This document shows, in pieces, positions 1-64,000 of a DNA stretch of 64,000 nt. Source of the stretch: Gemmatimonadota bacterium (GTDB lineage Bacteria > JAAXHH01); assembly GCA_009837395.1 (NCBI GenBank), contig VXTP01000043.1:372001-436000 (forward strand). Direction: 5' to 3'. Within the stretch, counting starts at the first letter, position 1, and the number at the start of each line of letters is the position of its first letter. The notes beneath the pieces were generated by a model, which was not told the origin of the DNA, searched no databases, and worked only from the letters and a program-made list of their open reading frames with translations. Both the position numbers and the translations under genes were made by a program.

Positions 1-596
1 AGCATGACCATGATCGATGCGCCGACCATGAACAGGGCGATGTAAAACGTCACCCACCAGAACATAGGCACGAACCAGATCTGCCAGCGTATGTTTCTCG
101 TGGAATACACGCCTTCGTAGAACTGGTTCAACCCGCCCAGGTGGTTCGGGACCACCAGCCAGGACGGCAAATAGTCGAGGAACAGTTCCGCCCACCGGTT
201 TTCAGGCGTGGCGTGGTAGAACGGGCCGCTGATGATCGATACGGCGTAATTGCTGAAGGCCCAGCCGGGTATGACGGAAGCCGTGAAGACCAGGAAGAAG
301 ATCACGATGAGTTCCTGGCTGGTGAATGGACGGCTGAAGCCCGAGATTTTCAGGCAGGGATTGACCAGCAGGACCATCAGGAGGAAGGGCAGCAGTGCCG
401 CCACCGGCAGATGGGTGACCGTGATGAATGACCCGCGAGTAACGAATTCGGAGGAGATAGACCAGATGGTCAACAGAATGGTGAAGACGCATCCGATCAC
501 CACGGCCCGGAGGGTGAGGCCGGCGGAAACGGGCCGCGCTACGGGAGTTGCGGAGGACATTTCCCGGTCGGAATGTGGCAATGTGACTGTGGACAT
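1..596 (-). CDS. DUF6785-family polytopic membrane protein (3' truncated by window edge)
   Basis: This is the N-terminal 198 residues of a membrane protein that runs off the left edge. The ATG at 596 is followed by about 25 polar residues and then hydrophobic segments near residues 28-45, 57-75 and 88-105, with another at the truncated end. The stretches 'PFTSQELIVIFF', 'TPENRWAELFLDYLPSWLVV' and 'FYEGVYSTRNIRWQIW' match the conserved N-terminal part of DUF6785 proteins, which are large uncharacterised membrane proteins common in Planctomycetes and candidate phyla. Function is unknown. A second in-frame ATG at 560 is possible. It lies 124 bp downstream of the epimerase on the same strand, separated by a repeat-rich spacer. 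Confidence 0.75.
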   Translation of the reverse strand, partial: MSTVTLPHSDREMSSATPVARPVSAGLTLRAVVIGCVFTILLTIWSISSEFVTRGSFITVTHLPVAALLPFLLMVLLVNPCLKISGFSRPFTSQELIVIFFLVFTASVIPGWAFSNYAVSIISGPFYHATPENRWAELFLDYLPSWLVVPNHLGGLNQFYEGVYSTRNIRWQIWFVPMFWWVTFYIALFMVGASIMVM

Positions 597-669
597 GATA
601 GCAGGGGATGTGCGGGGCTGGCTGGCTGAGGTGCTTGCCGCCCGGATTACTGGTCCGTTCCGACTCGTG

Positions 670-756
670 CGTCCACGCGCGTTCACGCGCATACTGCAGT
701 ATTCACGCGTTACTGCGCATTCACGCGCTTTCCACGCACGTCCGAAGCTTTGCCAG
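670..756. repeat. Imperfect short repeats of a TTCACGCG-type unit
   Basis: The spacer between the epimerase and the DUF6785 gene, including the last epimerase codons, contains at least five near-copies of (T/C)(T/C)CACGCG at irregular 10-20 bp spacing. It looks like decayed tandem duplication and resembles better preserved arrays elsewhere in the window. Confidence 0.45.
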
Positions 757-1551
757 TCCTTTTTGTGCCGTGGCCACAGGCCCTTCGGCCCAGTAGGCGG
801 GATTGAACAGTTCGAGCGACAGCATGCCCCGGTATTCCTGCCGTACCAGGCTGGCAACGATCTCGTCCCAGGGCGCTTCGCCGTCTCCAGGATAGACTCT
901 GTGCTCGTCTTCGATATCCGCGCGGGGCGGGTCGGCGGGATAGTCGTTCACGTGGACCAGGCCCAGGCGGCCGGGATCGAGGTAGTCCATCCCGCGCTGG
1001 TGCCCGCTTCCCTTGTACATGTGAAAGATGTCGGTCAGCAGACTGGCGTCACGCACCCCGCTCTCGGCTGCCACGAGCAGGGCTTCTCCGACCGTTCCCA
1101 GCGTCCGGGACACGCCCCAGAACTCCAGCAGGGGTTTCGGGGAGAAATCCGAAACCGCCTCCGTCAGTTCGGCGAATCTCCGGGCGACGGGAAAAAGGTC
1201 TACGTCGCGGTCGTGGATCCCCTTCGGGGCCGTGGCTACGAAGGGGCATTCCAGGACCTGCGCCATTTCGAAGCACCGTCGTGCCTCTTCCAGTCCACGG
1301 GTATGCCGGTCTTTTTCGGGAACCGCCCATTCGAAGAAGGCGATCAGGTTCACGATCCGGATGCCCCGTCCTGCAGCGTGGTTCCGCAGTTGTGTCAACG
1401 TTCCGCCCGCTTCGACCCAAGCATCGATTTCCTCCACCCAGGGTTCGATCCCGTCATATCCGGCATCGGCCGCGATATCCACGTATTCCAGCACGGAAAC
1501 ACCGGGCGATCGGATCGTACTCGTGTTGAGGCAGTAGTCAAAGCATCCCAT
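721..1551 (-). CDS. Sugar phosphate isomerase/epimerase (xylose isomerase-like TIM barrel)
   Basis: The 276-residue protein has the AP-endonuclease-2/xylose-isomerase-like TIM barrel layout: an N-terminal 'DYCLNTSTIR' strand, 'AADAGYDGIEPW' (beta2, with the Glu typical of the metal site), a mid-region aspartate/histidine pair ('LTDIFHMYKG'), 'GLVHVNDYPADPPR' and a late 'LSLELFNP' glutamate. These fit the Glu/Asp/His metal ligands of the family. The ATG at 1551 is preferred over an upstream in-frame start at 1602 because GGAGGGA sits about 8 nt before it. Substrate is unknown; relatives act on inositols, tagatose-type ketoses or oxidised sugars. The DUF6785 gene follows on the same strand. Confidence 0.8.
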   Translation of the reverse strand: MGCFDYCLNTSTIRSPGVSVLEYVDIAADAGYDGIEPWVEEIDAWVEAGGTLTQLRNHAAGRGIRIVNLIAFFEWAVPEKDRHTRGLEEARRCFEMAQVLECPFVATAPKGIHDRDVDLFPVARRFAELTEAVSDFSPKPLLEFWGVSRTLGTVGEALLVAAESGVRDASLLTDIFHMYKGSGHQRGMDYLDPGRLGLVHVNDYPADPPRADIEDEHRVYPGDGEAPWDEIVASLVRQEYRGMLSLELFNPAYWAEGPVATAQKGLAKLRTCVESA

Positions 1552-1742
1552 CGATTGCTTCCCTCCGAGAGTCCGCCGTCTCAACCGATTCGGGTCGGGC
1601 ACGGACGGTGCAACGGCTAAGTCTATTTGCTTGGTTCAGGCTTCGAATCAATTTAGTGTATGTTACAAAAAAAAGTACCGTTTTAACGGTTTTCTTCTAT
1701 ATTGTATACCGCTTTAAACAGAACCCCGTCCAGAACCCCGCA

Positions 1743-2687
1743 ATGATGACGTCAGGAACGAATGTGAGATACGTTTCGCGCTTCCCGAGGTTTGTTCTTC
1801 TCCTTAGTTTCCTGCTGATTTCCAGGTTTGCTGCCGGTCAGGTGACCGAAACGGATGTCATCGGTTCCGCCGTGACTCTTCAGGGTACTCCGGAACGAAT
1901 CATATCGCTCATACCGAGCAACACGGAACTGCTTTTCGCCGTGGGCGCGGGAAGTTCGGTCGTGGGGATCACGAACTACTGCGATTATCCACCGGAAGCC
2001 ACGGAAATTGAGAAGATCGGCGACGTCACGACGATGAGTCTCGAGAAAATCGTGGCGCTCGATCCTGATCTCGTACTGGCCTCAAAGGGAAACGCCAGAG
2101 AACTGGTTTACAGCCTGAAAGCACTGGATATTCCGGTGTTCGTCCTCGACCCCCAGTCGATCGAGGATGTGCTCGATGCGATCGGCACGGTGGGCAGGCT
2201 TGTCGGGCGCGAGGAATTGGCACGCGAGCTTACCGACGAGTACCGCCAACGGCTGGCTGCGGTGGCGGAGCGCATCGACGGCCTGACCGAAAACGAACGT
2301 CCCAGGATATTCGTCGGCAGCCCCTTTCGGGACGAGAACTGGACCCCCGGACCTGAAACGTTCACCTCGGCGGTGATTCAACGGGCCGGCGGGCGGAACG
2401 TGGCCGACGACCTGGCACCCGGTACGTGGGCGGTGTACAACCTGGAAAACATCGTGTCAAAGGATCCCCAGGTCCTCCTTTCCACGCTGGGTGAAGGGCA
2501 GGACGCGGAGGAAGTCCGGGAAAGCTACCTGGTACGGGCGAAGTCGCTGAAAGGCTGGCAGGGCCTGGACGCCGTGCGCAATGAACGCATCGTTCTGATC
2601 CCCGAGAACTGGCTGCTTCGTCCCGCCCCCAGGCTCTTCCAAGCGATCGAAACCCTGGCGGCCGCCTTGCATCCGAACCGGTTCTGA
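1743..2687 (+). CDS. BtuF/FepB-like periplasmic binding protein for cobalamin or iron-siderophore
   Basis: The 314-residue protein begins with a signal peptide (basic 'RYVSRFPRF', hydrophobic 'VLLLSFLLISRFAAG', probable cleavage before Q). It then shows the class III binding-protein pattern: 'RIISLIPSNTELLFAVGAG', 'IGDVTTMSLEKIVALDPDLVLA', and 'RPRIFVGSP' before the second lobe. This is the BtuF-type fold with a rigid helix between lobes. No BtuC/BtuD partners or TonB receptor lie nearby, so the ligand is open. The two adjacent ATGs at 1743/1746 are chosen because they precede the signal peptide; the longer reading frame back to 1608 would bury it. The upstream 120 bp is AT-rich and probably holds the promoter, but I could not fix a clear -35/-10 pair. 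Confidence 0.8.
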   Translation: MMTSGTNVRYVSRFPRFVLLLSFLLISRFAAGQVTETDVIGSAVTLQGTPERIISLIPSNTELLFAVGAGSSVVGITNYCDYPPEATEIEKIGDVTTMSLEKIVALDPDLVLASKGNARELVYSLKALDIPVFVLDPQSIEDVLDAIGTVGRLVGREELARELTDEYRQRLAAVAERIDGLTENERPRIFVGSPFRDENWTPGPETFTSAVIQRAGGRNVADDLAPGTWAVYNLENIVSKDPQVLLSTLGEGQDAEEVRESYLVRAKSLKGWQGLDAVRNERIVLIPENWLLRPAPRLFQAIETLAAALHPNRF

Positions 2688-2760
2688 TTTTCCGGACTTA
2701 TCTCGGATTGATCCCTGACTGAAGATTCAGTACGAAACTAAACCCAACCGTACCTCTTCC

Positions 2761-4953
2761 ATGCCGCTGATCAACAAGATTCCATCCGAACTGACCCGTC
2801 TGATCCCATCCGGCCTGCCTGCAGGCGAGGACCATGGCGATCTCCTTTTCGCCTGCAAGACCGACCTGGCGCCCGACGGCCGCATTGACGAATCGATGCT
2901 GGCCGTGACCCGACGGCACCTGGTGGTTGCAACCCGATCCGGCGGGGCATGGACGCTGACCCACACCCTGTCTTTGGCGGCGATTAACGGCCTGACTGTA
3001 GAACCCCTTGTCGGCGCGAGTGCGCTTGTGGCCGAGGTGGACGGTAAGAGCATCCGGCTGCTCCGGTACACCCATGCCGTGGCGCAGGACATGACAGATG
3101 CCGTCGAGTCTCTGTTGCACCTGATCGGCCCCGATGGCAGCACGGATCACACGGAGCCCGTTGCCGAGGAACCGGTCCCGGACTGGTCGAGCCGCGAGGC
3201 CCACCTGCGCACGTTTGGGCGCTTGTGGACTTTCTGCCTGCCCCACTGGCGCAAGCTGGTCATCGCCATGGTGGTCACGGTTGCCGCGTCGGCCATCGAC
3301 CTGCTGCCCCCGTACCTGACCATGATCCTTGTCGACCAGGTCCTGGTGGACCAGAGCATGTATATCTGGCTTCCTTCAATCGTCGCGCTCCTGGCCGTTT
3401 CCCGGATCGTCCATACCGGGGTGACCATCATAAGCGGAAGAATGCTGGCCGTGCTGGGCGACCGCCTGGCCTACGACGCGCGGTCCGAACTGCTGAACGT
3501 GCTGCAACTCCTGCCCCTCAAGTACTACGACATGCAGCAGACGGGCGGTCTCATGGCCCGCATCGCCCGGGACGCCAAGTCGATCCACTATTTCTGGATC
3601 GATTTCGCGCCGCAGGTGGTGCAGCAGGGACTGCTCGTGATCGGCATGACCGCGGTGCTGTTCTACCTCAACTGGGAACTGGCGCTCCTCGTCCTGATCC
3701 CCATTCCCGCCATCATCTTCGCCTCGGTCCATATCAAGCGGTACCTGATGTGGTTCTACGGCAGGTCGTGGGACAGCTGGGCGACCTTCTTCGAGCGGGT
3801 GAACGACGCGCTGGCCGGCATCCGGGTCGTGAAGATCTTTGCCCAGGAGAAACGGCAGAGCCGGGACATGCAGCTCGAGAACGAGAAGGTGTTCACGGCC
3901 GAACGCAACATCCATGTCCGTTCGCGCACGGTGCGCCCGCTGCTCGCTTTCCTCGTGTCCGTGGGCGGACTGCTCGTTCTGTTGTACGGCGGCCTCCTGG
4001 TGCAGTCGAACGCCATGACGGTCGGCATGCTGGTGGCCTTCCTCCTCTACCTGGCCATGTTCTACAGTCCCGTGCAGCAACTGACCGGTATGGCCGACTG
4101 GATCCCGGAGATGATGACGGCCATCACCCGGACCTTCGAAGTCATCGACAGTCCCATCGAGGAGTACACGCCGGCCGATATCGTGGACGTACCTCGTTTC
4201 GAAGGACGCCTGGAGCTTCAGGACGTCAACTTTGGCTACGTGGCGCACCAGCCGGTGCTCAAGGGGATCAACCTGCACGTCGAACCGGGCGAGATGATCG
4301 GGCTCGTGGGGCACTCGGGCGCCGGGAAGTCCACTCTGATCAAGCTGATGTGCCGGTTCTACGACGTGGATGGCGGACGGATCCTGATCGATGGAACCGA
4401 TGTGCGCCGGATGGACCTGACGCAACTGCGCAGCCAGATCGGTTACGTGGAGCAGGACCCCTTTCTGTTCGCCGGATCCGTGGCCGACAATATCCGCTTC
4501 GGCAACCAGGAAGCGTCCCGTGAGGAGATCATCGAGGCCGCCATCAACGCGAACGCCCACGAGTTCATCGTCAAACTGCCCGACGGATACGATACGCCGG
4601 TCGGGGAACGAGGCGGCCGGCTATCGGGCGGGGAGCGCCAGCGGGTCGCGATCGCACGGGCCATCCTGCACGATCCGAGGATCCTGATACTCGACGAACC
4701 CACGTCGGCCCTCGACCTGGAAACGGAGAAGAAGATCCAGGAAGCCCTGGGACGGCTCATGGAGGGCCGCACGACGCTCGCCATCGCCCATCGCCTGTCC
4801 ACCCTGAGAGACGCCGACCGCCTGCTCGTCCTCAAGAACGGTGAGCCGGTGGAATTGGGCACCCACGAGGAACTGCTGGACCGGCAGGGCGAGTATTACC
4901 GCCTGGTCCAGCTGCACACCAACGTCTCTAGCATCGTGGGCGTGGAGGGGTAG
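2761..4953 (+). CDS. ABC exporter (fused permease-ATPase) with extra N-terminal domain
   Basis: This is a 730-residue half-transporter. Residues 1-150 form an extra soluble beta-rich region ('LAVTRRHLVVATRSGGAWTL') not found in standard exporters. Residues about 160-440 are the six-helix ABC transmembrane domain with coupling-helix sequence 'VVKIFAQEKRQ'. Residues about 480-720 are the ATPase, with Walker A GHSGAGKST near 517, signature LSGGERQ near 621 and Walker B ILILDEPTSALD near 641, followed by the H-loop 'AIAHRLS'. It probably works as a homodimer. The DUF1854 gene starts 3 nt after its stop, a pairing typical of this subfamily, so the two likely form one functional unit. No convincing ribosome binding site precedes the ATG. 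Substrate unknown. Confidence 0.85.
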   Translation: MPLINKIPSELTRLIPSGLPAGEDHGDLLFACKTDLAPDGRIDESMLAVTRRHLVVATRSGGAWTLTHTLSLAAINGLTVEPLVGASALVAEVDGKSIRLLRYTHAVAQDMTDAVESLLHLIGPDGSTDHTEPVAEEPVPDWSSREAHLRTFGRLWTFCLPHWRKLVIAMVVTVAASAIDLLPPYLTMILVDQVLVDQSMYIWLPSIVALLAVSRIVHTGVTIISGRMLAVLGDRLAYDARSELLNVLQLLPLKYYDMQQTGGLMARIARDAKSIHYFWIDFAPQVVQQGLLVIGMTAVLFYLNWELALLVLIPIPAIIFASVHIKRYLMWFYGRSWDSWATFFERVNDALAGIRVVKIFAQEKRQSRDMQLENEKVFTAERNIHVRSRTVRPLLAFLVSVGGLLVLLYGGLLVQSNAMTVGMLVAFLLYLAMFYSPVQQLTGMADWIPEMMTAITRTFEVIDSPIEEYTPADIVDVPRFEGRLELQDVNFGYVAHQPVLKGINLHVEPGEMIGLVGHSGAGKSTLIKLMCRFYDVDGGRILIDGTDVRRMDLTQLRSQIGYVEQDPFLFAGSVADNIRFGNQEASREEIIEAAINANAHEFIVKLPDGYDTPVGERGGRLSGGERQRVAIARAILHDPRILILDEPTSALDLETEKKIQEALGRLMEGRTTLAIAHRLSTLRDADRLLVLKNGEPVELGTHEELLDRQGEYYRLVQLHTNVSSIVGVEG

Positions 4954-4956
4954 GAC

Positions 4957-5436
4957 ATGTCCATTCTCGACCCGGCCGCCGTTCACCTCGAGCGGCGGGA
5001 CGACCAGCCGCCCACCCTGTCCATCGCGGGCGATCTGTTCTTCAACGTCAAGATACGACAGGCATTTCCGCTTTCGCAGGAGAGCCGGTACATCACCTTC
5101 TTCGACCAGGAAGACGAGTACCTGGGCATCGTGGCCGACCCGGGAGCATGCGACGAGGAAACCGGTCGCATCATCCGCGATGAGATCGAATGGCGCTATT
5201 TCCGTCCGAGGATAACGCGGATCGTGGAAATGGAAGGCCGGGGAGGGACGTCGCTGTTCTCCGTGGAGACGGACCGCGGCGAGGTGAAGATCCCGATGCG
5301 GGACCTGAGGGAAGGCATGGTGGAGTTGTCGCCCGGCCGTATCCTGATCACGGACGAAAACGGCAACCGGTACGAGATCCCCGACCTCGACCGGCTGGAC
5401 CGGCGCAGCCGCCGCCTGATCCGCCGTCTGATTTAA
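4957..5436 (+). CDS. DUF1854 protein, partner of the upstream ABC exporter
   Basis: The 159-residue soluble protein has no signal peptide or membrane segment. The pattern 'FPLSQESRYITFFDQEDEYLGIV' followed by 'YFRPRITRIVEMEGRGG', 'FSVETDRGEVKIPMRDLRE' and a C-terminal 'GNRYEIPDLDRLD' matches DUF1854, a small family found almost always beside ABC exporters of the preceding type and in some species beside cyanophycin genes. It starts 3 nt after the exporter stop, so translational coupling is likely. Role unknown; a regulatory or accessory subunit is the simplest reading. It ends only 3 nt from the stop of the convergent PGPGW gene. Confidence 0.75.
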   Translation: MSILDPAAVHLERRDDQPPTLSIAGDLFFNVKIRQAFPLSQESRYITFFDQEDEYLGIVADPGACDEETGRIIRDEIEWRYFRPRITRIVEMEGRGGTSLFSVETDRGEVKIPMRDLREGMVELSPGRILITDENGNRYEIPDLDRLDRRSRRLIRRLI

Positions 5437-5439
5437 CGC

Positions 5440-5811
5440 TTAGTTCAACAGGATCGGCGCGATCTTCGCATAGGCCGTTTTGAATCCCAGCACGGCCAGG
5501 TAGATCCCCACGCCCAGCAAGACGATCAGGATCGTGCCGATAGCGACCAGCAGCGATTTGCTCGCGGCGAACCGTACCTTGAGTTGTTCTACTTTGGCGT
5601 AGATGTCCGGATACTTCTTCTCCAGGCGGGCCAACATGCGCTGGGCAAAGGCGTAGCGCGTGGACAGGATCGTCAGCCCGATGACGATGAACAGCACGCC
5701 CTGCAGCAGCGGCAGGAACAGGCCCAGGACCCCGATGACGAGAAAGGTCCATCCGAATACGTCCTGGGCTATGCGTAGAAGTGGTTTGCGTGCTATCTGC
5801 TCGTTTCCAAT
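5440..5811 (-). CDS. PGPGW-like small membrane protein with unresolved start
   Basis: Translating back from the stop at 5440 gives two hydrophobic segments: 'VFGWTFLVIGVLGLFLPLLQGVLFIVIGLTIL' (a hairpin like the PGPGW transmembrane family, with LPLLQG in place of the LPxPG turn) and 'LLVAIGTILIVLLGVGIYLAVLGF', linked by a basic helix. The first hairpin lies upstream of the only ordinary start, a GTG at 5697 that would cut it in half. Between the hairpin and an in-frame TAA at 5817-5815 there is no ATG, GTG or TTG; the best remaining candidate is ATT at 5811. In the same frame above the TAA, an ATG at 5856 encodes 13 codons beginning 5 nt after the TPR gene stop. So this is an ATT-started gene, a gene split by a nonsense change, or a sequencing error. 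Function unknown. Confidence 0.6.
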   Translation of the reverse strand: MGNEQIARKPLLRIAQDVFGWTFLVIGVLGLFLPLLQGVLFIVIGLTILSTRYAFAQRMLARLEKKYPDIYAKVEQLKVRFAASKSLLVAIGTILIVLLGVGIYLAVLGFKTAYAKIAPILLN

Positions 5812-5861
5812 CGTTTAGCGGTAGATCCCGCCCGGTAACGGTTCGTCCAGTCGCATGCAGA

Positions 5862-6173
5862 TCAATCCAGAAACGCGAGGGCTTCCCGCATTTCGTCCAG
5901 GTCCTTGGCGTCGCCCTGGCGCTCCGCCACAACGATCCCCTGCTCGTAACACCTGCGTGCCTCATCATCGCGGTCCAGCTGTTCGTAAACCCGCCCGGCC
6001 TGGTGATAGCCCGCCGTGTAGTCGGGCGATGCCGCCATGAGCCGTTCGAGGATACCCGCCGCTTCTTCGAGCCGGTGCGAACTCACGTATTCCAGCGCGA
6101 TCGCGTACTGGATGAAGGGATCGTCGGGATCCTTGCTGGCGAGTTGTTCAAGCTGTTCGAGGCGCGAGTTCAT
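5862..6173 (-). CDS. Small TPR-repeat protein
   Basis: This is a 103-residue all-helical protein with about two and a half tetratricopeptide repeats: 'DPFIQYAIALEYVSSHRLEEAAGILERLMAASPDY' followed by 'AGYHQAGRVYEQLDRDDEARRCYEQGIVVA', showing the usual A8/G-Y11/A20/P32 pattern. There is no signal peptide. The ATG at 6173 is preferred over the one at 6182 because GGAGG is 9 nt before 6173 but abuts 6182. It is probably a cytoplasmic protein-interaction module; the partner is unknown. The PGPGW-like gene follows closely on the same strand. Confidence 0.75.
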   Translation of the reverse strand: MNSRLEQLEQLASKDPDDPFIQYAIALEYVSSHRLEEAAGILERLMAASPDYTAGYHQAGRVYEQLDRDDEARRCYEQGIVVAERQGDAKDLDEMREALAFLD

Positions 6174-6225
6174 GCCGCGCATCCTCCGCGAATCGGTGTA
6201 TCTACATTGTATCTACTGCGTATAG

Positions 6226-6996
6226 CTATATCAGCGAACGGGACTGGCAACCGTCCACGTTGATGCAGGCGCCGGTCACCCAGCTCGCCCGGTCGGATGA
6301 CAGGAAGACCACCACGTCCGCGATCTCTTCGGGCTTGCCGAAGCGTCCGGCCGGGAGCTCCTGTTCTATGAATTTACCGATGCCCTCCGGGTCCGCGTCC
6401 AGCCGCTTCTGCCAGTTACCCCCCGGGAATATGATTGAACCTGGCGCCACTGTGTTCACGCGGATGCCGGTCTTGGCCACTTCCTTGGCGAGTGTTTTGC
6501 CCATGGAAATCTCCGCGGCCTTCGTGGCGTTGTAGGTGGCGGGACCGCCCGCTTCGCGTCCGAAGATCGAGGAAATCGTGATGATCGACCCGCTTTCCTG
6601 CGCGCGCATCGTGGGCAGTACGGCCCGCGTCGCCCGGACCGCCGCGAACATGTTCAGGTTGAACACGTGAAGCCACTCGTCATCCGATACGTCGTCGAAG
6701 GGGTTCCAGACGCTTCCACCCACGTTGTTGACCAGGATGTCGATGCGTCCCCACCGCGCCAGCGTCGCCTCCACGACCCGCTCTATGCCTTCGGCCGTGG
6801 TCAGGTCCCCGGCCGTCGCCAGCGTCTCGACGCCCGTCTGCGCGACTTCCTTCTCAGTTTCGAGCAGCCGTTCTTCCCCTCTGGCACTCAGGCTGACGTG
6901 ACATCCCTCCTCCGCCAGGCCCAGAGCGATCGATCGTCCAATACCCCGGCTCGAGCCCGTTATCAGCGCGACTCTTTCCTTTAATCCCAGGTCCAT
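6226..6996 (-). CDS. SDR-family NAD(P)-dependent oxidoreductase
   Basis: This 256-residue classical short-chain dehydrogenase has the Rossmann glycine motif GSSRGIG at 14-20, NNVGG near 90-94, catalytic Ser near 143 and YNATK (Tyr155, Lys159). A 'APGSIIFPGG' loop and the C-terminal 'WVTGACINVDGCQSRSLI' follow. The family interconverts alcohols and carbonyls; this one resembles glucose/3-oxoacyl dehydrogenase-type members of unassigned substrate. It ends 43 bp before the TPR gene region and starts 14 bp after the zinc dehydrogenase stop on the same strand, so the two dehydrogenases are probably co-transcribed. Confidence 0.85.
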   Translation of the reverse strand: MDLGLKERVALITGSSRGIGRSIALGLAEEGCHVSLSARGEERLLETEKEVAQTGVETLATAGDLTTAEGIERVVEATLARWGRIDILVNNVGGSVWNPFDDVSDDEWLHVFNLNMFAAVRATRAVLPTMRAQESGSIITISSIFGREAGGPATYNATKAAEISMGKTLAKEVAKTGIRVNTVAPGSIIFPGGNWQKRLDADPEGIGKFIEQELPAGRFGKPEEIADVVVFLSSDRASWVTGACINVDGCQSRSLI

Positions 6997-7010
6997 TACA
7001 AGTCCTTTCT

Positions 7011-8036
7011 TTAGTCAACCGGTTCGAACAGTATCTTCATGCCTTCTCTGTTCAACAGCCGTTGGAATGCGTTCTCCCACTCGGTTAAAGGAACCACGTC
7101 CGACACGATGGGTTCCAGTTCGATCCTGCGTTGATCCAGCATCACCATGGTGCGGTCCCAGGCATCCAGGGATCCGGCGAAGGAGGTCCGTATATCGATT
7201 TCCTTCAGTTCCGCCGGGAAGAAATCCACCTCGAAGGGTCCGCCGTGCAGGCCGATCTGCATGATGGTGCCCTGCTTCCTGACGAGTTCGATGGCCGAAC
7301 GGGTGGCCGCCGCCGACCCGGAACATTCGTACACCACGTCGGCGCCGTAGCCCCCGGTCCGATCCCTGACGAGATCGGGCAGGTCCACCTCTTCGATGTT
7401 GACGGTCTCGTCGGCCCACCGCGCGCCGAGTTCAAGCCGGTCTTCATCCGCCGAAGTGCCGGTCAGGATGACATAGGCGCCTTCCGCTTTCGCCACCTGC
7501 GTAGTCAGCATACCGATGGGGCCGGGTCCGGTCACCACCGCCACATCGCCGGCGGTAACGGACGTGCGTATGGAGACGGCCTTCACACAGCAGCATAGAG
7601 GTTCGCTCAGCGCGCCGATGGTGAGGTCCAGGTGTTCCGGGATCCTTCGCAAGGCCCAGGCGGGCATGACCACGTACTTCGTGAATACGCCGTGTACCCC
7701 GCTGCCGATGGACAGGCGGCTGTCGCAGAGACTGTGCTGGCCCGCCACACAGTACCGGCACACGCCGCAGACGACGGTGGTCGGAATGCCGGTCACCGCG
7801 TCGCCCGGCCGGAATTCGTCCGTGCCGGACACTTCGTCCACGATGCCGGAGAACTCGTGACCCATGATCACCGGCGGTCTGTAGGGGTACTCGTCCTTGT
7901 AGATGTGGATGTCCGTACCGCAGATCCCCGCGGCCCGGATCTCCACCCGGACCTCCCCGGAACCGGGCTCTGGAACCGGCATGTCCCGGACTTCCATGTT
8001 GACCGGTCCATGGTCGTATTTAACCAGTCCTTGCAT
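7011..8036 (-). CDS. Zinc-dependent medium-chain alcohol/polyol dehydrogenase
   Basis: The 341-residue protein has a GroES-like N-terminus carrying the catalytic zinc site (Cys39 in GICGTD, His60-Glu61 in GHEFSG) and a four-cysteine structural zinc loop (Cys90, 93, 96, 104). A Rossmann domain with 'VVTGPGPIGML' follows. This arrangement is shared by threonine, sorbitol and butanediol dehydrogenases; the exact substrate cannot be read from sequence. The ATG at 8036 is chosen because GAGG immediately precedes it and the family N-terminus starts there; the longer in-frame extension to 8138 has no conserved sequence. The SDR gene is 14 bp downstream. Confidence 0.85.
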   Translation of the reverse strand: MQGLVKYDHGPVNMEVRDMPVPEPGSGEVRVEIRAAGICGTDIHIYKDEYPYRPPVIMGHEFSGIVDEVSGTDEFRPGDAVTGIPTTVVCGVCRYCVAGQHSLCDSRLSIGSGVHGVFTKYVVMPAWALRRIPEHLDLTIGALSEPLCCCVKAVSIRTSVTAGDVAVVTGPGPIGMLTTQVAKAEGAYVILTGTSADEDRLELGARWADETVNIEEVDLPDLVRDRTGGYGADVVYECSGSAAATRSAIELVRKQGTIMQIGLHGGPFEVDFFPAELKEIDIRTSFAGSLDAWDRTMVMLDQRRIELEPIVSDVVPLTEWENAFQRLLNREGMKILFEPVD

Positions 8037-8166
8037 CCTCGAATCCCCGCGAACACCGTTCAGGATTTCTACCGCTCGATGCACCGCCGAAATAGGCGGT
8101 CTGAATATATGCCGGTGTATACGCGATGACAAGATCATTCACTGCCTGGATGTCCGCATTAAGGCG

Positions 8167-8196
8167 TTGACAATCCGGCAGGCAGGTTCATATGTT
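8167..8196 (+). promoter_or_regulatory. Candidate sigma-70 promoter for tRNA-Arg
   Basis: TTGACA (8167-8172), an 18-bp spacer, and TATGTT (8191-8196) end 35 bp before the mature tRNA 5' end. The -35 is a perfect consensus and the -10 matches four of six positions. Confidence 0.5.
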
Positions 8197-8231
8197 GAGC
8201 ACGGGCCAAGCCGGACCGGAACTTCACTTCT

Positions 8232-8304
8232 GCCCCCGTAGCTCAGTGGATAGAGCAACGGTTTCCTAAACCGTTGGTCGGGTGTTCGACTCACCCCGGG
8301 GGTA
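8232..8304 (+). tRNA. tRNA-Arg (anticodon CCU)
   Basis: A full cloverleaf can be drawn by eye: acceptor stem 8232-8238 with 8297-8303 (one G.U at the end), D arm GCTC/GAGC, anticodon stem ACGGT/ACCGT around loop TTCCTAA (anticodon CCT), and T arm GGGTG/CACCC with loop TTCGACT. The discriminator is A8304; CCA is not encoded. It reads AGG codons. Confidence 0.95.
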
Positions 8305-8371
8305 TTCCCGGTCTTGAGCCCGTCTCTCGTGTTTCCCCCGCTTCCCCGCGCACATCCGCAGGAGGGTCTCC

Positions 8372-9673
8372 ATGTCCGATCTGTCCCGGTACATTCAGGA
8401 AACGCCGCTTATCGACACCCACGAGCATCTCCGGTTCGAGGACGACTGGGTCGCCAATGGGCCGGACGTGTTGCAGGACCTCTTCGAGAACTACGTCCCG
8501 GCGGATCTCGTGGTCGCCGGCGCTTCACAGGAGGTTGTAAACGCCCTGCTGGATCCCCGGAAGGGCGACGTAGCGGCGCGCTTCGAGCCGGTCCGGTCGG
8601 CCTGGGAGTCCGTGAAGCATACGGGATACGGTGAAGCGGTGCGCATCCTGGCGGAAGACGTGTACGGCATGGCCGAGATTACCGTCGACGGCCTGGCGGC
8701 GGCACAGGCCGAGAACGACAGACTGCGGGGCCCCGGCCAGCGCCTGGCGCTGTTGCGGGACCGCGCGGGCCTGGATCACGTGCAGATCGACAACTTCGTC
8801 TGGGCGTGCGAACCGGATGTCTCCGGACCGGATTTCTTTCTCTACGATCTTTCCTGGGTGGGATTCTGCAACGGCGAAGTGCCTGTAGAGAAAATCGCGG
8901 AGGAAACAGGGATTACCGTGGACAGTCTCGGCAGCCTGCGCGATGCCATGGCCGCGATTTTCGCAAAGCACGGTCCTCATGCCATCGCCGTCAAGGCGCA
9001 GCACGCCTATTCAAGGACGCTCCGGTGGGAGGAACGCAGCGACGAGGAAGCGGCAAGGGCCCTGGATGTCGTGCTGCGTAATCCCGATGGCGCACCGGAG
9101 GAAGCCGCGCTGTGCCTGGGTGACTGGGGCTGGGCGCGGGGCGTGGAACTATCCATCGAACACAACCTGCCGTTCAAGATCCACACCGGTTACTACGCGG
9201 GCCACAGCCGGATGCCGGTGGATCGGATAAAGAGCGGAAACCTTTGCGGTCTACTGGCACGCTACCTCAACGCCCGGTTCGTGCTGATGCACATCGCCTA
9301 CCCCTACAGCCACGAGTTGATCGCGCTGGCCAAGCACTACCCCAACGTCTGGGTGGACCTCTGCTGGGCCTGGTCTATCGACCCGTTCAGTTCCTGCGAT
9401 TTCGTCCGCCGGTTCATCCATGCCGTGCCGATCAACAAGCTGTTCGCTTTCGGAGGGGACACCGGCTGGCCCACCAGTGCCTATGCCTACGCGGTGCAGG
9501 CGCGGAGGTGGCTCGGCCGCGCCCTGGAAGGCGAAGTGAACGACGGCCTCCTCACCGAAAAACAGGCGATGGACGTGGCGCTCCGGCTCATGCAGACCAA
9601 CCAGCGGGAGTGTTTTGATATCAGCGGAACGCGGGCGAGTATCGCGCGGTCCCTGGAATCCGTCGGAGCCTAA
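8372..9673 (+). CDS. Amidohydrolase-family metal-dependent hydrolase
   Basis: The 433-residue protein opens with 'PLIDTHEHL', the HxH metal-binding motif of the amidohydrolase-2 TIM barrel (His17, His19). Later come 'LPFKIHTGYYAGH' (third His), 'FVLMHIAYPY' (fourth His) and 'KLFAFGGDTGWPTS' (catalytic Asp). The long insertion after the first strand and the 'GDTGW' end recall uronate isomerase-like and decarboxylase-like branches, but the substrate is unassigned. GGAGGG lies 6 nt before the ATG. It sits alone between two tRNA genes, 67 bp after tRNA-Arg. Confidence 0.8.
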   Translation: MSDLSRYIQETPLIDTHEHLRFEDDWVANGPDVLQDLFENYVPADLVVAGASQEVVNALLDPRKGDVAARFEPVRSAWESVKHTGYGEAVRILAEDVYGMAEITVDGLAAAQAENDRLRGPGQRLALLRDRAGLDHVQIDNFVWACEPDVSGPDFFLYDLSWVGFCNGEVPVEKIAEETGITVDSLGSLRDAMAAIFAKHGPHAIAVKAQHAYSRTLRWEERSDEEAARALDVVLRNPDGAPEEAALCLGDWGWARGVELSIEHNLPFKIHTGYYAGHSRMPVDRIKSGNLCGLLARYLNARFVLMHIAYPYSHELIALAKHYPNVWVDLCWAWSIDPFSSCDFVRRFIHAVPINKLFAFGGDTGWPTSAYAYAVQARRWLGRALEGEVNDGLLTEKQAMDVALRLMQTNQRECFDISGTRASIARSLESVGA

Positions 9674-9680
9674 AAACGGG

Positions 9681-9709
9681 TTGCGATCGGGTAGGTCGTG
9701 CCTTATATT
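9681..9709 (+). promoter_or_regulatory. Candidate sigma-70 promoter for tRNA-Thr
   Basis: TTGCGA (9681-9686), a 17-bp spacer and TATATT (9704-9709) lie 17 bp before the tRNA-Thr 5' end. This is a plausible spacing for a stable-RNA promoter with a short leader. Confidence 0.5.
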
Positions 9710-9726
9710 TAGCGCGGTTTTACCAA

Positions 9727-9799
9727 GCCACGATAGCTCAGTTGGTAGAGCAATTCATTCGTAATGAATAGGTCGTCGGTTCGAGTCCGACTCGTGGCT
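9727..9799 (+). tRNA. tRNA-Thr (anticodon CGU)
   Basis: The acceptor stem GCCACGA pairs perfectly with TCGTGGC (9792-9798). The D arm is GCTC/GAGC, the anticodon stem ATTCA/TGAAT encloses TTCGTAA (anticodon CGT), and the T arm is GTCGG/CCGAC. CCA is not encoded. The last 45 nt are antisense to the 3' end of the PKS gene, whose stop codon (9757-9755) falls inside the anticodon stem. Confidence 0.96.
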
Positions 9800-12700
9800 T
9801 TCCAACACCTCCAGCAACGTGTCGACTGTCTGTTCTATGGCGGTCTCCGACTGCAAGGTCTCTACCGGAATCGACACGTGTAATCCCGCTTCGATCCGGT
9901 TCCTCAATTCCACGGCCATGAGGGAATCCACCCCCAGACTGCGCCACGTGTTCCCCAGGTCCACGCTCCCACGGTCCACTTCCACGATCCGGCTGATCGC
10001 ATCGGACACGAATTCCTCGATGTAAGCTCGCAGTTTGTCCATGGGCAGCGCATTCAAGTCCGCCTTCGGTAGCGGTGTAATCGACTGTGGTGCGCGTTCC
10101 GGACGATCATCTGGTGACAGGTACGGTGCGAGCAGCGACTCTCCCGCGGGTTCCGTCGTTGGGATCACGCCGACGCGGTGGACATCACGACGCAACAACT
10201 GGTCGAGCAGCGCACCAGCCTCAGCAGGCGGGATCGATCGCAGTCCCTGCCGCCTGAGACGATCGGCGGCGTGTTCGGCTGACGCCATGCCCGCGCCTTC
10301 CCAGGGACCCCAGTTGATCGACGTCACCGGCAGGCCCTCCTGGCGCCTGAGGTCGGCCAGACCGTCCAGATAGGCATTCGCGGCGGCGTAGGACGCCTGG
10401 CCCGCGGTGCCGACGATGGAAGCCGCCGATGAAAACAGGACGAAGAGATCCAGTTCGAGATCTTTTGTAAACTCGTGCAGTAGCCAGGCGCCGGTTGTCT
10501 TGGGTCCGAGGACCTTGCGGAACCTATTCGCGTCCTGGGTGAGCAGAATGCCGTCGTCCAGCATGCCGGCCGCGTGGAAAACACCCCTGACCGGCCCGTG
10601 CTCCGCCCGCAGGTCCGTTATGAGTTGTCCAATTGCCCCCCGGTCGGTCACGTCGGCCCGCACATACCTGACGTTGCCGGCAGGATCGGATACCAACGCT
10701 GTCTCCTCGACTCTTCTCCGGCCCGTGACGACCACCACGCCGGCTCCCCGGTCGAGCAGCCAGCCGGTCAGAAACCGGCCGATCCCACCCGCGCCGCCCG
10801 TGACGAGGTAGGTTCCTCCCGGGCGAATGACAGGATCGTCGCCGCCCAGGAGCACCGTAATCGGCGCGCCGTCATCCACGAGCACCAGTTTGCCCGTGTG
10901 CCGGGCCTGCGACATGAACCGGAAGGCCTCCGGCGCCTGTTCCATCGGGAAGTTCCGATTGGGCAGAGGACGTATCCTGCCATCCGCGGCCATGTCGACG
11001 ATCTTCTGCAGCAAGCCGCCTGCTCGATCCGACCGTTCCTCAATGTACTGTGTTAGATCGATGGGATGATAGGAACGGTTGTGGTCGAACAGGTTCAGGT
11101 CAATGGATCCGTGGTTCAGCAAATCGGTTTTCCCGAACTCGATAAATTGCCCGTTAGAAGCCAGTACGGACATCGAAGCCCGCATGGCGGTACCGGAGAG
11201 GGTGTTGAGCACGATATCCATGCCCTTCCCATCCGTCTGCTCCATGATTTCTTCGGCGAAATCCAGCGATCGGGAATCCATTACATGGGAAATGCCCATA
11301 TTCTTTAGATAAACTCGTTTTTCTTCAGATCCGGCCGTGGCGAATACCTCGGTTTCCGCCTGCTGTGCGATCTGAATAGCGGCCAGTCCTACCCCGCCGC
11401 TCGCGTTGTGTACGAGAACGCGGTCTCCGGCGGATATCCCGCCGCGTACCACGAGCCCCAGGTACGCCGTCAGAAAGGCTACGGGCAGCGTGGCGGCCTC
11501 CTCGATGCCCAGGTGTTCGGGCTTTCGGACAACCAGGTCTGCCTTCGCCGTCACGTGTCCGGCCATGGCACCGGGCATCAACCCCATGACCACGTCGCCG
11601 ATTTCCAAGGAGTCCACCCGGTCGCCGCGCGCGATCACTTCGCCGACGCATTCCCATCCAAAGGACGGTGTCCGCCGTGATGGTCCCTTCAGCATGCCGA
11701 GGGCGGTCAGCACGTCCCGGAAATTCAACGCGGCCGCCCGTACGCGAATGACCACCTCGTCTGGCCCGGGTTGGGATTCAGGTTTCGTTTCGAAATGGAG
11801 GTCGTCGATTGAGCCGGGTGAGGACTGTGCCAGTACGTAACTTGTTTTTGAACAAGCGGTTATGGGTACGGTTTTCGCATCGCTCCGCTCCTGATCGAAG
11901 GGAACCAGACGGCGGGTATAAACATCAGGCTCCCTCAGTGCGATTTCACCGGGTGATGAGTCCGTCCCAACGATTTCGGCGAGACGTTCAATGTCTATCT
12001 CCTCATCCATCCCGCCGGTCCCGGCCGGGAGATCGATCAGCGTACAGTCCAACTCGGGATGTTCTCGCATGGCGACCCGTCCGCAGCCCCAGATCGACGC
12101 ATATGCCGGCGATACAAGGTCGTCTGCCTTCACGGACTGCGCGCCCGCCGTAATCAGCCGCAGGCGGCACGGAAGATCCGGGTTGTCCAGTACGGTGCGG
12201 ACTAGTTCGAAGGATTCCAGGGCGGGGCCGGTGTGCCCGAAGGACTGCTCGCCTGACTGCCGGTTACCGCCTCCCGTCCAGATTCTTGCCAATCCAATGT
12301 AGCTGCCACTTTCGCATTCTACGGATCCCAGTTTATCGGACAGCGCGCCCAGGTTCTTCTCCAATTCACGGCCGGATATGTCGATGCATTCACGCTCCAC
12401 ACCGGGACGCGACAGGGCGTCGGTCAGTTCGCGCCCGAGTCTACGGTCGTCCGAAAGCACGAACCAGTGAGAGACCGGACCGGGTTGCAGGTTTTCCACC
12501 CAGTTGTTGTCGGCTACCCACTCCTCGCAGTACAGTCCTTGGGGGTTGTTGTTGACGTTGCGACGGCTTCCCCAGCCGCTCGCCCGGGACAGGGTCACGC
12601 CTTCCAGGGCCACCACGGGAAGGCCCTTTTCGTCTACAAGATACACGTCGGACAACAGGTCGTTTCCATCCGGGGCTTCTCGCAGTCTCGCATAGGCAAC

Positions 12701-15700
12701 CAGGACTTCATCGGATTCCGGAAGTCTCTGCAGCACAATGGTTTTCACGCCTACCGGCAGATACGGACCGTCATCCGGCACGAGCAGCAGCAGGGCCTGC
12801 AGGCCGGCATCCAGAACACCGGGGTGCAGACGGTATGGTCCGTGCCCTTCTTCGCAGGATACCGGGGAGACCAGGGCTTCCCGTTCGGCGTACACGACGT
12901 CGTCGACCTGGCGGAAGGCGGGTCCGTATTGGAACCCTAATTCCGCGGCGCGTTCGTAGAACCGCCTGTGCGTGATCCGCCGGTCGCAACGGGTTCTGAC
13001 GGCGTCCAGGTCGATGTGTTCGGCGCTGCCAGCCACACCACTGACCCCGGACAATGGGGACCTTTCGGTTCGCATGTGGGCTAGCCACCTCGCAGCCGAT
13101 TCCTGCGATTCAGGTCTGGAGGACAGGGTATATCGGTTCCGTCCGTGCACTATTTGGACGCGGTGGGCACCGGATTCGGGCAATAACAGGGGGTGCAGGA
13201 GTTTGAGGTCGGAGAAGGTGACGGAAATCTCTGTCTCTTCGAGCGTCTCGAAGAGCATTTCGATCTGCCCGGCAAGCGGCATGATGGATCGGTCCAACAC
13301 CGTGTGGTCCGCCAGGATCGGGTGGGACGCCAGGCTGATCGCTCGTTCCCATACCCGGGAGTCGGGGTCGACGGACGATTCGACGGCACGACCGATCAAC
13401 GGGCGCGAGTACCGGCCGCCCGGACCACCCGGACGCTCCGAGTCCTCCTGGCTGTCCAGGCCACCCTGAGGTGTTGTCATGCCATCCAGCCAGTACTGTT
13501 CCTTCTGCCACGGGTATAGCGGTAGCTGCAAGGACGTACGCGGCGGGTCCACCAGCCGCTCCCAGTGGATATCGTGTCCGTGGACGTAGCACCTGGCCAC
13601 GGATTCGAGCAGGACATCCCACGCTCCGCGATCACGGCGCAACGAAGCCAGCGCGTGGCCCGTCCGACCGCATTGAGCCAGGTTCTCGTAAATGGCCGCG
13701 GAAAGCACTGGATGGGGGCCGATCTGGATGTAAAGCGCCTCCCCATCACCTGGAATCTGTGCGAATATCCGGTTGAAAAGGACAGGACTCCGGATATTCC
13801 GCCACCAGTGGTCCGCGTCGAGTTCCGTTCCGTCTGCCCTGATGCCCGTGACCGTCGACAGCAGGGGCACGCGGGTTTTCGAGGGAGCCAATCCGTTCAG
13901 GGACGCCAGAAAGTCGTCGCGGATCCCGTCCATTTGCCCGCTGTGATAGGCGATTTCAGTATGCAGCTTCTGGCAGAAGAGCTGTCGATCTTCGAGTGCG
14001 GCGTGTAACCGGTCAATCACCACTCCGTCCCCTGCTATGGTCACGGACACAGGGCTGTTGACCGCGGCGATGGACAGGCCGTCGCCGTAGGGTTCGATGA
14101 GCTCCTCGGCCTCGTCCGATGACACACCCACCGCCAGCATCTCACCCCTTCCCTGCATCACCTTCTGCAGCCTGCTGCGCTGATAGATGATGCGAACGCC
14201 CTCTTCCAGGGAAAGCGCCCCCGTGACGCAGGCCCCGGCGATTTCCCCGACACTGTGGCCGACGACGAACTGCGGATCGACGCCCAGGGACCGCCACTGG
14301 GCCGCCAGCGCCCACTGCAGGGCCATGTTGGCGGGCTGGGCGACCTCGACGTCGGCCATGCGCTCCCCTGACGTCCCGCTCTGCATCATTTCGAGCAGGG
14401 ACGTGCCCGAAACGGCCGCAAACAGGCGGTCGAACTCGCCCAACGCTTCGCGGTACGCTGGCGCTGAATCGTACAGTGCCTGGCCCATGCCATACCACTG
14501 GGGGCCCATGCCGGTGAAGACAAACGCGACGGGTGTCGCTTTGGCTTCGATGCGACCGGTTTCGAAACGTTCCGGGATACCGCCGGCACAGAACGTCTCG
14601 AGGTCCCGGGCGGCTTCCGTCGAATCCTCGACCACCAGGGCCAGACGGTGATCGAGATGGGACCGGTGCAGGGCGAGTGCAGCCGCAAGATCGCCGGGCG
14701 GCGTGCCGGGGTCATAACGGAGCAGGGATGCCGTATCCGATGCCTTTTCCTTCAGCGCGGCGGTGCTTCGTGCGGACAGGACGAGTATTTGGGGAACACG
14801 CTGATCGGTCTGGCGCTGGTCAGACGAACCGCGCTGATCGACCGCGCTGCGCGAACCGTCCTTTTCGACACCCGCCGGTACGTTTTCTGGTACTGCGACA
14901 TCGGTCGGCCCGCCACCTGGTCGTGCACCCGCGGCAGACCCGGCGGACTCAAGAGCCGGCAGGGACGCGAGCCCGACGGAATCCGTAACAGGCGGAGATC
15001 CGAGCACGACGTGGGCATTGGCGCCGCCGAATCCGAAGGAATTCACGCCGGCAATGGCGGGACCGGGGATGCTGACCGGCTCGGTGGCCACCTTCAGGCC
15101 AAGCTCTTCGAAGGGTATGTCGGGATTCGGCTTCTCGAAATGCAGGGAGGGCGGCAGGACGCCATGCTTAAACGTCAGCGCCGCCTTGATGAGACCCGCG
15201 ACTCCGGCCGCAGCCTCGGTGTGGCCGATATTGGTCTTCACCGAACCGATCAGGCAGTCCGCGCCGTCCGTGACGCGTCCTTCCCCCGTGGCGCGTCCGA
15301 TGGCCATCGCTTCAATGGGGTCGCCCGTAGGCGTTCCCGTGCCATGGGCCTCCACGAAGGCAAACTGGGCGGCGCTTACGCCCCCCGCGCGGGCGGCCGC
15401 CTCGATGACGGCTTCCTGTGCGCTTTGCCCCGGGACCGTGAGGCCGCGGCTGCGCCCGTCCTGGTTTATCGCGGACCCGTGAATGACCGCGTATACCTCA
15501 TCGCCGTCGTCCACTGCATCGGACAGGCGTTTCAGCACGACGATGCCCGCGCCGTCGCTGCGTCCGTATCCGTTCGCCCCCTGGTCGAAGGCCCTGCAGC
15601 GTCCGTCCGGCGACAGCATCTGCGCCTGCTCGAATCCGCGTGTCGTCTGGGGCGTCAGCAGCAGATTGGCGCCGCCGGCGAGCGCGGTCGTGCACGTCCC

Positions 15701-16273
15701 GGTCTGGATGTCGCGGCAGGCCAGATGTATGGCGGTCAGCGATGAAGAACAGGCCGTGTCCACCGCGAGGCTCGGGCCCTTCAGGTCCAGGAAGTAGGAG
15801 ATCCGGTTCGCCGCGATGCTCAGCGTTCCGCCCGTATTGGTGTGCATGCCGACTTGCGAAGGCGCGGCATACCGCTGCAGGTCCCAGTATTCGTCCAGGA
15901 AGATCCCCATGTACACTCCGACGGGCCGGCCTTCCAGCCTGGCCGGGGGGATCCGCGCGTCTTCCAGCGCTTCCCACGCGAGTTCGAGCAGGATGCGCTG
16001 CTGGGGATCGATGTGACGGGCTTCCCGGGGAGAGATGTTGAAGAACGCCGCGTCGAACCGGTCGATTTCGTCGACGAATCCGCCCAATTCGGGAAAATCC
16101 CCGCCGTCCGGCCACGGTTTCCACAGCGATTTCCGCTCATCCGGAACCGGACGAATAGCGTCTCCGCCGTTCAGGACGAATTCCCAGAAGGACTGGGGGG
16201 TCGACAATCCCCCCGATATCCCCCCGGGAAACCGGCAGGAGATGCCGGTTATGGCTATGGGTTCACCGGACAT
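9755..16273 (-). CDS. Mono-modular, fully reducing type I polyketide synthase (KS-AT-DH-ER-KR-ACP)
   Basis: This 2172-residue multi-domain synthase has these domains in order. Ketosynthase, 1-430: Cys175 in DTACSSS, His310 in EAHGTGTPTG, His351 in NIGHTEA. Acyltransferase, about 580-890: Ser674 in GHSVGE and 'AYHSGQM', closer to malonyl- than methylmalonyl-type. Dehydratase, about 960-1230: His990 in an HxxxDxxxxP variant, Asp1155 in LDAGLQ. A structural subdomain, about 1250-1460, without a SAM-binding motif. Enoylreductase, about 1480-1800: GGVGLAAIQ. Ketoreductase, about 1815-2010: GGAGGIG, LDD, Lys1925, Ser1949, Tyr1962. ACP, about 2085-2155: Ser2117 in GVDSL. No thioesterase is present. 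All reductive centres look intact, so it should make a saturated acyl chain iteratively, like a FAS. It overlaps the lipM-like gene by 11 nt. The product is unknown; mono-modular Sup/Swf enzymes of sponge symbionts are the closest architectural idea. Confidence 0.93.
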   Translation of the reverse strand: MSGEPIAITGISCRFPGGISGGLSTPQSFWEFVLNGGDAIRPVPDERKSLWKPWPDGGDFPELGGFVDEIDRFDAAFFNISPREARHIDPQQRILLELAWEALEDARIPPARLEGRPVGVYMGIFLDEYWDLQRYAAPSQVGMHTNTGGTLSIAANRISYFLDLKGPSLAVDTACSSSLTAIHLACRDIQTGTCTTALAGGANLLLTPQTTRGFEQAQMLSPDGRCRAFDQGANGYGRSDGAGIVVLKRLSDAVDDGDEVYAVIHGSAINQDGRSRGLTVPGQSAQEAVIEAAARAGGVSAAQFAFVEAHGTGTPTGDPIEAMAIGRATGEGRVTDGADCLIGSVKTNIGHTEAAAGVAGLIKAALTFKHGVLPPSLHFEKPNPDIPFEELGLKVATEPVSIPGPAIAGVNSFGFGGANAHVVLGSPPVTDSVGLASLPALESAGSAAGARPGGGPTDVAVPENVPAGVEKDGSRSAVDQRGSSDQRQTDQRVPQILVLSARSTAALKEKASDTASLLRYDPGTPPGDLAAALALHRSHLDHRLALVVEDSTEAARDLETFCAGGIPERFETGRIEAKATPVAFVFTGMGPQWYGMGQALYDSAPAYREALGEFDRLFAAVSGTSLLEMMQSGTSGERMADVEVAQPANMALQWALAAQWRSLGVDPQFVVGHSVGEIAGACVTGALSLEEGVRIIYQRSRLQKVMQGRGEMLAVGVSSDEAEELIEPYGDGLSIAAVNSPVSVTIAGDGVVIDRLHAALEDRQLFCQKLHTEIAYHSGQMDGIRDDFLASLNGLAPSKTRVPLLSTVTGIRADGTELDADHWWRNIRSPVLFNRIFAQIPGDGEALYIQIGPHPVLSAAIYENLAQCGRTGHALASLRRDRGAWDVLLESVARCYVHGHDIHWERLVDPPRTSLQLPLYPWQKEQYWLDGMTTPQGGLDSQEDSERPGGPGGRYSRPLIGRAVESSVDPDSRVWERAISLASHPILADHTVLDRSIMPLAGQIEMLFETLEETEISVTFSDLKLLHPLLLPESGAHRVQIVHGRNRYTLSSRPESQESAARWLAHMRTERSPLSGVSGVAGSAEHIDLDAVRTRCDRRITHRRFYERAAELGFQYGPAFRQVDDVVYAEREALVSPVSCEEGHGPYRLHPGVLDAGLQALLLLVPDDGPYLPVGVKTIVLQRLPESDEVLVAYARLREAPDGNDLLSDVYLVDEKGLPVVALEGVTLSRASGWGSRRNVNNNPQGLYCEEWVADNNWVENLQPGPVSHWFVLSDDRRLGRELTDALSRPGVERECIDISGRELEKNLGALSDKLGSVECESGSYIGLARIWTGGGNRQSGEQSFGHTGPALESFELVRTVLDNPDLPCRLRLITAGAQSVKADDLVSPAYASIWGCGRVAMREHPELDCTLIDLPAGTGGMDEEIDIERLAEIVGTDSSPGEIALREPDVYTRRLVPFDQERSDAKTVPITACSKTSYVLAQSSPGSIDDLHFETKPESQPGPDEVVIRVRAAALNFRDVLTALGMLKGPSRRTPSFGWECVGEVIARGDRVDSLEIGDVVMGLMPGAMAGHVTAKADLVVRKPEHLGIEEAATLPVAFLTAYLGLVVRGGISAGDRVLVHNASGGVGLAAIQIAQQAETEVFATAGSEEKRVYLKNMGISHVMDSRSLDFAEEIMEQTDGKGMDIVLNTLSGTAMRASMSVLASNGQFIEFGKTDLLNHGSIDLNLFDHNRSYHPIDLTQYIEERSDRAGGLLQKIVDMAADGRIRPLPNRNFPMEQAPEAFRFMSQARHTGKLVLVDDGAPITVLLGGDDPVIRPGGTYLVTGGAGGIGRFLTGWLLDRGAGVVVVTGRRRVEETALVSDPAGNVRYVRADVTDRGAIGQLITDLRAEHGPVRGVFHAAGMLDDGILLTQDANRFRKVLGPKTTGAWLLHEFTKDLELDLFVLFSSAASIVGTAGQASYAAANAYLDGLADLRRQEGLPVTSINWGPWEGAGMASAEHAADRLRRQGLRSIPPAEAGALLDQLLRRDVHRVGVIPTTEPAGESLLAPYLSPDDRPERAPQSITPLPKADLNALPMDKLRAYIEEFVSDAISRIVEVDRGSVDLGNTWRSLGVDSLMAVELRNRIEAGLHVSIPVETLQSETAIEQTVDTLLEVLESHESDSNRRPIHYE

Positions 16274-17150
16274 GGCTCGCGGTCCTGCGATGGGTCCAGG
16301 CGGCGTTTGCGTACCGGGTTCGGACCAACGACTCGGCTACTCGCCGCTCCTCCGCGTCCAGCACGTCCATTCGACCTTCCACGTTCAGGCGGTCGAGCAT
16401 CGAACGGGACAGGCGGTCGGTCCATTCCTCGAAGGAGGGCGGATCGGGGATCAATTCGGCAACGGAGACGGTCCGGCGGTTCAGCAACCGGGCGATGGTC
16501 TCCCGGCGTTCCGGTTCGTGGGCGGCCATCAGCAGGGAAAGCCTTCGGTGTCCCGGCCCCAGGAGCAGGGATCCGTGCTGCAGCACAACTCCCCGGGATC
16601 GGCGCTGGGCGCTGCCGGCCAGTTTTCTGCCGGCCACCGTGATCTCGTAACGTCCAGTGGCCGTGAAGCATACGTCGTCATTGCCTCCTGAACCGCAACG
16701 CCCTTCCATCGCCGGCTCGGCGGATATATCGAAGTACTTCAGCGTTTCAACCAGCGCCTCGCTCACCGCGCGGAGCATCACGCCGGACCCGCCTCCCAGG
16801 GCGGGATGGGCTTCCGGCGCGACCAGGCTGTAGGTCAGTTCCTGGTCGTGCAGTACCGCGCGTCCCCCGGTGATCCGCCGGACCAGGTCGATGCCGTACC
16901 GTTCGCATTCCCCTGGATCGACCTCTTTTTCCGCCTCCTGCCCGTATCCAATGGAAACGGCGGGCGGATGCCACGAATAGATGCGCAGCGCCATCATCTC
17001 CGCGTCTCGCCGACCCGAGTCGCCCTGGCCCGCGTCCGGCCGGCTCGCGTCCCGCCGGCTCGCGTCCCGCCGGCACGAATCCAGCAGCGCTTCGTCCACG
17101 GCCATGTTGTACGCGGCGGAACATCCGGGCGTGGTAAGTATGCGAATCAT
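16263..17150 (-). CDS. LipM/LplA-family octanoyl- or lipoate-protein ligase with a repeat insertion
   Basis: The 295-residue protein is of the biotin/lipoate A/B ligase fold. Diagnostic motifs are 'RRITGGRAVLHDQELTYS' (about 91-108), Cys161 in DVCF, Lys176 in GRKLAGSAQ and 'LQHGSLLL'. A Cys in this position together with the Lys favours LipM-type octanoyltransferase, which moves octanoate from octanoyl-ACP to a lipoyl domain, over ATP-dependent LplA. Residues 27-50 are an insertion of about five degenerate RRDAS-type pentapeptides, absent from relatives and encoded by a 15-bp tandem repeat. The gene overlaps rnc by 4 nt and the PKS by 11 nt. Placement behind the FAS II genes fits use of octanoyl-ACP. 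Confidence 0.8.
   Translation of the reverse strand: MIRILTTPGCSAAYNMAVDEALLDSCRRDASRRDASRPDAGQGDSGRRDAEMMALRIYSWHPPAVSIGYGQEAEKEVDPGECERYGIDLVRRITGGRAVLHDQELTYSLVAPEAHPALGGGSGVMLRAVSEALVETLKYFDISAEPAMEGRCGSGGNDDVCFTATGRYEITVAGRKLAGSAQRRSRGVVLQHGSLLLGPGHRRLSLLMAAHEPERRETIARLLNRRTVSVAELIPDPPSFEEWTDRLSRSMLDRLNVEGRMDVLDAEERRVAESLVRTRYANAAWTHRRTASHVR
17000..17072. repeat. 15-bp tandem repeat inside the lipM-like gene
   Basis: About five degenerate 15-bp units of the form GTCCCGCCGGCTCGC (plus strand) are in frame with the gene and encode the RRDAS-like pentapeptides. The last two units on this strand are nearly identical, which suggests recent expansion. Confidence 0.75.
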
Positions 17151-17974
17151 GACCGATCGACGGCGCGGTTGGACTGCAGCTGCTCCACGGCCTGCCGCGC
17201 GGCATCCTGTTCCGCGTTCTTTTTGCTGGTGCCCGTGCCTTTGCTGACGGGATTGCCGGCGACGAAGACCTCGATGGTGAAGATCTTCTCATGGTCGGGA
17301 CCCACGGCGGAATCGACGCGATATTCCGGCTGGCCGATGCCTTCGCCCTGCGTGTATTCCAGCAGCGCGCTCTTGTAGTTCCGCGAGTGACCGACTTCGG
17401 AGGGACGTTCCGTACTCAGCTCCTGCAGCAGGGTACGGTTCAGGAAGCGTCTGACCGGCGGGAGCCCGCCGTCCAGGTAGATGGCGCCGATGATGGATTC
17501 GTAGGCATCGGACAGGATCGAATGGCGAAACCGCCCGCCGGATCGGGCTTCACTGGTACTCAGCAGCACATAGCGTCCGAGCTTCATCGCCCGGGCCTGG
17601 CGGGCGAGCGCCTTCCGGTTAACCAGCGTGGACCGGAGCTGGGTCAGCTGGCCCTCGCGGCGTCCGGGGTACTTGTGGTATATGAACTCGCCGACCACGA
17701 GATCCAGCACCGCGTCGCCCAGGAACTCCAGCCGCTCGTTGGAGTGCACGCCCGACTGCTCCCGGGAATACACGTAGGAACGGTGCTTGAGCGCCGTGAT
17801 AAGGTAATCGGGGTTCTTGAAGCGGTAGTCGATGTATTTCTGAACCTGGCGTACGTTTTCACGTTCAAGGGCCGTTCGGTTCGCGGCTTGACCGGAAGCG
17901 CCGCCTTTCAGGCCCGAGACCAGGGCACTGGCCGCGCGCCGCAGCTTCTGCAGAATGGAATGCCGATTTGGCAC
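17147..17974 (-). CDS. rnc: Ribonuclease III
   Basis: The 275-residue endonuclease cleaves double-stranded RNA, for example rRNA precursors. The signature 'NERLEFLGDAVLDLVV' at about 79-94 carries the catalytic acidic residues, with a second acidic cluster in 'LSDAYESIIGAIYLD'. The C-terminal double-stranded RNA-binding domain runs from 'NYKSALLEYTQG' to 'SKKNAEQDAARQAVEQL'. The N-terminus carries about 35 extra residues, basic at first and then Gly/Ala-rich. It lies 40 bp after fabF, the common bacterial fabF-rnc order, and overlaps the lipM-like gene by 4 nt (ATGA). Confidence 0.95.
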   Translation of the reverse strand: MPNRHSILQKLRRAASALVSGLKGGASGQAANRTALERENVRQVQKYIDYRFKNPDYLITALKHRSYVYSREQSGVHSNERLEFLGDAVLDLVVGEFIYHKYPGRREGQLTQLRSTLVNRKALARQARAMKLGRYVLLSTSEARSGGRFRHSILSDAYESIIGAIYLDGGLPPVRRFLNRTLLQELSTERPSEVGHSRNYKSALLEYTQGEGIGQPEYRVDSAVGPDHEKIFTIEVFVAGNPVSKGTGTSKKNAEQDAARQAVEQLQSNRAVDRS

Positions 17975-18014
17975 GGTAGTCCCCGAAGCACGTCCGAGGC
18001 TTTTCGGAAAGAAG

Positions 18015-19256
18015 CTACGCCGTGTGTTTCTTTACCACGAGCGTCACGTTATGCCCTCCGAAACCGAACGAATTGGTTAAGGCCGCCCTCACTTCCCGTT
18101 CCCGGCCCGCGTTGGGGACATAGTCCAGGTCGCAATCGGGATCGGGCTCCTCGTAATTGATGGTGGGATGGACGTAATCGCGGGCGACGGACAGCGTGGT
18201 CGCGATGAACTCGACCCCTCCGGACGCCCCCAGGAGGTGGCCAACGAGTGATTTGGTGGAACTGATCGTCAGGCTGCGCGCATGATCCCCGAAGACCTTT
18301 TTGATGGCCAGGGTTTCGATGCGGTCGTTGAATGGCGTGGACGTGCCATGGGCGTTGATGTAGTCGATTTCGTCCACGGCCAGTCCGGCGTTCTGAAGCG
18401 CCAGGTGCATGGATCGCGCCGCGCCTTCGCCCGATTCGTGAGGTTGGGTGATATGAAAGGCATCCGCCGTCGCGGCATAGCCCGCCAGTTCGGCGTAGAT
18501 CGCCGCACCGCGCCGCTGCGCGTGAGACAGGGTCTCGAGGACGACCATGCCGGCGCCTTCGCCGAGCACGAATCCGTCCCGCTGGGCATCGAAAGGCCTG
18601 CTGGCCCGTTCCGGCTCGTCATTTCGCAGGGACAGGGCCCGCATGTTGCTGAACCCGGCCACGGCCATGGGGGATATGCTGGCCTCCGTGCCGCCGGTGA
18701 CCATGACGTCCGCGTCCCCGTGCTGCAGGATCCGGAACGCGTCGCCGATGCCGTGCGCGCCGCTGGAACAGGCCGACACCGTGGTGTAGTTGGGTCCTTT
18801 CAGGCCATGTATCATCGAGATATGGCCGGGCGCCATGTCCGCGATCATCATGGGGATAAAAAAGGGACTCACGCGTCCGGGGCCCTTGTTTACCAGGTTG
18901 GTATGCTGGTTTTCGAAGGTCCATATCCCGCCGACACCTGTACCCATTACCACCCCGATGCGGTCCCGGTCCTCGGCATCGAGATCCAGCCCGGAGTCGT
19001 CGATCGCCATCTGCGCCGCGATCACGGCGTATTGGACGTTTTCGTCCATTCGCCGCACTTCTTTCCGGTCGATGTAGTCCGCCGCGCTGAAGTCCTTCAA
19101 TTCGGCGGCGATTTTCGCCGGAAAGGCGCTCACATCGAATTTCGTAATGGGCCCTACGCCGCTCCGACCCGCGCAAAGGGCCTGCCAGTAGGTATCGAGC
19201 GTGAGACCCACGGGGCTCAGGACGCCCATACCGGTGACGACAACGCGTTCAGCCAC
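18015..19256 (-). CDS. fabF: 3-oxoacyl-ACP synthase II
   Basis: The 413-residue condensing enzyme elongates acyl-ACP with malonyl-ACP in type II fatty acid synthesis. The catalytic triad is visible: Cys163 in SACSSG, His303 in NAHGTSTPFND and His340 in LVGHLLGASG. The C-terminal 'NSFGFGGHN' is conserved. Length matches FabF. It follows acpP by 109 bp, a gap partly filled by an 18-bp triple repeat. No fabH is present in the cluster, so initiation must be encoded elsewhere or by another enzyme. Confidence 0.96.
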   Translation of the reverse strand: MAERVVVTGMGVLSPVGLTLDTYWQALCAGRSGVGPITKFDVSAFPAKIAAELKDFSAADYIDRKEVRRMDENVQYAVIAAQMAIDDSGLDLDAEDRDRIGVVMGTGVGGIWTFENQHTNLVNKGPGRVSPFFIPMMIADMAPGHISMIHGLKGPNYTTVSACSSGAHGIGDAFRILQHGDADVMVTGGTEASISPMAVAGFSNMRALSLRNDEPERASRPFDAQRDGFVLGEGAGMVVLETLSHAQRRGAAIYAELAGYAATADAFHITQPHESGEGAARSMHLALQNAGLAVDEIDYINAHGTSTPFNDRIETLAIKKVFGDHARSLTISSTKSLVGHLLGASGGVEFIATTLSVARDYVHPTINYEEPDPDCDLDYVPNAGREREVRAALTNSFGFGGHNVTLVVKKHTA

Positions 19257-19295
19257 CCCGACGCCTCCCGAAATCAGCCAGTCGAGTCACCCGGC

Positions 19296-19349
19296 CTGCA
19301 TGGAAATCCCGGACTGTGCAGAAATCCCGGTCTGCATGGAAATCCCGGC
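19296..19349. repeat. Three 18-bp tandem repeats between acpP and fabF
   Basis: Units 19296-19313, 19314-19331 and 19332-19349 share CTGCATGGAAATCCCGG(A/C). Units 1 and 3 differ only at the last base; unit 2 carries several changes. The array lies in the intergenic region just downstream of acpP. Confidence 0.85.
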
Positions 19350-19365
19350 CGGGCCTCGAAATGAA

Positions 19366-19596
19366 TCAGCCGTCTATATTGGACTGGAGATACTTGATCG
19401 CGTCGCCGACCGTGACGATCTTCTCGGCGTCCTCGTCGGGGATCTCGAGATCGAACTCTTCTTCGAGAGCCATCACGAGTTCGACCGTATCGAGCGAGTC
19501 GGCGCCCAGGTCGTCGGTGAACGAGGCATTGTCGGTGACCTGGTCACCGTCCACACCAAGTTGTTCGGCGATGATTTCCTTTACGCGGTCTTCCAT
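19366..19596 (-). CDS. acpP: Acyl carrier protein
   Basis: The 76-residue acidic helical protein carries growing acyl chains in fatty acid synthesis. The 4'-phosphopantetheine attachment site is Ser34 in [10 protein letters not shown]. Length and '[17 protein letters not shown]' are typical. AGGAGGAAAG-type sequence precedes the ATG. It sits between fabG (47 bp) and fabF (109 bp). Its partner holo-ACP synthase is not in the window. Confidence 0.97.
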
Positions 19597-19643
19597 CTTC
19601 TTTCCTCCTGTACAAATGATTGTTTATTAACCGTCTGCTTTCC

Positions 19644-20387
19644 TCACATGCCCATGCCGCCGTCGACGCGCATCACTTGGCCGGTTACGAAAGCGGCGTC
19701 GTCGGACGCCAGAAAGGCCGCGATGCCGGCAACGTCATCGGGTTGTCCGGCCCGAGACAGCGGAGTGGCTTCCAGAAACGCGGACTTCACCGCATCGGGA
19801 AGCGCTTCCGTCATGGCCGTTTCGATATATCCCGGGGCGATGGCGTTGACCGTGATGCCCCTGCTGCCCACCTCTTTCGCCACCGACTTGGTGAAACCGA
19901 TGATCCCGGCCTTGGATGCGGCGTAGTTGGCCTGTCCCGGGTTGCCCGTCAGCCCCACGATCGAGGTCATGTTGATGATCCTGCCGCTTCGCTGCCGCAT
20001 CATCTGGCGGATCACGGCCTGCGTGCAGGCGAACACGCCGCCCAGGTTCACGTGGATGACCTCGTCCCAGTCATCCTGTTTCATGCGCATAAGGAGCGTG
20101 TCCCTGACCGTCGCCGCGTTGTTGATCAGGACGTCGATGGACCCGTAGTCCTCGACCACGGTATCGACCAGGTTCTTCACGCTGTCCCGGTCGTCGATAC
20201 TCAGGGAAACGCCCCGGGCATCGCCGCCCACACGGTTCAGCGCGTCGGCGGCTTCCTGCGCCTTTGCTCCGTCGCGGCTGGTCAGGACGATCCGGGCGCC
20301 TTCCGCGGCGAAACGTTCGGCGACGGCGGAACCGATGCCCTGCGCGCCGCCCGTCACGATGGTGACCTTGTCCTTTAAGCCCTGCAA
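19644..20387 (-). CDS. fabG: 3-oxoacyl-ACP reductase
   Basis: The 247-residue SDR reduces 3-oxoacyl-ACP with NADPH. Motifs are GGAQGIG (13-19), NNAA (about 89-92), Ser142, Tyr155 and Lys159 (YAASK), 'NAIAPGYIETAMT' and the terminal 'VDGGMGM' typical of FabG. The start appears to be TTG at 20387, with GGAG about 10 nt upstream; no ATG lies nearer the conserved 'KVTIVTGG'. It is flanked by fabD (48 bp) and acpP (47 bp). Confidence 0.94.
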   Translation of the reverse strand: MQGLKDKVTIVTGGAQGIGSAVAERFAAEGARIVLTSRDGAKAQEAADALNRVGGDARGVSLSIDDRDSVKNLVDTVVEDYGSIDVLINNAATVRDTLLMRMKQDDWDEVIHVNLGGVFACTQAVIRQMMRQRSGRIINMTSIVGLTGNPGQANYAASKAGIIGFTKSVAKEVGSRGITVNAIAPGYIETAMTEALPDAVKSAFLEATPLSRAGQPDDVAGIAAFLASDDAAFVTGQVMRVDGGMGM

Positions 20388-20435
20388 ACCTGAAGTACTC
20401 CGTGTGAGTGTCGTTATCTGTGAAACGAAACCGGT

Positions 20436-21431
20436 TTACCGCGGTTCCAACCGATCTGCCACGAGCCGTCCGTGCGTTTCCGCCACAGGCCGGCCGATCG
20501 ATTCCGCCACGGCCGTGACGTCGGCGAGTTTGTCCGCGTTCAGGACGCCGATGCCGCGGTGCATCCGCTTCATCAACCCCGTGAGCACGTTGCCCGGTCC
20601 TGCTTCCACCACGGTGTCCACCTCTTGATCGGCCAGCGTCTGCATCGATTCCGCCCAGCGCACGGGGCTGGTCAGCTGTTCGATCAACAGGCGGCGGATT
20701 TCATCGGGCTCCGTCACGGCCCGGGCGGTCACGTTGGCCACCACCGGCGTTTCCGCGCGGGCAAAGGGGACCTTTTCAATCGCCTCGGCAAGGCCGTGCC
20801 GCGCGTATTCCATGAGTTCGGAGTGGAAGGCGCCGCTGACCTTGAGCGGTACGACCCGCTTTGCTCCCGCTGACCGGGCGCCGTCCATCGCGCGTTGCAC
20901 GGCCGGCACCGCGCCTGCGATGACGGTCTGCACCGGTGCGTTGTAGTTCGCCGGTTGAACGGGTTCGTCTTCCGCGCAGGCGGCCCGGCAGACTTCGTCG
21001 ATCTCCCGTGGCGACAGGCCGATCACGGCCGCCATGGTTCCCCGACGGCGCTGTCCGGCCTCGTGCATCAGTGCACTGCGCAGTCTGACCAGGCGCAGCG
21101 ACTCCTCGAAATCGAGGACGCCGGCCGCCACCAGCGCCGAATACTCGCCGAGGCTGTGGCCGGCGACGAAATCCGGTTCGATCCCATGCGCTTTCAATAA
21201 GGATGCGACCGCCACGCTGTGCACCAGGATGGCCAGTTGCGTGTAGTTCGTCTGCTTCAGGGTTTCGGCGGGACCGTCGAAGGAGACGCCGGCAATATCT
21301 GCACCGGTGATCTCGCGGGCTTGCTCGTAAAGCGATCGAACCTGCTGATACCGGTCATGCAGGTCCCGGCCCATGCCGACGTACTGTGAGGCCTGGCCCG
21401 GAAACAGGAAAGCGATCCTGGCTTGGGACAT
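20436..21431 (-). CDS. fabD: Malonyl-CoA:ACP transacylase
   Basis: The 331-residue enzyme loads malonate onto ACP. Motifs are 'FLFPGQASQYVGMG' (9-22), the nucleophile Ser93 in GHSLGEYSAL, 'GAFHSELM' with the catalytic His, and 'VEAGPGNVLTGLMKR'. Length is slightly above the usual 310. It follows rpmF by 18 bp where plsX and fabH normally intervene in the conserved rpmF-plsX-fabH-fabD order. It could also supply malonyl-ACP in parallel with the AT domain of the PKS further down the run. Confidence 0.95.
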   Translation of the reverse strand: MSQARIAFLFPGQASQYVGMGRDLHDRYQQVRSLYEQAREITGADIAGVSFDGPAETLKQTNYTQLAILVHSVAVASLLKAHGIEPDFVAGHSLGEYSALVAAGVLDFEESLRLVRLRSALMHEAGQRRRGTMAAVIGLSPREIDEVCRAACAEDEPVQPANYNAPVQTVIAGAVPAVQRAMDGARSAGAKRVVPLKVSGAFHSELMEYARHGLAEAIEKVPFARAETPVVANVTARAVTEPDEIRRLLIEQLTSPVRWAESMQTLADQEVDTVVEAGPGNVLTGLMKRMHRGIGVLNADKLADVTAVAESIGRPVAETHGRLVADRLEPR

Positions 21432-21449
21432 GGGGAATCGGCGCCGAAC

Positions 21450-21632
21450 CTAAATGGCTTCGACTTCCAGGACTTCCTTTCCCTGGTAGTATCCGCAGTG
21501 GGGGCAAACGCGGTGCGCGCGTTTCATCTCTCCACAATTGGAGCATTCCACCAGCATCGGCATCGGCAGCACCCAGTGCGTGCGGCGCTTACGACTCCGT
21601 GCCCGAGATTGGCGTCGCTTGGGCAAGGCCAT
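21450..21632 (-). CDS. rpmF: 50S ribosomal protein L32
   Basis: The 60-residue basic protein has the L32 start '[19 protein letters not shown]' and a zinc ribbon with CSNC and CPHC cysteine pairs, so this is the zinc-binding paralogue type. It is located 3 nt after yceD, the widespread yceD-rpmF pairing. Confidence 0.96.
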
Positions 21633-21635
21633 GCT

Positions 21636-22157
21636 TTATTCCTCCTTCAACAACGTTTTCAAGATGTGCAAGCGTGAGTCCACCATCCGCGTACCGCAAC
21701 CGCAGGCACCCACGTTCAGGTTCGTGCCGCAATCGGGACAGAGGCCCTTGCATGCTTCGCTGCACAGGGGTTTCATGGGGATATTCAGGTTGACGAGTTC
21801 GGCGATGCGCCGACTGATGTCGATCGTCTTCGCGCCGTAGTCCAGGATTTCCACGTCGTCCGATTCGGTCAACTCCTCGCCATCAGGTATGGCCCGGTCG
21901 GTCTTCTCGTAGTAAGTCGCGATTTCACCGCTGATATGTTCTTCGACCTCTTCGAGGCACCTGCCGCAGGAGAAAGTCATGGAGACCGCTATGTCGGCCT
22001 GCAGCACGAGCGAATTCTCGGAGACTGTCAGCGTGCCGTCCACCTTGACCGGTGAAGCGAAACGGCATTCCTCGTCCGGAATGAAATCGGCGGCGGGCGT
22101 GTCTTCCAGGTGGATGGGATGCAGACCTTCGGCCAGATGCTCGATCGCTATTCGCAT
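21636..22157 (-). CDS. YceD/DUF177-family protein (23S rRNA accumulation)
   Basis: The 173-residue protein is first in the FAS II run. The DUF177 pattern is visible: an N-terminal beta region, 'SMTFSCGRCLEEVEEHISGEI' with a CxxC, 'DVEILDYGAKTIDISRRIAELVNLNIPMKPLCSEACKGLC' and a CPDCG pair. YceD homologues act in 23S rRNA processing and are usually next to rpmF. The 24-residue tail after the last Cys is unremarkable. Confidence 0.88.
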   Translation of the reverse strand: MRIAIEHLAEGLHPIHLEDTPAADFIPDEECRFASPVKVDGTLTVSENSLVLQADIAVSMTFSCGRCLEEVEEHISGEIATYYEKTDRAIPDGEELTESDDVEILDYGAKTIDISRRIAELVNLNIPMKPLCSEACKGLCPDCGTNLNVGACGCGTRMVDSRLHILKTLLKEE

Positions 22158-22258
22158 ATTGACGGCTTGTTCACGGGACTACGACCACGTTCCACACGCG
22201 ACTTAAACGCCACATTCCGGATGGGCCGGACTATACTCCAATCAGCCGGAAGCCACTA

Positions 22259-22288
22259 ATAATAGGGAGGTTACCCCGGTCGTGTCAA
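22259..22288 (-). promoter_or_regulatory. Candidate sigma-70 promoter for the yceD-to-PKS run
   Basis: On the minus strand TTGACA (22288-22283), an 18-bp spacer and TATTAT (22264-22259) lie about 100 nt upstream of yceD. The -35 is a perfect consensus and the -10 matches five of six. It is the strongest promoter-like site I saw between sucD and the PKS end, so it may drive the whole 12.5-kb run. Confidence 0.55.
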
Positions 22289-22304
22289 GAGGAAAATCCC
22301 CGGA

Positions 22305-23174
22305 TCAGGCGAGTGCGGACCGGATCAGATCCACCACGTCGGCTGACCGGTCGGCCACCGGAATGCCCGCCTCGTTCAGCGCGCTTACTTTCTCCTCGGC
22401 GCCGCCCGTTCCCCCCGAAATAATCGCCCCGGCGTGACCCATGCGCTTGCCTGGGGGCGCCGTGCGGCCCGCTATGAAACCGACCACCGGCTTCTTCATG
22501 TGCTGACGCACGAACTCGGCCGCCCTTTCCTCGTCGGAGCCGCCGATCTCGCCGATCATGACCACGGCGTGGGTATCCGGATCCGCTTCGAAGGCCTCGA
22601 GGGCGTCGATGAAACCCGTCCCGATGATCGGATCGCCGCCGATACCAAGGCAGGTCGACTGGCCGATGCCCGCGGACGTCAGTTGATGGACGATCTCGTA
22701 GGTCAGCGTGCCGCTGCGGGAGACCACGCCCACATGTCCGGGCCGGTGAATGTGGCCGGGCATGATGCCCACCTTGGTGACCCCGGGCGTGATGGCGCCG
22801 GGACAGTTCGGTCCCAGGAGCCGTACGCCTGAGCCTTGCAGGACGGCGTAGACCCGGGCCATGTCCAGCGTGGGGATGCCTTCTGTGATGCAGATCACCA
22901 GGTCCATTTCGGCGTCGATGGCCTCGTGGATCGCGTCGGCCGCGAAGGCGGGGCGGACATAGATGATGGACGTGTTGGCACCGGTCGCCGAAGCGGCTTC
23001 CTCGAGGGTGTCGAAGACCGGGATGCCATCCAGGTCCTGGCCGCCCTTGCCCGGAGTGACCCCGGCCACGATGTTCGTGCCGTAGGCCGCCATCTGGCGC
23101 GTGTGGAAGGAACCGTCCCTGCCGGTGATCCCCTGCACGACGACGCGGGTGTTTGCGTCAACCAGGATGCTCAT
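22305..23174 (-). CDS. sucD: Succinyl-CoA synthetase alpha subunit
   Basis: The 289-residue subunit of the TCA-cycle enzyme interconverts succinyl-CoA and succinate with ATP or GTP formation. Features are the CoA-binding start '[15 protein letters not shown]', '[11 protein letters not shown]', and the phosphorylated His247 in [12 protein letters not shown]. It overlaps sucC by 4 nt (ATGA), the usual sucCD arrangement. Confidence 0.96.
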
Positions 23175-24328
23175 CTTGCCCCCTTCCCGAGCGCTACGGC
23201 CTTCTGAACGGCTTCCGCCATGGTGTCTACGGCTACGAGCCCCACGGATTCGAGTATTTTGCGGCCCTCCGCTTCATTGGTCCCGGTGAGCCGGATGACG
23301 ATGGGCAGCGTGAGCGGTCCGCCGGGACCGGCAGCGATGCGGTCCAGGGCGGTCACGATGCCGTTGGCCACGTCGTCGCAGCGGGTGATCCCGCCGAATA
23401 TGTTGAAAAGCACGGCCTTGACCCGGTCGTCGGACGTGATGATGTTCATGGCGGTGACGACCTTGTCAGGGTTCGAGCTGCCGCCGATATCGAGAAAGTT
23501 TGCGGGCATGCCCCCGTAGAACTTCACCATGTCCATGGTCGCCATGGCCAGGCCCGCGCCGTTGACGATGCAGCCGATGTCGCCGTCGAGCTTGACGAAG
23601 CTGAGATCGGCGTCCCGTGCCTCGGCCTCGGTGGGCTCTTCGGATTCGGAATCGCGCATGTCCTCGATTTCCTCGTGCCGGAACAGGGCGTTGTCGTCGA
23701 TGTTCATCTTGCCGTCCAGCGCCCACAGCTTGCCTTCCGGCGTGGTCACGAGGGGGTTGATCTCCGCAAGGGACGCGTCGCTTTCGATAAAGGCGTCGTA
23801 GAGCCGGGCGAGCATGCCGGCGGCCTGTTTGACCTGTGCAGGATCGGAATAGAGTTTGTAGGCCAGGGACCGGGCCTGGTACGGGAGCAGGCCGAGCAGG
23901 GGGTCGACGGCCAGTTTGTGGATCTTCTCCGGCGTATCCCGTGCGACCTCCTCGATGTCGACGCCGCCCGCTGCGCTGACCATGAACACCGGCCGCCGGG
24001 TCTGACGGTCGAGGATGATCCCGATGTAGGCTTCTTGGTCGATCTCCACCGCCTTGGCTACGAGGACCTGCCGGACCGTCAGCCCCTTGATGTCCATGCC
24101 CAGGATCCGGCCCGCGACCTCGAAGGCCTCATCGGGCGTCGAGGCCAGTTTCACGCCGCCCGCCTTTCCCCGCCCGCCGACGTGCACCTGAGCTTTGACC
24201 ACCACCCGCGTGCCCAGTTCCTCGGCGATACGCCGGGCTTCATCAGGCGTCCGGGCCACCTGTTCCGGCGGGATCGCCATCCCGTGCCGGGCGAAGATGC
24301 CCTTCGCCTGGAATTCGTGTATATTCAA
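23171..24328 (-). CDS. sucC: Succinyl-CoA synthetase beta subunit
   Basis: The 385-residue ATP-grasp subunit has '[15 protein letters not shown]' at the N-terminus, '[15 protein letters not shown]' for nucleotide binding, '[12 protein letters not shown]' for metal binding and '[16 protein letters not shown]' at the interface. The start is TTG at 24328 with AGGAG 6 nt upstream; an open frame continues upstream to 25000 but lies inside xylulokinase and has no SucC homology. The TTG overlaps the xylulokinase stop (TTGA), so the kinase and sucCD are translationally coupled. Confidence 0.95.
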
Positions 24329-25872
24329 TTTCTGCTCCTTTGCTTTTCTACCATGCTGCCCAGGGCGTCGAAACCCGGCTTGAGGGCCGGATACATGGAT
24401 TTGAAGATCCCGTAACACTCCTCGTAGCGTTTCGAAGCCTCTGGATCCGGCTCCGTCCTGGACACGACGTCGACCAGGTCGTCCGCGGCATCCTCGACCG
24501 TGCCGTATACGCCGGTGCCGACCGCGGCCAGGATGGCGGCGCCGAAGGCGGGGCCTTCCTCGGCGTTCACGGTAACGACTTCCGCCCCGTAGACATCGGC
24601 CTGGATCTGCCGCCAGAGGCTGCTTCGCGCTCCGCCGCCTGTGGAACGGACCTGTGTGACGGACAGCCCGAGCTCCCGCATGATTTCTATGGAATCCCGC
24701 AGGGCGAAGGTCACGCCCTCCATAACGGAACGGATCATGTGGGGCCGTCCGTGCCGTCCCGTGATACCGATGAACGCGCCCCGCGCGTTGGCATCCTTGT
24801 GGGGAGTGCGCTCGCCCATGAGGTAGGGGAGAAACACCAGGCCCTCGCTGCCCGCCGGCGCGCGTGCCGCCTGGGTCGTCAATAGTTCGTAGGGGTCGGT
24901 GTCCAGCATCCGGGCCGCGCTGACCTCGACTTCGCCCAGCGTATTGCGCAGCCACTGGAAGGCGCCGCCCGCGAAGAGCGTCACCCCCATGAGGTACCAT
25001 TTGTCGGGAACGCTGTGGCAGAAGGTATGGACGCGCAGTTCCGGGTCCACGCGGACGTCGTCGGTGTGGGCGAAGACCACGCCCGACGTACCCAGGCTGG
25101 CCAGGATCCGGCCGGACCGGACGATGCCGGCGCCCACGGCGCCGCAGGTGTTGTCGGCTCCGCCGCCGACGACGGGCGTGCCGGGCTTCAGTCCCATGTC
25201 TGCGGCCACCTCCTCCGTCACGTGGCCGCAGACGTCGATGGATTCGAAGGTGGGCGGAAGGAACTCCGCGGGCAGGCCGATGGCGTCCATCATGGCGCCG
25301 GACCAGCTCCGCTCCCGTACGTCGAACAGCAGCGTGCCCGCGGCGTCGGAGACCTCCATGGCGAATTCGCCGGTCATGCGGAACCGGATGTAGTCCTTGG
25401 GCAGCATAACCTTTCGGATGCGGTCATAGACATCCGGTTCTTGATCGCGGACCCAGACCAGCTTGGGCGCGGTGAAGCCTTCGAGGGCCGGATTGGACAC
25501 CCAGTCCACCAGGTTCTTCTCACCCGCCTGTTCCGTGATCCAGCGGCACTGATCGGACGTCCGCGTATCGCACCACAGGATGGAAGGCCGAAGCACCTCG
25601 TTCCGTTCATCCAGCAGGACCGAACTGTGCATCTGACCCGACAGGCCGATCCCGGCGATGGATTCGGCCGTCACGCCGGCGGTGCCCATGGCTTCGCGCA
25701 CCGTATTCGACGCCGCGCGCCACCAGTCCGCCGGATCCTGTTCGGCCCAGTTGGGACGGGGCGTGTGCAGAGGGATCTCCTCGAAGGCCCGGGCCGCCAG
25801 GCCGCCCCGTTCGTCGACGATGATCGTCTTGATCCCCGAGGTGCCGATGTCGATGCCGATCAGGTGTCTCAT
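24325..25872 (-). CDS. xylB: Xylulokinase (FGGY carbohydrate kinase)
   Basis: The 515-residue kinase phosphorylates D-xylulose for the pentose phosphate pathway. Motifs are 'IGIDIGTSGIKTIIVD' (phosphate 1), 'GLSGQMHSSVLLD' typical of xylulokinase, 'VVGGGADNTCGAVGAG', and 'STGGGARSSLWRQIQADVYG'. The ATG at 25872 is chosen because the fold begins there; the longer frame back to a TTG at 25914 begins in the poly-T of the sigma gene terminator. No xylose isomerase or xylose transporter is adjacent. Other FGGY substrates are possible but the QMH motif supports xylulose. Confidence 0.85.
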   Translation of the reverse strand: MRHLIGIDIGTSGIKTIIVDERGGLAARAFEEIPLHTPRPNWAEQDPADWWRAASNTVREAMGTAGVTAESIAGIGLSGQMHSSVLLDERNEVLRPSILWCDTRTSDQCRWITEQAGEKNLVDWVSNPALEGFTAPKLVWVRDQEPDVYDRIRKVMLPKDYIRFRMTGEFAMEVSDAAGTLLFDVRERSWSGAMMDAIGLPAEFLPPTFESIDVCGHVTEEVAADMGLKPGTPVVGGGADNTCGAVGAGIVRSGRILASLGTSGVVFAHTDDVRVDPELRVHTFCHSVPDKWYLMGVTLFAGGAFQWLRNTLGEVEVSAARMLDTDPYELLTTQAARAPAGSEGLVFLPYLMGERTPHKDANARGAFIGITGRHGRPHMIRSVMEGVTFALRDSIEIMRELGLSVTQVRSTGGGARSSLWRQIQADVYGAEVVTVNAEEGPAFGAAILAAVGTGVYGTVEDAADDLVDVVSRTEPDPEASKRYEECYGIFKSMYPALKPGFDALGSMVEKQRSRN

Positions 25873-25912
25873 GGGTGGGCTGTTGCCTGTCTTTACCGTG
25901 CCATTCCGGCAC

Positions 25913-25937
25913 AAAAAAACCTGCGCAATTCCGCAGG
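25913..25937 (-). terminator. Rho-independent terminator of the sigma factor gene
   Basis: On the minus strand CCTGCG-GAATTG-CGCAGG is followed by seven T residues, 30 nt after the sigma gene stop. It separates the sigma gene from xylB-sucCD and is the only clear hairpin-plus-T-tract in the window. Confidence 0.85.
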
Positions 25938-25966
25938 GACGAGATGATTGGAACTGGTGGCCGGAT

Positions 25967-26851
25967 TCAGCTCATGTAAGCGTGCAGCCGGACGCTGCGG
26001 GACGTATGGCGCAATCGCCGGATCGCCCGTTCCTTGATCTGGCGCACCCGTTCGCGGGTCAGGCCGAACTGCTTCCCGATTTCGTCCAGGGTCATCGGCT
26101 TTTCCCGGTTGATCCCGAAATAGGAACGGATCACGGCGGCTTCGCGGTCCGTGAGCGTATTGAGGGCCCAGACCACTTCCTCTTTGAGCGACTTCTCCAT
26201 GACCGGCGCATCCGGCGACTCGATGGTCGTGTCTTCGATTACGTCGAGCAGGCGTCCCTCCTCGCCCGGTGAAAAAGGCGCGTCGAGCGAAAGGTGTGAG
26301 CTGAAGGTCCGCATGATGTCGACCACGTCACGGTGGTCCAGCGACAACTTGCCCGCGATTTCGTGGGTCGTGGGCTCCCGGCCCAGTTCCTGCTTCAGGC
26401 CACGTACGACCTTGTTGATCCGTCGCAGTTCCTCGGCCCGGTTCAACGGAAGGCGAAAGATCCGGGACTGTTCGGCCAGGGCCTGCATGATCGCCTGCCG
26501 CACCCACCAGACCGCGTAGGAAATGAACTTGAATCCCTTGTGTTCGTCGTAGCGCTGCGCGGCCTTGATCAGGCCGATATTGCCCTCGTTGATCAGGTCG
26601 GACAGCGGCAGGCCCTGGTTCTGGTACTGCCGGGCCACCACGACGACGAACCGCAGGTTGGCCTGGATCAGCTTGTTGATGGCGCCATTCACGCCGTTGC
26701 GTGCGTCGCGGGCCAGTGACATTTCTTCTTGCAGGTTCAAGACCGGTATGGTCCTGATTTCCCTCAGGTAGGTATCGAGCGACCGGTCATCACCGGAATT
26801 CCGTGATCCAACCCGGGAAATGTTGACTTCCGACTGGGTGGACTTGGCCAT
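25967..26851 (-). CDS. RNA polymerase sigma-70 factor, RpoD/RpoS type (short form)
   Basis: The 294-residue sigma factor contains region 1.2 ('SLDTYLREIRTIPVL'), 2.1-2.4 ('LVVVARQYQNQG'-like segment through 'DLINEGNIGLIKAAQRYDEHKGFKFISYAVWWVRQAI'), region 3 ('AEELRRINKVVRGLKQELGREPT') and 4.2 helix-turn-helix ('MTLDEIGKQFGLTRERVRQI'). It lacks region 1.1 and the long non-conserved insert, and resembles the primary sigma of Bacteroidetes in length and sequence. GGAG lies 7 nt before the ATG. It has its own promoter and terminator, so it is monocistronic. It may be the housekeeping sigma or a group 2 paralogue. Confidence 0.92.
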   Translation of the reverse strand: MAKSTQSEVNISRVGSRNSGDDRSLDTYLREIRTIPVLNLQEEMSLARDARNGVNGAINKLIQANLRFVVVVARQYQNQGLPLSDLINEGNIGLIKAAQRYDEHKGFKFISYAVWWVRQAIMQALAEQSRIFRLPLNRAEELRRINKVVRGLKQELGREPTTHEIAGKLSLDHRDVVDIMRTFSSHLSLDAPFSPGEEGRLLDVIEDTTIESPDAPVMEKSLKEEVVWALNTLTDREAAVIRSYFGINREKPMTLDEIGKQFGLTRERVRQIKERAIRRLRHTSRSVRLHAYMS

Positions 26852-27001
26852 GAACGTTCTCCGGTACCTGGCGCAGACCGGTTGAAGACAGCCGGATGCT
26901 GTCCCGCCGAACTGTTTGTGGCAGTGGTTGTTGCGGATTTCGATCGGGTATAGCCGAACCAGCGCCTGCGTGATACTTCCGGTTCTCTGGAAACTTACAA
27001 A

Positions 27002-27031
27002 ACTATAATAATCGCCCGGTCAGGGCGTCAA
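27002..27031 (-). promoter_or_regulatory. Candidate promoter of the sigma factor gene
   Basis: On the minus strand TTGACG (27031-27026), an 18-bp spacer and TATAGT (27007-27002) lie about 150 nt upstream of the sigma gene ATG. Both elements match five of six consensus positions. Confidence 0.55.
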
Positions 27032-27070
27032 GGTATTTTAAGGCAATTTCCGCAGTGGGGCAACCCCGGT

Positions 27071-28786
27071 TCAAAACACCCGTTTCTCGACGTTGTTTCC
27101 GATATAGATGTCCATCATCGTGGTCCGGTTGCCCCAGAAGTGATCCTGTCCCCACGAATTGGGCTCCAGGCCTTTGAACCAGGGTTTGCGCAAGTCCAGC
27201 ACGTGGGTGTGATAAATGAAAACGCCCCCGGCGTCTTCCACCAGGATGCGTTCCGCCTGCCCGTAGTATTCCATGCGTTTCATCTCGTCCATCGTCGTTC
27301 CCCCGGCCTGCAGCAACCGGTCGAAGGCGTCGTTCTTCCAGTCATGGCGGCCGTGGCCGACCGGCTGGGAATGCCAGACCTGGGACAGCATGTTGTCGGG
27401 ATCGGGGTAGTCGTATTGATAGGGGATCAGTCCGAAGGGAATGGCGTACTGGTACATGTTGTCCATGTAGAGTCCGATTTCCTGGTTCCGGATCTCGACG
27501 CGCATGCCCAGGGTTTCCAGCATCATGCCCTGGATCGCCTGGGCGATGCCCATCTGGGTCGGATCCGCCTGGCGGAGCCAGAATTCAATCTCGGGCAGGC
27601 CCTTGCCGTCCGGATAGCCGGCTTCCGCGAGCAGGCGCCGCGCCTCGGGCGGGTCGTAACGCTGGACATCCTTCAGCAGATCGCCCGTGTATCCGGGGAA
27701 GTTGGGCGGAAGCATCGTATAGGCGGGCGTGCCGTGACCCTGCAGGATGACCCGGCAGATGGTCTCGCGGTCGATGGCGTGGCCGACGGCCCGGCGGACC
27801 CGCACGTCGTCGAAGGGCGGGATCGCGGTACGGAAGAAGAGGTACCAGGTCTGGAAATGGGCGTTGGAAGTCAGATCCCGGGTCAGGTCGGGGCTGTTCT
27901 CGATCTCGCCAAGGAATTGGGCAAAGACGCCCTGGCGGTCGACCTCGTTGTTCTCGTAGGGCGCGATGCCGGGATGGGTGCCGGCGATGATGAACTTCAG
28001 CAGGATCCTCTCCAGGTAACCCGGGTAAGGCCCGTTATAGTAGGGGTTCAGGTCGTAGGAGATGTACCTGTCGGTGATCCATTCATCCAGCCTGTAACTG
28101 TAGTTGCTGACCATGTTGCCCGGCTCGGTCCAGCGGCGGCCGTGTTTCTGTACCTGCCAGGGTGGCACGGGCGCCGCGGAGTTGTAGGCCATGATGTGGG
28201 GGAGAAAAGGGCAGGGGGCATCGGCCTCGATTTCCAGCGTCAGGTCGTCGATGGCGCGCACGCCCACCGAGTCGGGATCGTTGATCTTCCCGTGGTTGAA
28301 GTCCCGCGCGTTCTTGATATTGTAGAAGAGAAAGGCGAAGACGTTGCCCTCGTCCGGGTCCAGAAAACGCTTGAAGGTGAATTCGAAATCGTGTGCGGTC
28401 ACGTCCCGGCCGTCGCTCCAGCGAGCGCCCTCCCGGAGATGGAAGGTCCAGATGCGTCCGTCCTCGGACGGTTCCCAGCGGTCGGCGGCCCCGGGAATGA
28501 GGATATCGTCGGGGTCGAACATGGTAAGTCGTTCGAACAGATAGGGATCTGCGCCTTTGACGCCGTAGTTGTCCATGCTCACGTCCAGCGTCTTGGGCTC
28601 TTCGATGAAGTACATCAGGATCTGTTCGTGGAGCGGTGCGGCGTCCGGCGGCAACTGCTTGCCCAGGCTGTTGATCACGGGACCTTCCGCGATTTGAACC
28701 TGGGCGCTTTCGTCGCCGCCGCAGGCCGCTGCGCAGAAGAAGACGAGGAGGAGCGCCCGGGCCGTGAAGGTGTGGGAGGACATCAT
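27071..28786 (-). CDS. Peptide-type ABC substrate-binding lipoprotein (SBP family 5)
   Basis: The 571-residue exported lipoprotein has 'ALLLVFFCAAAC|GGDE' as signal and lipobox, so it should be anchored by its Cys. The mature part follows DppA/OppA-type proteins: 'IWTFHLREGARWSDGRDVTAHDFEFTFKRFLDP', 'DDVRVRRAVGHAIDRETI' and 'DYPDPDNMLSQVW'. It should bind oligopeptides, or another ligand of this broad family. No permease or ATPase genes adjoin it. The ATG pair at 28786/28783 is used because the signal peptide begins there; the frame extends to 28834. Confidence 0.88.
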   Translation of the reverse strand: MMSSHTFTARALLLVFFCAAACGGDESAQVQIAEGPVINSLGKQLPPDAAPLHEQILMYFIEEPKTLDVSMDNYGVKGADPYLFERLTMFDPDDILIPGAADRWEPSEDGRIWTFHLREGARWSDGRDVTAHDFEFTFKRFLDPDEGNVFAFLFYNIKNARDFNHGKINDPDSVGVRAIDDLTLEIEADAPCPFLPHIMAYNSAAPVPPWQVQKHGRRWTEPGNMVSNYSYRLDEWITDRYISYDLNPYYNGPYPGYLERILLKFIIAGTHPGIAPYENNEVDRQGVFAQFLGEIENSPDLTRDLTSNAHFQTWYLFFRTAIPPFDDVRVRRAVGHAIDRETICRVILQGHGTPAYTMLPPNFPGYTGDLLKDVQRYDPPEARRLLAEAGYPDGKGLPEIEFWLRQADPTQMGIAQAIQGMMLETLGMRVEIRNQEIGLYMDNMYQYAIPFGLIPYQYDYPDPDNMLSQVWHSQPVGHGRHDWKNDAFDRLLQAGGTTMDEMKRMEYYGQAERILVEDAGGVFIYHTHVLDLRKPWFKGLEPNSWGQDHFWGNRTTMMDIYIGNNVEKRVF

Positions 28787-28926
28787 GCGCGCTACCTTAT
28801 ATGGGGTTTTGTGTGTTTCCTGTAAAATGACCACCCACCCTTATCCGGGTCAATAGAAAAGCGCAGGGCGATCTGACCGGGTCTCTTGACACCGGAGATG
28901 GGGAGAGATAGGTTGATGGCGGCTCG

Positions 28927-29088
28927 TCCCGCTCAACCGAGGCGTCCCGGTCATCCGGCTCGTCCCGCACACCCGAGTCGTCACGGCCATCCGAACCGTC
29001 ACGGCCATCCGAACCGTCACGGCCATCCGAACCGTCACGGCCATCCGAACCGTCCCAGTCATCCGAGCCGTCCCGCTCACCCGCGTCG
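28927..29088. repeat. Nine-unit 18-bp minisatellite upstream of the APC permease
   Basis: Nine contiguous 18-bp units fill 28927-29088. Units 4-7 (28981-29052) are identical, TCACGGCCATCCGAACCG; outer units diverge by several bases. The array occupies most of the 332-bp region between the binding lipoprotein and the permease, the only gene-free stretch over 300 bp. Both strands stay open in several frames because 18 is a multiple of three, so repeat-peptide frames here are not evidence of a gene. No promoter was evident in the rest of the gap. Confidence 0.95.
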
Positions 29089-29118
29089 GCTCTTCAACCA
29101 CAGCAGGCAGTCCGGAAC

Positions 29119-30459
29119 ATGTCCGAACCGCACGCTATACCTTCCCGCCCCTCACTGCGCAAGTCCCTCGGGCTCTTCGACGGCATCACCATCCTCGTCG
29201 GCATCACCATCGGGGCAGGAATCTTCTCGGCGCCCCAGATCATCGCCGGATTCACCGGGTCCTTCACGCCCATCCTCTGGCTCTGGATCGCGGGCGGGGC
29301 CTTCATATTCATCGGCGGCCTGGTCTACGCGGAACTGGGCAGCCGGATGCCGGATACGGGCGGCGAGTACATGTACATCAGCCGCGCTTTCGGCCCCTTT
29401 GCCGGGTTCATGTTCGGCTGGTCTCAGTTGTTTATCATACGCACCAGCCCGCTGGCCGGCCTGGCCATCGTGACCGTCAACTATTTCACGTTTTTCGTGG
29501 AAATGACGCATGTCGAACGGATCGCCGTCGCCCTGTTCATCATCCTGCTGCTGACCATCCTGAACTACGTGGGCGTGCACCGGGCCGGCTTTTACCAACG
29601 CCTGACCACGGTGCTCAAGGTCGCCGGTCTGATGCTCCTGGTGCTGCTTGGATTCACCCTGGACTACGGCGGCGAGAACCTGCTGGGCACCGCCGCGGCG
29701 CCGACCGGTGCGCTGGGCCCCGTTGGAAACATCATCGCCGCCGCCTTCATGGTGGTCTTCGCCTACATGGGATTCGAACGGGTCGGCTACTCGGCGGGCG
29801 AGATGAAGGACCCCAGGCGCACCATTCCCCTGACCATGTTCGTGGGGATCACCGCGATCGTCCTGATCTATGTCCTCGCGAATTTGCTCTATCACCAGAC
29901 TCTCGGCATGGAAGGCGTCCGGTCGAGCAGCATCGTGGCATCGGATACGGCCGTCCTGCTGCTGGGCCCCCTGGGCGCGGGGTTCATCGCCGTCACCGTC
30001 ATGATCTCCACGACCGGCAGCATGAACGGAACCTTCATGACCGCCACGCGGGTCTATTACGCCATGGCGCGGGATGGACTCTTCTTCAAGTGGCTGGACT
30101 ACATCCATCCCGTGTACCGCACGCCATCGCGGGCCATCATCGCCCACGCCGTGTGGGGAACGGTCATTCTGCTGTTCCGGGGGACCTTCGAGACCATCAT
30201 GGCCGGGATGGTGTTCGCGGTGCTCATCTTCTTCGGGGCCAATACCCTGGCCCTGTTCAGGCTTCGCCGCATGGGCGTCGGCGCGGACGGCGGATACCGG
30301 GTGCCGCTCTATCCCTGGACGCCGGCGCTCTTCCTGGCGGGTATCGTCGTCCTCGTGGTGCTGCGCGCCACCTTCGAATGGTACAACTCGCTGATCGACC
30401 TCGCCTTTATCGTCACCGGCCTGCCGTTCTGGTTAATCTGGCGCAAGACGAGGGGCTAG
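29119..30459 (+). CDS. APC-superfamily amino acid permease
   Basis: The 446-residue protein has about 12 hydrophobic segments. The N-terminal 'ITILVGITIGAGIFSAP' carries the unwound TM1 glycine motif of the APC fold, and 'VYAELGSRMPDTGGEYMYI' and 'VFAYMGFERVGYSAGEMKDPRRTIP' match the LAT/basic amino acid antiporter branch. It probably imports or exchanges an amino acid; the substrate is not readable. A 12-bp tandem duplication spans its stop codon. Confidence 0.88.
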   Translation: MSEPHAIPSRPSLRKSLGLFDGITILVGITIGAGIFSAPQIIAGFTGSFTPILWLWIAGGAFIFIGGLVYAELGSRMPDTGGEYMYISRAFGPFAGFMFGWSQLFIIRTSPLAGLAIVTVNYFTFFVEMTHVERIAVALFIILLLTILNYVGVHRAGFYQRLTTVLKVAGLMLLVLLGFTLDYGGENLLGTAAAPTGALGPVGNIIAAAFMVVFAYMGFERVGYSAGEMKDPRRTIPLTMFVGITAIVLIYVLANLLYHQTLGMEGVRSSSIVASDTAVLLLGPLGAGFIAVTVMISTTGSMNGTFMTATRVYYAMARDGLFFKWLDYIHPVYRTPSRAIIAHAVWGTVILLFRGTFETIMAGMVFAVLIFFGANTLALFRLRRMGVGADGGYRVPLYPWTPALFLAGIVVLVVLRATFEWYNSLIDLAFIVTGLPFWLIWRKTRG

Positions 30460-30469
30460 ACGAGGGGTT
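30446..30469. repeat. 12-bp direct duplication at the permease stop codon
   Basis: AGACGAGGGG(CT) at 30446-30457 is followed immediately by AGACGAGGGG(TT) at 30458-30469. The first copy encodes the last permease codons up to the stop. Confidence 0.8.
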
Positions 30470-30569
30470 AGATCCGGCGACCGAATCATCACATAGAAGA
30501 CTTCCCGCCACAGGTGTTACCGCATACCTGATTCGTCCTGAACACGGCCGGCCGATGGTCAGTTTTCCC

Positions 30570-30598
30570 TTTACTGAATCGCCTGTGCAGTGTATATT
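30570..30598 (+). promoter_or_regulatory. Candidate promoter for moaA-moeB
   Basis: TTTACT (30570-30575), a 17-bp spacer and TATATT (30593-30598) lie 66 nt before the moaA ATG. No Moco riboswitch could be recognised by eye in the leader. Confidence 0.45.
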
Positions 30599-30664
30599 TA
30601 ACCGTTCCATTCAGGCGTAAATACCCGCGAAACCAGACCGGGCCAGCCAGGCCGGAGATCATCC

Positions 30665-31657
30665 ATGAGCTACCAGCTGACGGACAGTTTCGGTCGAACG
30701 ATCAACAACCTTCGGGTGTCGGTGACGGATCAGTGCAATTTCCGCTGTATCTACTGCATGCCCGAAGTGGGGATGATCTTCCAGCCACGCGAAGAGATCC
30801 TGACCTTCGAAGAAATCACGCGTTTCGTCGGGATCGTCACCGAACTGGGCATCTCCAAGCTGCGGTTGACCGGCGGAGAGCCGACCGTTCGGAAGGACCT
30901 GCCGGTACTGGTGCGCATGCTCGCTAAGATCCCCGGCGTCCGGGACATGGCCATGACGACCAACGGCTTCCTGCTCAAGAAGATGTCCCGCGACCTGCGC
31001 GAGGCGGGACTCCCCAGGATCAACGTCAGCCTGGATACGCTGGACGAGGAGAAGTTCAAGGAGATGACCCGCCGCGACGTCCTGCACAAGGTACTCGACG
31101 GGTTGGAAGAGGCGACCCGGCATTTCCGGCTGCCGATCAAGATCAACGTGGTCGCCATGAAGGGATATACCGAGGACGAACTCCTCGATTTCGCGAAACT
31201 GGCGCGCACCGGCCCCTACCAGGTACGCTTCATCGAGTTCATGCCATTGGACGCGGACCGTTCCTGGACCCGCGACCAGGTGCTGGACGGCGCCGAGATC
31301 ATCGAACGTATCGGCGCGCAGTGGCCCCTGGACGCCGTGAAGCGGCCCGACCAGCGGGAGCCGGCCGACCTGTTCCGGTTCCGGGACGGCCAGGGGGAGA
31401 TCGGGCTCATCGCTTCGGTCAGCGAACCCTTCTGCGGCAGCTGCAACCGCATACGCATCACGGCGGACGGCAAGCTCAGGACCTGCCTGTTCTCCATCAA
31501 CGAAACCGATATCAAGGCCCTGCTGCGGGGCGGCGCCTCGGACGCCGAGATCGCCGAGACGGTGATCGAGGCCGTGCGGAACAAGGAACCGGGACATCAC
31601 ATCAACGAACCCGATTTCGTCCAGCCGGAACGGACCATGTCCTCCATCGGCGGATAG
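30665..31657 (+). CDS. moaA: GTP 3',8-cyclase MoaA (molybdenum cofactor synthesis)
   Basis: The 330-residue radical SAM enzyme converts GTP to the first Moco intermediate. The N-terminal 4Fe-4S motif is Cys24-Cys28-Cys31 (CNFRCIYC). The C-terminal cluster motif is 'FCGSCNRIRITADGKLRTCLF' near residues 256-277, and the protein ends in the Gly-Gly tail required for activity. Length is typical. GGAG lies 7 nt before the ATG. moeB follows after 12 nt; no moaC, moaD, moaE, mogA or moeA is present, so the rest of the pathway is elsewhere. Confidence 0.96.
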   Translation: MSYQLTDSFGRTINNLRVSVTDQCNFRCIYCMPEVGMIFQPREEILTFEEITRFVGIVTELGISKLRLTGGEPTVRKDLPVLVRMLAKIPGVRDMAMTTNGFLLKKMSRDLREAGLPRINVSLDTLDEEKFKEMTRRDVLHKVLDGLEEATRHFRLPIKINVVAMKGYTEDELLDFAKLARTGPYQVRFIEFMPLDADRSWTRDQVLDGAEIIERIGAQWPLDAVKRPDQREPADLFRFRDGQGEIGLIASVSEPFCGSCNRIRITADGKLRTCLFSINETDIKALLRGGASDAEIAETVIEAVRNKEPGHHINEPDFVQPERTMSSIGG

Positions 31658-31669
31658 CAGGAGATCATC

Positions 31670-32851
31670 ATGAGTCAGCGGATGTCATCTCAGGAACTCC
31701 TCGCCCAGGTCAAGGGCGAAGTGAATGAGATGTCCATGGAAGAACTTAAGGAAAAGCTGGACCGGAACGCCGACCTGGTCTTGATCGACGTGCGCGAGCA
31801 GGACGAAGTCGACCAGGGCGTCATCGTCGGAGCGACCCATATTCCGAGGGGATTTCTGGAGCTCAGGATTGAAAACACCGAGAGCGACCGGAACCGGGAA
31901 ATCGTGCTGTATTGCGCGGGCGGCAACCGTTCGGCGCTGGCGGCGCAGTCGCTGGAAGCCATGGGCTACACCAATGTCATCTCCATGCGGGAAGGATATA
32001 CGGGATGGAGCGCGGCCGGCTTTCCCACGGTCCAGGAGCGGACCTTGAGCAAGGAAGAACGCCTTCGGTATTCCCGCCACCTGATCGTGCCCGAGATCGG
32101 GGAGAAGGGCCAGGTGAAGATTCTCGACGCCAGGGTGCTGCTGGTGGGATCGGGCGGACTGGGATCCCCGTCGGCCTATTACCTCGCGGCCGCCGGAGTG
32201 GGCACTATCGGGCTTGTCGACTTCGACGTGGTGGACGTGACGAACCTGCAGCGGCAGATCATCCACGGCACGTCCGACATCGGCCGTCCCAAGGTGGTGT
32301 CCGCCCAGGAGACGATCAATGACCTGAACCCCGACTGCAACGTGGTCCTCCATGAAACCCGCCTCATGGCCGACAACATCATGGAGATCATCAAGGATTA
32401 CGACATCATCGTCGACGGCTGCGACAATTTCCCGACACGGTACCTGGTGAACGACGCCTGCGTGCTGGCCGGCAAGCCGAACGTCCACGGCAGTATCTAC
32501 CAGTTCGACGGTTACGCCACGGTGTTTCATCCGGACCGGGGACCCTGTTACCGCTGTCTCTATCCCGAACCGCCGCCGCCCGGCGCCGTACCCAGTTGCG
32601 ACGAAGCGGGCGTACTCGGCGTCCTTCCAGGTACGGTGGGACTCATTCAGGCCACCGAGACCCTCAAGCTCATACTCGACCAGGGCGATCCGCTCATCGG
32701 CCGGATCCTGATGTACGACGCGCTGGACATGACCTTCCAGACCTTCAACGTCCAGAAGGATCCGTCCTGTCCCCTGTGCGGCGAGAATCCCACGATAACC
32801 GAGTTAATCGACTACGAAGCCTTCTGCGGCTTCGCGCCGGCCGCCGGTTGA
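31670..32851 (+). CDS. moeB: Rhodanese-MoeB/ThiF fusion (sulfur-carrier adenylyltransferase)
   Basis: The 393-residue protein has an N-terminal rhodanese domain (residues about 15-118, active-site Cys in YCAGGNRS) followed by a ThiF/MoeB E1-like domain (about 128-385). The latter carries ATP-binding GSGGLGSP, 'DFDVVDVTNLQRQIIH', and zinc cysteines in PCYRC and CPLC. MoeB adenylates the C-terminal glycine of MoaD; the rhodanese part could supply the sulfur. The order is the reverse of eukaryotic MOCS3, which has rhodanese at the C-terminus. AGGAG is 6 nt before the ATG. A role with ThiS-like carriers is also possible. Confidence 0.9.
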   Translation: MSQRMSSQELLAQVKGEVNEMSMEELKEKLDRNADLVLIDVREQDEVDQGVIVGATHIPRGFLELRIENTESDRNREIVLYCAGGNRSALAAQSLEAMGYTNVISMREGYTGWSAAGFPTVQERTLSKEERLRYSRHLIVPEIGEKGQVKILDARVLLVGSGGLGSPSAYYLAAAGVGTIGLVDFDVVDVTNLQRQIIHGTSDIGRPKVVSAQETINDLNPDCNVVLHETRLMADNIMEIIKDYDIIVDGCDNFPTRYLVNDACVLAGKPNVHGSIYQFDGYATVFHPDRGPCYRCLYPEPPPPGAVPSCDEAGVLGVLPGTVGLIQATETLKLILDQGDPLIGRILMYDALDMTFQTFNVQKDPSCPLCGENPTITELIDYEAFCGFAPAAG

Positions 32852-33004
32852 CAGTTGGCCGGGCGTTGCCTCCTTGCCGTACGCAGGCCGGGTCCCGCAT
32901 GGGGAACATCCCCGGTCGACCGCGCGGTATGGGGATATTCATGTTCATTCGTGTTTGATGGTTTACCATTCAGATAAGCCGTTAACCCATAAGGAATTCT
33001 CACC

Positions 33005-33895
33005 ATGGCGGAAAGAATCGGTTTCATCGGACTCGGCATCATGGGCGAGCCGATGTGCCGCAACCTGATGAAGGCGGGATATGCCTGTACCGTGAATACC
33101 CGGACGAAATCGCGGGCCGAGAAGCTGCTTTCCGAGGGCGCGATCTGGGCTGACAGCCCAAAAGAAACGGCGAGCAAGTCCGACGTGATCATCACCATCG
33201 TGACCGACACGCCGGATGTCGAGAAGGTGATCCTGGGTGAAGGCGGGATCATCGAGGGCATCAGTCCGGGTTCGGTGGTCATCGACATGAGCACCATCTC
33301 CCCCTCGGCCACGCAGACCATGGCCGCGGCCCTGAAGGAGAAGGGCGCCGACATGCTCGATGCGCCGGTCAGCGGCGGCGACACGGGGGCGATCGCGGGG
33401 ACCCTGTCCATCATGGTGGGCGGCAGGCAGGAGGTATTCGACCGGTGTCTGCCCGTCTTCGAAGCCATGGGCAAGAGCATCAACCTGATCGGGGATCACG
33501 GTGCCGGGCAGATGACCAAACTTTGCAACCAGGTGGCGGTCAGCGTTACGAACCTCGCCATGGCGGAAGCGCTCATCCTGGCCGCCAAAGCCGGTCTGGA
33601 CATGGAGAAGATGCTCGCCGCGATCAGCGGGGGCGCCGCGGGTTCCTGGCAGCTGTCCAATCTGGCGCCGCGCATCGTCAAGCGGGACTTCGATCCGGGA
33701 TTCATGGTAAAGCTGCAGCAGAAGGACCTGCGCCTCGTGCTGGGCGCCGCCTCGGAACTCGGACTGGGACTGCCCGGAGCGAGCCTGGCCCACCAGCTGT
33801 TCAATGCCGTCGAGGCAGCGGGCGAGGGCGACGAGGGCACGCAGGCCCTGGTGAAATCCCTGGAACGCATGTCCGGGGTGGAAGTACACGGCTAG
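33005..33895 (+). CDS. Beta-hydroxyacid dehydrogenase (tartronate semialdehyde reductase-like)
   Basis: The 296-residue NAD(P)-dependent enzyme of the 3-hydroxyisobutyrate/tartronate-semialdehyde reductase family has GLGIMG nucleotide-binding glycines at 9-14, substrate-binding 'DAPVSGGDTGA' at 119-129 and catalytic Lys172 in GQMTKLCNQ. It probably reduces 2-hydroxy-3-oxopropionate or a related semialdehyde; 3-hydroxyisobutyrate is an alternative. The methylmalonate-semialdehyde dehydrogenase at 55.6 kb is not linked. A cytochrome c gene follows after 22 nt. Confidence 0.88.
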   Translation: MAERIGFIGLGIMGEPMCRNLMKAGYACTVNTRTKSRAEKLLSEGAIWADSPKETASKSDVIITIVTDTPDVEKVILGEGGIIEGISPGSVVIDMSTISPSATQTMAAALKEKGADMLDAPVSGGDTGAIAGTLSIMVGGRQEVFDRCLPVFEAMGKSINLIGDHGAGQMTKLCNQVAVSVTNLAMAEALILAAKAGLDMEKMLAAISGGAAGSWQLSNLAPRIVKRDFDPGFMVKLQQKDLRLVLGAASELGLGLPGASLAHQLFNAVEAAGEGDEGTQALVKSLERMSGVEVHG

Positions 33896-33917
33896 TAACG
33901 ACCCCCGAAGGAGATTG

Positions 33918-34391
33918 ATGCGTTTCAGCGTCCTGGTGACCCTCTTCGGCGTCGGTGCGGTCCTGATGGCGGTCGCCGTGGTCTTCATGTACGGGACGGA
34001 CGGATCGGGCGAACCCAGAACGCCGGTCGAGCACGGCAGAAGACTCTTCCGGCTGCAGGGCTGCGCAACGTGCCACGCCATCGGCGGAGGGATCTCCCGT
34101 GGACCCGACCTGGCCGGGCTGATTCCCCGGCTTTCCGCCCGGTTGACCGACGCGGCGTATCAGAACCACCTGGATTCGCTTCGGGTGGCCAGGCCGGATG
34201 CGCACGCCTTTTTCGCAGCGCGGTACGAGCATGTGCTCGGCTCGCAGGGTGAAGAGCGGATCAAGGCCTGGTTCGCGGAGCATCTGCGGAATCCCCGGTT
34301 CGATCATTTCACGGGACTGATGCCCGACTACGATCATTTGACGGAAGACCAGGTGGATCGGTTGACGGCCTTCATCCTCACGCTCAAATAG
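33918..34391 (+). CDS. Membrane-anchored single-heme cytochrome c
   Basis: The 157-residue protein has an N-terminal hydrophobic anchor (residues 4-23, no obvious cleavage site), then the heme-attachment motif CATCH (Cys49, Cys52, His53) and a likely axial Met in 'FTGLMPDYDHL' near the C-terminus. The remainder is a class I cytochrome c domain with an unusual insertion between heme site and Met. It would carry electrons on the outer face of the inner membrane. AGGAG lies 5 nt before the ATG at 33918; a TTG directly before it is less likely. Four 20-bp repeats follow the stop. Confidence 0.85.
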   Translation: MRFSVLVTLFGVGAVLMAVAVVFMYGTDGSGEPRTPVEHGRRLFRLQGCATCHAIGGGISRGPDLAGLIPRLSARLTDAAYQNHLDSLRVARPDAHAFFAARYEHVLGSQGEERIKAWFAEHLRNPRFDHFTGLMPDYDHLTEDQVDRLTAFILTLK

Positions 34392-34393
34392 AC

Positions 34394-34473
34394 GCCGATC
34401 GAAGACCGCTGCGGCCGATCGAGCGCCGCTGCGGCCAGTCGAGTTTCGCAGCGGCCGATTGAGCGCCGCTGTG
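34394..34473. repeat. Four 20-bp tandem repeats between cytochrome c and ilvD
   Basis: Units at 34394, 34414, 34434 and 34454 share GCCGAT(C/T)GAGCGCCGCTG(C/T)G with increasing divergence. The array begins 3 bp after the cytochrome stop and ends 37 bp before ilvD. Confidence 0.85.
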
Positions 34474-34510
34474 GCCGAAGAAACCATTCTCGCAGAACGG
34501 AGACCGAAAC

Positions 34511-36187
34511 ATGGCAGACGATGGAAAGAGACACAGCAAGACGATCACCGACGGACCCTCCCGGGCACCGGCCCGGGCCATGCTTAAGGCCTCGGGGTTC
34601 ACCGACGCGGACCTGGCCCGGCCGATCATCGGGATCGCCAACACCTGGATCGAAATCGGTCCCTGCACCTACCATCTGCGCGATCTGGCCGAATATGTGA
34701 AAGAGGGCGTCCGGGAGGCCGGAGGCACACCCATGGAATTTAACACGGTCTCCATCTCCGACGGGATCACCATGGGCAGCCAGGGCATGAAGGCTTCGCT
34801 GGTCAGCCGTGAGGTGATCGCCGATTCCATCGAATTGGTCACGATCGGGAACATGTTCGACGGCCTGATCGCCCTGTCCGGCTGCGACAAGACGATCCCG
34901 GGCACGGTCATGGCCCTCGGACGGGTGAACGTACCGTCCCTGATGCTCTACGGTGGATCCATCATGCCGGGCAGTTTCCAGCAGCACGACGTGACCATCC
35001 AGGACGTGTTCGAGGCGGTGGGCGCCCACGCTTCGGGAAGGATGTCCGATCTGGAGCTCAAAGACATGGAAGATCACGCCTGTCCGGGCGCCGGCGCCTG
35101 CGGCGGCCAGTTCACGGCCAATACCATGGCCATCGCCTTCGAGATGTTGGGGATCTCGCCCATCGGCAGCGCGAGCGTTCCCGCCACTCACCCGGACAAG
35201 CCGGAGGTGGGCCGCGAATGCGGACGCCAGGTCATGGAACTGGTGCGCAGGAACCTCTGCCCGCGGGACGTCATGACCCGGAAGGCCTTTGAAAACGCCA
35301 TCGCCGCCGTGCTCACCACCGGGGGGTCCACCAACAGCGTGCTGCACCTTTTGGCCGTCGCCCAGGAATCGGGCGTAGACCTGCAGATCGAGGATTTCGA
35401 CCGGATCAGCGAGAAGACGCCGCTGCTCGCCGACCTGAAACCGGGCGGGCGTTTCGTGGCCAACGACCTGTTCGCCGCGGGTGGCAACCGGCTCGTGGCC
35501 AAGCGCATGCTGGTGGGCGGCATGCTCCACGAGGACGCGATCACCGTTTCGGGCCGGACCATCGCCGAGGAAGCCGCGGAGGCGTCCGAGACGCCGGGCC
35601 AGGTGGTCGTCCGGGATCTCGAAAACCCGCTCAAGCCCACCGGCGGCTACGTGATCCTCAAGGGCAACCTGGCCCCCGAAGGCTGCGTCCTGAAGGTCGC
35701 GGGCCACGAGAAGACCCACCATCGCGGTCCCGCACGGGTCTTCGACTGCGAGGAAGACGCCATGGCGGAAGTGATGAACGGGGGGATACAGCCCAACGAT
35801 GTGGTGGTCATACGCTACGAGGGTCCGAAGGGCGGACCGGGCATGCGGGAGATGCTGGCCGTTACCGGCGCCCTCGTCGGCCGGGGCCTGGGAGAATCGG
35901 TCGCCCTGATGACCGATGGCCGTTTTTCAGGCGCAACCCACGGTTTCATGGTCGGGCACGTCGCGCCCGAAGCCGCGGTGCGCGGTCCCATCGCCGCACT
36001 GCGCGACGGAGATATCGTGGTATTCGACGTGGCCTCCCGCCGCCTTGACGTGGAGTTGTCCGACGAAGTAATCGCCGAACGCCTTTCCGACTGGACCGAG
36101 CGGTCATCCCGTTTCGGCGACGGCGTCATGACCAAGTACGCCCGGCTCGTCTCTTCGGCGGCCACGGGGGCGGTAACGCGAGCTTGA
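34511..36187 (+). CDS. ilvD: Dihydroxy-acid dehydratase
   Basis: The 558-residue enzyme makes 2-oxo acids in valine, isoleucine and pantothenate synthesis. Iron-sulfur ligands are visible as Cys52, Cys125 (SGCDKTIPG) and Cys197 (CPGAGACGGQ), and the C-terminal 'LMTDGRFSGATHGFMVGHVAPEAA' is conserved. The three-cysteine spacing fits the 2Fe-2S form. It stands alone, away from ilvBNC. Some relatives dehydrate sugar acids, but the motif set fits IlvD. Confidence 0.95.
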   Translation: MADDGKRHSKTITDGPSRAPARAMLKASGFTDADLARPIIGIANTWIEIGPCTYHLRDLAEYVKEGVREAGGTPMEFNTVSISDGITMGSQGMKASLVSREVIADSIELVTIGNMFDGLIALSGCDKTIPGTVMALGRVNVPSLMLYGGSIMPGSFQQHDVTIQDVFEAVGAHASGRMSDLELKDMEDHACPGAGACGGQFTANTMAIAFEMLGISPIGSASVPATHPDKPEVGRECGRQVMELVRRNLCPRDVMTRKAFENAIAAVLTTGGSTNSVLHLLAVAQESGVDLQIEDFDRISEKTPLLADLKPGGRFVANDLFAAGGNRLVAKRMLVGGMLHEDAITVSGRTIAEEAAEASETPGQVVVRDLENPLKPTGGYVILKGNLAPEGCVLKVAGHEKTHHRGPARVFDCEEDAMAEVMNGGIQPNDVVVIRYEGPKGGPGMREMLAVTGALVGRGLGESVALMTDGRFSGATHGFMVGHVAPEAAVRGPIAALRDGDIVVFDVASRRLDVELSDEVIAERLSDWTERSSRFGDGVMTKYARLVSSAATGAVTRA

Positions 36188-36229
36188 ACAGGTCACCCGG
36201 GCCTGACCGGATCAGGCGGACCAGGCGGG

Positions 36230-37138
36230 CTACAGGATCCCGCGGCCGAGTGCGGACAGCAGGAGTTCCACGCCCAGTTCGGCCGTGGCGTTTCCCATGT
36301 CGAGTATGGGATTCAGTTCGACCAGATCCAGGGCGCGCAGCAGTCCGCTGTCAGCCACCGTTTCCATGAGCAGGTGGGCTTCCCGGTAACTGAATCCGCC
36401 CTTGACCGGCGTACCCACGCCCGGTGCGATGCCGGGATCGCAGACGTCGAGGTCGAAGGACACGTGCACGCCCGCCGTGCCGTCCCCCGCAAGCTCCAGC
36501 GCCTTTTGGGCTACCCGCGCCATCCCAAGCTGGTCCACGTCTTTCATCGTGTAGACATGGATGCCGGACTCGAGCACCAGGTTGCGCTCGGCGGGGTCGA
36601 GATTGCGTACGCCGACAAGTACGGTGTGCTCCGCTTCGACGGCCGGTCCGGCCGGACCGAAACCCGACAGTTCGGTTGGTTCGCCGCCCAGCAGTGCGGA
36701 CAGCGCCATCCCGTGGACGTTTCCGCTCGCGCTGATGCCGGGCGTATTCATGTCCCCGTGGGCGTCCACCCACAACAGGCCGATGCGTTCGCCGTCGTCC
36801 CGGGCGCGCGTGGCCGTGGCCACCACCGAACCGGCGGCAAGGCTATGATCGCCGCCCAGGACGACGGGCAGCGCGCCGTCGCGATGCACGGCAAGCGCGG
36901 TATCGTAAAGGTTGCGGCAAACTTCCGCGATGTCTTCGATGTACTTCCTGGCGGGATCGCCCGGACTGCAGAGTTCCCGGATGGGCGCGGACAGGTCGCC
37001 CCGGTCCGTCACCGTTCTCCCCAGGGCGGAGACCCGTTCGCCCACGCCGGCGATACGCATGGCGGACGGCCCCATGTCGACGCCGCGGCGTCCAGCGCCG
37101 AGGTCGAGGGGCACTCCGATGATGTGGATGGGGTTCAT
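36230..37138 (-). CDS. rocF: Arginase
   Basis: The 302-residue ureohydrolase has binuclear manganese ligands His98 (GGDHS), Asp125, His127 and Asp129 (DAHGDMNT), and Asp229/Asp231 (SFDLDVCDP). The 'GNVHGMALSALLG' loop is characteristic of arginase rather than agmatinase. It converts arginine to ornithine and urea. No urease or ornithine aminotransferase is adjacent. A weak ribosome site precedes the ATG. It is convergent with ilvD and 63 bp from the cupin gene on the same strand. Confidence 0.92.
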   Translation of the reverse strand: MNPIHIIGVPLDLGAGRRGVDMGPSAMRIAGVGERVSALGRTVTDRGDLSAPIRELCSPGDPARKYIEDIAEVCRNLYDTALAVHRDGALPVVLGGDHSLAAGSVVATATRARDDGERIGLLWVDAHGDMNTPGISASGNVHGMALSALLGGEPTELSGFGPAGPAVEAEHTVLVGVRNLDPAERNLVLESGIHVYTMKDVDQLGMARVAQKALELAGDGTAGVHVSFDLDVCDPGIAPGVGTPVKGGFSYREAHLLMETVADSGLLRALDLVELNPILDMGNATAELGVELLLSALGRGIL

Positions 37139-37201
37139 CGTTCGTATTTTCTCGCCCGTTGTTCAAAATCGAACGGGTAATGATCGGACTACGGCCGGAT
37201 T

Positions 37202-37630
37202 CTAGTCCCGCACGGGCAGCTCGCCCGGCGGTGCGATGCGGCATCCGGGCAGGGTGCGGAGAAAGGCCTCGGGACCGGGCGGACAGTAGATGGCGATGAT
37301 GCGCATGGGTTCCCATCCCGTGTTGATCGTTTCGTGGAACATGTCAGCGGGAATGTGGCACATCATGCCGGGCCCGACCTTCCGGCGTATTTCCTGCCCG
37401 TCTTCTTCCACCATCTGCTCGCCTTCCCCTGAAATGTAGTAGAGGATCTCCTCCACGCCGGGGTGGTTGTGCCGTTCATGGCCCTTGCCCGGCTCGAGCA
37501 CGACCAGCCCCATGGTGAAGCGTTCGGTCTCGGTTACCCGGGGCTCGCTGAACCACTTGATGTTGCCCCAGTCGAACATCATGGTTTCCACGTCGTCCGG
37601 CTCTACAAATCGAAGGCCCGGTTCTGGCAT
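37202..37630 (-). CDS. Cupin-domain protein
   Basis: The 142-residue single-domain cupin has motif 1 'GHERHNHPGVEEILYYISGEGE' (His-His-Glu) and motif 2 'GPGMMCHIPADMFHETINTG' with the second His, so a metal site is expected. Such proteins are isomerases, dioxygenases or sensors. The ATG at 37630 has AGGGAGG 5 nt upstream. It lies between the PEP-hydrolase-type gene (74 bp upstream) and arginase on the same strand. Substrate unknown. Confidence 0.82.
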   Translation of the reverse strand: MPEPGLRFVEPDDVETMMFDWGNIKWFSEPRVTETERFTMGLVVLEPGKGHERHNHPGVEEILYYISGEGEQMVEEDGQEIRRKVGPGMMCHIPADMFHETINTGWEPMRIIAIYCPPGPEAFLRTLPGCRIAPPGELPVRD

Positions 37631-37704
37631 GGCTGCCTCCCTGGGTTGGCGCTCGGTGTCTTGCCGCAATGAGCGCGTCGAACCTTGTTTTCATCCGTAT
37701 CGGT

Positions 37705-38532
37705 TTAAATAGCGAGTCCCTTGAAGTGACGGACCTGTTCCGTCAGCGCCCGTTCCACGGGAAGGCGCTCGATGCTCGACGCCCCGAAGAAGCCGACGAC
37801 TCCGGTCGTGTTATTCAGCACGTATTCGGCGTCATCGGGTTCGGCGATCGGCCCGCCGTGGCACAGCACCAGGATATCGTCTCTCACGCCGACGGCCGCG
37901 TCCCGGATGGCCTGGACCTTGTCGGCGGCCTCTTCGAGCGTCATGGCCGTCTGCGCGCCGATCGTTCCGCTGGTGGTCAGGCCCATGTGAGGTACGAGCA
38001 CGTCCGCGCCGGCTTCAGCCATCTTCACCGCCTCCTCCTCGTCGAAAACGTAGGGACAGGTGAGGAGTCCGGCCTGGTGGGCCTCGGCGATCATTTCAAC
38101 CTCAAGGTCGTATCCCATGTTCGTCTCTTCCAGGTTCTGGCGGAACAGCCCGTCGATGAGGCCGACCGTGGGGAAATTCTGAACCCCCGAGAAGCCCTGG
38201 TCCTTGAGTTGTCGGACGAAGACGCTCATGATGCGGAAGGGATCCGTACCGCAGACCCCCGCCAGCACGGGCGTGTCCTCCACGACGGTCAGTACCTCTT
38301 GGCCCATCTCCACCACCACCTGGTTGGCATCGCCGTAGGGCATCATGCCCGACAGCGAACCGCGCCCGCCCATGCGATAGCGACCTGAGTTGTAGATGAT
38401 GATGATGTCGGCGCCTCCGGCCTCCGCGCACTTGGCGGAAAGCCCTGTGCCGGCGCCCGTGCCGATGATCGGCTTGCCTTTGGATACCTGCGCCCGCAAC
38501 CGCCGCAGGCATTCGTCATAGGGTATGGCCAT
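37705..38532 (-). CDS. PEP-hydrolase-family TIM-barrel protein
   Basis: The 275-residue protein matches the phosphoenolpyruvate hydrolase-like family: '[35 protein letters not shown]' near the N-terminus, '[11 protein letters not shown]', '[13 protein letters not shown]', and '[11 protein letters not shown]'. In fungi and some bacteria this domain is fused to a Tm-1-like domain; here it stands alone. It probably acts on a small phosphorylated or carboxylated compound; the activity is unproven. CGGAG lies 6 nt before the ATG. It is divergent from the gene at 38812 across a 279-bp gap. Confidence 0.82.
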
Positions 38533-38741
38533 GGTTTGCTCCGGGATGGTACTAAAGTGATGTGGGGTGAGGTTGGCGTTAAGCGTGATGGGTCGTCTTG
38601 CGACATGAGAAAGGCAAAAGATCGTGATTCCGCGAGTTTGTGTCCGAAAACTGCCGACTCAGCGGTATGATTCGAGTATAGGAATCCGTCCAACCAGCGT
38701 CAACGAAATTGGCGTGCCGGAGCCAGGGATGGGCAATATGA

Positions 38742-38770
38742 TTGAATCGGCCCTTTCCGTGGTGTATTTT
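38742..38770 (+). promoter_or_regulatory. Candidate promoter for the alpha/alpha-barrel gene
   Basis: TTGAAT (38742-38747), a 17-bp spacer and TATTTT (38765-38770) lie 41 nt before the ATG at 38812. Each box matches four of six positions, so support is moderate. Confidence 0.4.
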
Positions 38771-38811
38771 TCCGAAGTGCGTGATCCGCAACATCCCCAT
38801 GGAGCTGTTTC

Positions 38812-41208
38812 ATGATCGCCACCGAAAACATACGCATCATGCCGGACCGGCACGGCGAAGCCCAAATCTTACGCTTCGATGCCCGGGACCCGAAGACCGG
38901 CTGGCGCACCGTACTGTCTCACCGGGCCGCAAACAAGCACCGGCCCTGGGAGAAAGACGAAGGGTTGTCGATAGAAGACCTGGAAGTCGTGCCTTCAAAT
39001 GACGGATCCGACGCGGTCTTCACGGAAATCGCCGACCAGGGGACGAATACGTTGCTCATCCGTCGCGGAGAGATCGGCGAACACGAGCTCGAAGAACGGA
39101 TATCCGTTGAAGCAGACAACCGGCTCCGCGTCGAGGTAAACGATCGCCTCACCCGTTCGGGCGTGCTCCTCGCACGTCTCATGAACCACTATTACTTCAT
39201 GCCCGACGACCGGGCCATGGGTTACGCCCTGCCCCTGGATTTCGCGTGGATTCCCGGTTTGCACGACCATGAAAACCATGTGGCGGGAGAGTGGTTCTTC
39301 CGGTCGCCCTGCGTCATCGTTTCGGCCCACGGGCTGTATGCCGTCATCGTACCGGACCTGGACCTGATGCAGGAGCAGCTGGACTTGCACCACGCCCTTG
39401 ACCTGCGCGCCTGGCATCACGCCGGGAGTGGAGAGACCTATGGACTTCCGCGCATTTCCTATGGCATATGCAGATGGAAACCGGACGGCCACGTGCTGAC
39501 CGCCCGTGATGAGCCCGCGCCTGTCAGCGGGATTGAGATCGCCTATGCCTTCGATCTGATGATCGGCGCCTCACGGGGTCCCGAATCGATCGTGGCCGAG
39601 GTGACGGAGTTGCTCTGGGACAAATACGGGACCCGTTATCTGAAGGACATCCGGCCCCAGGTCATGCCCTTCGAGGAATACGGAAGGCAGTACACGTACC
39701 GGCATGAACTCAATCTATGGGCAAAGCCTGTATCCATTGGCAGCCAAAAGGGCTACGGCATCGAAAACACCTGGCGCAGGGGCGTCAACTACCATGCCTG
39801 GGAAAACGACTTCCAGGCGGGTTTCGGACTGATGCACTACGGACGGAAATGGGGCGATGAAGATCTCCTTTCCATCGCCGAGGGCATGATCCATCTGCGG
39901 TTGTCTTCCCCGCGACTTAATGGGGCCTTTCCCTGTATATACAATGTAGATTCAGCGTCCTGGGAAGGCGCCATGTACTGGACCTCCTGGCCGGCAGACC
40001 CTGCCGACGGTTACGACCTGCAGTCCATGGGGGTTACGGCCTGGTGGATGCTCTACTGGTACGAACAGTACCCCGATCTCCGAAGGGGGCCGGACCTGCT
40101 CAACTGGATCATCGATTTCTGCCGGTTCCTGGTCGACGCCCAGCTTCCGTCCGGCGCCATCCCCACCTATTTCGACCGTCAGCTCAACCCGTCGCCCCAA
40201 CTGAAAGAAGACGCTCCCACGGCCATCGGCGGCGCGGTGCTGGCGAAGACTGCCCGCATCGTCGGGGATCCCGAAATGGAACGGGCCGCCGTGCGGGCCG
40301 GCGAGTTCATGCTCCGGGAAATCTTCCCGCGGATGAAGTTCCAGGATTTCGAACTCTTCTATTCCTGCGCGCCGAGACCCCTTTACTGGGTCGACCCGCT
40401 CAACGGGATCCCGCCGGTCAATACACTGGCTATTCAGTGGGCAGCGGACCACTTTCTGGCCCTTTACCAGCTGACGGAAGAGGGTCAGTGGCTGCGACAG
40501 GGCGAGTACTGCCTGGGCTTGCTGTCCCTGTTTCAGCAGGTTTGGGCGCCGAACCGGTTCGGCAAGGCCTATCTATTTGGCGGTTTCGGCGTGATGAACT
40601 GCGACGGGGAATGGAACGACGGGCGGCAATCCCGTTTGGTACCGACCTACGCCGACTACTACCTGGCCACGGGCAAGATCGAATACCTCGAACGGGCCGT
40701 GGCCGCGTCCCGTGCCGCCTTTGCCGCCATGGACATGAAGGAGAACCACGCCAACGGCATCAACGACTACCGCGTCACCATGGCGGAACAGGTACAGGTG
40801 CAGCCGGGAATCGGGTTGTCCCCCGAAAGCCTCATGCACGGCGATCCCTGGGTGCATTCCGGCGAAGGCGGTGGCTGGACGGGCTTCAACTGGGGACCGG
40901 GCGGCGGGCTCACTGCGACCGCTTACCTGGAACGGCATTACGGCGGCGTGTGGGTGGACGGTTCATCCAGGAAAGCGGTTGCCATAGACGGTGTCACCGC
41001 GGAAGTGACGGGATGGTCGGACAATGCCATAGAACTGTCCGTTGCCAACGCGCTGGGAGACCTCGCTATGCCATACTCGGCTCGGCGAGAAATCCCGCTG
41101 AAATTCGGCCATCTGGTCGAAGACGCATACCGCATCGTGGTGAATGAACAGCATCTGGGAGATATTCCACGTGAGACGCTGGAGATGGGACTGAAAATCG
41201 AAGTATGA
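38812..41208 (+). CDS. Large predicted (alpha/alpha)6-barrel carbohydrate-active protein of unknown family
   Basis: The 798-residue cytoplasmic protein (no signal peptide) has a beta-rich N-terminal part (about 1-270) followed by a long alpha-helical part with periodic Trp/Tyr-rich helices: 'ENTWRRGVNYHAWENDFQAGFGLMHYGRKW', 'LLNWIIDFCRFLVDAQLPSGAIPTYF', 'ADHFLALYQLTEEGQWLRQGEYCL', 'YLERAVAASRAAFAAM'. This layout resembles six-hairpin glycosidases and uronyl hydrolase-like enzymes. A short C-terminal beta domain follows. Probable acid residues occur in 'WENDF' and 'GDPWVHSGEGGG', but I cannot assign a family or substrate. GGAG lies 7 nt before the ATG. A PhyH gene follows after 28 nt. Confidence 0.7.
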   Translation: MIATENIRIMPDRHGEAQILRFDARDPKTGWRTVLSHRAANKHRPWEKDEGLSIEDLEVVPSNDGSDAVFTEIADQGTNTLLIRRGEIGEHELEERISVEADNRLRVEVNDRLTRSGVLLARLMNHYYFMPDDRAMGYALPLDFAWIPGLHDHENHVAGEWFFRSPCVIVSAHGLYAVIVPDLDLMQEQLDLHHALDLRAWHHAGSGETYGLPRISYGICRWKPDGHVLTARDEPAPVSGIEIAYAFDLMIGASRGPESIVAEVTELLWDKYGTRYLKDIRPQVMPFEEYGRQYTYRHELNLWAKPVSIGSQKGYGIENTWRRGVNYHAWENDFQAGFGLMHYGRKWGDEDLLSIAEGMIHLRLSSPRLNGAFPCIYNVDSASWEGAMYWTSWPADPADGYDLQSMGVTAWWMLYWYEQYPDLRRGPDLLNWIIDFCRFLVDAQLPSGAIPTYFDRQLNPSPQLKEDAPTAIGGAVLAKTARIVGDPEMERAAVRAGEFMLREIFPRMKFQDFELFYSCAPRPLYWVDPLNGIPPVNTLAIQWAADHFLALYQLTEEGQWLRQGEYCLGLLSLFQQVWAPNRFGKAYLFGGFGVMNCDGEWNDGRQSRLVPTYADYYLATGKIEYLERAVAASRAAFAAMDMKENHANGINDYRVTMAEQVQVQPGIGLSPESLMHGDPWVHSGEGGGWTGFNWGPGGGLTATAYLERHYGGVWVDGSSRKAVAIDGVTAEVTGWSDNAIELSVANALGDLAMPYSARREIPLKFGHLVEDAYRIVVNEQHLGDIPRETLEMGLKIEV

Positions 41209-41236
41209 CGTAGCCATTTCGAAGAAAGGAACGTCC

Positions 41237-42079
41237 TTGAAACTGTCGTCGTCGCAGCTCGAAGCGTATCAACGGGAGGGGTACGTGATTGTGGACTGTC
41301 CTTTTCCGAAGACCCGTACGCAGGACTGCCAGAGTGCCGTGGAAAAGGTCGCCATCGATCCTGAGTCGGTCACCGCGGATACCCGACGGAATCATTATCG
41401 GCTGGCTCCGCAGATTCCCGGCTCCTACTGGTGCGCGCTCGACCATGCCCTGCCTTACCTGAAGATCATGCTCCATCCGGAAATCCTCGAAATGGCCAGG
41501 CAACTCTCCGGCGACGACGATGTCTATCTCCGCAACGGCGGCATCAATGAACTGGCGCCCGACCACTCATTCTGGTGGCACCGCGACAGTGAAATGGTTT
41601 ACACCGAGTTCATGCACTACTTCTCGAGCGCATCGGTCGAGCAGGGCTGTCTCCGGGTCATTCCCGGCAGTCACATCGGGTCCGCCGACCGGTTCAAGGA
41701 GGAAGCGGAACGACGGCGGCGGGAGCAGGGATATCCCGAAGAATACTGGGTCGATGGCATTGCGGACGTGGAATTGCCTGGAGAGGTCCCGCTCGAGGTG
41801 AGGCCGGATCAACTCATCGTACGTGATTCAAGGATCTTTCACGCGACCGGGCTTAATACCTCCAGGGACGGCAGGTCGATGAGCCACTGGTTGTTTCGCG
41901 ACGGAGCGAGTAACGACCACCGGTTCCGTTTCGAGGATGTACTTACCGATGAACTGATCGAGGCGCTTTCACCTGCGCAGCGGGACGCGCTCTGGCTGTG
42001 CCGAGATTTCGAGATCGCCGAGGGTTACCGGGAAGAACGGGAACGAGAGGATGGGAAGGTGGCTTGGGGGGTGGTGTGA
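41237..42079 (+). CDS. Phytanoyl-CoA dioxygenase (PhyH) family Fe(II)/2-oxoglutarate oxygenase
   Basis: The 280-residue protein has the iron facial triad His115-x-Asp117 (WWHRDSEM) and distal His202 (IFHATG), with 'GCLRVIPGSHIGS' between as in PhyH proteins. It should hydroxylate a small organic substrate using 2-oxoglutarate. The start appears to be TTG at 41237 with AAGGA 6 nt upstream; no ATG is available before the conserved region. It lies 28 nt after the alpha/alpha-barrel gene and is probably co-transcribed with it. Confidence 0.85.
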   Translation: MKLSSSQLEAYQREGYVIVDCPFPKTRTQDCQSAVEKVAIDPESVTADTRRNHYRLAPQIPGSYWCALDHALPYLKIMLHPEILEMARQLSGDDDVYLRNGGINELAPDHSFWWHRDSEMVYTEFMHYFSSASVEQGCLRVIPGSHIGSADRFKEEAERRRREQGYPEEYWVDGIADVELPGEVPLEVRPDQLIVRDSRIFHATGLNTSRDGRSMSHWLFRDGASNDHRFRFEDVLTDELIEALSPAQRDALWLCRDFEIAEGYREEREREDGKVAWGVV

Positions 42080-42142
42080 GCTGGTTCCGGGAATCCGGCT
42101 TAGAATGCGTCTTCGCTCGACATTTGTAAGCGGTTGGCTGGG

Positions 42143-43009
42143 TCAAAACGCGTAACGCAACGACGCTCTGAGTCCCTGTCCTCTGAGCATCGCCCAGGTT
42201 TCGGCGAGGTCTAACTCCAGCGGTTCGCGGCTGCCGTCCTTCCAGACGACCTGGCCGGTGGCTCTTCCGGTCTCTACGATTCCCCAATTCACGTATCGCC
42301 ATGCAAGATCGAGCGAGATCCTGTCCGAAAGAGACGTAGCCACTCCGGCTGCCAGCATTGCGGAGAAATCGACCCGCCGGCCGTCCGGAACGATGGTCTG
42401 CGTCCTGGGAAACGTCATTAGGAATTCGCTGATATCGACATAATGCAGTCCGGCGCCGGCACCCGCGAACACACTAAAGGGACCGTGCGCTATGAAATCC
42501 ATATACGCGGCTACCGTGCCGGAAGCGGACTGCAGGTCCGCCGATACGGTCTGTAGTGTATCGGTCTGAAGGAAGTTGGCGGTCCCTTCAAAGGCGAAAC
42601 TCGGACGGTAGGAAATGGACGTTTCCAGGCGCAGGCCCGGTGTCACGAAGTAGCCAAGGCCGACCTCGACACCACCCGCCATGCCGAAATCACCCCGCGT
42701 ACCTCTAGCGATGCCGTCGCCCCCCGTTCCACACCCGTAGAGCGCTGCGGGAGACGTACTCAGACAGTTCCTGTCCCCGAACCTGGTTGTCGAGGGCAGA
42801 TCGAGGCTCGCACCGACCCGAAGGTAGAAAGTGGGTTGGCTGGTGGCGGATTCGGTCGTCTCAGTTGCAGTTTCAGTCTGGTGCACATGGTCTCTACTTG
42901 AGATTGCGGTCCCTTGGGCGTCTACCGGTTCGATATCCATGGTGGCCAATGCCATAACCAGGATAGAGACCGTCCTGATCCTGATGACTTTACGATGGTC
43001 GCCTGTCAT
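42143..43009 (-). CDS. Outer-membrane beta-barrel protein
   Basis: The 288-residue protein has a signal peptide ('TVSILVMALATMDIEPVDA' then QG). The mature part alternates polar and aromatic residues in strands such as 'YLRVGASLDLPSTTRFGD', 'GGVEVGLGYFVTPGLRLETSISYRPSF', 'VFAGAGAGLHYVDI', 'DLAWRYVNWGIVETG' and ends in 'LRASLRYAF', the terminal Phe of barrel-assembled proteins. It resembles OmpW/opacity-type 8-strand barrels with a Cys pair in a loop. This indicates a diderm cell. Function unknown. Confidence 0.8.
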   Translation of the reverse strand: MTGDHRKVIRIRTVSILVMALATMDIEPVDAQGTAISSRDHVHQTETATETTESATSQPTFYLRVGASLDLPSTTRFGDRNCLSTSPAALYGCGTGGDGIARGTRGDFGMAGGVEVGLGYFVTPGLRLETSISYRPSFAFEGTANFLQTDTLQTVSADLQSASGTVAAYMDFIAHGPFSVFAGAGAGLHYVDISEFLMTFPRTQTIVPDGRRVDFSAMLAAGVATSLSDRISLDLAWRYVNWGIVETGRATGQVVWKDGSREPLELDLAETWAMLRGQGLRASLRYAF

Positions 43010-43185
43010 GTTCCTCTCGCTCTTTCATAATCATTTCATCAATTTGGTGTGAAATGAGTAGGGATATCCTGCGTGAATCACACCGCATGTCCCGAATGGT
43101 CTCCAGCACGTGTTCGATACTGATCTTGCACACATGATCGAACGAGGAGGCCGGACTGCATGAACGATCAAGAGGGTAGTAAGGG

Positions 43186-43494
43186 CTAGTCAAGATCATT
43201 AAATGCTGTGGGCAATGCACGGATAGCCGTACCGACTCTCCTATGGGCTGCTGCAAGGTCAAACTGTGACTGCAGGTTAATCCAGAACAGCGGATCCACG
43301 CCGAACCAGTGACCGAAGCGCAAGGCCGTGTCCGCTGTAATCGACCGCTTGCCTGAGATAATCTGGCTGATCCTGTTTGGCGGAACGTCAATCTGACGTG
43401 CGAATTCCGATGGCACAACGCCCAATTCTTCGAGCTCGTCCTGAAGAATCTCGCCGGGATGAATGGTACGCTGGAGCATGATTTTATCCTCCAT
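43186..43494 (-). CDS. higA: HigA-type antitoxin
   Basis: The 102-residue XRE-type helix-turn-helix protein of the HigA/VapA subfamily has 'HPGEILQDELEELGVVPSEFARQIDVPPNRISQIISGKRSIT', then 'TALRFGHWFGVDPLFWINLQSQFDL', the standard HigA tail. It should neutralise the adjacent HigB and repress the operon. It begins 6 nt after higB (toxin first, typical of higBA). An internal ATG at 43479 with GGAGG 8 nt upstream is an equally good start. Confidence 0.92.
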   Translation of the reverse strand: MEDKIMLQRTIHPGEILQDELEELGVVPSEFARQIDVPPNRISQIISGKRSITADTALRFGHWFGVDPLFWINLQSQFDLAAAHRRVGTAIRALPTAFNDLD

Positions 43495-43500
43495 GTTGCC

Positions 43501-43785
43501 TTAATGATAGTCTACAATTTCTACGTCTAACGGTCCCGGACTGTCACTGGGCCATCTGAAGCAGATTCGCCATTGGTTGTTTATTCGAATTGAATACTGC
43601 CCACTTCTTTTTCCACGGAGAGATTCCAAACGGTTGCTGGTCAGTGCTTTCAAGGTATTAAGCGATGGGGCAGCATTCAGAATCGAAAGTCTTTTTGCAG
43701 CCTGTTTTTCAAATCCCTGAAACGAAGCAATGAATTCGCCGCTGGCGAATCGCTCGGTCCTGCGATCCTTGTATCCAAGAATCAT
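43501..43785 (-). CDS. higB: HigB-type toxin (RelE/ParE fold)
   Basis: The 94-residue protein has the HigB pattern: 'GYKDRRTERFASGE', 'AAKRLSILNAAPSLNTLKALTSNRLESLRGKRSGQYSIRINNQWRICFRW' and terminal 'DVEIVDYH'. These toxins cleave mRNA on the ribosome. The basic and aromatic residues used for RNA binding look intact. The start at 43785 matches the family; the longer frame to 43824 crosses a putative operator. Upstream of the antitoxin, as in other higBA loci. Confidence 0.92.
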   Translation of the reverse strand: MILGYKDRRTERFASGEFIASFQGFEKQAAKRLSILNAAPSLNTLKALTSNRLESLRGKRSGQYSIRINNQWRICFRWPSDSPGPLDVEIVDYH

Positions 43786-43808
43786 AGCTGATACCAAATT
43801 ACATGAGA

Positions 43809-43823
43809 TGACGATGTACGTCA
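43809..43823 (-). promoter_or_regulatory. Candidate HigA operator (inverted repeat)
   Basis: TGACG-ATGTA-CGTCA is a perfect 5-bp-arm inverted repeat lying 23 bp upstream of the higB start, next to a doubled TTGACG that could serve as a -35 element. Position fits autorepression by HigA; the motif is short, so it is tentative. Confidence 0.4.
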
Positions 43824-43924
43824 ATCGTCAATTCATGGAAGCAGAGAACTAATTAACGACTCGAATCTACAATAAGTCCATAAAGGAGTCGATACAGGAG
43901 TTTGTTAGTAACCTACTTCAGAAT

Positions 43925-45001
43925 TTACACCCCAACCTTCGCCTCGAACGCCGCGATCTCCTCTGCCCCTTCCAACACGCCGATCTCCAGGTGAAAATCG
44001 CGCACTTCGTCGGGCTCGATGTGCTGCAGGTAGCCGTTCTTGCGGTTCCAGGCCCGGCCGAGCATGCTGACGTTGCCCGGTTCGATGCCGGTGACGTAGG
44101 TGCCCTTGTGGAAGTGCTGCCAGTGGCTTACGAGGGGGATCTCTGCCTTGGGGAATGACCAGTACAGGCCCAGGCCGAGCCGGTCATTGATCAGTCCTAC
44201 GTGGCACAGACCGCTGGTATCGGCCCGTGGCCGGAGGACGTAGACGTCGTCGTGCGCTTCGTCTGCAGGTGCGGAGACCGTAGTAAACGTTGCTGGATCG
44301 ACCTCCCGGTCTTCGAGCCATTCCGTCGACTTCTCGCTGTCGATGACGACGCGCGTGCCTTCGTCGAGGATGGGGAAACCGGGATTGCAGTGATAGACGA
44401 ACATCAGGGGAGAGCGATCGACGGACTGGTTGTGTATCCGATCGTGGATGTGCAGCGATTTTTCGCCCAGGACCGTCGAGATTTCTCGGGTGAGTTCCAG
44501 GTTGGTACCGAAGACGACGGCTTCCCGGATCTTCCCGCGCACTTTGATGACATAGTCGTCGCCGTCCCACTGGCCATCGGTATGGACCTGCCGTGCCGGC
44601 AGGAAGGACAGGCGGCCGTGGAGACCGAGTTCTTCGTTTTCTTCTTCAGGATCTACTTCCGGGTGTCCGGTAAACGTCATCCCGCAGCTCAGCACCAGCC
44701 CGCCGTAGAAACCGCGCATCCAGCCGTAGCCCTGCGGTTCGTAAAACGCCGGCCCCACATCGCCCGTGTTGCCGCGGAAACAGAGCGACATGCCCTTGTA
44801 GTGGGCTGAGGCCACGTCCAGCGCCCTTCCCGGCAGCAGGGAGAAGCACAGGCCCGAGGCGTTGAATACCTCGATGAGATCGGCGCCCCGGTCGCTGCCT
44901 TCGCGCAGTTCGCCGTACCGGGCGTGGGCCACCTGGCTCATGTCGCCGACGAGATTGAGCAGTTCTCTGCGTGTATACTCTTTTCCGAATAGGCGTGCCA
45001 T
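43925..45001 (-). CDS. DUF4432 aldose-epimerase-like protein
   Basis: The 358-residue protein has the galactose-mutarotase-like fold signatures of DUF4432: 'VARYGELREGSDRGADLIEVFNASGLCFSLLPGRALDVASAHYKG', 'YGWMRGFYGGLVLSCGM', 'HGRLSFLPAR', 'MFVYHCNPGFPILDEGT'. Relatives bind or epimerise sugars. The ATG at 45001 has GGAAGG about 5 nt upstream; the GTG two codons earlier is less likely. It lies 64 bp after glnS on the same strand. Confidence 0.8.
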   Translation of the reverse strand: MARLFGKEYTRRELLNLVGDMSQVAHARYGELREGSDRGADLIEVFNASGLCFSLLPGRALDVASAHYKGMSLCFRGNTGDVGPAFYEPQGYGWMRGFYGGLVLSCGMTFTGHPEVDPEEENEELGLHGRLSFLPARQVHTDGQWDGDDYVIKVRGKIREAVVFGTNLELTREISTVLGEKSLHIHDRIHNQSVDRSPLMFVYHCNPGFPILDEGTRVVIDSEKSTEWLEDREVDPATFTTVSAPADEAHDDVYVLRPRADTSGLCHVGLINDRLGLGLYWSFPKAEIPLVSHWQHFHKGTYVTGIEPGNVSMLGRAWNRKNGYLQHIEPDEVRDFHLEIGVLEGAEEIAAFEAKVGV

Positions 45002-45065
45002 GGTCACCTTCCTGGATGGAATCGTTTCTGTCCGTTACGTAAACGCTTACGTTGCTGACGCTTAT

Positions 45066-46742
45066 CTACTTCTGTTGGATCTTCGCCCAGGTATCGCGGA
45101 GGGAGATCGTCCGGTTGAACACCGGTCCGTTGGGCTGCGTTTCGACGGCGTCGATACAGAAGTAGCCCAGCCGCTCGAACTGGTAGTTCACGCCGGGTTC
45201 GGCTTCCGCCAGACCGGGCTCGACCTTGCAGTCCGTGACGGTCTTGAGCGAATCAGGGTTCAACAAGGACCGGTCGTCGTCGACTTCACCCGGTCGGGGA
45301 TCCGGATCGCTGAAGAGCCGGTCGTAGAGACGCACGGTGGCGTTCAGCGCATGCGCGGCCGATACCCAGTGAATGGTACCGCGTACCTTCCGGCCGTCCG
45401 GCGTAGACCCGCCCCGGGATTCCGGATCGTAGGTGCAGCGCAGTTCGACCACTTGCCCGTCATCGTCCTTGATCACGTCCGTGCAGGTGATGTAGTAGCC
45501 GTAGCGCAGGCGGACTTCCCGGTCCGGCGCCAGCCGGAAGAACTTCCGCGGCGGATCTTCCATAAAGTCGTTCCGATCGACATAGATTTCACGGGTAAAA
45601 GGCACCTGCCGCGTCCCCATGCCCTCGTCTTCCGGGTTGTTCACGGCTTCCATCTGCTCGGTGCGGTCGGTGGGGTAGTTGGTGATCACGACCTTCAGCG
45701 GATCCAGCACGCCCATGACCCGGGGTGCCCGCTTGTTCAGGTCTTCCCGGATGATGAAATCCGCCAGGGCCATGTCGATGAGATTGTGGTTCTTGGCCAC
45801 GCCGACGCGGTCGCAGAGGGTCCGGACGGCCTCGGGGGTGTATCCCCGGCGCCGCAGGCCGGATAGCGTTGGCATGCGGGGATCGTCCCAGCCGGACAGC
45901 ACGCCTTCCTCGATGAGCGGCCGGTAGAATCGCTTCGAAAGCACGGTGTGGGCCAGCGCCAGCGGCGCGAATTCGATCTGCTGGGGGTGGTAGACGTCCA
46001 GTCGGTCAAGGATCCAGTCGTAGAGCGGCCGGTTGTTCTCGAACTCCAGGGTGCAGAGCGAATGGGTGATGCCTTCGATGGAGTCCGACAGGCAGTGAGT
46101 GAAGTCGTACATGGGATACACGCGCCACTTGTCCCCGGTGCGGTAATGATGGGCGTGCCGTATCCGGTACAGTACGGGATCCCGCATCGTCAGGTTGGGA
46201 TGGGCCATGTCTATCCGGGCCCGCAGGACGTGCTTGCCGTCCGGAAACTCCCCGGCCTGCATGCGTTCGAACAGGTCCCGGTTTTCTGCGGCCAACCGGT
46301 CGCGGTACGGGCTGTTGCGGCCCGGTTCCGTGGGCGTGCCCCGGTGATCCCGCATTTCCTCCCAGGTCAGGCTGTCTACGTAGGCATCGCCCTGGTCCAC
46401 GAGTTGCAGCGCGTAGGCGTACAGTTGATCGAAGTAATCGGAAGCGAAGTAAAGCCGGTCCTCCCAGTCGAACCCCAGCCACCGGATGTCTCGCTTGATC
46501 CCCTCCACGAAGTCCACATTCTCCGTCTCGGGATTGGAATCGTCGAACCGGAGGTTGCACAGGCCGTCGTACTCCTCCGCAACGCCGAAATTCAGGCAGA
46601 TCGACTTGGCGTGGCCGATATGGAGATAGCCGTTCGGTTCCGGGGGGAAACGCGTATGCACCTTGCCCCCGAACTTCCCGCTTTCCATGTCCGCGTCGAT
46701 GATCTCGCGTATAAAGTCCCTGTACTGCTTTTCTGAGCTCAT
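45066..46742 (-). CDS. glnS: Glutaminyl-tRNA synthetase
   Basis: The 558-residue class I synthetase charges tRNA-Gln directly. '[17 protein letters not shown]' (HIGH at 41-44) and the KMSKS-like VLSKR near 266-270 are present, followed by '[17 protein letters not shown]' and a two-barrel anticodon domain ending in '[10 protein letters not shown]'. Length fits bacterial GlnRS. Presence implies the organism need not use the GatCAB route for Gln-tRNA, a trait of uneven distribution among phyla. Confidence 0.96.
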
Positions 46743-46786
46743 AAGTTCCTGTTCAGGTTGTCATTGGAGCGGATTCAAGGCCGTGT

Positions 46787-46815
46787 AATATAGGGCGTGA
46801 AGGGGGAAATGGCAA
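46787..46815 (-). promoter_or_regulatory. Candidate promoter of glnS
   Basis: On the minus strand TTGCCA (46815-46810), a 17-bp spacer and TATATT (46792-46787) lie 45 nt before the glnS ATG. Confidence 0.5.
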
Positions 46816-46871
46816 GGTGATGATGGAGATGTTGCGTGGGTTGGTCAGCCTTCAAACACGTGCGTTTTGGG

Positions 46872-47183
46872 TTATTCGACCCAGTCTCTGGCATGACGGC
46901 GGACTCTCGAACGAATCTCCTTACCATTCAATACCAGTTCCCGGGATAACTCATAGGCTTTCTGGGCGTTCATCCAGAACTCCGGAGTCTGGTCGAAATA
47001 CTCACCCAAGGCGATAGCGGTTTCAGCGGTCACACCGTGTTTATTTTGTACGATTTCATGAAGTCTCGTGGCTGGAAGGTCTATATCCCTTGCCAGACCG
47101 TTGACGGTCAATTCCATTTCATGAATCTGTTCAAGCAGGAGAGCGCCCGGGTGGGTTGTAATTCGTTCTATAGGTACGTTCAT
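46872..47183 (-). CDS. Orphan HigA-type XRE regulator
   Basis: The 103-residue protein has the same domain as the HigA at 43.2 kb: 'THPGALLLEQIHEMELTVNGLARDIDLPATRLHEIVQNKHGVTAETAIALGEYFDQTPEFWMNAQKAYEL'. No HigB reading frame sits before it: the 114 bp to the methyltransferase hold no RelE-like sequence. The ATG at 47183 is preferred over 47201 because AAGGA is 8 nt upstream. It is either an orphan antitoxin/regulator or what remains of a decayed pair. Confidence 0.85.
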   Translation of the reverse strand: MNVPIERITTHPGALLLEQIHEMELTVNGLARDIDLPATRLHEIVQNKHGVTAETAIALGEYFDQTPEFWMNAQKAYELSRELVLNGKEIRSRVRRHARDWVE

Positions 47184-47297
47184 ACCAGATTTCCTTCTCA
47201 TTCCTAAGTGTTGTTCAATTCCCTATCCGAGGTACCTCCATCTCCGACCTCGGTATGTCGTAACAAACGTGAAAATCGAAAGCGACGCTATCGATTT

Positions 47298-48131
47298 TCA
47301 CACTTTCGTCGCCCACGCCCCAATGTGCGGCGGTATAACGACGGGACGCTTTGCCGCGACGATTTCCTCCCGGACCCGCTGGGGAATGGTGTCGATGTCC
47401 ACCTCTTCGGCGGTTGCGATCCCGTAGTGTTCCAGCAGCGGGACGACACTTCGGAAGGAATTTGCGACGTACGAATACCCCGGCCAGTCCGTCGATCCGC
47501 CCAGCAGCATGCCCGCGTCCAGGGTAGGTTCGGGCAGGCCGGCCTCGATGAACACCCGGTGCAGGTCCAGTCCCATATTCGGGTTCGCTCCGGAGCGCTC
47601 GAACACCTCCACGATCCAGTCGACCAGCTGGCGCATGAGCGGAGTATCCTCGCTCGCGTACGACCGTGTCATCGTGAAATCGATCTCCTGGAATACGACG
47701 AGACCGCGGGGACGCAGCCGAGTTACGAGTTGTTTGAGTGTGGCCACGGGATCGGGCAGGTACATGAGCACCAGCCTTCCGATCAGGGCGTCGAAATCGC
47801 CGCCCATTTCCAGGGTGTGCACGTCGCCGGAACGGAACTCCACGTTTCGGTGCCCCGCCTGCCGGACCCGTTCCCGGGCGGTCTCCAGGATCTCCGGATT
47901 CATGTCCACGCCCACGACTTCCCCTACGGGACCTACGAGCTCCGCCGCCACCAGGGCTACGTCGCCCGCGCCGCTTCCGATGTCGAGGACCCGCATGCCC
48001 CGAGCAAGGCCGGCCGACTTCAGAAACCGCTCCGTGATTGGTCTGAGTAGCCGGGACTGCTCGATCAGGCGTTCCGTCTCTTCGTCGCTGCGTCCCATCG
48101 TGTATTGCCGATCGCGGTCTTGATCCGTCAT
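47298..48131 (-). CDS. Class I SAM-dependent methyltransferase
   Basis: The 277-residue enzyme has motif I 'VLDIGSGAGDVALVAAELVG', then 'VVGVDMNPEILETARERV', 'VEFRSGDVHTLEM' and 'ALIGRLVLMYLPDPVATLKQLVTRLRPRGLVVFQE', the UbiE/Methyltransf_11-25 pattern. The acceptor is unknown. The ATG at 48131 has AAGGAGA upstream; the frame continues to 48191 without conserved sequence. No obvious partner genes. Confidence 0.85.
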   Translation of the reverse strand: MTDQDRDRQYTMGRSDEETERLIEQSRLLRPITERFLKSAGLARGMRVLDIGSGAGDVALVAAELVGPVGEVVGVDMNPEILETARERVRQAGHRNVEFRSGDVHTLEMGGDFDALIGRLVLMYLPDPVATLKQLVTRLRPRGLVVFQEIDFTMTRSYASEDTPLMRQLVDWIVEVFERSGANPNMGLDLHRVFIEAGLPEPTLDAGMLLGGSTDWPGYSYVANSFRSVVPLLEHYGIATAEEVDIDTIPQRVREEIVAAKRPVVIPPHIGAWATKV

Positions 48132-48348
48132 TTCGGATACTTCTCCTTTCCATCCTTCTATTTGCACATACAAGCACAGGTTTGGACTCATCCTCTCGCA
48201 AATCGTTCAAATAGTAAACCATTACGCCACTCGTCAACGCTTTTGAGTAGCAAGTACCGTTCACATTCCGTTCAAATTTCGTTCAAATTCGGAGAATAAA
48301 CTGTTCCGGCCACCTCTACGACTTTACACCAACACACCCACACCACCC

Positions 48349-49173
48349 TCACTCCTTCACCGCTCCCAGCGTAATCCCCTGCACGAACTCCCGCTGCATT
48401 GCGAGGAACAGGGCCATGATGGGCAGGATGGACAGCAGCGTCCCGGCCATGAGCATGCCGTATTCCTGGCGGTAGACGCCCACGAGGCTGGCCAGACCGA
48501 GAGGCAGGGTATACTTGGCCGCGTCCCGCAGCACGATCATGGGCCAGAGAAACTCGTTCCAGGCCCCCAGGAACCCGAAGATGCTCAGGGCGCCCATGGC
48601 CGGTTTCACGGCCGGGATGATGACGCGCCAGTAGATACCGAATTCGGAGGTGCCGTCGATCCGCGCCGCATCGAGCAGATCCGAGGGCACGCCGAGGATG
48701 AACTGCCGCATGAGGAACACACCGAATCCGCTGGATGCCAGGTAGGGCAGGATCACGCCCTGGTAGGTGTCGAGCCAGCCGAACTGGTACAAAAGGGTGA
48801 ACAGGGGCACCAGCACCAGGTGAAAGGGGATCATCATGGAGGCGAGGACGATGGCGAAGAGGACGCCGCGGCCCCGGAACGAGTACTTGGCGAAGGCGAA
48901 TCCGCCCATGGTCGCGATGGCGAGGAGCAGCAGCGTGTGAGAGGTGGCCAGGAAGGTGCTGTTGACGACGTACTGGATGATCGGCATTTCCTGGAACAGC
49001 CGGGTGAAGTTCTCGAGCGTGGGATCCTGGGGCAGAAAGGTCGGCGGGTAGGTGAAGATCTCGCCCGACGGCTTGAAGGAAGCGGAAACCACCCAGAAAA
49101 GCGGGGTCAGGACCAGGACGGTCAGCAGGATCAGAAGCACATAGGTGATGGTGGTGCGAACAGGGTTTCTCAT
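48349..49173 (-). CDS. Carbohydrate ABC transporter permease (MalG type)
   Basis: The 274-residue inner-membrane protein has six hydrophobic segments. The EAA-loop sequence 'DAARIDGTSEFGIYWRVIIPAVKPAM' that docks the ATPase is intact, and the C-terminal 'QREFVQGITLGAVKE' is typical of MalG-family members. It lies 4 nt after the MalF-type gene in an importer operon. The sugar is unknown. Confidence 0.92.
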   Translation of the reverse strand: MRNPVRTTITYVLLILLTVLVLTPLFWVVSASFKPSGEIFTYPPTFLPQDPTLENFTRLFQEMPIIQYVVNSTFLATSHTLLLLAIATMGGFAFAKYSFRGRGVLFAIVLASMMIPFHLVLVPLFTLLYQFGWLDTYQGVILPYLASSGFGVFLMRQFILGVPSDLLDAARIDGTSEFGIYWRVIIPAVKPAMGALSIFGFLGAWNEFLWPMIVLRDAAKYTLPLGLASLVGVYRQEYGMLMAGTLLSILPIMALFLAMQREFVQGITLGAVKE

Positions 49174-49177
49174 GAGG

Positions 49178-50029
49178 TCAGTTTTCCCTGAATACGCCGA
49201 ATAACCGGACCTGGATGATGGAGATCACGCCGATGATCACGGCCAGGGCCCAGCCGATGGTCGCCGCATAGCCGAGATTGATGAACTCGAATCCGTGCTT
49301 GTACAGGTACATCACCATGGTCATGCTCGCGTTGCCCGGTCCGCCCTCCGTGAGCACGTAGGGCAGGTCGAAGAGCTGGAACGAGCCGATCATGGAGGTG
49401 ATGACCACGAAGGCGATCACGGGTTTCAGCGCGGGGATCGTCACGTGCACGAAGCTCTGCCAGGGTCCCGCGCCGTCCACCGCCGCCGCCTCGTAGAGCT
49501 CCTGCCGGATGCTCTGAAGTCCGGCGAGGAAGTAGACCATGTTGAATCCGGCCCACCGCCATACGCCGGCCAGCACGAGGGCGGGCATGACTAGGTCGGG
49601 GTCCTGCAGCCACGGGATTTCGGAACCGAGGACCCGGTTCACCAGGCCGTAGCGCCGGTCGTACAGCAGGTAGAAGATCACGGCGATGAAGACGCCGGAA
49701 ATCAGCACCGGCGAGAAGAAGGAAAGACGGAACAGGTTCCGGCCCTTCAGGCGGGCGTTGCTGAGGAGCAGGGCGAGGGCCAGGGCCACGGGCAGTTGCA
49801 GGAGCAGGCTGCCCGCGGCGAAATAGGCCGTGTTCCAGAGGGCGGTCCAGAAGAGTGGGTCGGCGATCAGCCGTTCGATGTTTTCGAGGCCCACGAAGGT
49901 CTGGTTGCGCATGCCCCGGACACTGTACGTACTGAGCCGGATCGAATCGAACAGGGGGTAGACCATGAAGACCCCGAAGAGCGCGAAGAAAGGCGCGAGG
50001 AAGAAGTAGGGGGCGTACCGGGGCTTCAT
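49178..50029 (-). CDS. Carbohydrate ABC transporter permease (MalF/UgpA type)
   Basis: The 283-residue protein starts 'APYFFLAPFFALFGVFMVYPLFDSI', typical of CUT1 sugar permeases, with six hydrophobic segments and EAA loop 'EAAAVDGAGPWQSFVHVTIPALKPVI'. It overlaps the binding-protein gene by 4 nt and precedes the second permease by 4 nt. Confidence 0.92.
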   Translation of the reverse strand: MKPRYAPYFFLAPFFALFGVFMVYPLFDSIRLSTYSVRGMRNQTFVGLENIERLIADPLFWTALWNTAYFAAGSLLLQLPVALALALLLSNARLKGRNLFRLSFFSPVLISGVFIAVIFYLLYDRRYGLVNRVLGSEIPWLQDPDLVMPALVLAGVWRWAGFNMVYFLAGLQSIRQELYEAAAVDGAGPWQSFVHVTIPALKPVIAFVVITSMIGSFQLFDLPYVLTEGGPGNASMTMVMYLYKHGFEFINLGYAATIGWALAVIIGVISIIQVRLFGVFREN

Positions 50030-51336
50030 TCGGTCTCGGTCGAGTTATTCCGCAGCGCGCGGACCTGCTCTGCCAGGTGGGACAGCGCATCGGCGGGCGT
50101 CCGGATCCCATTGGCGGCTTCGTACACGGCCTGTCGCAGCAGATCGTTGGCCTCGGCCCAATACGGGTTCAGGTGGAATCCGGGGATGTGGGGCGCGAGT
50201 TCCGTCAGGCTTTTGCCCAGGACCTGCCCGTCCAGGTACGCCTCGGGCTCGGTATACACCGGGTTGGACCACGCAGAACGGATCGGCGGAATGATAAAGG
50301 TCTTGCGGTAACGGTTCGCGAGGGCCTCGTCGTCCATGTAGGCGAACTTGGCGAATTCCCAGGCGAGATCCGGGTTCTCGGCCTGTTTGGTGACCGCGAT
50401 CATGGTGCCGCCCCAGGTCGAGGTGCGGCGCTCGCCTACCCGCCAGGCCGGCAGGGGCATGGCCCGCCATTTCCCCTCCAGTTCCGGGACGAACCTCCGT
50501 GCGAAGCTGATGTACCAGTCCGGTGCCAGTACGCCCAGAATAACGCCTTCCTTCATGGCGGCGTAGCTGGCCGGGTCCTGGGAGAATTCGGGGATGGCCA
50601 GCTGCTCCTCGTTGAGCAGGCTGCAGTAGAATTCCAGGGTGGCAACGGCGATGTCGTTGTCGATGATGATACCGCCATTCTCATCGAACATGCCGCCTCC
50701 GTTCTGCAGGAGCAAAAGCCAGAAATGACCGGGTTTGTGCGCACTCAGCATGATCGGGTAACGGTCGGGCCGCCCGTCTGCGTCCTCGTCGCGGGCGAGG
50801 GGTCTCGTCTCACGGACGAAATCGTCCCAGGTTTCGATGGATTTCGGATCGATCCCCGCGTCCTCGTAGGCGTCGTGCCGGTACAGGAGCATGACGGGAT
50901 GGACATCGCGGGGCAGGCCGTATACCCGGCCTTCGAGGGACCAGGGAGCAAGGCGCGCCTGGACGAACTCATCCGAGATCCCTTCGCGCTCGATACGGTC
51001 GGTCAGGTCCACGAAGCCGATTTCCTCCTTCGTGCCCTTGAAGAACCTGCCGACCGATGAAATCTCGACTTCGGACAGATCGGGTCCGCCGATACCGGAC
51101 AGGAAGGCGGCCAGGAGCTTGTCGTGCAATTTCGAGATCAGCCGAAGTTCGACCTTGACGCCGGGATGTGCCGCCTCGAAGGCCGGGATCCTGGCGCTGA
51201 ACTCATCGTAGTGCGTCTGCGCGAAGATCCAGAACTCCAGCGTGTCCGAACGGTCATCGCCTCGGAACACGATGACGGGAAAGGCCAGTAGGAAGAGCAG
51301 GCCGAAGATCAGGGGTGCCTTGCCGAGGTGGCTCAT
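50026..51336 (-). CDS. Extracellular sugar-binding protein of the ABC importer
   Basis: The 436-residue protein of solute-binding family 1 has an N-terminal hydrophobic anchor ('APLIFGLLFLLAFPVIVF') without a lipobox Cys, so it is a cleaved or uncleaved signal. Diagnostic segments are 'PGVKVELRLISKLHDKLLAAFLSGIGGPDL', 'LPRDVHPVMLLYRHDAYEDAGID', and 'TSTWGGTMIAVTKQAENPDLAWEFAKF'. It overlaps the first permease by 4 nt. No MsmK/UgpC-type ATPase gene is present, so a shared ATPase is needed. Confidence 0.9.
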   Translation of the reverse strand: MSHLGKAPLIFGLLFLLAFPVIVFRGDDRSDTLEFWIFAQTHYDEFSARIPAFEAAHPGVKVELRLISKLHDKLLAAFLSGIGGPDLSEVEISSVGRFFKGTKEEIGFVDLTDRIEREGISDEFVQARLAPWSLEGRVYGLPRDVHPVMLLYRHDAYEDAGIDPKSIETWDDFVRETRPLARDEDADGRPDRYPIMLSAHKPGHFWLLLLQNGGGMFDENGGIIIDNDIAVATLEFYCSLLNEEQLAIPEFSQDPASYAAMKEGVILGVLAPDWYISFARRFVPELEGKWRAMPLPAWRVGERRTSTWGGTMIAVTKQAENPDLAWEFAKFAYMDDEALANRYRKTFIIPPIRSAWSNPVYTEPEAYLDGQVLGKSLTELAPHIPGFHLNPYWAEANDLLRQAVYEAANGIRTPADALSHLAEQVRALRNNSTETE

Positions 51337-51378
51337 ACGCTATGCCTGTTGTCGGCGAACGGGTGGTCGGTCATGCGG

Positions 51379-52848
51379 TCAACCATCTCCCATGGCCCGG
51401 CGAATCGGGGTCATCACGGGATCGGTAACCGATTCCGGCGGCGGGGACGTGAAGAGTGACACCACGACGCCCACGATAGACGTGGCCATGAAACTCCATG
51501 CGACGGGCATGAGGCCCGGGTTCGGCAGCCATTCGTAGAACATGGCGACGAGCACGACGTTTCCGGCGACGATGGCCGTGATGGCGCCCGTGGCCGTGAA
51601 CCGCCTCCAGTGCAGGCCGAGCAGCCATATAGGGGTCAACGTGACGAAACCGGAGAAGGACAACTGAGCCAGGGCGAATATGGAAGCCGGACGGAGGATC
51701 ACGATGTAGTAGGCGATCCCCCCGAGTATGACGAGGAACAGCCGGCCCAGCACCACCTGCCTGCGCTGGGACAGCCCGTACCACACATCGCGGGTGAGCA
51801 TGGACGACAGGGTCAGCATTTGGGCGTCCAGGGTGGACATGACCGCCGCCAGGATGCCGGCCAGGGCGAGCCCTTGAATCAGGGGGCCGAAGTGGCTGCG
51901 GATCACCATGGGGAAGACCATGTCGGAATCCCGGCCCACGAAATCCGGGAATTCGATGCGTCCCCACACGCCGTAGAGCGTGGCCACCAGCATCAACCCG
52001 ATCATGATGATAGGGTAGTACCGGATGGAGTTCTTCAGCGATTTCACGTCCTTCGCGGCGAATACGCGCACCAGCAGATGGGGAAAGGCGAGGACGACCA
52101 GTCCCATGGCCATGCCCCATACGAACCAGTTGCCCGTCGTGAAGGGCGGCGTGTCTTTCGTGACCGTGAGCTCCGGGAACCGCCGGGCGATTTCCTGCAT
52201 GACGCCCGAGACGCCGCCGAAATCGGCTGCTACGACGAAGATCGATACGTAGAGGAACACGCCGAAGACAAGGCCCTGGAACACGTTGGTCCACATGGTG
52301 GCTCGCATGCCGCCCGTGGTGGTGTAGAGCAGCGTGATGACCAGGATGCCGGCCGCCGCGACTTCAAAGGAAATCGCCTGCTGGGTGAACACGTCGACGG
52401 CCAGCCCCACGCCGGCGACACCGGTGGACAGGTAGGGCAGCATGAAGACGAAGTACACGACGAACAGCAGCCGGCCGAGGTTGGGGCTGTCGAGTCGTCG
52501 GGCGAGCAGCTCGGCGGGCGTCACGGCTTTAAGTTTCCGGGAAGCGATCCACGCGGGGTAGCCGATGACGTAGTAGGCCACGGGGATGATCAGGGCCGCC
52601 ATGGCCGCCGTGTAGCCGAACACCCCGTAGCCGTGATGGTAGGCCAGCCCCGAAATGCCCATGATCAGGAAGGGCGTGATGTTCGTGCCGAAGAGGGCCA
52701 TGAACATGACGAGCGACTTGGCAAGGCGGCCCCCGAGGAAGTAGTCTTCGGCCGTCGGCTGGGACCGGCGGAATGCCGCGGCGCCGATGCCCAATACCAC
52801 GGCGAAGTACACCACCACCACGACGAATATGGTCGTTTCAGGACCCAT
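51379..52848 (-). CDS. Sodium:solute symporter (SSS family)
   Basis: The 489-residue protein has about 13 hydrophobic segments. SSS hallmarks include 'AEDYFLGGRLAKSLVMFMALFGTNITPFLIMGISG', 'AYYVIGYPAWIASRKLKAVTPAELLARR' and 'STLDAQMLTLSSMLTRDVW' (sodium site region with Ser/Thr). It imports a small solute with Na+; substrate unknown. It overlaps by 11 nt a 70-residue membrane protein that probably forms its accessory subunit, and the sugar-binding protein follows after 42 bp. Confidence 0.92.
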   Translation of the reverse strand: MGPETTIFVVVVVYFAVVLGIGAAAFRRSQPTAEDYFLGGRLAKSLVMFMALFGTNITPFLIMGISGLAYHHGYGVFGYTAAMAALIIPVAYYVIGYPAWIASRKLKAVTPAELLARRLDSPNLGRLLFVVYFVFMLPYLSTGVAGVGLAVDVFTQQAISFEVAAAGILVITLLYTTTGGMRATMWTNVFQGLVFGVFLYVSIFVVAADFGGVSGVMQEIARRFPELTVTKDTPPFTTGNWFVWGMAMGLVVLAFPHLLVRVFAAKDVKSLKNSIRYYPIIMIGLMLVATLYGVWGRIEFPDFVGRDSDMVFPMVIRSHFGPLIQGLALAGILAAVMSTLDAQMLTLSSMLTRDVWYGLSQRRQVVLGRLFLVILGGIAYYIVILRPASIFALAQLSFSGFVTLTPIWLLGLHWRRFTATGAITAIVAGNVVLVAMFYEWLPNPGLMPVAWSFMATSIVGVVVSLFTSPPPESVTDPVMTPIRRAMGDG

Positions 52849-53050
52849 CGAAGTCCCGCCATACGTACTTGGTGAAATAGAGGACGAGGGCGGCGGCGGC
52901 GATCACCCAGACGATGTGGTAGGCCAGGTCTACAGGGAGCCAGCCGAAGAGCGGGGGAGGGGAGATGCCGTGGTTGAAGAAATCGACGTGGAGCGCGGCC
53001 AGCACGACCACGAGCACCCAGAATATCCGTCTATGCTGTCTTCGCGTCAT
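52838..53050 (-). CDS. Small two-helix membrane protein, DUF3311-like partner of the SSS symporter
   Basis: The 70-residue protein has two hydrophobic helices ('[17 protein letters not shown]' and '[19 protein letters not shown]') separated by a Pro-rich turn, and ends in 'WRDFDGS'. Small DUF3311/YhdT-like proteins of this shape usually sit directly before SSS symporters. It overlaps the AGCS gene by 20 nt and the symporter by 11 nt, so all three are translationally linked. Confidence 0.75.
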
Positions 53051-54386
53051 GTCTGCCGAAGTACCGCCGGGTTTCCGCGGCGACGATGGGAGAAAGGAAG
53101 AGCAGGGCTACCAGGTTGGGGAAGGCCATCAGTCCGTTCATGATATCGGAGACTCCCCAGACCAGTTCCAGTTCCGACACGGCGCCGACCCCTACGAAGA
53201 GGCAGAACAGCATGCGATAAGGCAATGCGGAGCGTTCACCGAGCAGGTATACGACCGATTTCTCGCCGTAGTAACTCCAGCCCAGGATCGTCGAATAGGC
53301 GAACAGCACCAGGCCCACGGCGACCAGGTAACCCCCGAATCCGCCGGGCAGGCCGCTGGTGAAGGCTGCCGCGGTGAGCGGCGCGCCCGTGTCGCCCGAC
53401 AGCCAGACCCCCGTACCGATGATGGTGAAACCGGTGATCGTGCACACGACAAGGGTGTCGATGAAGGTCTGGGTCATGGACACGAGAGCCTGTGTGACCG
53501 GATCCTTCGTCTGGGCGGCCGCGGCGGCAATGCCCGCGCTGCCCAGGCCGGATTCGTTGGAGAAGATGCCTCTGGCCACGCCGAACTGTACCGCCTGCCG
53601 GACCATCGCGCCGGCGAAGCCCCCGGCGGCCGCGGCGGGCGTGAAGGCGTGGGTGACCACGAGCTCGAAGATGCCCGGGATCGCCGAGGCGTTCATGAAG
53701 ATGGCGGTAAGTCCGCCGAGGATGTACAGCACGATCATCGTGGGGACGATCAGGCTGGCCACCCGGCCGATGCTCTTGATCCCACCGATCAGGACCAGGC
53801 CCGTGCCGATCATCAGGACGATGCCGGTGACCCACGGGTCCACGCCGAAGCTGCTCTGGAGCACGTCGGCCATGGAATTCGACTGGGTCATGTTGCCGAT
53901 GCCGAAGGCCGCGAGCGCCGCGAACAGTGCGTAGGCGGCCCCCATCCACTTCCAACCCATGGCGTTGGAGATGTAGTACATGGGGCCGCCCTTCATGAGC
54001 CCCTGCGAATCGGTCTCGCGGTACTTGACCGACAGGACCGCTTCCGAGTATTTCGTGGCCATGCCCACCAGGCCCGTCATCCACATCCAGAAGAGCGCGC
54101 CGGGTCCCCCGGCCGAGATAGCCGTGGCCACACCCGCGATATTCCCCGTACCGACGGTCGCCGCGAGCGCGGTCATCAGGGCCTGGAAGTGGCTGATATC
54201 GCCTTCGGCGCTGGCTTCCCGGCGTCTGACGAATGCCAGGTAAAGGGCGTGCCACAGGGAGCGGAATTGCACGCCTTTCAACAGTATGGTAAGGTAGAGT
54301 CCCGTGCCGCCCAGCAGCACCAGCAGGGGCAATCCCCATACCAGGGCCTGCACGTTGCCGACGTATTCAAGCAGCGGGTTTTCCAT
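53031..54386 (-). CDS. Alanine/glycine:cation symporter (AGCS family)
   Basis: The 451-residue protein has about 11 hydrophobic segments. AGCS signatures are '[56 protein letters not shown]', 'GGPMYYI' and '[23 protein letters not shown]'. It imports alanine or glycine with Na+ or H+. The ATG at 54386 has GGAAG 5 nt upstream; 54398 has none. It heads a co-directional block with the DUF3311-like protein and the SSS symporter. Confidence 0.92.
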
Positions 54387-54428
54387 GTGGTCTTCCATGT
54401 AAGGGTGATGAGGCAGACAACGAAGGCC

Positions 54429-54458
54429 AACCTAAGAGTCCGCCGGAACGTATGTCAA
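54429..54458 (-). promoter_or_regulatory. Candidate promoter of the AGCS transport block
   Basis: On the minus strand a perfect TTGACA (54458-54453), an 18-bp spacer and a weak TAGGTT (54434-54429) lie 42 nt before the AGCS ATG. Confidence 0.45.
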
Positions 54459-54477
54459 GCACTTTCCATTTTGCTGC

Positions 54478-54506
54478 TTGATCTTTAAACGCCCCGTTTT
54501 TATAGT
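54478..54506 (+). promoter_or_regulatory. Candidate promoter of the oxidoreductase-mmsA run
   Basis: TTGATC (54478-54483), a 17-bp spacer and TATAGT (54501-54506) lie 91 nt before the Gfo/Idh/MocA start, divergent from the AGCS promoter and only about 20 bp from it. Confidence 0.5.
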
Positions 54507-54597
54507 GAACCATCGCCGGTGACGGTCGGCAATACCGGGTCCGGTGCTTTATCTAAACATTTCAGTTGGAACCAGGCCATTTCGAGGACCACGACAC

Positions 54598-55587
54598 ATG
54601 GAAACACTCCGAATCGGCATTGCGGGCGCGGGCGGCATGGGCGGCCACCACGCCCGGTTGCTGTCCGCCCGAGAAGACGTCCGGGTCGTGTCTCTGTTCG
54701 ATACCGATCCGGTCGCGATGAACCGGATGGAAAAGACCCTGGGGCCGTCCGCACAGGGATTGAACCACTACGCGACGCTCGAGTCGATGATCGACGGGGA
54801 GACACTGAACGGGATCGTCATCGCAACCCCCCATACCCGCCATGCGGACCAGGTCCGGACCAGCCTGGAGGCGGGACTGCACGTGCTCGTGGAAAAACCC
54901 ATGGCGACGACGACGCGGGACGCCAGGGACTTCATCGAATACTCGGAGCGGGCGAACCGGGTGCTTGCCGTCGCCTATCAGCGTCACGGCGAGGGGAAGT
55001 TCATCAAGGCCCGGGAGATGATCGGAGACGGCGTCATCGGCGACGTGCGCCTCGTCCACGTCATCATCGCCCAGGACTGCCTGGGGATCTTCAGCCCCGG
55101 CGCCTCGTGGCGCGCCGATCCCGAACTGTCCGGCGGCGGGCACTTCATGGACACGGGCAGCCATATCAATGACATCCTGCTGTGGACGACGGGCCTGGAA
55201 CCGAAGTCCGTCCACGCGTTCATCAACCCCGAAGGCACCCTGGTCGACGTGAATACGGCCATTTCGGTGGAGTTTACAAACGGCGCCGTCGGGAACCTTT
55301 CCTACACCTCCATGTCGCCCGAATGGCGGGAGGAATTCACCTTCTACGGCACCGAAGGCGTGATGCGTTTCGGTGCTTCCGAGCCGCTATTCGTCCATCG
55401 AAAGGGAGAGGATATCCGGCTGCCGCGGACTCCGGGGCGGGGGAAGCCGCCGGCGGAGAACTTCATCGAGGCCATCCTGGGCGAAGCGGAAGTGCAGGCT
55501 CCGCCGGTCTGCGGCCTGCGCGTCGTACAGTTGACCGAGGCGGCCTACAAGTCGGCAGAGAGCGGCAAACCCGAAGCCGTGGGCTAA
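54598..55587 (+). CDS. Gfo/Idh/MocA-family oxidoreductase
   Basis: The 329-residue NAD(P)-dependent dehydrogenase has the Rossmann start 'RIGIAGAGGMGGHHARLL', 'EKPMATTTRDA' with the conserved Lys-Pro, and 'GGGHFMDTGSHINDILLWTTG' with the usual Asp and His of the active site. Relatives oxidise inositols and other sugars. The methylmalonate-semialdehyde dehydrogenase 35 bp downstream resembles IolA, so a role in inositol-like catabolism is possible. The ATG at 54598 is chosen by the fold; GAGG lies 10 nt upstream. Confidence 0.88.
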   Translation: METLRIGIAGAGGMGGHHARLLSAREDVRVVSLFDTDPVAMNRMEKTLGPSAQGLNHYATLESMIDGETLNGIVIATPHTRHADQVRTSLEAGLHVLVEKPMATTTRDARDFIEYSERANRVLAVAYQRHGEGKFIKAREMIGDGVIGDVRLVHVIIAQDCLGIFSPGASWRADPELSGGGHFMDTGSHINDILLWTTGLEPKSVHAFINPEGTLVDVNTAISVEFTNGAVGNLSYTSMSPEWREEFTFYGTEGVMRFGASEPLFVHRKGEDIRLPRTPGRGKPPAENFIEAILGEAEVQAPPVCGLRVVQLTEAAYKSAESGKPEAVG

Positions 55588-55622
55588 ACACATTCAAATC
55601 GTAACAGAGGAAGACATCGAGG

Positions 55623-57095
55623 ATGCACATGCGTGATCAAGGAACAAACGGATGCCCACTGTTCATCGGCGGAAACTGGACCAGCGCGGCCGACGCGGAC
55701 ACGGAACCGGTTTTCAATCCATCGGACGGCAGCGTGATCGCGAGGACGCCCATGTGCGGCGCTTCCGAAGTCGATGCCGCGGTTCGAGCCGCCCGGGAAG
55801 CCCTTTCCGACTGGTCGGCCACGCCGGTCGTGGACCGGGCCAGGATACTCTTCCGGTACGTGCATCTGCTCGAAGCGCATTTCGAGGAACTTTCAAGGCT
55901 GGTCACGCGGGAGCACGGCAAGACCCTGGAAGAAGCCCGGGGTTCGGTGCGGAGGGGCATCGAGGTCGTGGAGTTCGCCTGCGGAGCGCCTACGCTGCTC
56001 ATGGGCGACGCGCTGGAAGAGATCGCCAGCGGGATCGATTGCGACACCATCCGGCAGCCCGTGGGCGTCTGCGCGGGGATCACGCCCTTCAATTTCCCCG
56101 CGATGGTGCCTATGTGGATGTATCCCATCGCCATCGTGTGCGGTAACACCTTCGTACTCAAGCCGTCGGAGAAGGTGCCACTGACCGCCGTCAGGCTCGT
56201 GGAACTCCTGCAGGAGGCCGGACTGCCGCCCGGCGTGATGAACCTCGTGCACGGCGGCGTGGACGTGGTCAACGCCCTCTGCACCCATCCAGATATCGAT
56301 GCCGTTTCCTTCGTCGGTTCGTCGCCCGTGGCCCGGCACGTCTACCAGACTGCGACGGCCCACGGCAAGCGCGTGCAGGCGGCCGGCGGCGCAAAGAACT
56401 ACATGGTCATCCTGCCCGACGCGGATCCGGATTTCACGGTGGACGCCCTGATCGGTTCGGTGTACGGCTGCGCCGGGGAGCGGTGCATGGCCGGCAGCGT
56501 GGCGGTGGCGGTGGATGACGCGGCCCGGCGCGTGCTGCCCCCGCTTCGCGAAGCCCTGGACGGGATGAAGATCGGTCCGACGGACCGGGATTCCGAAGTG
56601 GACATGGGACCGGTAGTTACCCGGCAGCATCTCGATAAGGTGCACGGTTACATCGCCTCGGGCCTGTCGGACGGCGCCTCGCTCTACCGGGACGGCCGGG
56701 GGGTCGAAGTGCCGGAGACGCCGGACGGATTCTACCTGGGTCCCACAATTTTCGACGAAGCGTCCACCGGCATGAAGATCGTCCGCGAGGAAATCTTCGG
56801 TCCGGTCCTCTCCGTGATCCGCACCGAAAGTCTGGACAAAGGCATCGAGGCCTGCAACCAGAGCGGTTTCGGCAACGCCGCGGTCCTGTTCACGGGTGAC
56901 GGAAAGGCCGCCAGAACGTTCAGGAACCAGGTCAGCGTCGGGATGGTGGGCATCAACGTGGGCGTGCCGGCCCCCATGGCGTTCTTCCCGTTCTCGGGCT
57001 GGAACGGCTCGTTCTTCGGCGACCTGCACATCCAGGGCAAGGAAGGTTTCGCCTTCTATACGCGTCAGAAAGTCACCATGAGCAGGTGGGCGTGA
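55623..57095 (+). CDS. mmsA: CoA-acylating methylmalonate-semialdehyde dehydrogenase
   Basis: The 490-residue aldehyde dehydrogenase has 'GVCAGITPFNFPAMVPMWMYPIA', 'FVGSSPVARHVYQTA', and the catalytic Cys in GERCMAGSVAV, all characteristic of the MmsA/IolA subgroup that lacks the general base Glu and uses CoA. It converts malonic or methylmalonic semialdehyde to acetyl- or propionyl-CoA in valine or inositol degradation. GAGG precedes the start. It follows the oxidoreductase closely. A 23-bp repeat array starts at its stop codon. Confidence 0.93.
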   Translation: MHMRDQGTNGCPLFIGGNWTSAADADTEPVFNPSDGSVIARTPMCGASEVDAAVRAAREALSDWSATPVVDRARILFRYVHLLEAHFEELSRLVTREHGKTLEEARGSVRRGIEVVEFACGAPTLLMGDALEEIASGIDCDTIRQPVGVCAGITPFNFPAMVPMWMYPIAIVCGNTFVLKPSEKVPLTAVRLVELLQEAGLPPGVMNLVHGGVDVVNALCTHPDIDAVSFVGSSPVARHVYQTATAHGKRVQAAGGAKNYMVILPDADPDFTVDALIGSVYGCAGERCMAGSVAVAVDDAARRVLPPLREALDGMKIGPTDRDSEVDMGPVVTRQHLDKVHGYIASGLSDGASLYRDGRGVEVPETPDGFYLGPTIFDEASTGMKIVREEIFGPVLSVIRTESLDKGIEACNQSGFGNAAVLFTGDGKAARTFRNQVSVGMVGINVGVPAPMAFFPFSGWNGSFFGDLHIQGKEGFAFYTRQKVTMSRWA

Positions 57096-57182
57096 TCGCG
57101 GCGGCCCACAAGACGTGATGGCGGCAGCCCACAAGACGTGATCGCGGCGACCCACAAGACGTGATCGCGGCGGCCCGCAGAG
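57091..57182. repeat. Four 23-bp tandem repeats beginning at the mmsA stop codon
   Basis: Units at 57091, 57114, 57137 and 57160 follow CGTGATCGCGGCGGCCCACA+AGA. The first unit includes the last mmsA codon and stop; the others are nearly identical copies, the last one diverging at its end. The array fills most of the 116-bp gap before the DUF362 gene. Confidence 0.92.
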
Positions 57183-57211
57183 GCCCACGGCAGCCCACAG
57201 GGAATGAGAAT

Positions 57212-58294
57212 ATGTCCAAACCCGTTGTGTATATCCTGAAGACCCGCCTGGACGGCGAAGACGCGTTAAGCGATGCGGCCTTTGCCGGACCGGCCCGTGA
57301 GATGCTGCGCGCGCTGGACGTCGATCCCGGGAACCGCGCCGTGATGATGAAGCCCAACGTCACGGCCGGGGCGCCACGGAACAGCGGAATCGTCACCCAT
57401 CCGGCCTTCGTGGCCGGTCTCGTCGATTACTTCGTCGAAGACGCGGGCGTTCCGGTGGACGAGGTATACGTCGGCGAAGCGACCAGCAGGCTGACTTCGC
57501 AAGCCCAGCGCGACCTGGGCTGGGCCCGGAGCGGCTACACGGAGATGGCGCGCGAGAAACGCGTTCGGCTGCTCGAACTGGCGGACTACGGCAACGTGCG
57601 CGTCACCCCGGGGAACACGGTACAACTCCATAACATCGGGATTTCCCGCTGGGCGGCCGCGGAGAACGTGTTCTACGTCAACGTACCCAAGCTTAAGACC
57701 CACAACCTGGGCGTGGTCACCCTGTGCGGCAAGAACCAGCAGGGCGTCATGATACCGGTCACGGAACGGCACCTCTGTTCGGACGCGTGGCGCGCCACCT
57801 TCGGGCGCGACGACCGGCGAAAGCAGGGACGGGAATGGATGGGCGTCGAGGACCACGAGGCCTGGCAGCGGACCATCGCCCACATGCACTGGGACGTCTT
57901 CCTGGCCTGCCAGCCCGATTTCAACGTGGTGGAGGGCATCGTGGGACGGGACGGCAACGCCTTCTACCTGGGCCGCAACTTTCCCGCCGGACTCGTCGTC
58001 GCCGGCGCATCCATGGCCGCGGTGGACCTCGTGGCGGCCCATCTCATGGGTTTCGAACCCGAGAACCTGGTCTATCTGCAGGTCGGGATCGAACGGGGAC
58101 TGTGCCCGCCCTCGATCGATGACGTGAACGTGCATCTGGTCCGGGACGGCGAGGTGGCCGGATTGATCGATCCGGATCAATACAGGGCCGATCCGCCCTT
58201 TGAAGTGTACCGCGACATCCCCGCGGACTACGCGAAAAAAGACCTGTTCGACGAATACGATCCGAACGCCGAGGATTTCCAGATCACCGCCTGA
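57212..58294 (+). CDS. DUF362-domain protein
   Basis: The 360-residue protein has DUF362 features: 'MMKPNVTAGAPRNSGIVTHPAFVAGLVDYF', 'VYVGEAT', 'FYVNVPKLKTHNLGVVTLCGKNQQGVM' and 'FNVVEGIVGRDGNAFYLGRNFPAGLVVAGASMAAVDLVAAHLMGF'. No ferredoxin-type cysteine motif is present, unlike many DUF362 proteins. Function unknown. The ATG at 57212 has AGGGA 8 nt upstream; upstream in-frame sequence lies inside the repeat array. An IDO-like gene follows after 45 bp. Confidence 0.82.
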   Translation: MSKPVVYILKTRLDGEDALSDAAFAGPAREMLRALDVDPGNRAVMMKPNVTAGAPRNSGIVTHPAFVAGLVDYFVEDAGVPVDEVYVGEATSRLTSQAQRDLGWARSGYTEMAREKRVRLLELADYGNVRVTPGNTVQLHNIGISRWAAAENVFYVNVPKLKTHNLGVVTLCGKNQQGVMIPVTERHLCSDAWRATFGRDDRRKQGREWMGVEDHEAWQRTIAHMHWDVFLACQPDFNVVEGIVGRDGNAFYLGRNFPAGLVVAGASMAAVDLVAAHLMGFEPENLVYLQVGIERGLCPPSIDDVNVHLVRDGEVAGLIDPDQYRADPPFEVYRDIPADYAKKDLFDEYDPNAEDFQITA

Positions 58295-58339
58295 AGAAGG
58301 ACCGGATTCCTCGGTGGGACGCATCCCGGAGGGTCTCCC

Positions 58340-59524
58340 ATGACCCAGGTGGAACCGGATCCCCTGTACGCCGCCTCGATGTCGCCCGTAACGCGCGACT
58401 TTACCCACGGTTTTCTTCCGCCCGAAGACCCGCTTCCCCACCTGACCGAGCCCTTCAGAGCATGGGAACAGGCCGGCGGCGTGCTGCCCAAGCTGGCCCT
58501 GACGCGGCATATCCGCCCAACAATAGAGGATCTTCCCCCCTTTCCGGGGAGCAGCCTGGAAACCCTGGCCGAGCACGAACGGGCCATGAGCCTGCTTTCC
58601 TTCCTGGCCAACATGTACGTTTTCGCTCCCGATCACGCGGTGGCCACGGCGATCCCCAGGAACCTGGCCACGGCCTGGCACGGCGTGGCCTGCCGCCTCG
58701 GACGGCCTCCCATGCTGACCTACGCCTCCCAGGTCATGTACAACTGGCGCAGGTTCGACCGCCAGGGCCCCGTTGAGGTCGGCAACCTCCACATGATGCT
58801 GAACTTCCTCGGCGGGATGGACGAAGAGTGGTTCGTCACGATCCACGTGCATATCGAGGCGGTCTCGGGGCGAGCGCTCTCCGTGCTGATCCCCGGCCAG
58901 GATGCGGTGTCGCGGGGCGACGCCGGGACCGTCGCACGCTGCCTGGACGCCGTGACCGGGACGCTTCACGAAATGCGGGCGGTCCTGGAGCGCATGACGG
59001 AACGGTGCGATCCCAACACCTACTATCACCGGGTCAGGCCGTACATGTTCGGCTGGAAGAACAATCCCGAACTGCCCGAAGGCATGGTGTATACCGGCGT
59101 GGAGGCCTATGAAGGAAGGCCCCGGCAGTTCCGCGGCGAAACCGGGGCGCAGAGCGCGGTCATTTACGCCGTGGACGGATTTCTCGGAATCGAGCACGGC
59201 TACGATGAGATGCGGGCCTACCTGATGGAAATGCGAGACTACATGCCCGTGCAGGACCGGCACTTCATCGAAACGGTGGAGGCGGGACCGTCCGTCCGGA
59301 ATTTCGTCCGGGAACGAGGGAACAGCGAGCCAGGCCTGAAAAACGCCTACAACGCCGCGGTGGAAGCGCTTTACGAATTCCGGCGGCTGCATATCGAGTA
59401 CGCCGCCATGTACGTGCTCAAGCCCGGGCAGCAGGAGAACAAGGGCCACGTGGGCACGGGCGGCACGCCCTTTACTGTCTACCTGAAAAAGCACATCGAC
59501 GAAACCCTCGCGCACCGGATCTGA
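58340..59524 (+). CDS. Indoleamine 2,3-dioxygenase-like heme protein
   Basis: The 394-residue protein matches the IDO family C-terminal region: 'FRGETGAQSAVIYAVDGFLGIEH', the proximal heme His351 in FRRLHIEYAAMYVLKP, and 'GTGGTPFTVYLKKH'. The N-terminal half has 'LPPFPGSSLETL', plausibly the small IDO domain. IDO opens the indole ring of tryptophan; kynurenine-pathway partners are not adjacent. GGAGGG lies 6 nt before the ATG. Bacterial IDOs are scattered and some have low activity, so tryptophan as substrate is inference. Confidence 0.82.
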   Translation: MTQVEPDPLYAASMSPVTRDFTHGFLPPEDPLPHLTEPFRAWEQAGGVLPKLALTRHIRPTIEDLPPFPGSSLETLAEHERAMSLLSFLANMYVFAPDHAVATAIPRNLATAWHGVACRLGRPPMLTYASQVMYNWRRFDRQGPVEVGNLHMMLNFLGGMDEEWFVTIHVHIEAVSGRALSVLIPGQDAVSRGDAGTVARCLDAVTGTLHEMRAVLERMTERCDPNTYYHRVRPYMFGWKNNPELPEGMVYTGVEAYEGRPRQFRGETGAQSAVIYAVDGFLGIEHGYDEMRAYLMEMRDYMPVQDRHFIETVEAGPSVRNFVRERGNSEPGLKNAYNAAVEALYEFRRLHIEYAAMYVLKPGQQENKGHVGTGGTPFTVYLKKHIDETLAHRI

Positions 59525-59545
59525 CCGGTCAGGTGCCGAAAACCG

Positions 59546-59574
59546 TTGCCCCACCGGGCGTTCCATGTTAAATT
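59546..59574 (+). promoter_or_regulatory. Candidate promoter of ispH
   Basis: TTGCCC (59546-59551), a 17-bp spacer and TAAATT (59569-59574) lie 38 nt before the ispH ATG. Each box matches four of six positions. Confidence 0.35.
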
Positions 59575-59612
59575 GATATTCCGGTAAAGGCCATATCCAC
59601 AAGGGCTTAGCG

Positions 59613-60866
59613 ATGGCGCGCCAGTTCGACATTCCCAGTTACTACAAGAGTGAAATCACCTCCCGGATCAAGCAGGGCCGGCGGCTGGTCGATCCCAAGA
59701 AGAAGGACCTGTCGCCGTCCATACTGGATTTCGGCGGTGTACGGTTCATATTCGCCCGGCATTTCGGATTCTGCTACGGCGTGGAAAACGCGATCGAGAT
59801 CGTGTACAAGACGCTGGAGGAAAACCCGGACAAGCGGATCTTCCTGCTCAGCGAGATGATCCACAATCCGAACGTCAATACCGACCTGCAGTCCAGGGGC
59901 ATCCAGTTCATCCATACCACCCTCGGCGAACAGCTCATTCCCTGGTACGAACTGACCCGGGACGACCTGGTCGTCGTTCCCGCCTTCGGCACCACGGTAG
60001 AGATCAAGGAAATGCTGACCCGCCGCGGGATCGACTTCTGCACCTACGATACGACCTGCCCCTTCGTCGAAAAGGTCTGGACCCGGGGCGGCCAGATCGG
60101 CCAGCAGGGGTTCACGGTCGTCATTCACGGCAAACCCCGGCACGAAGAGACGCGCGCAACTTTTTCCCATAGCGTCCAGCAGGCCCCGACCGTCGTAGTG
60201 CGGAACCGGGAGGAGACCCTCATCCTCGCCGATATCATCACGGGGAAGGTCGGCACGGACCGGTTTTTCGAAGTATTCGGAGAAAACTGCTCGGAAGGGT
60301 TCGATCCTGAAGTCCATCTGAACCGGGTCGGCGTGATCAACCAGACCACCATGCTCGCCAGCGAGACCCACGAGATCGCTCGGCTGATCAGGGAAGCGCT
60401 GGAGGAACGGCACGGACCCGAGCGCATTGCCGAACACTTCGCCGATACTTCCGACACTCTGTGCTACGCGAGTAACGAGAACCAGAACGCCACCTACGCC
60501 ATGATCGAAAAGGGGGCGGACGTCGCTCTCGTGGTCGGCGGTTACAACTCGTCCAACACCTCCCACCTGGTGGAGCTCTGCGAAGAAACGATCAGCACCT
60601 TCTTCATCAACAGCAGCAAGGACATCCTTTCGGACCGGCAGATCCGCCACTTCGACCTGGAATCCAAGTCGATCGTCGCGACCATCGACTGGCTGCCGGT
60701 GACCCGCCCCGTCGACATCATCCTGACCTGCGGCGCGTCCTGCCCCGATATCATGCTGGACAACGTATTGCTCCGCATCCTTTCTTTCTTCCCTGATGCG
60801 CCGCCGGTAGCGGAAGTGCTCGCCGAATACGAGCACGCGGTCCGCCAACCCGTCGTTTCCGCCTAG
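59613..60866 (+). CDS. ispH: 4-hydroxy-3-methylbut-2-enyl diphosphate reductase, long form
   Basis: The 417-residue iron-sulfur enzyme performs the last step of the MEP isoprenoid pathway. Cluster cysteines are Cys54 (FCYGV), Cys149 (TTCPFV) and Cys284 (DTLCYASN). It is about 100 residues longer than E. coli IspH, with an N-terminal extension and an insertion near 190-230, as in cyanobacterial and plant enzymes. The tail 'CGASCPDIMLDNVLLRI' is conserved. It follows the IDO gene by 88 bp and precedes an epimerase by 20 bp. Confidence 0.94.
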   Translation: MARQFDIPSYYKSEITSRIKQGRRLVDPKKKDLSPSILDFGGVRFIFARHFGFCYGVENAIEIVYKTLEENPDKRIFLLSEMIHNPNVNTDLQSRGIQFIHTTLGEQLIPWYELTRDDLVVVPAFGTTVEIKEMLTRRGIDFCTYDTTCPFVEKVWTRGGQIGQQGFTVVIHGKPRHEETRATFSHSVQQAPTVVVRNREETLILADIITGKVGTDRFFEVFGENCSEGFDPEVHLNRVGVINQTTMLASETHEIARLIREALEERHGPERIAEHFADTSDTLCYASNENQNATYAMIEKGADVALVVGGYNSSNTSHLVELCEETISTFFINSSKDILSDRQIRHFDLESKSIVATIDWLPVTRPVDIILTCGASCPDIMLDNVLLRILSFFPDAPPVAEVLAEYEHAVRQPVVSA

Positions 60867-60886
60867 TAAACCCACCCGGGAGTGCC

Positions 60887-61753
60887 ATGCAGATCGGGGT
60901 CAGTTCATACAGCTACAGCCGGCTGATCCGAAGCGGCGAGATGACGGAATTCGACGCCATCCGAAAGACGGCGGAGCTCGGATACGACGTGATCGAGTTC
61001 TCCTCGCTGCACCCGCCCGGAAACGAGTCGTTCGAGCAGTACGCTCCCGACGTGCGCGCGGCCTGTGATGAGGCGGGTCTTCCCATCGCCAACTACACGG
61101 TCGGTGCGGACTTCATTAACGGTAGCGAAGGTGATTGTCAACGCGAGGTGGAGCGGGTGAAGGACGAGGTGCGCATTGCCCACCTGCTCGGCGCGCCCGG
61201 CATGCGCCACGACGCCACGAGGGGGTTCCCCGACAACCGTCCCGGAGGGCGTTCATTCGATGATGCCCTGGCCGTCCTCGTCCCGGCGATCCGGGCGGTC
61301 ACGGAGTTCGCGGCGGACCTCGGCGTCCGGACCATGGTGGAGAACCACGGGTTGTTCTGCCAGGACAGTGAGCGGGTGGAAAGACTGGTCAACGCCGTGA
61401 ATCACGAGAATTTCGGCGTGCTCATCGACATCGGCAACTTCCTCTGCGTGGACGAACCACCCGATGCCGCCGTGGGGCGCCTGATCCCCTACGCCTTTCA
61501 TGTCCACGCCAAGGACTTCCACACCCGGCCGGGCACGGCCACCGACCCCGGCGAGGGATGGTTCCGAACCCGGGGCGGCAACTATCTCAGGGGCGCCATC
61601 GTCGGACACGGGAAAGTCCCCCTGGCTTCCTGCCTGCACGTTCTCTCACGCCACGGATACGATGGCGTGCTTTCCATCGAATTCGAAGGACTCGAGCACC
61701 CCGTCGACGGCGTTCGCATCGGGTTCGACAACCTCAGGCGCTACCTGGGCTGA
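60887..61753 (+). CDS. Sugar phosphate isomerase/epimerase (TIM barrel)
   Basis: The 288-residue xylose-isomerase-like barrel has 'KTAELGYDVIEFSS', 'GVRTMVENHGLFCQD' (Glu ligand), 'GVLIDIGNFLCVDEPPDAA' (Asp ligand), 'PYAFHVHAKDFH' (His) and 'GVLSIEFEGLEHP' (second Glu). It should epimerise or isomerise a ketose or related polyol; substrate unknown. It is paralogous to the gene at 721-1551 but not closely similar. GGGAG lies before the ATG. Confidence 0.87.
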   Translation: MQIGVSSYSYSRLIRSGEMTEFDAIRKTAELGYDVIEFSSLHPPGNESFEQYAPDVRAACDEAGLPIANYTVGADFINGSEGDCQREVERVKDEVRIAHLLGAPGMRHDATRGFPDNRPGGRSFDDALAVLVPAIRAVTEFAADLGVRTMVENHGLFCQDSERVERLVNAVNHENFGVLIDIGNFLCVDEPPDAAVGRLIPYAFHVHAKDFHTRPGTATDPGEGWFRTRGGNYLRGAIVGHGKVPLASCLHVLSRHGYDGVLSIEFEGLEHPVDGVRIGFDNLRRYLG

Positions 61754-61816
61754 CCAGGCTGGCAGCGGTACCGTCCGGTCGCCGCTTCCCTGGTGCTGTC
61801 GGGCTGACCGTGCCGC

Positions 61817-62782
61817 CTACGCAAGTTGAACGACCTCGCCCGATTCCATGGATTCATTCGCCGCGAGGGTGACGGCGAGGCTGTTGACGACGTCGCCGTA
61901 GGCCGATCGGATGAGGGATGGATTCTCCTCTTCGATGGCCTGAAGGAAGAGTTCGTTTTCGAGCTGGTAGGGGTTGTTCCGACCGGGATACCGTACCGTT
62001 TCTTCCTCGCGCACGACCTCCAGGTTGCCTCCGGCGATCTTCACCGTGAGGCCCCGGGCAATGACCTCCAGGGCGGTCCCGTATCCCTGTTCGGCGACGC
62101 AGGAGGAGAGTATGGTGGCCACGGCGCCGCTTTCGAACACGAGCGAAACCGTGCTGGCATCCTCCACGTCGTAGTTCGGCAGATCCAGCATCCGTCCCTT
62201 CGTCCCCGCCGCGTAGACGCTCACCACGTCCCCCATGAGGTACCGCGCGCAGTCGTATACGTGCGTGGTCTGCTCCACGATCTGTCCACCCGACTTGGAC
62301 TTAACGCGCCACCAGGGGGATCCGGGCGTGTTCCCGATCCAGTATCCGATCGCGAGGGCCGGCCGCACGCCGGACAACAGGTCCCGTGCCTTTTCCGTCG
62401 TGTCCAGGTACCGCCAGTTGTACCCCACGCACGAGAGGACGCCGCATTCTTCGACTTTTGCCGCGATGTCACGGGCGGTATCGACGTCCAGCGCCTGGGG
62501 TTTCTCAACGAACAGGTGGAGGCCCTGTTCCAGCACGGCCATTTCGGGATCGCCGTGGGCGAAGGGCGGGAGGCACACGTACACGGCATCCAGTTCTTCC
62601 CGGTCCAGCATCTCGCGGTAGTCTCCGTACGCGCGGCCTCCGCACCGGTCGGCCGCCGCCTGCGCGCGCTCGACCTGGATGTCCGCGTACGCCACGAGTT
62701 CGGCCCGCTCGATTTCCGGCAGGAGTCCCAGGTGCATGCCCGCAATGCCGCCGGTTCCGATAAACCCTATACGAACGCCCAT
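61817..62782 (-). CDS. Gfo/Idh/MocA-family oxidoreductase (second copy)
   Basis: The 321-residue protein has 'IGFIGTGGIAGMHLGLL', 'LFVEKPQALDVDTARDIAAKVEE', 'GYNWRYLDTTEKARDLL' and 'SKSGGQIVEQTTHVYDCARYLMGDV' with the active-site His. It is probably an NAD-dependent sugar or polyol dehydrogenase. It is convergent with the epimerase 63 bp away; this type of pairing recurs in inositol-like catabolism, but the substrate is unknown. Confidence 0.88.
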   Translation of the reverse strand: MGVRIGFIGTGGIAGMHLGLLPEIERAELVAYADIQVERAQAAADRCGGRAYGDYREMLDREELDAVYVCLPPFAHGDPEMAVLEQGLHLFVEKPQALDVDTARDIAAKVEECGVLSCVGYNWRYLDTTEKARDLLSGVRPALAIGYWIGNTPGSPWWRVKSKSGGQIVEQTTHVYDCARYLMGDVVSVYAAGTKGRMLDLPNYDVEDASTVSLVFESGAVATILSSCVAEQGYGTALEVIARGLTVKIAGGNLEVVREEETVRYPGRNNPYQLENELFLQAIEEENPSLIRSAYGDVVNSLAVTLAANESMESGEVVQLA

Positions 62783-62873
62783 GCGAAGTCCTCCGCTGTT
62801 CCCTGTCCGTGAATCCCACGATGACCGGTCCAGCCTGCCGCCGGTCCACCCTTGAAATCTCTGGTTCCTTCTT

Positions 62874-64000
62874 TCAAGATTCCTTCTTTACGACGATCAT
62901 CGTCGTGTCGTCGTCCTGGCCGCCGCCGCCGACGAAGGCGCGCCACACTGCGATCACGTGGTCCCGGATCTCCTCGACCGGGCAGTCATGACAGTCCTTG
63001 ATTGCCTGTTCCAGCCGTTCGATGCCGAATATCTCGTCTTCCAGGTTGGACTTCTCGATGAGGCCGTCCGAATACAGGACCACGACGTCTCCATCGTCCA
63101 GGTACACGCGACCGTCCTCGAAACTCGCGTCCTCGAACGAACCCACGATCAGGCCCCCTGCGTGGAGATTGACCGTTTCACCGGATTTCCGGCACAGCAG
63201 GGGCGGAGGATGGCCGGCGTTGCAGTATACGAAGGTGTTTTCCTGCAGGTTCACAATTCCATAGAACAGCGTGGCGAACCGGTCCGCGGACGTGACCTCG
63301 TACAGGACCTCGTTGACGTGACCGATGACGTAACTCGGAAGGTAGACGTAGTAATTGGCGAATTCGTGGAACGACGTATAGAGCGAAGCCATGGTCAGCG
63401 CGGCGGGAATGCCCTTGCCGACCACGTCGCCCACGGCCACGCCCAGCTGCTTGTCCGAAAAAGGTATGAAATCGTAGAAGTCGCCCCCGACCTCCCGGCT
63501 GGGTTCGCTGAATGCAGCCAGGGAGAGGCCGCGCACTTCCGGCACGGCGCGCGGCAGCAAAGCACGCTGAATCTCGCCGGCAACCTCCAGTTCCCGATCC
63601 AGCAGCCTGCTCCGCCGCGCGTCATCGAACAGGCGCGCGTTCTGAATGGCGATACTCGCCTGGGACGCAAAGGCCTCCAGCAGGGACTGGGCCTCGTCGT
63701 CGTAGGCGTTCGCCCGGTCGTTCTCGATGTTGAAGACCCCGATGACCTGGTTCCCGGAAAGCATGGGAACGGCCATTTCCGATTTCGTGCCCGGCCGATG
63801 CTGCACGTACCGGTCGTCCAGCGACACGTCCGGCACGATGATCGCCCTTCCGGTCTCGGCCGCGGATCCGCTGATGCCTTCGCCCATCTTCAGGTTGATC
63901 GCGTCCAGGTCCGGCGAATATCCACGGATGGTCTGTTCTACCACCGCGTTCTCGTCTTCGTCGAGCAGGAAGATGACCGCCGCGTCGTAGGGCACCACCG
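62874..64000 (-). CDS. GAF-PP2C (SpoIIE/RsbU-type) phosphatase, 5' truncated by window edge
   Basis: The visible 374 residues begin inside a GAF domain ('AVIFLLDEDENAVVEQTIRGYSPDL', 'VPMLSGNQVIGVFNIENDRANAYDDEAQSLLEAFASQASIAIQNARLFDDA'). A linker coiled coil 'RELEVAGEIQRALLPRAVPEVRG' and a SpoIIE-type phosphatase domain follow, with metal-binding Asp in 'EVGGDFYDFI', 'VGDVVGKGIPAAL', 'DGLIEKSNLEDEIFG' and 'GGQDDDTTMIVVK'. Such proteins dephosphorylate anti-sigma antagonists in partner-switching control. The GTG at 63998 is an artefact of the window edge; the true start lies beyond it. No RsbV/W-type partner is visible. Confidence 0.9.
   Translation of the reverse strand, partial: VVPYDAAVIFLLDEDENAVVEQTIRGYSPDLDAINLKMGEGISGSAAETGRAIIVPDVSLDDRYVQHRPGTKSEMAVPMLSGNQVIGVFNIENDRANAYDDEAQSLLEAFASQASIAIQNARLFDDARRSRLLDRELEVAGEIQRALLPRAVPEVRGLSLAAFSEPSREVGGDFYDFIPFSDKQLGVAVGDVVGKGIPAALTMASLYTSFHEFANYYVYLPSYVIGHVNEVLYEVTSADRFATLFYGIVNLQENTFVYCNAGHPPPLLCRKSGETVNLHAGGLIVGSFEDASFEDGRVYLDDGDVVVLYSDGLIEKSNLEDEIFGIERLEQAIKDCHDCPVEEIRDHVIAVWRAFVGGGGQDDDTTMIVVKKES

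Follow-up and report, generated by a model that had tools for sequence, protein, structure and literature searches.

The type I polyketide synthase (PKS) gene of the window, the 64,000-nt stretch of DNA analysed here, ends inside the complement of a tRNA-Thr gene. In all probability the PKS reading frame was extended neutrally at its 3' end into a convergent tRNA gene, where the neutrality and the order of events are what we infer. The two genes lie on opposite strands with their 3' ends overlapping by 45 nt and thus form a convergent overlap. The coordinates of the open reading frame, of ARAGORN and of Rfam agree with the sequence-only reading that the PKS 3' end is antisense to tRNA-Thr and stops in the anticodon stem. 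The features of the region are:

8372 to 9673, plus strand: amidohydrolase gene, upstream of tRNA-Thr and co-directional with it (on another contig in the outgroups)
9681 to 9709, plus strand: tRNA-Thr promoter-like sequence, TTGCGA-N17-TATATT (9/12 matches, 0.2 expected)
9727 to 9799, plus strand: tRNA-Thr(CGT) (Rfam RF00005, 73.3 bits; ARAGORN 9726-9800)
9755 to 9799, minus strand: PKS/tRNA-Thr overlap, 14 codons SHESDSNRRPIHYE and TGA (tRNA complement from the discriminator to the anticodon stem)
9800 to 9830, minus strand: end of the ACP region next to the junction, variable (junction table and tails of the relatives)
16273 to 9755, minus strand: type I PKS with the domains KS-AT-DH-ER-KR-ACP, 2172 aa (ORF call and Pfam)
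16263 to 19256, minus strand: lipoate/biotin ligase-like gene, rnc (RNase III) and fabF, upstream of the PKS (order conserved in the family)

By its Pfam domains (ketoacyl-synt, Acyl_transf_1, PS-DH, ADH_zinc_N, KR and PP-binding) the PKS is a real, conserved coding gene and not a shadow ORF, with its stop in the tRNA complement. A thioesterase domain was not found by Pfam in the 2172-aa protein. The PP-binding match, representing the ACP, covers residues 2089-2149, and the tail begins ten residues past it. Residues 2159-2172 together with the TGA fill positions 9799 to 9755 exactly, confirming that the last 14 residues and the stop are read from the tRNA complement; all 45 nt are located inside the mature tRNA. 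The stop had been proposed to be captured from the tRNA, and indeed the TGA lies opposite T9755-C9756-A9757, the three innermost bases on the 5' side of the anticodon stem. The span 9727-9799 of the tRNA gene fits a 7-bp acceptor stem plus the discriminator T9799. The anticodon is at 9760-9762, the anticodon stem 9753-9757 pairs with 9765-9769, and CCA is not encoded.

Once the PKS abuts the tRNA, the length of the overlap is unremarkable. Of the three frames of the tRNA-Thr complement, one stays open for 14 codons, one for 19 and one throughout the tRNA; with the base composition of tRNA-Thr, a run of 14 or more open codons has a probability of about 0.52. Length and phase are as predicted by reading on to the next stop. 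Among the relatives, the letters of the tail are identical only where the frame is shared, and the end of the ACP just upstream varies; this is what the constraint on the tRNA alone predicts. Following a complete ACP, the tail is most likely tolerated rather than used, as judged from the sequences.

The relatives compared were 11 congeners and two confamilial MAGs of other genera (Latescibacterota group); the search also returned two members of the order. One congener (G009) was left out of the junction comparison, its contigs not covering the junction, and in another (G011) the junction is split over two contigs. Five genomes (G000, G002, G003, G008, G010) present the same tRNA-complement tail and the TGA in the anticodon stem. 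The PKS of G007 ends in LKATSRT in another frame, with a TGA in the T-arm region of the tRNA complement, while in G006 a TAG is positioned immediately before tRNA-Thr. In G001, G004 and G005 the PKS stops about 1 kb from tRNA-Thr, a K+ channel ORF occupies the gap and the tail is missing. In the two outgroup genera (G012, G013) the stop is about 100 and 108 nt short of tRNA-Thr. The orthologues end in LEG, LKATSRT, LKAESRP, LKSTEHG and LKAQRSG, each directly before the stop, so that the window gene is the one extended at its 3' end. Homology does cease before the tail. A homologue with the tail but without an abutting tRNA had been named in advance as speaking against the sequence-only reading, and none of those examined is of this kind. 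The junctions differ by single nucleotides and by substitutions in the last PKS codons, and these differences select the frame and thereby the stop that ends the PKS. One of the three stop outcomes is common to five of the seven abutting genomes that can be read, which could hint at a weak preference, but common descent explains it too.

At the junction of G011 an insertion was found, with a 14-bp direct repeat GGCTTTCAACCCCT on both sides that spans the tRNA end. The two contigs both end within the insertion (L075:1-185, L076:1-270); the tRNA side reads TGGCTTTCAACCCCT and the PKS side CGGCTTTCAACCCCT. A search for the remainder of the insert retrieved just the contig ends themselves. Since the repeat is present at both sides, as an insertion into a G007-type abutting junction would leave it, the case is consistent with an abutting origin, and G011 was counted as such. 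A tree of six concatenated proteins, with G011 included on this basis, has all eight abutting genomes to one side of a single branch (SH-aLRT 93). Support is weak for the first fork within the genus (87 and 93).

The gene between PKS and tRNA-Thr encodes a voltage-gated-like K+ channel of about 247 aa with a Pfam Ion_trans domain and a TVGYGD filter (L065, L068, L069). In the abutting genomes searched, K+ channels were present only as distant paralogues with about 34 % identity. G004 has another copy elsewhere in its genome, 61 % identical. The outgroup spacers are too short for this gene. From the sequences, it may either have been lost in the abutting clade or have been gained in the sister group.

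The order fabF-rnc-lipoate ligase-PKS, followed by the convergent tRNA-Thr, occurs in the window and also in the two outgroup genera. PKS and tRNA-Thr were therefore neighbours before the genus arose, and it is the 5' neighbourhood of the tRNA that differs: an amidohydrolase/ADH pair precedes tRNA-Thr in the window and is located on other contigs in G012 and G013. The maintenance of a one-module reducing PKS beside fabF and rnc across the family suggests that its role lies in core lipids and not in a secondary-metabolite cluster of the typical sort. Beyond fabF, acpP was read by eye from the DNA of the window.

In both outgroups the spacer can form a strong hairpin. Folding in the tRNA direction yielded -43.3 kcal/mol (z -3.7) for G012, where the opposite direction is strong as well, and -30.4 kcal/mol (z -4.1) for G013, there followed by a U-run. 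The automatic terminator scan had missed these hairpins, presumably because they depart from the pattern it looks for, a short-looped stem with a T-run immediately behind it; they came to light by folding. The ancestor of one clade of the genus would have lost the spacer between PKS and tRNA-Thr, and with it the stop codon, the terminator-like hairpin and perhaps a K+ channel gene as well. This would have brought the PKS frame into direct contact with the 3' end of tRNA-Thr; which frame continues into the tRNA complement, hence which stop is reached, may then have been set by small indels and base changes among the final PKS codons. From nearly one junction, the three outcomes would thus have emerged: the TGA of the anticodon stem, the TGA of the T-arm region in G007 and the TAG before the tRNA in G006. 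Convergent overlaps have a published neutral model in which a stop is lost and the frame continues to the next one (PMC2174442, PMC2478687).

The sequence-only reading had suggested that the PKS was joined to this site. On such an origin the PKS would have come in on a mobile island that integrated at the tRNA-Thr 3' end, its frame being completed from the tRNA in that event. The 3' ends of tRNA genes are common integration sites, and the insertion in G011 with its direct repeat sits at exactly this junction. The gene order of the other genera is in conflict with it, as PKS, its upstream genes and tRNA-Thr stand together there, with a gap between PKS and tRNA. Moreover, the tRNA-Thr 3' end occurs only once in the 64-kb window, which leaves no far-boundary repeat, and a search for the Phage_integrase family (PF00589) gave no match on the 607-kb contig (C24). 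An empty site was not seen either: the PKS is beside tRNA-Thr in G012, in G013 and in the congeners that have the region on one contig. A recent arrival of the PKS is contradicted by outgroup synteny, the single tRNA 3' end and the lack of a phage-type integrase on the contig, and integration was rejected as an origin with a very slight probability left to it; what changed was the spacer. Still fainter is the chance of an annotation or assembly artefact, in which the PKS would truly stop further upstream, its frame having been opened by a sequencing error. Frameshift errors that extend 3' ends are a known source of false convergent overlaps (PMC2478687), and at this junction differences of 1 nt do decide the frame, yet the same open frame was recovered in five separately assembled MAGs that differ in the nucleotide sequence upstream of the tRNA. 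An assembly error was dismissed as unlikely on this ground.

The transcripts of PKS and tRNA-Thr are likely to overlap, because no terminator was found between the convergent genes: the intrinsic terminator scan of the window detected no terminator-like site 3' of tRNA-Thr, and the spacer hairpins of the outgroups are gone from the window. Unterminated read-through of convergent genes that yields antisense RNA has been documented in Rickettsia (PMC3027695). The promoter-like sequence of tRNA-Thr is intact and keeps its position across the genus, and a similar one is present in the family outgroups. Together with rnc, located upstream of the PKS on the same strand, these observations would suit a selected regulatory device, in which the complementarity of PKS mRNA and tRNA precursor couples PKS output to tRNA-Thr transcription, perhaps via the RNase III encoded in the same gene row. 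We consider such a device highly improbable, since the overlap is not maintained: elsewhere in the genus there are species whose PKS ends before it reaches the tRNA or about 1 kb from it, and the housekeeping gene rnc belongs to the row with or without an overlap. The antisense strand of tRNA-Thr folds at -27.4 kcal/mol. It is conceivable, if quite improbable, that duplexes of pre-tRNA and mRNA from convergent unterminated transcription would let the strong tRNA gene set the PKS output, with the antisense-tRNA fold replacing the lost terminator as 3' end of the PKS mRNA. Neutral extension of the PKS into the tRNA gene is the reading retained.

The tRNA survey of the genome (45 rows, one of them a repeat listing of tRNA-Thr) revealed a second real coding gene that ends in a tRNA complement. 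A MarR protein (Pfam E 1e-11; G000:C17, L201:2721-3263) ends in TPGPGLEPG and a stop, having entered the complement of tRNA-Gln(TTG) by 30 nt. Four relatives (G001, G002, G006, G007) also have the MarR end within tRNA-Gln; in G003 it falls just outside, and in G004 the gene stops about 30 nt before the tRNA, a variation like that of the PKS end. Antisense ORFs over tRNA-Trp, Leu, Val and His had no Pfam match, look like shadow ORFs and were not counted.

A search in an open-access subset of the literature, which proves little, revealed no paper on this specific arrangement. In protein databases, reading frames that overlap tRNAs are familiar as a nuisance class (PMC9710616, PMC5897793): AntiFam has entries built from predicted proteins overlapping tRNAs (PMC9710616), and the translation of a tRNA at a protein N-terminus has been reported (PMC5897793). 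As in those frames, the letters of the peptide (DSNRRP, GLEPT/GLEPG type) are dictated by the tRNA, here by the complement of the T-arm. Those proteins are wholly spurious, whereas here a real, conserved enzyme carries such letters as a short tail at its C-terminus. Conserved-looking C-terminal tails may thus be tRNA complement and not protein under selection. With tRNA-associated integrative elements the junction shares a boundary at the tRNA 3' end and, in G011, a direct repeat there; it differs from them in that the window is without the repeat, the contig without a phage-type integrase and a recent arrival is not indicated. The closest resemblance is to convergent overlaps by stop loss (PMC2174442), the '3'-end extension' class (PMC2478687): the PKS is longer than its orthologues and reads on to the next available stop. 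In contrast to the convergent overlaps between two protein-coding genes (PMC2174442), its partner is tRNA-Thr, and the overlapped sequence is fixed by the structure of the tRNA. The relatives offer a clean natural series of a gene end drifting into a structurally fixed tRNA, from gapped outgroups with a terminator-like hairpin over relatives with a gene between to close relatives with three stops. The overlap is real and tidy, but it looks like the ordinary drift of a gene end; it works like a convergent overlap by stop loss and is the CDS-tRNA counterpart of that class.
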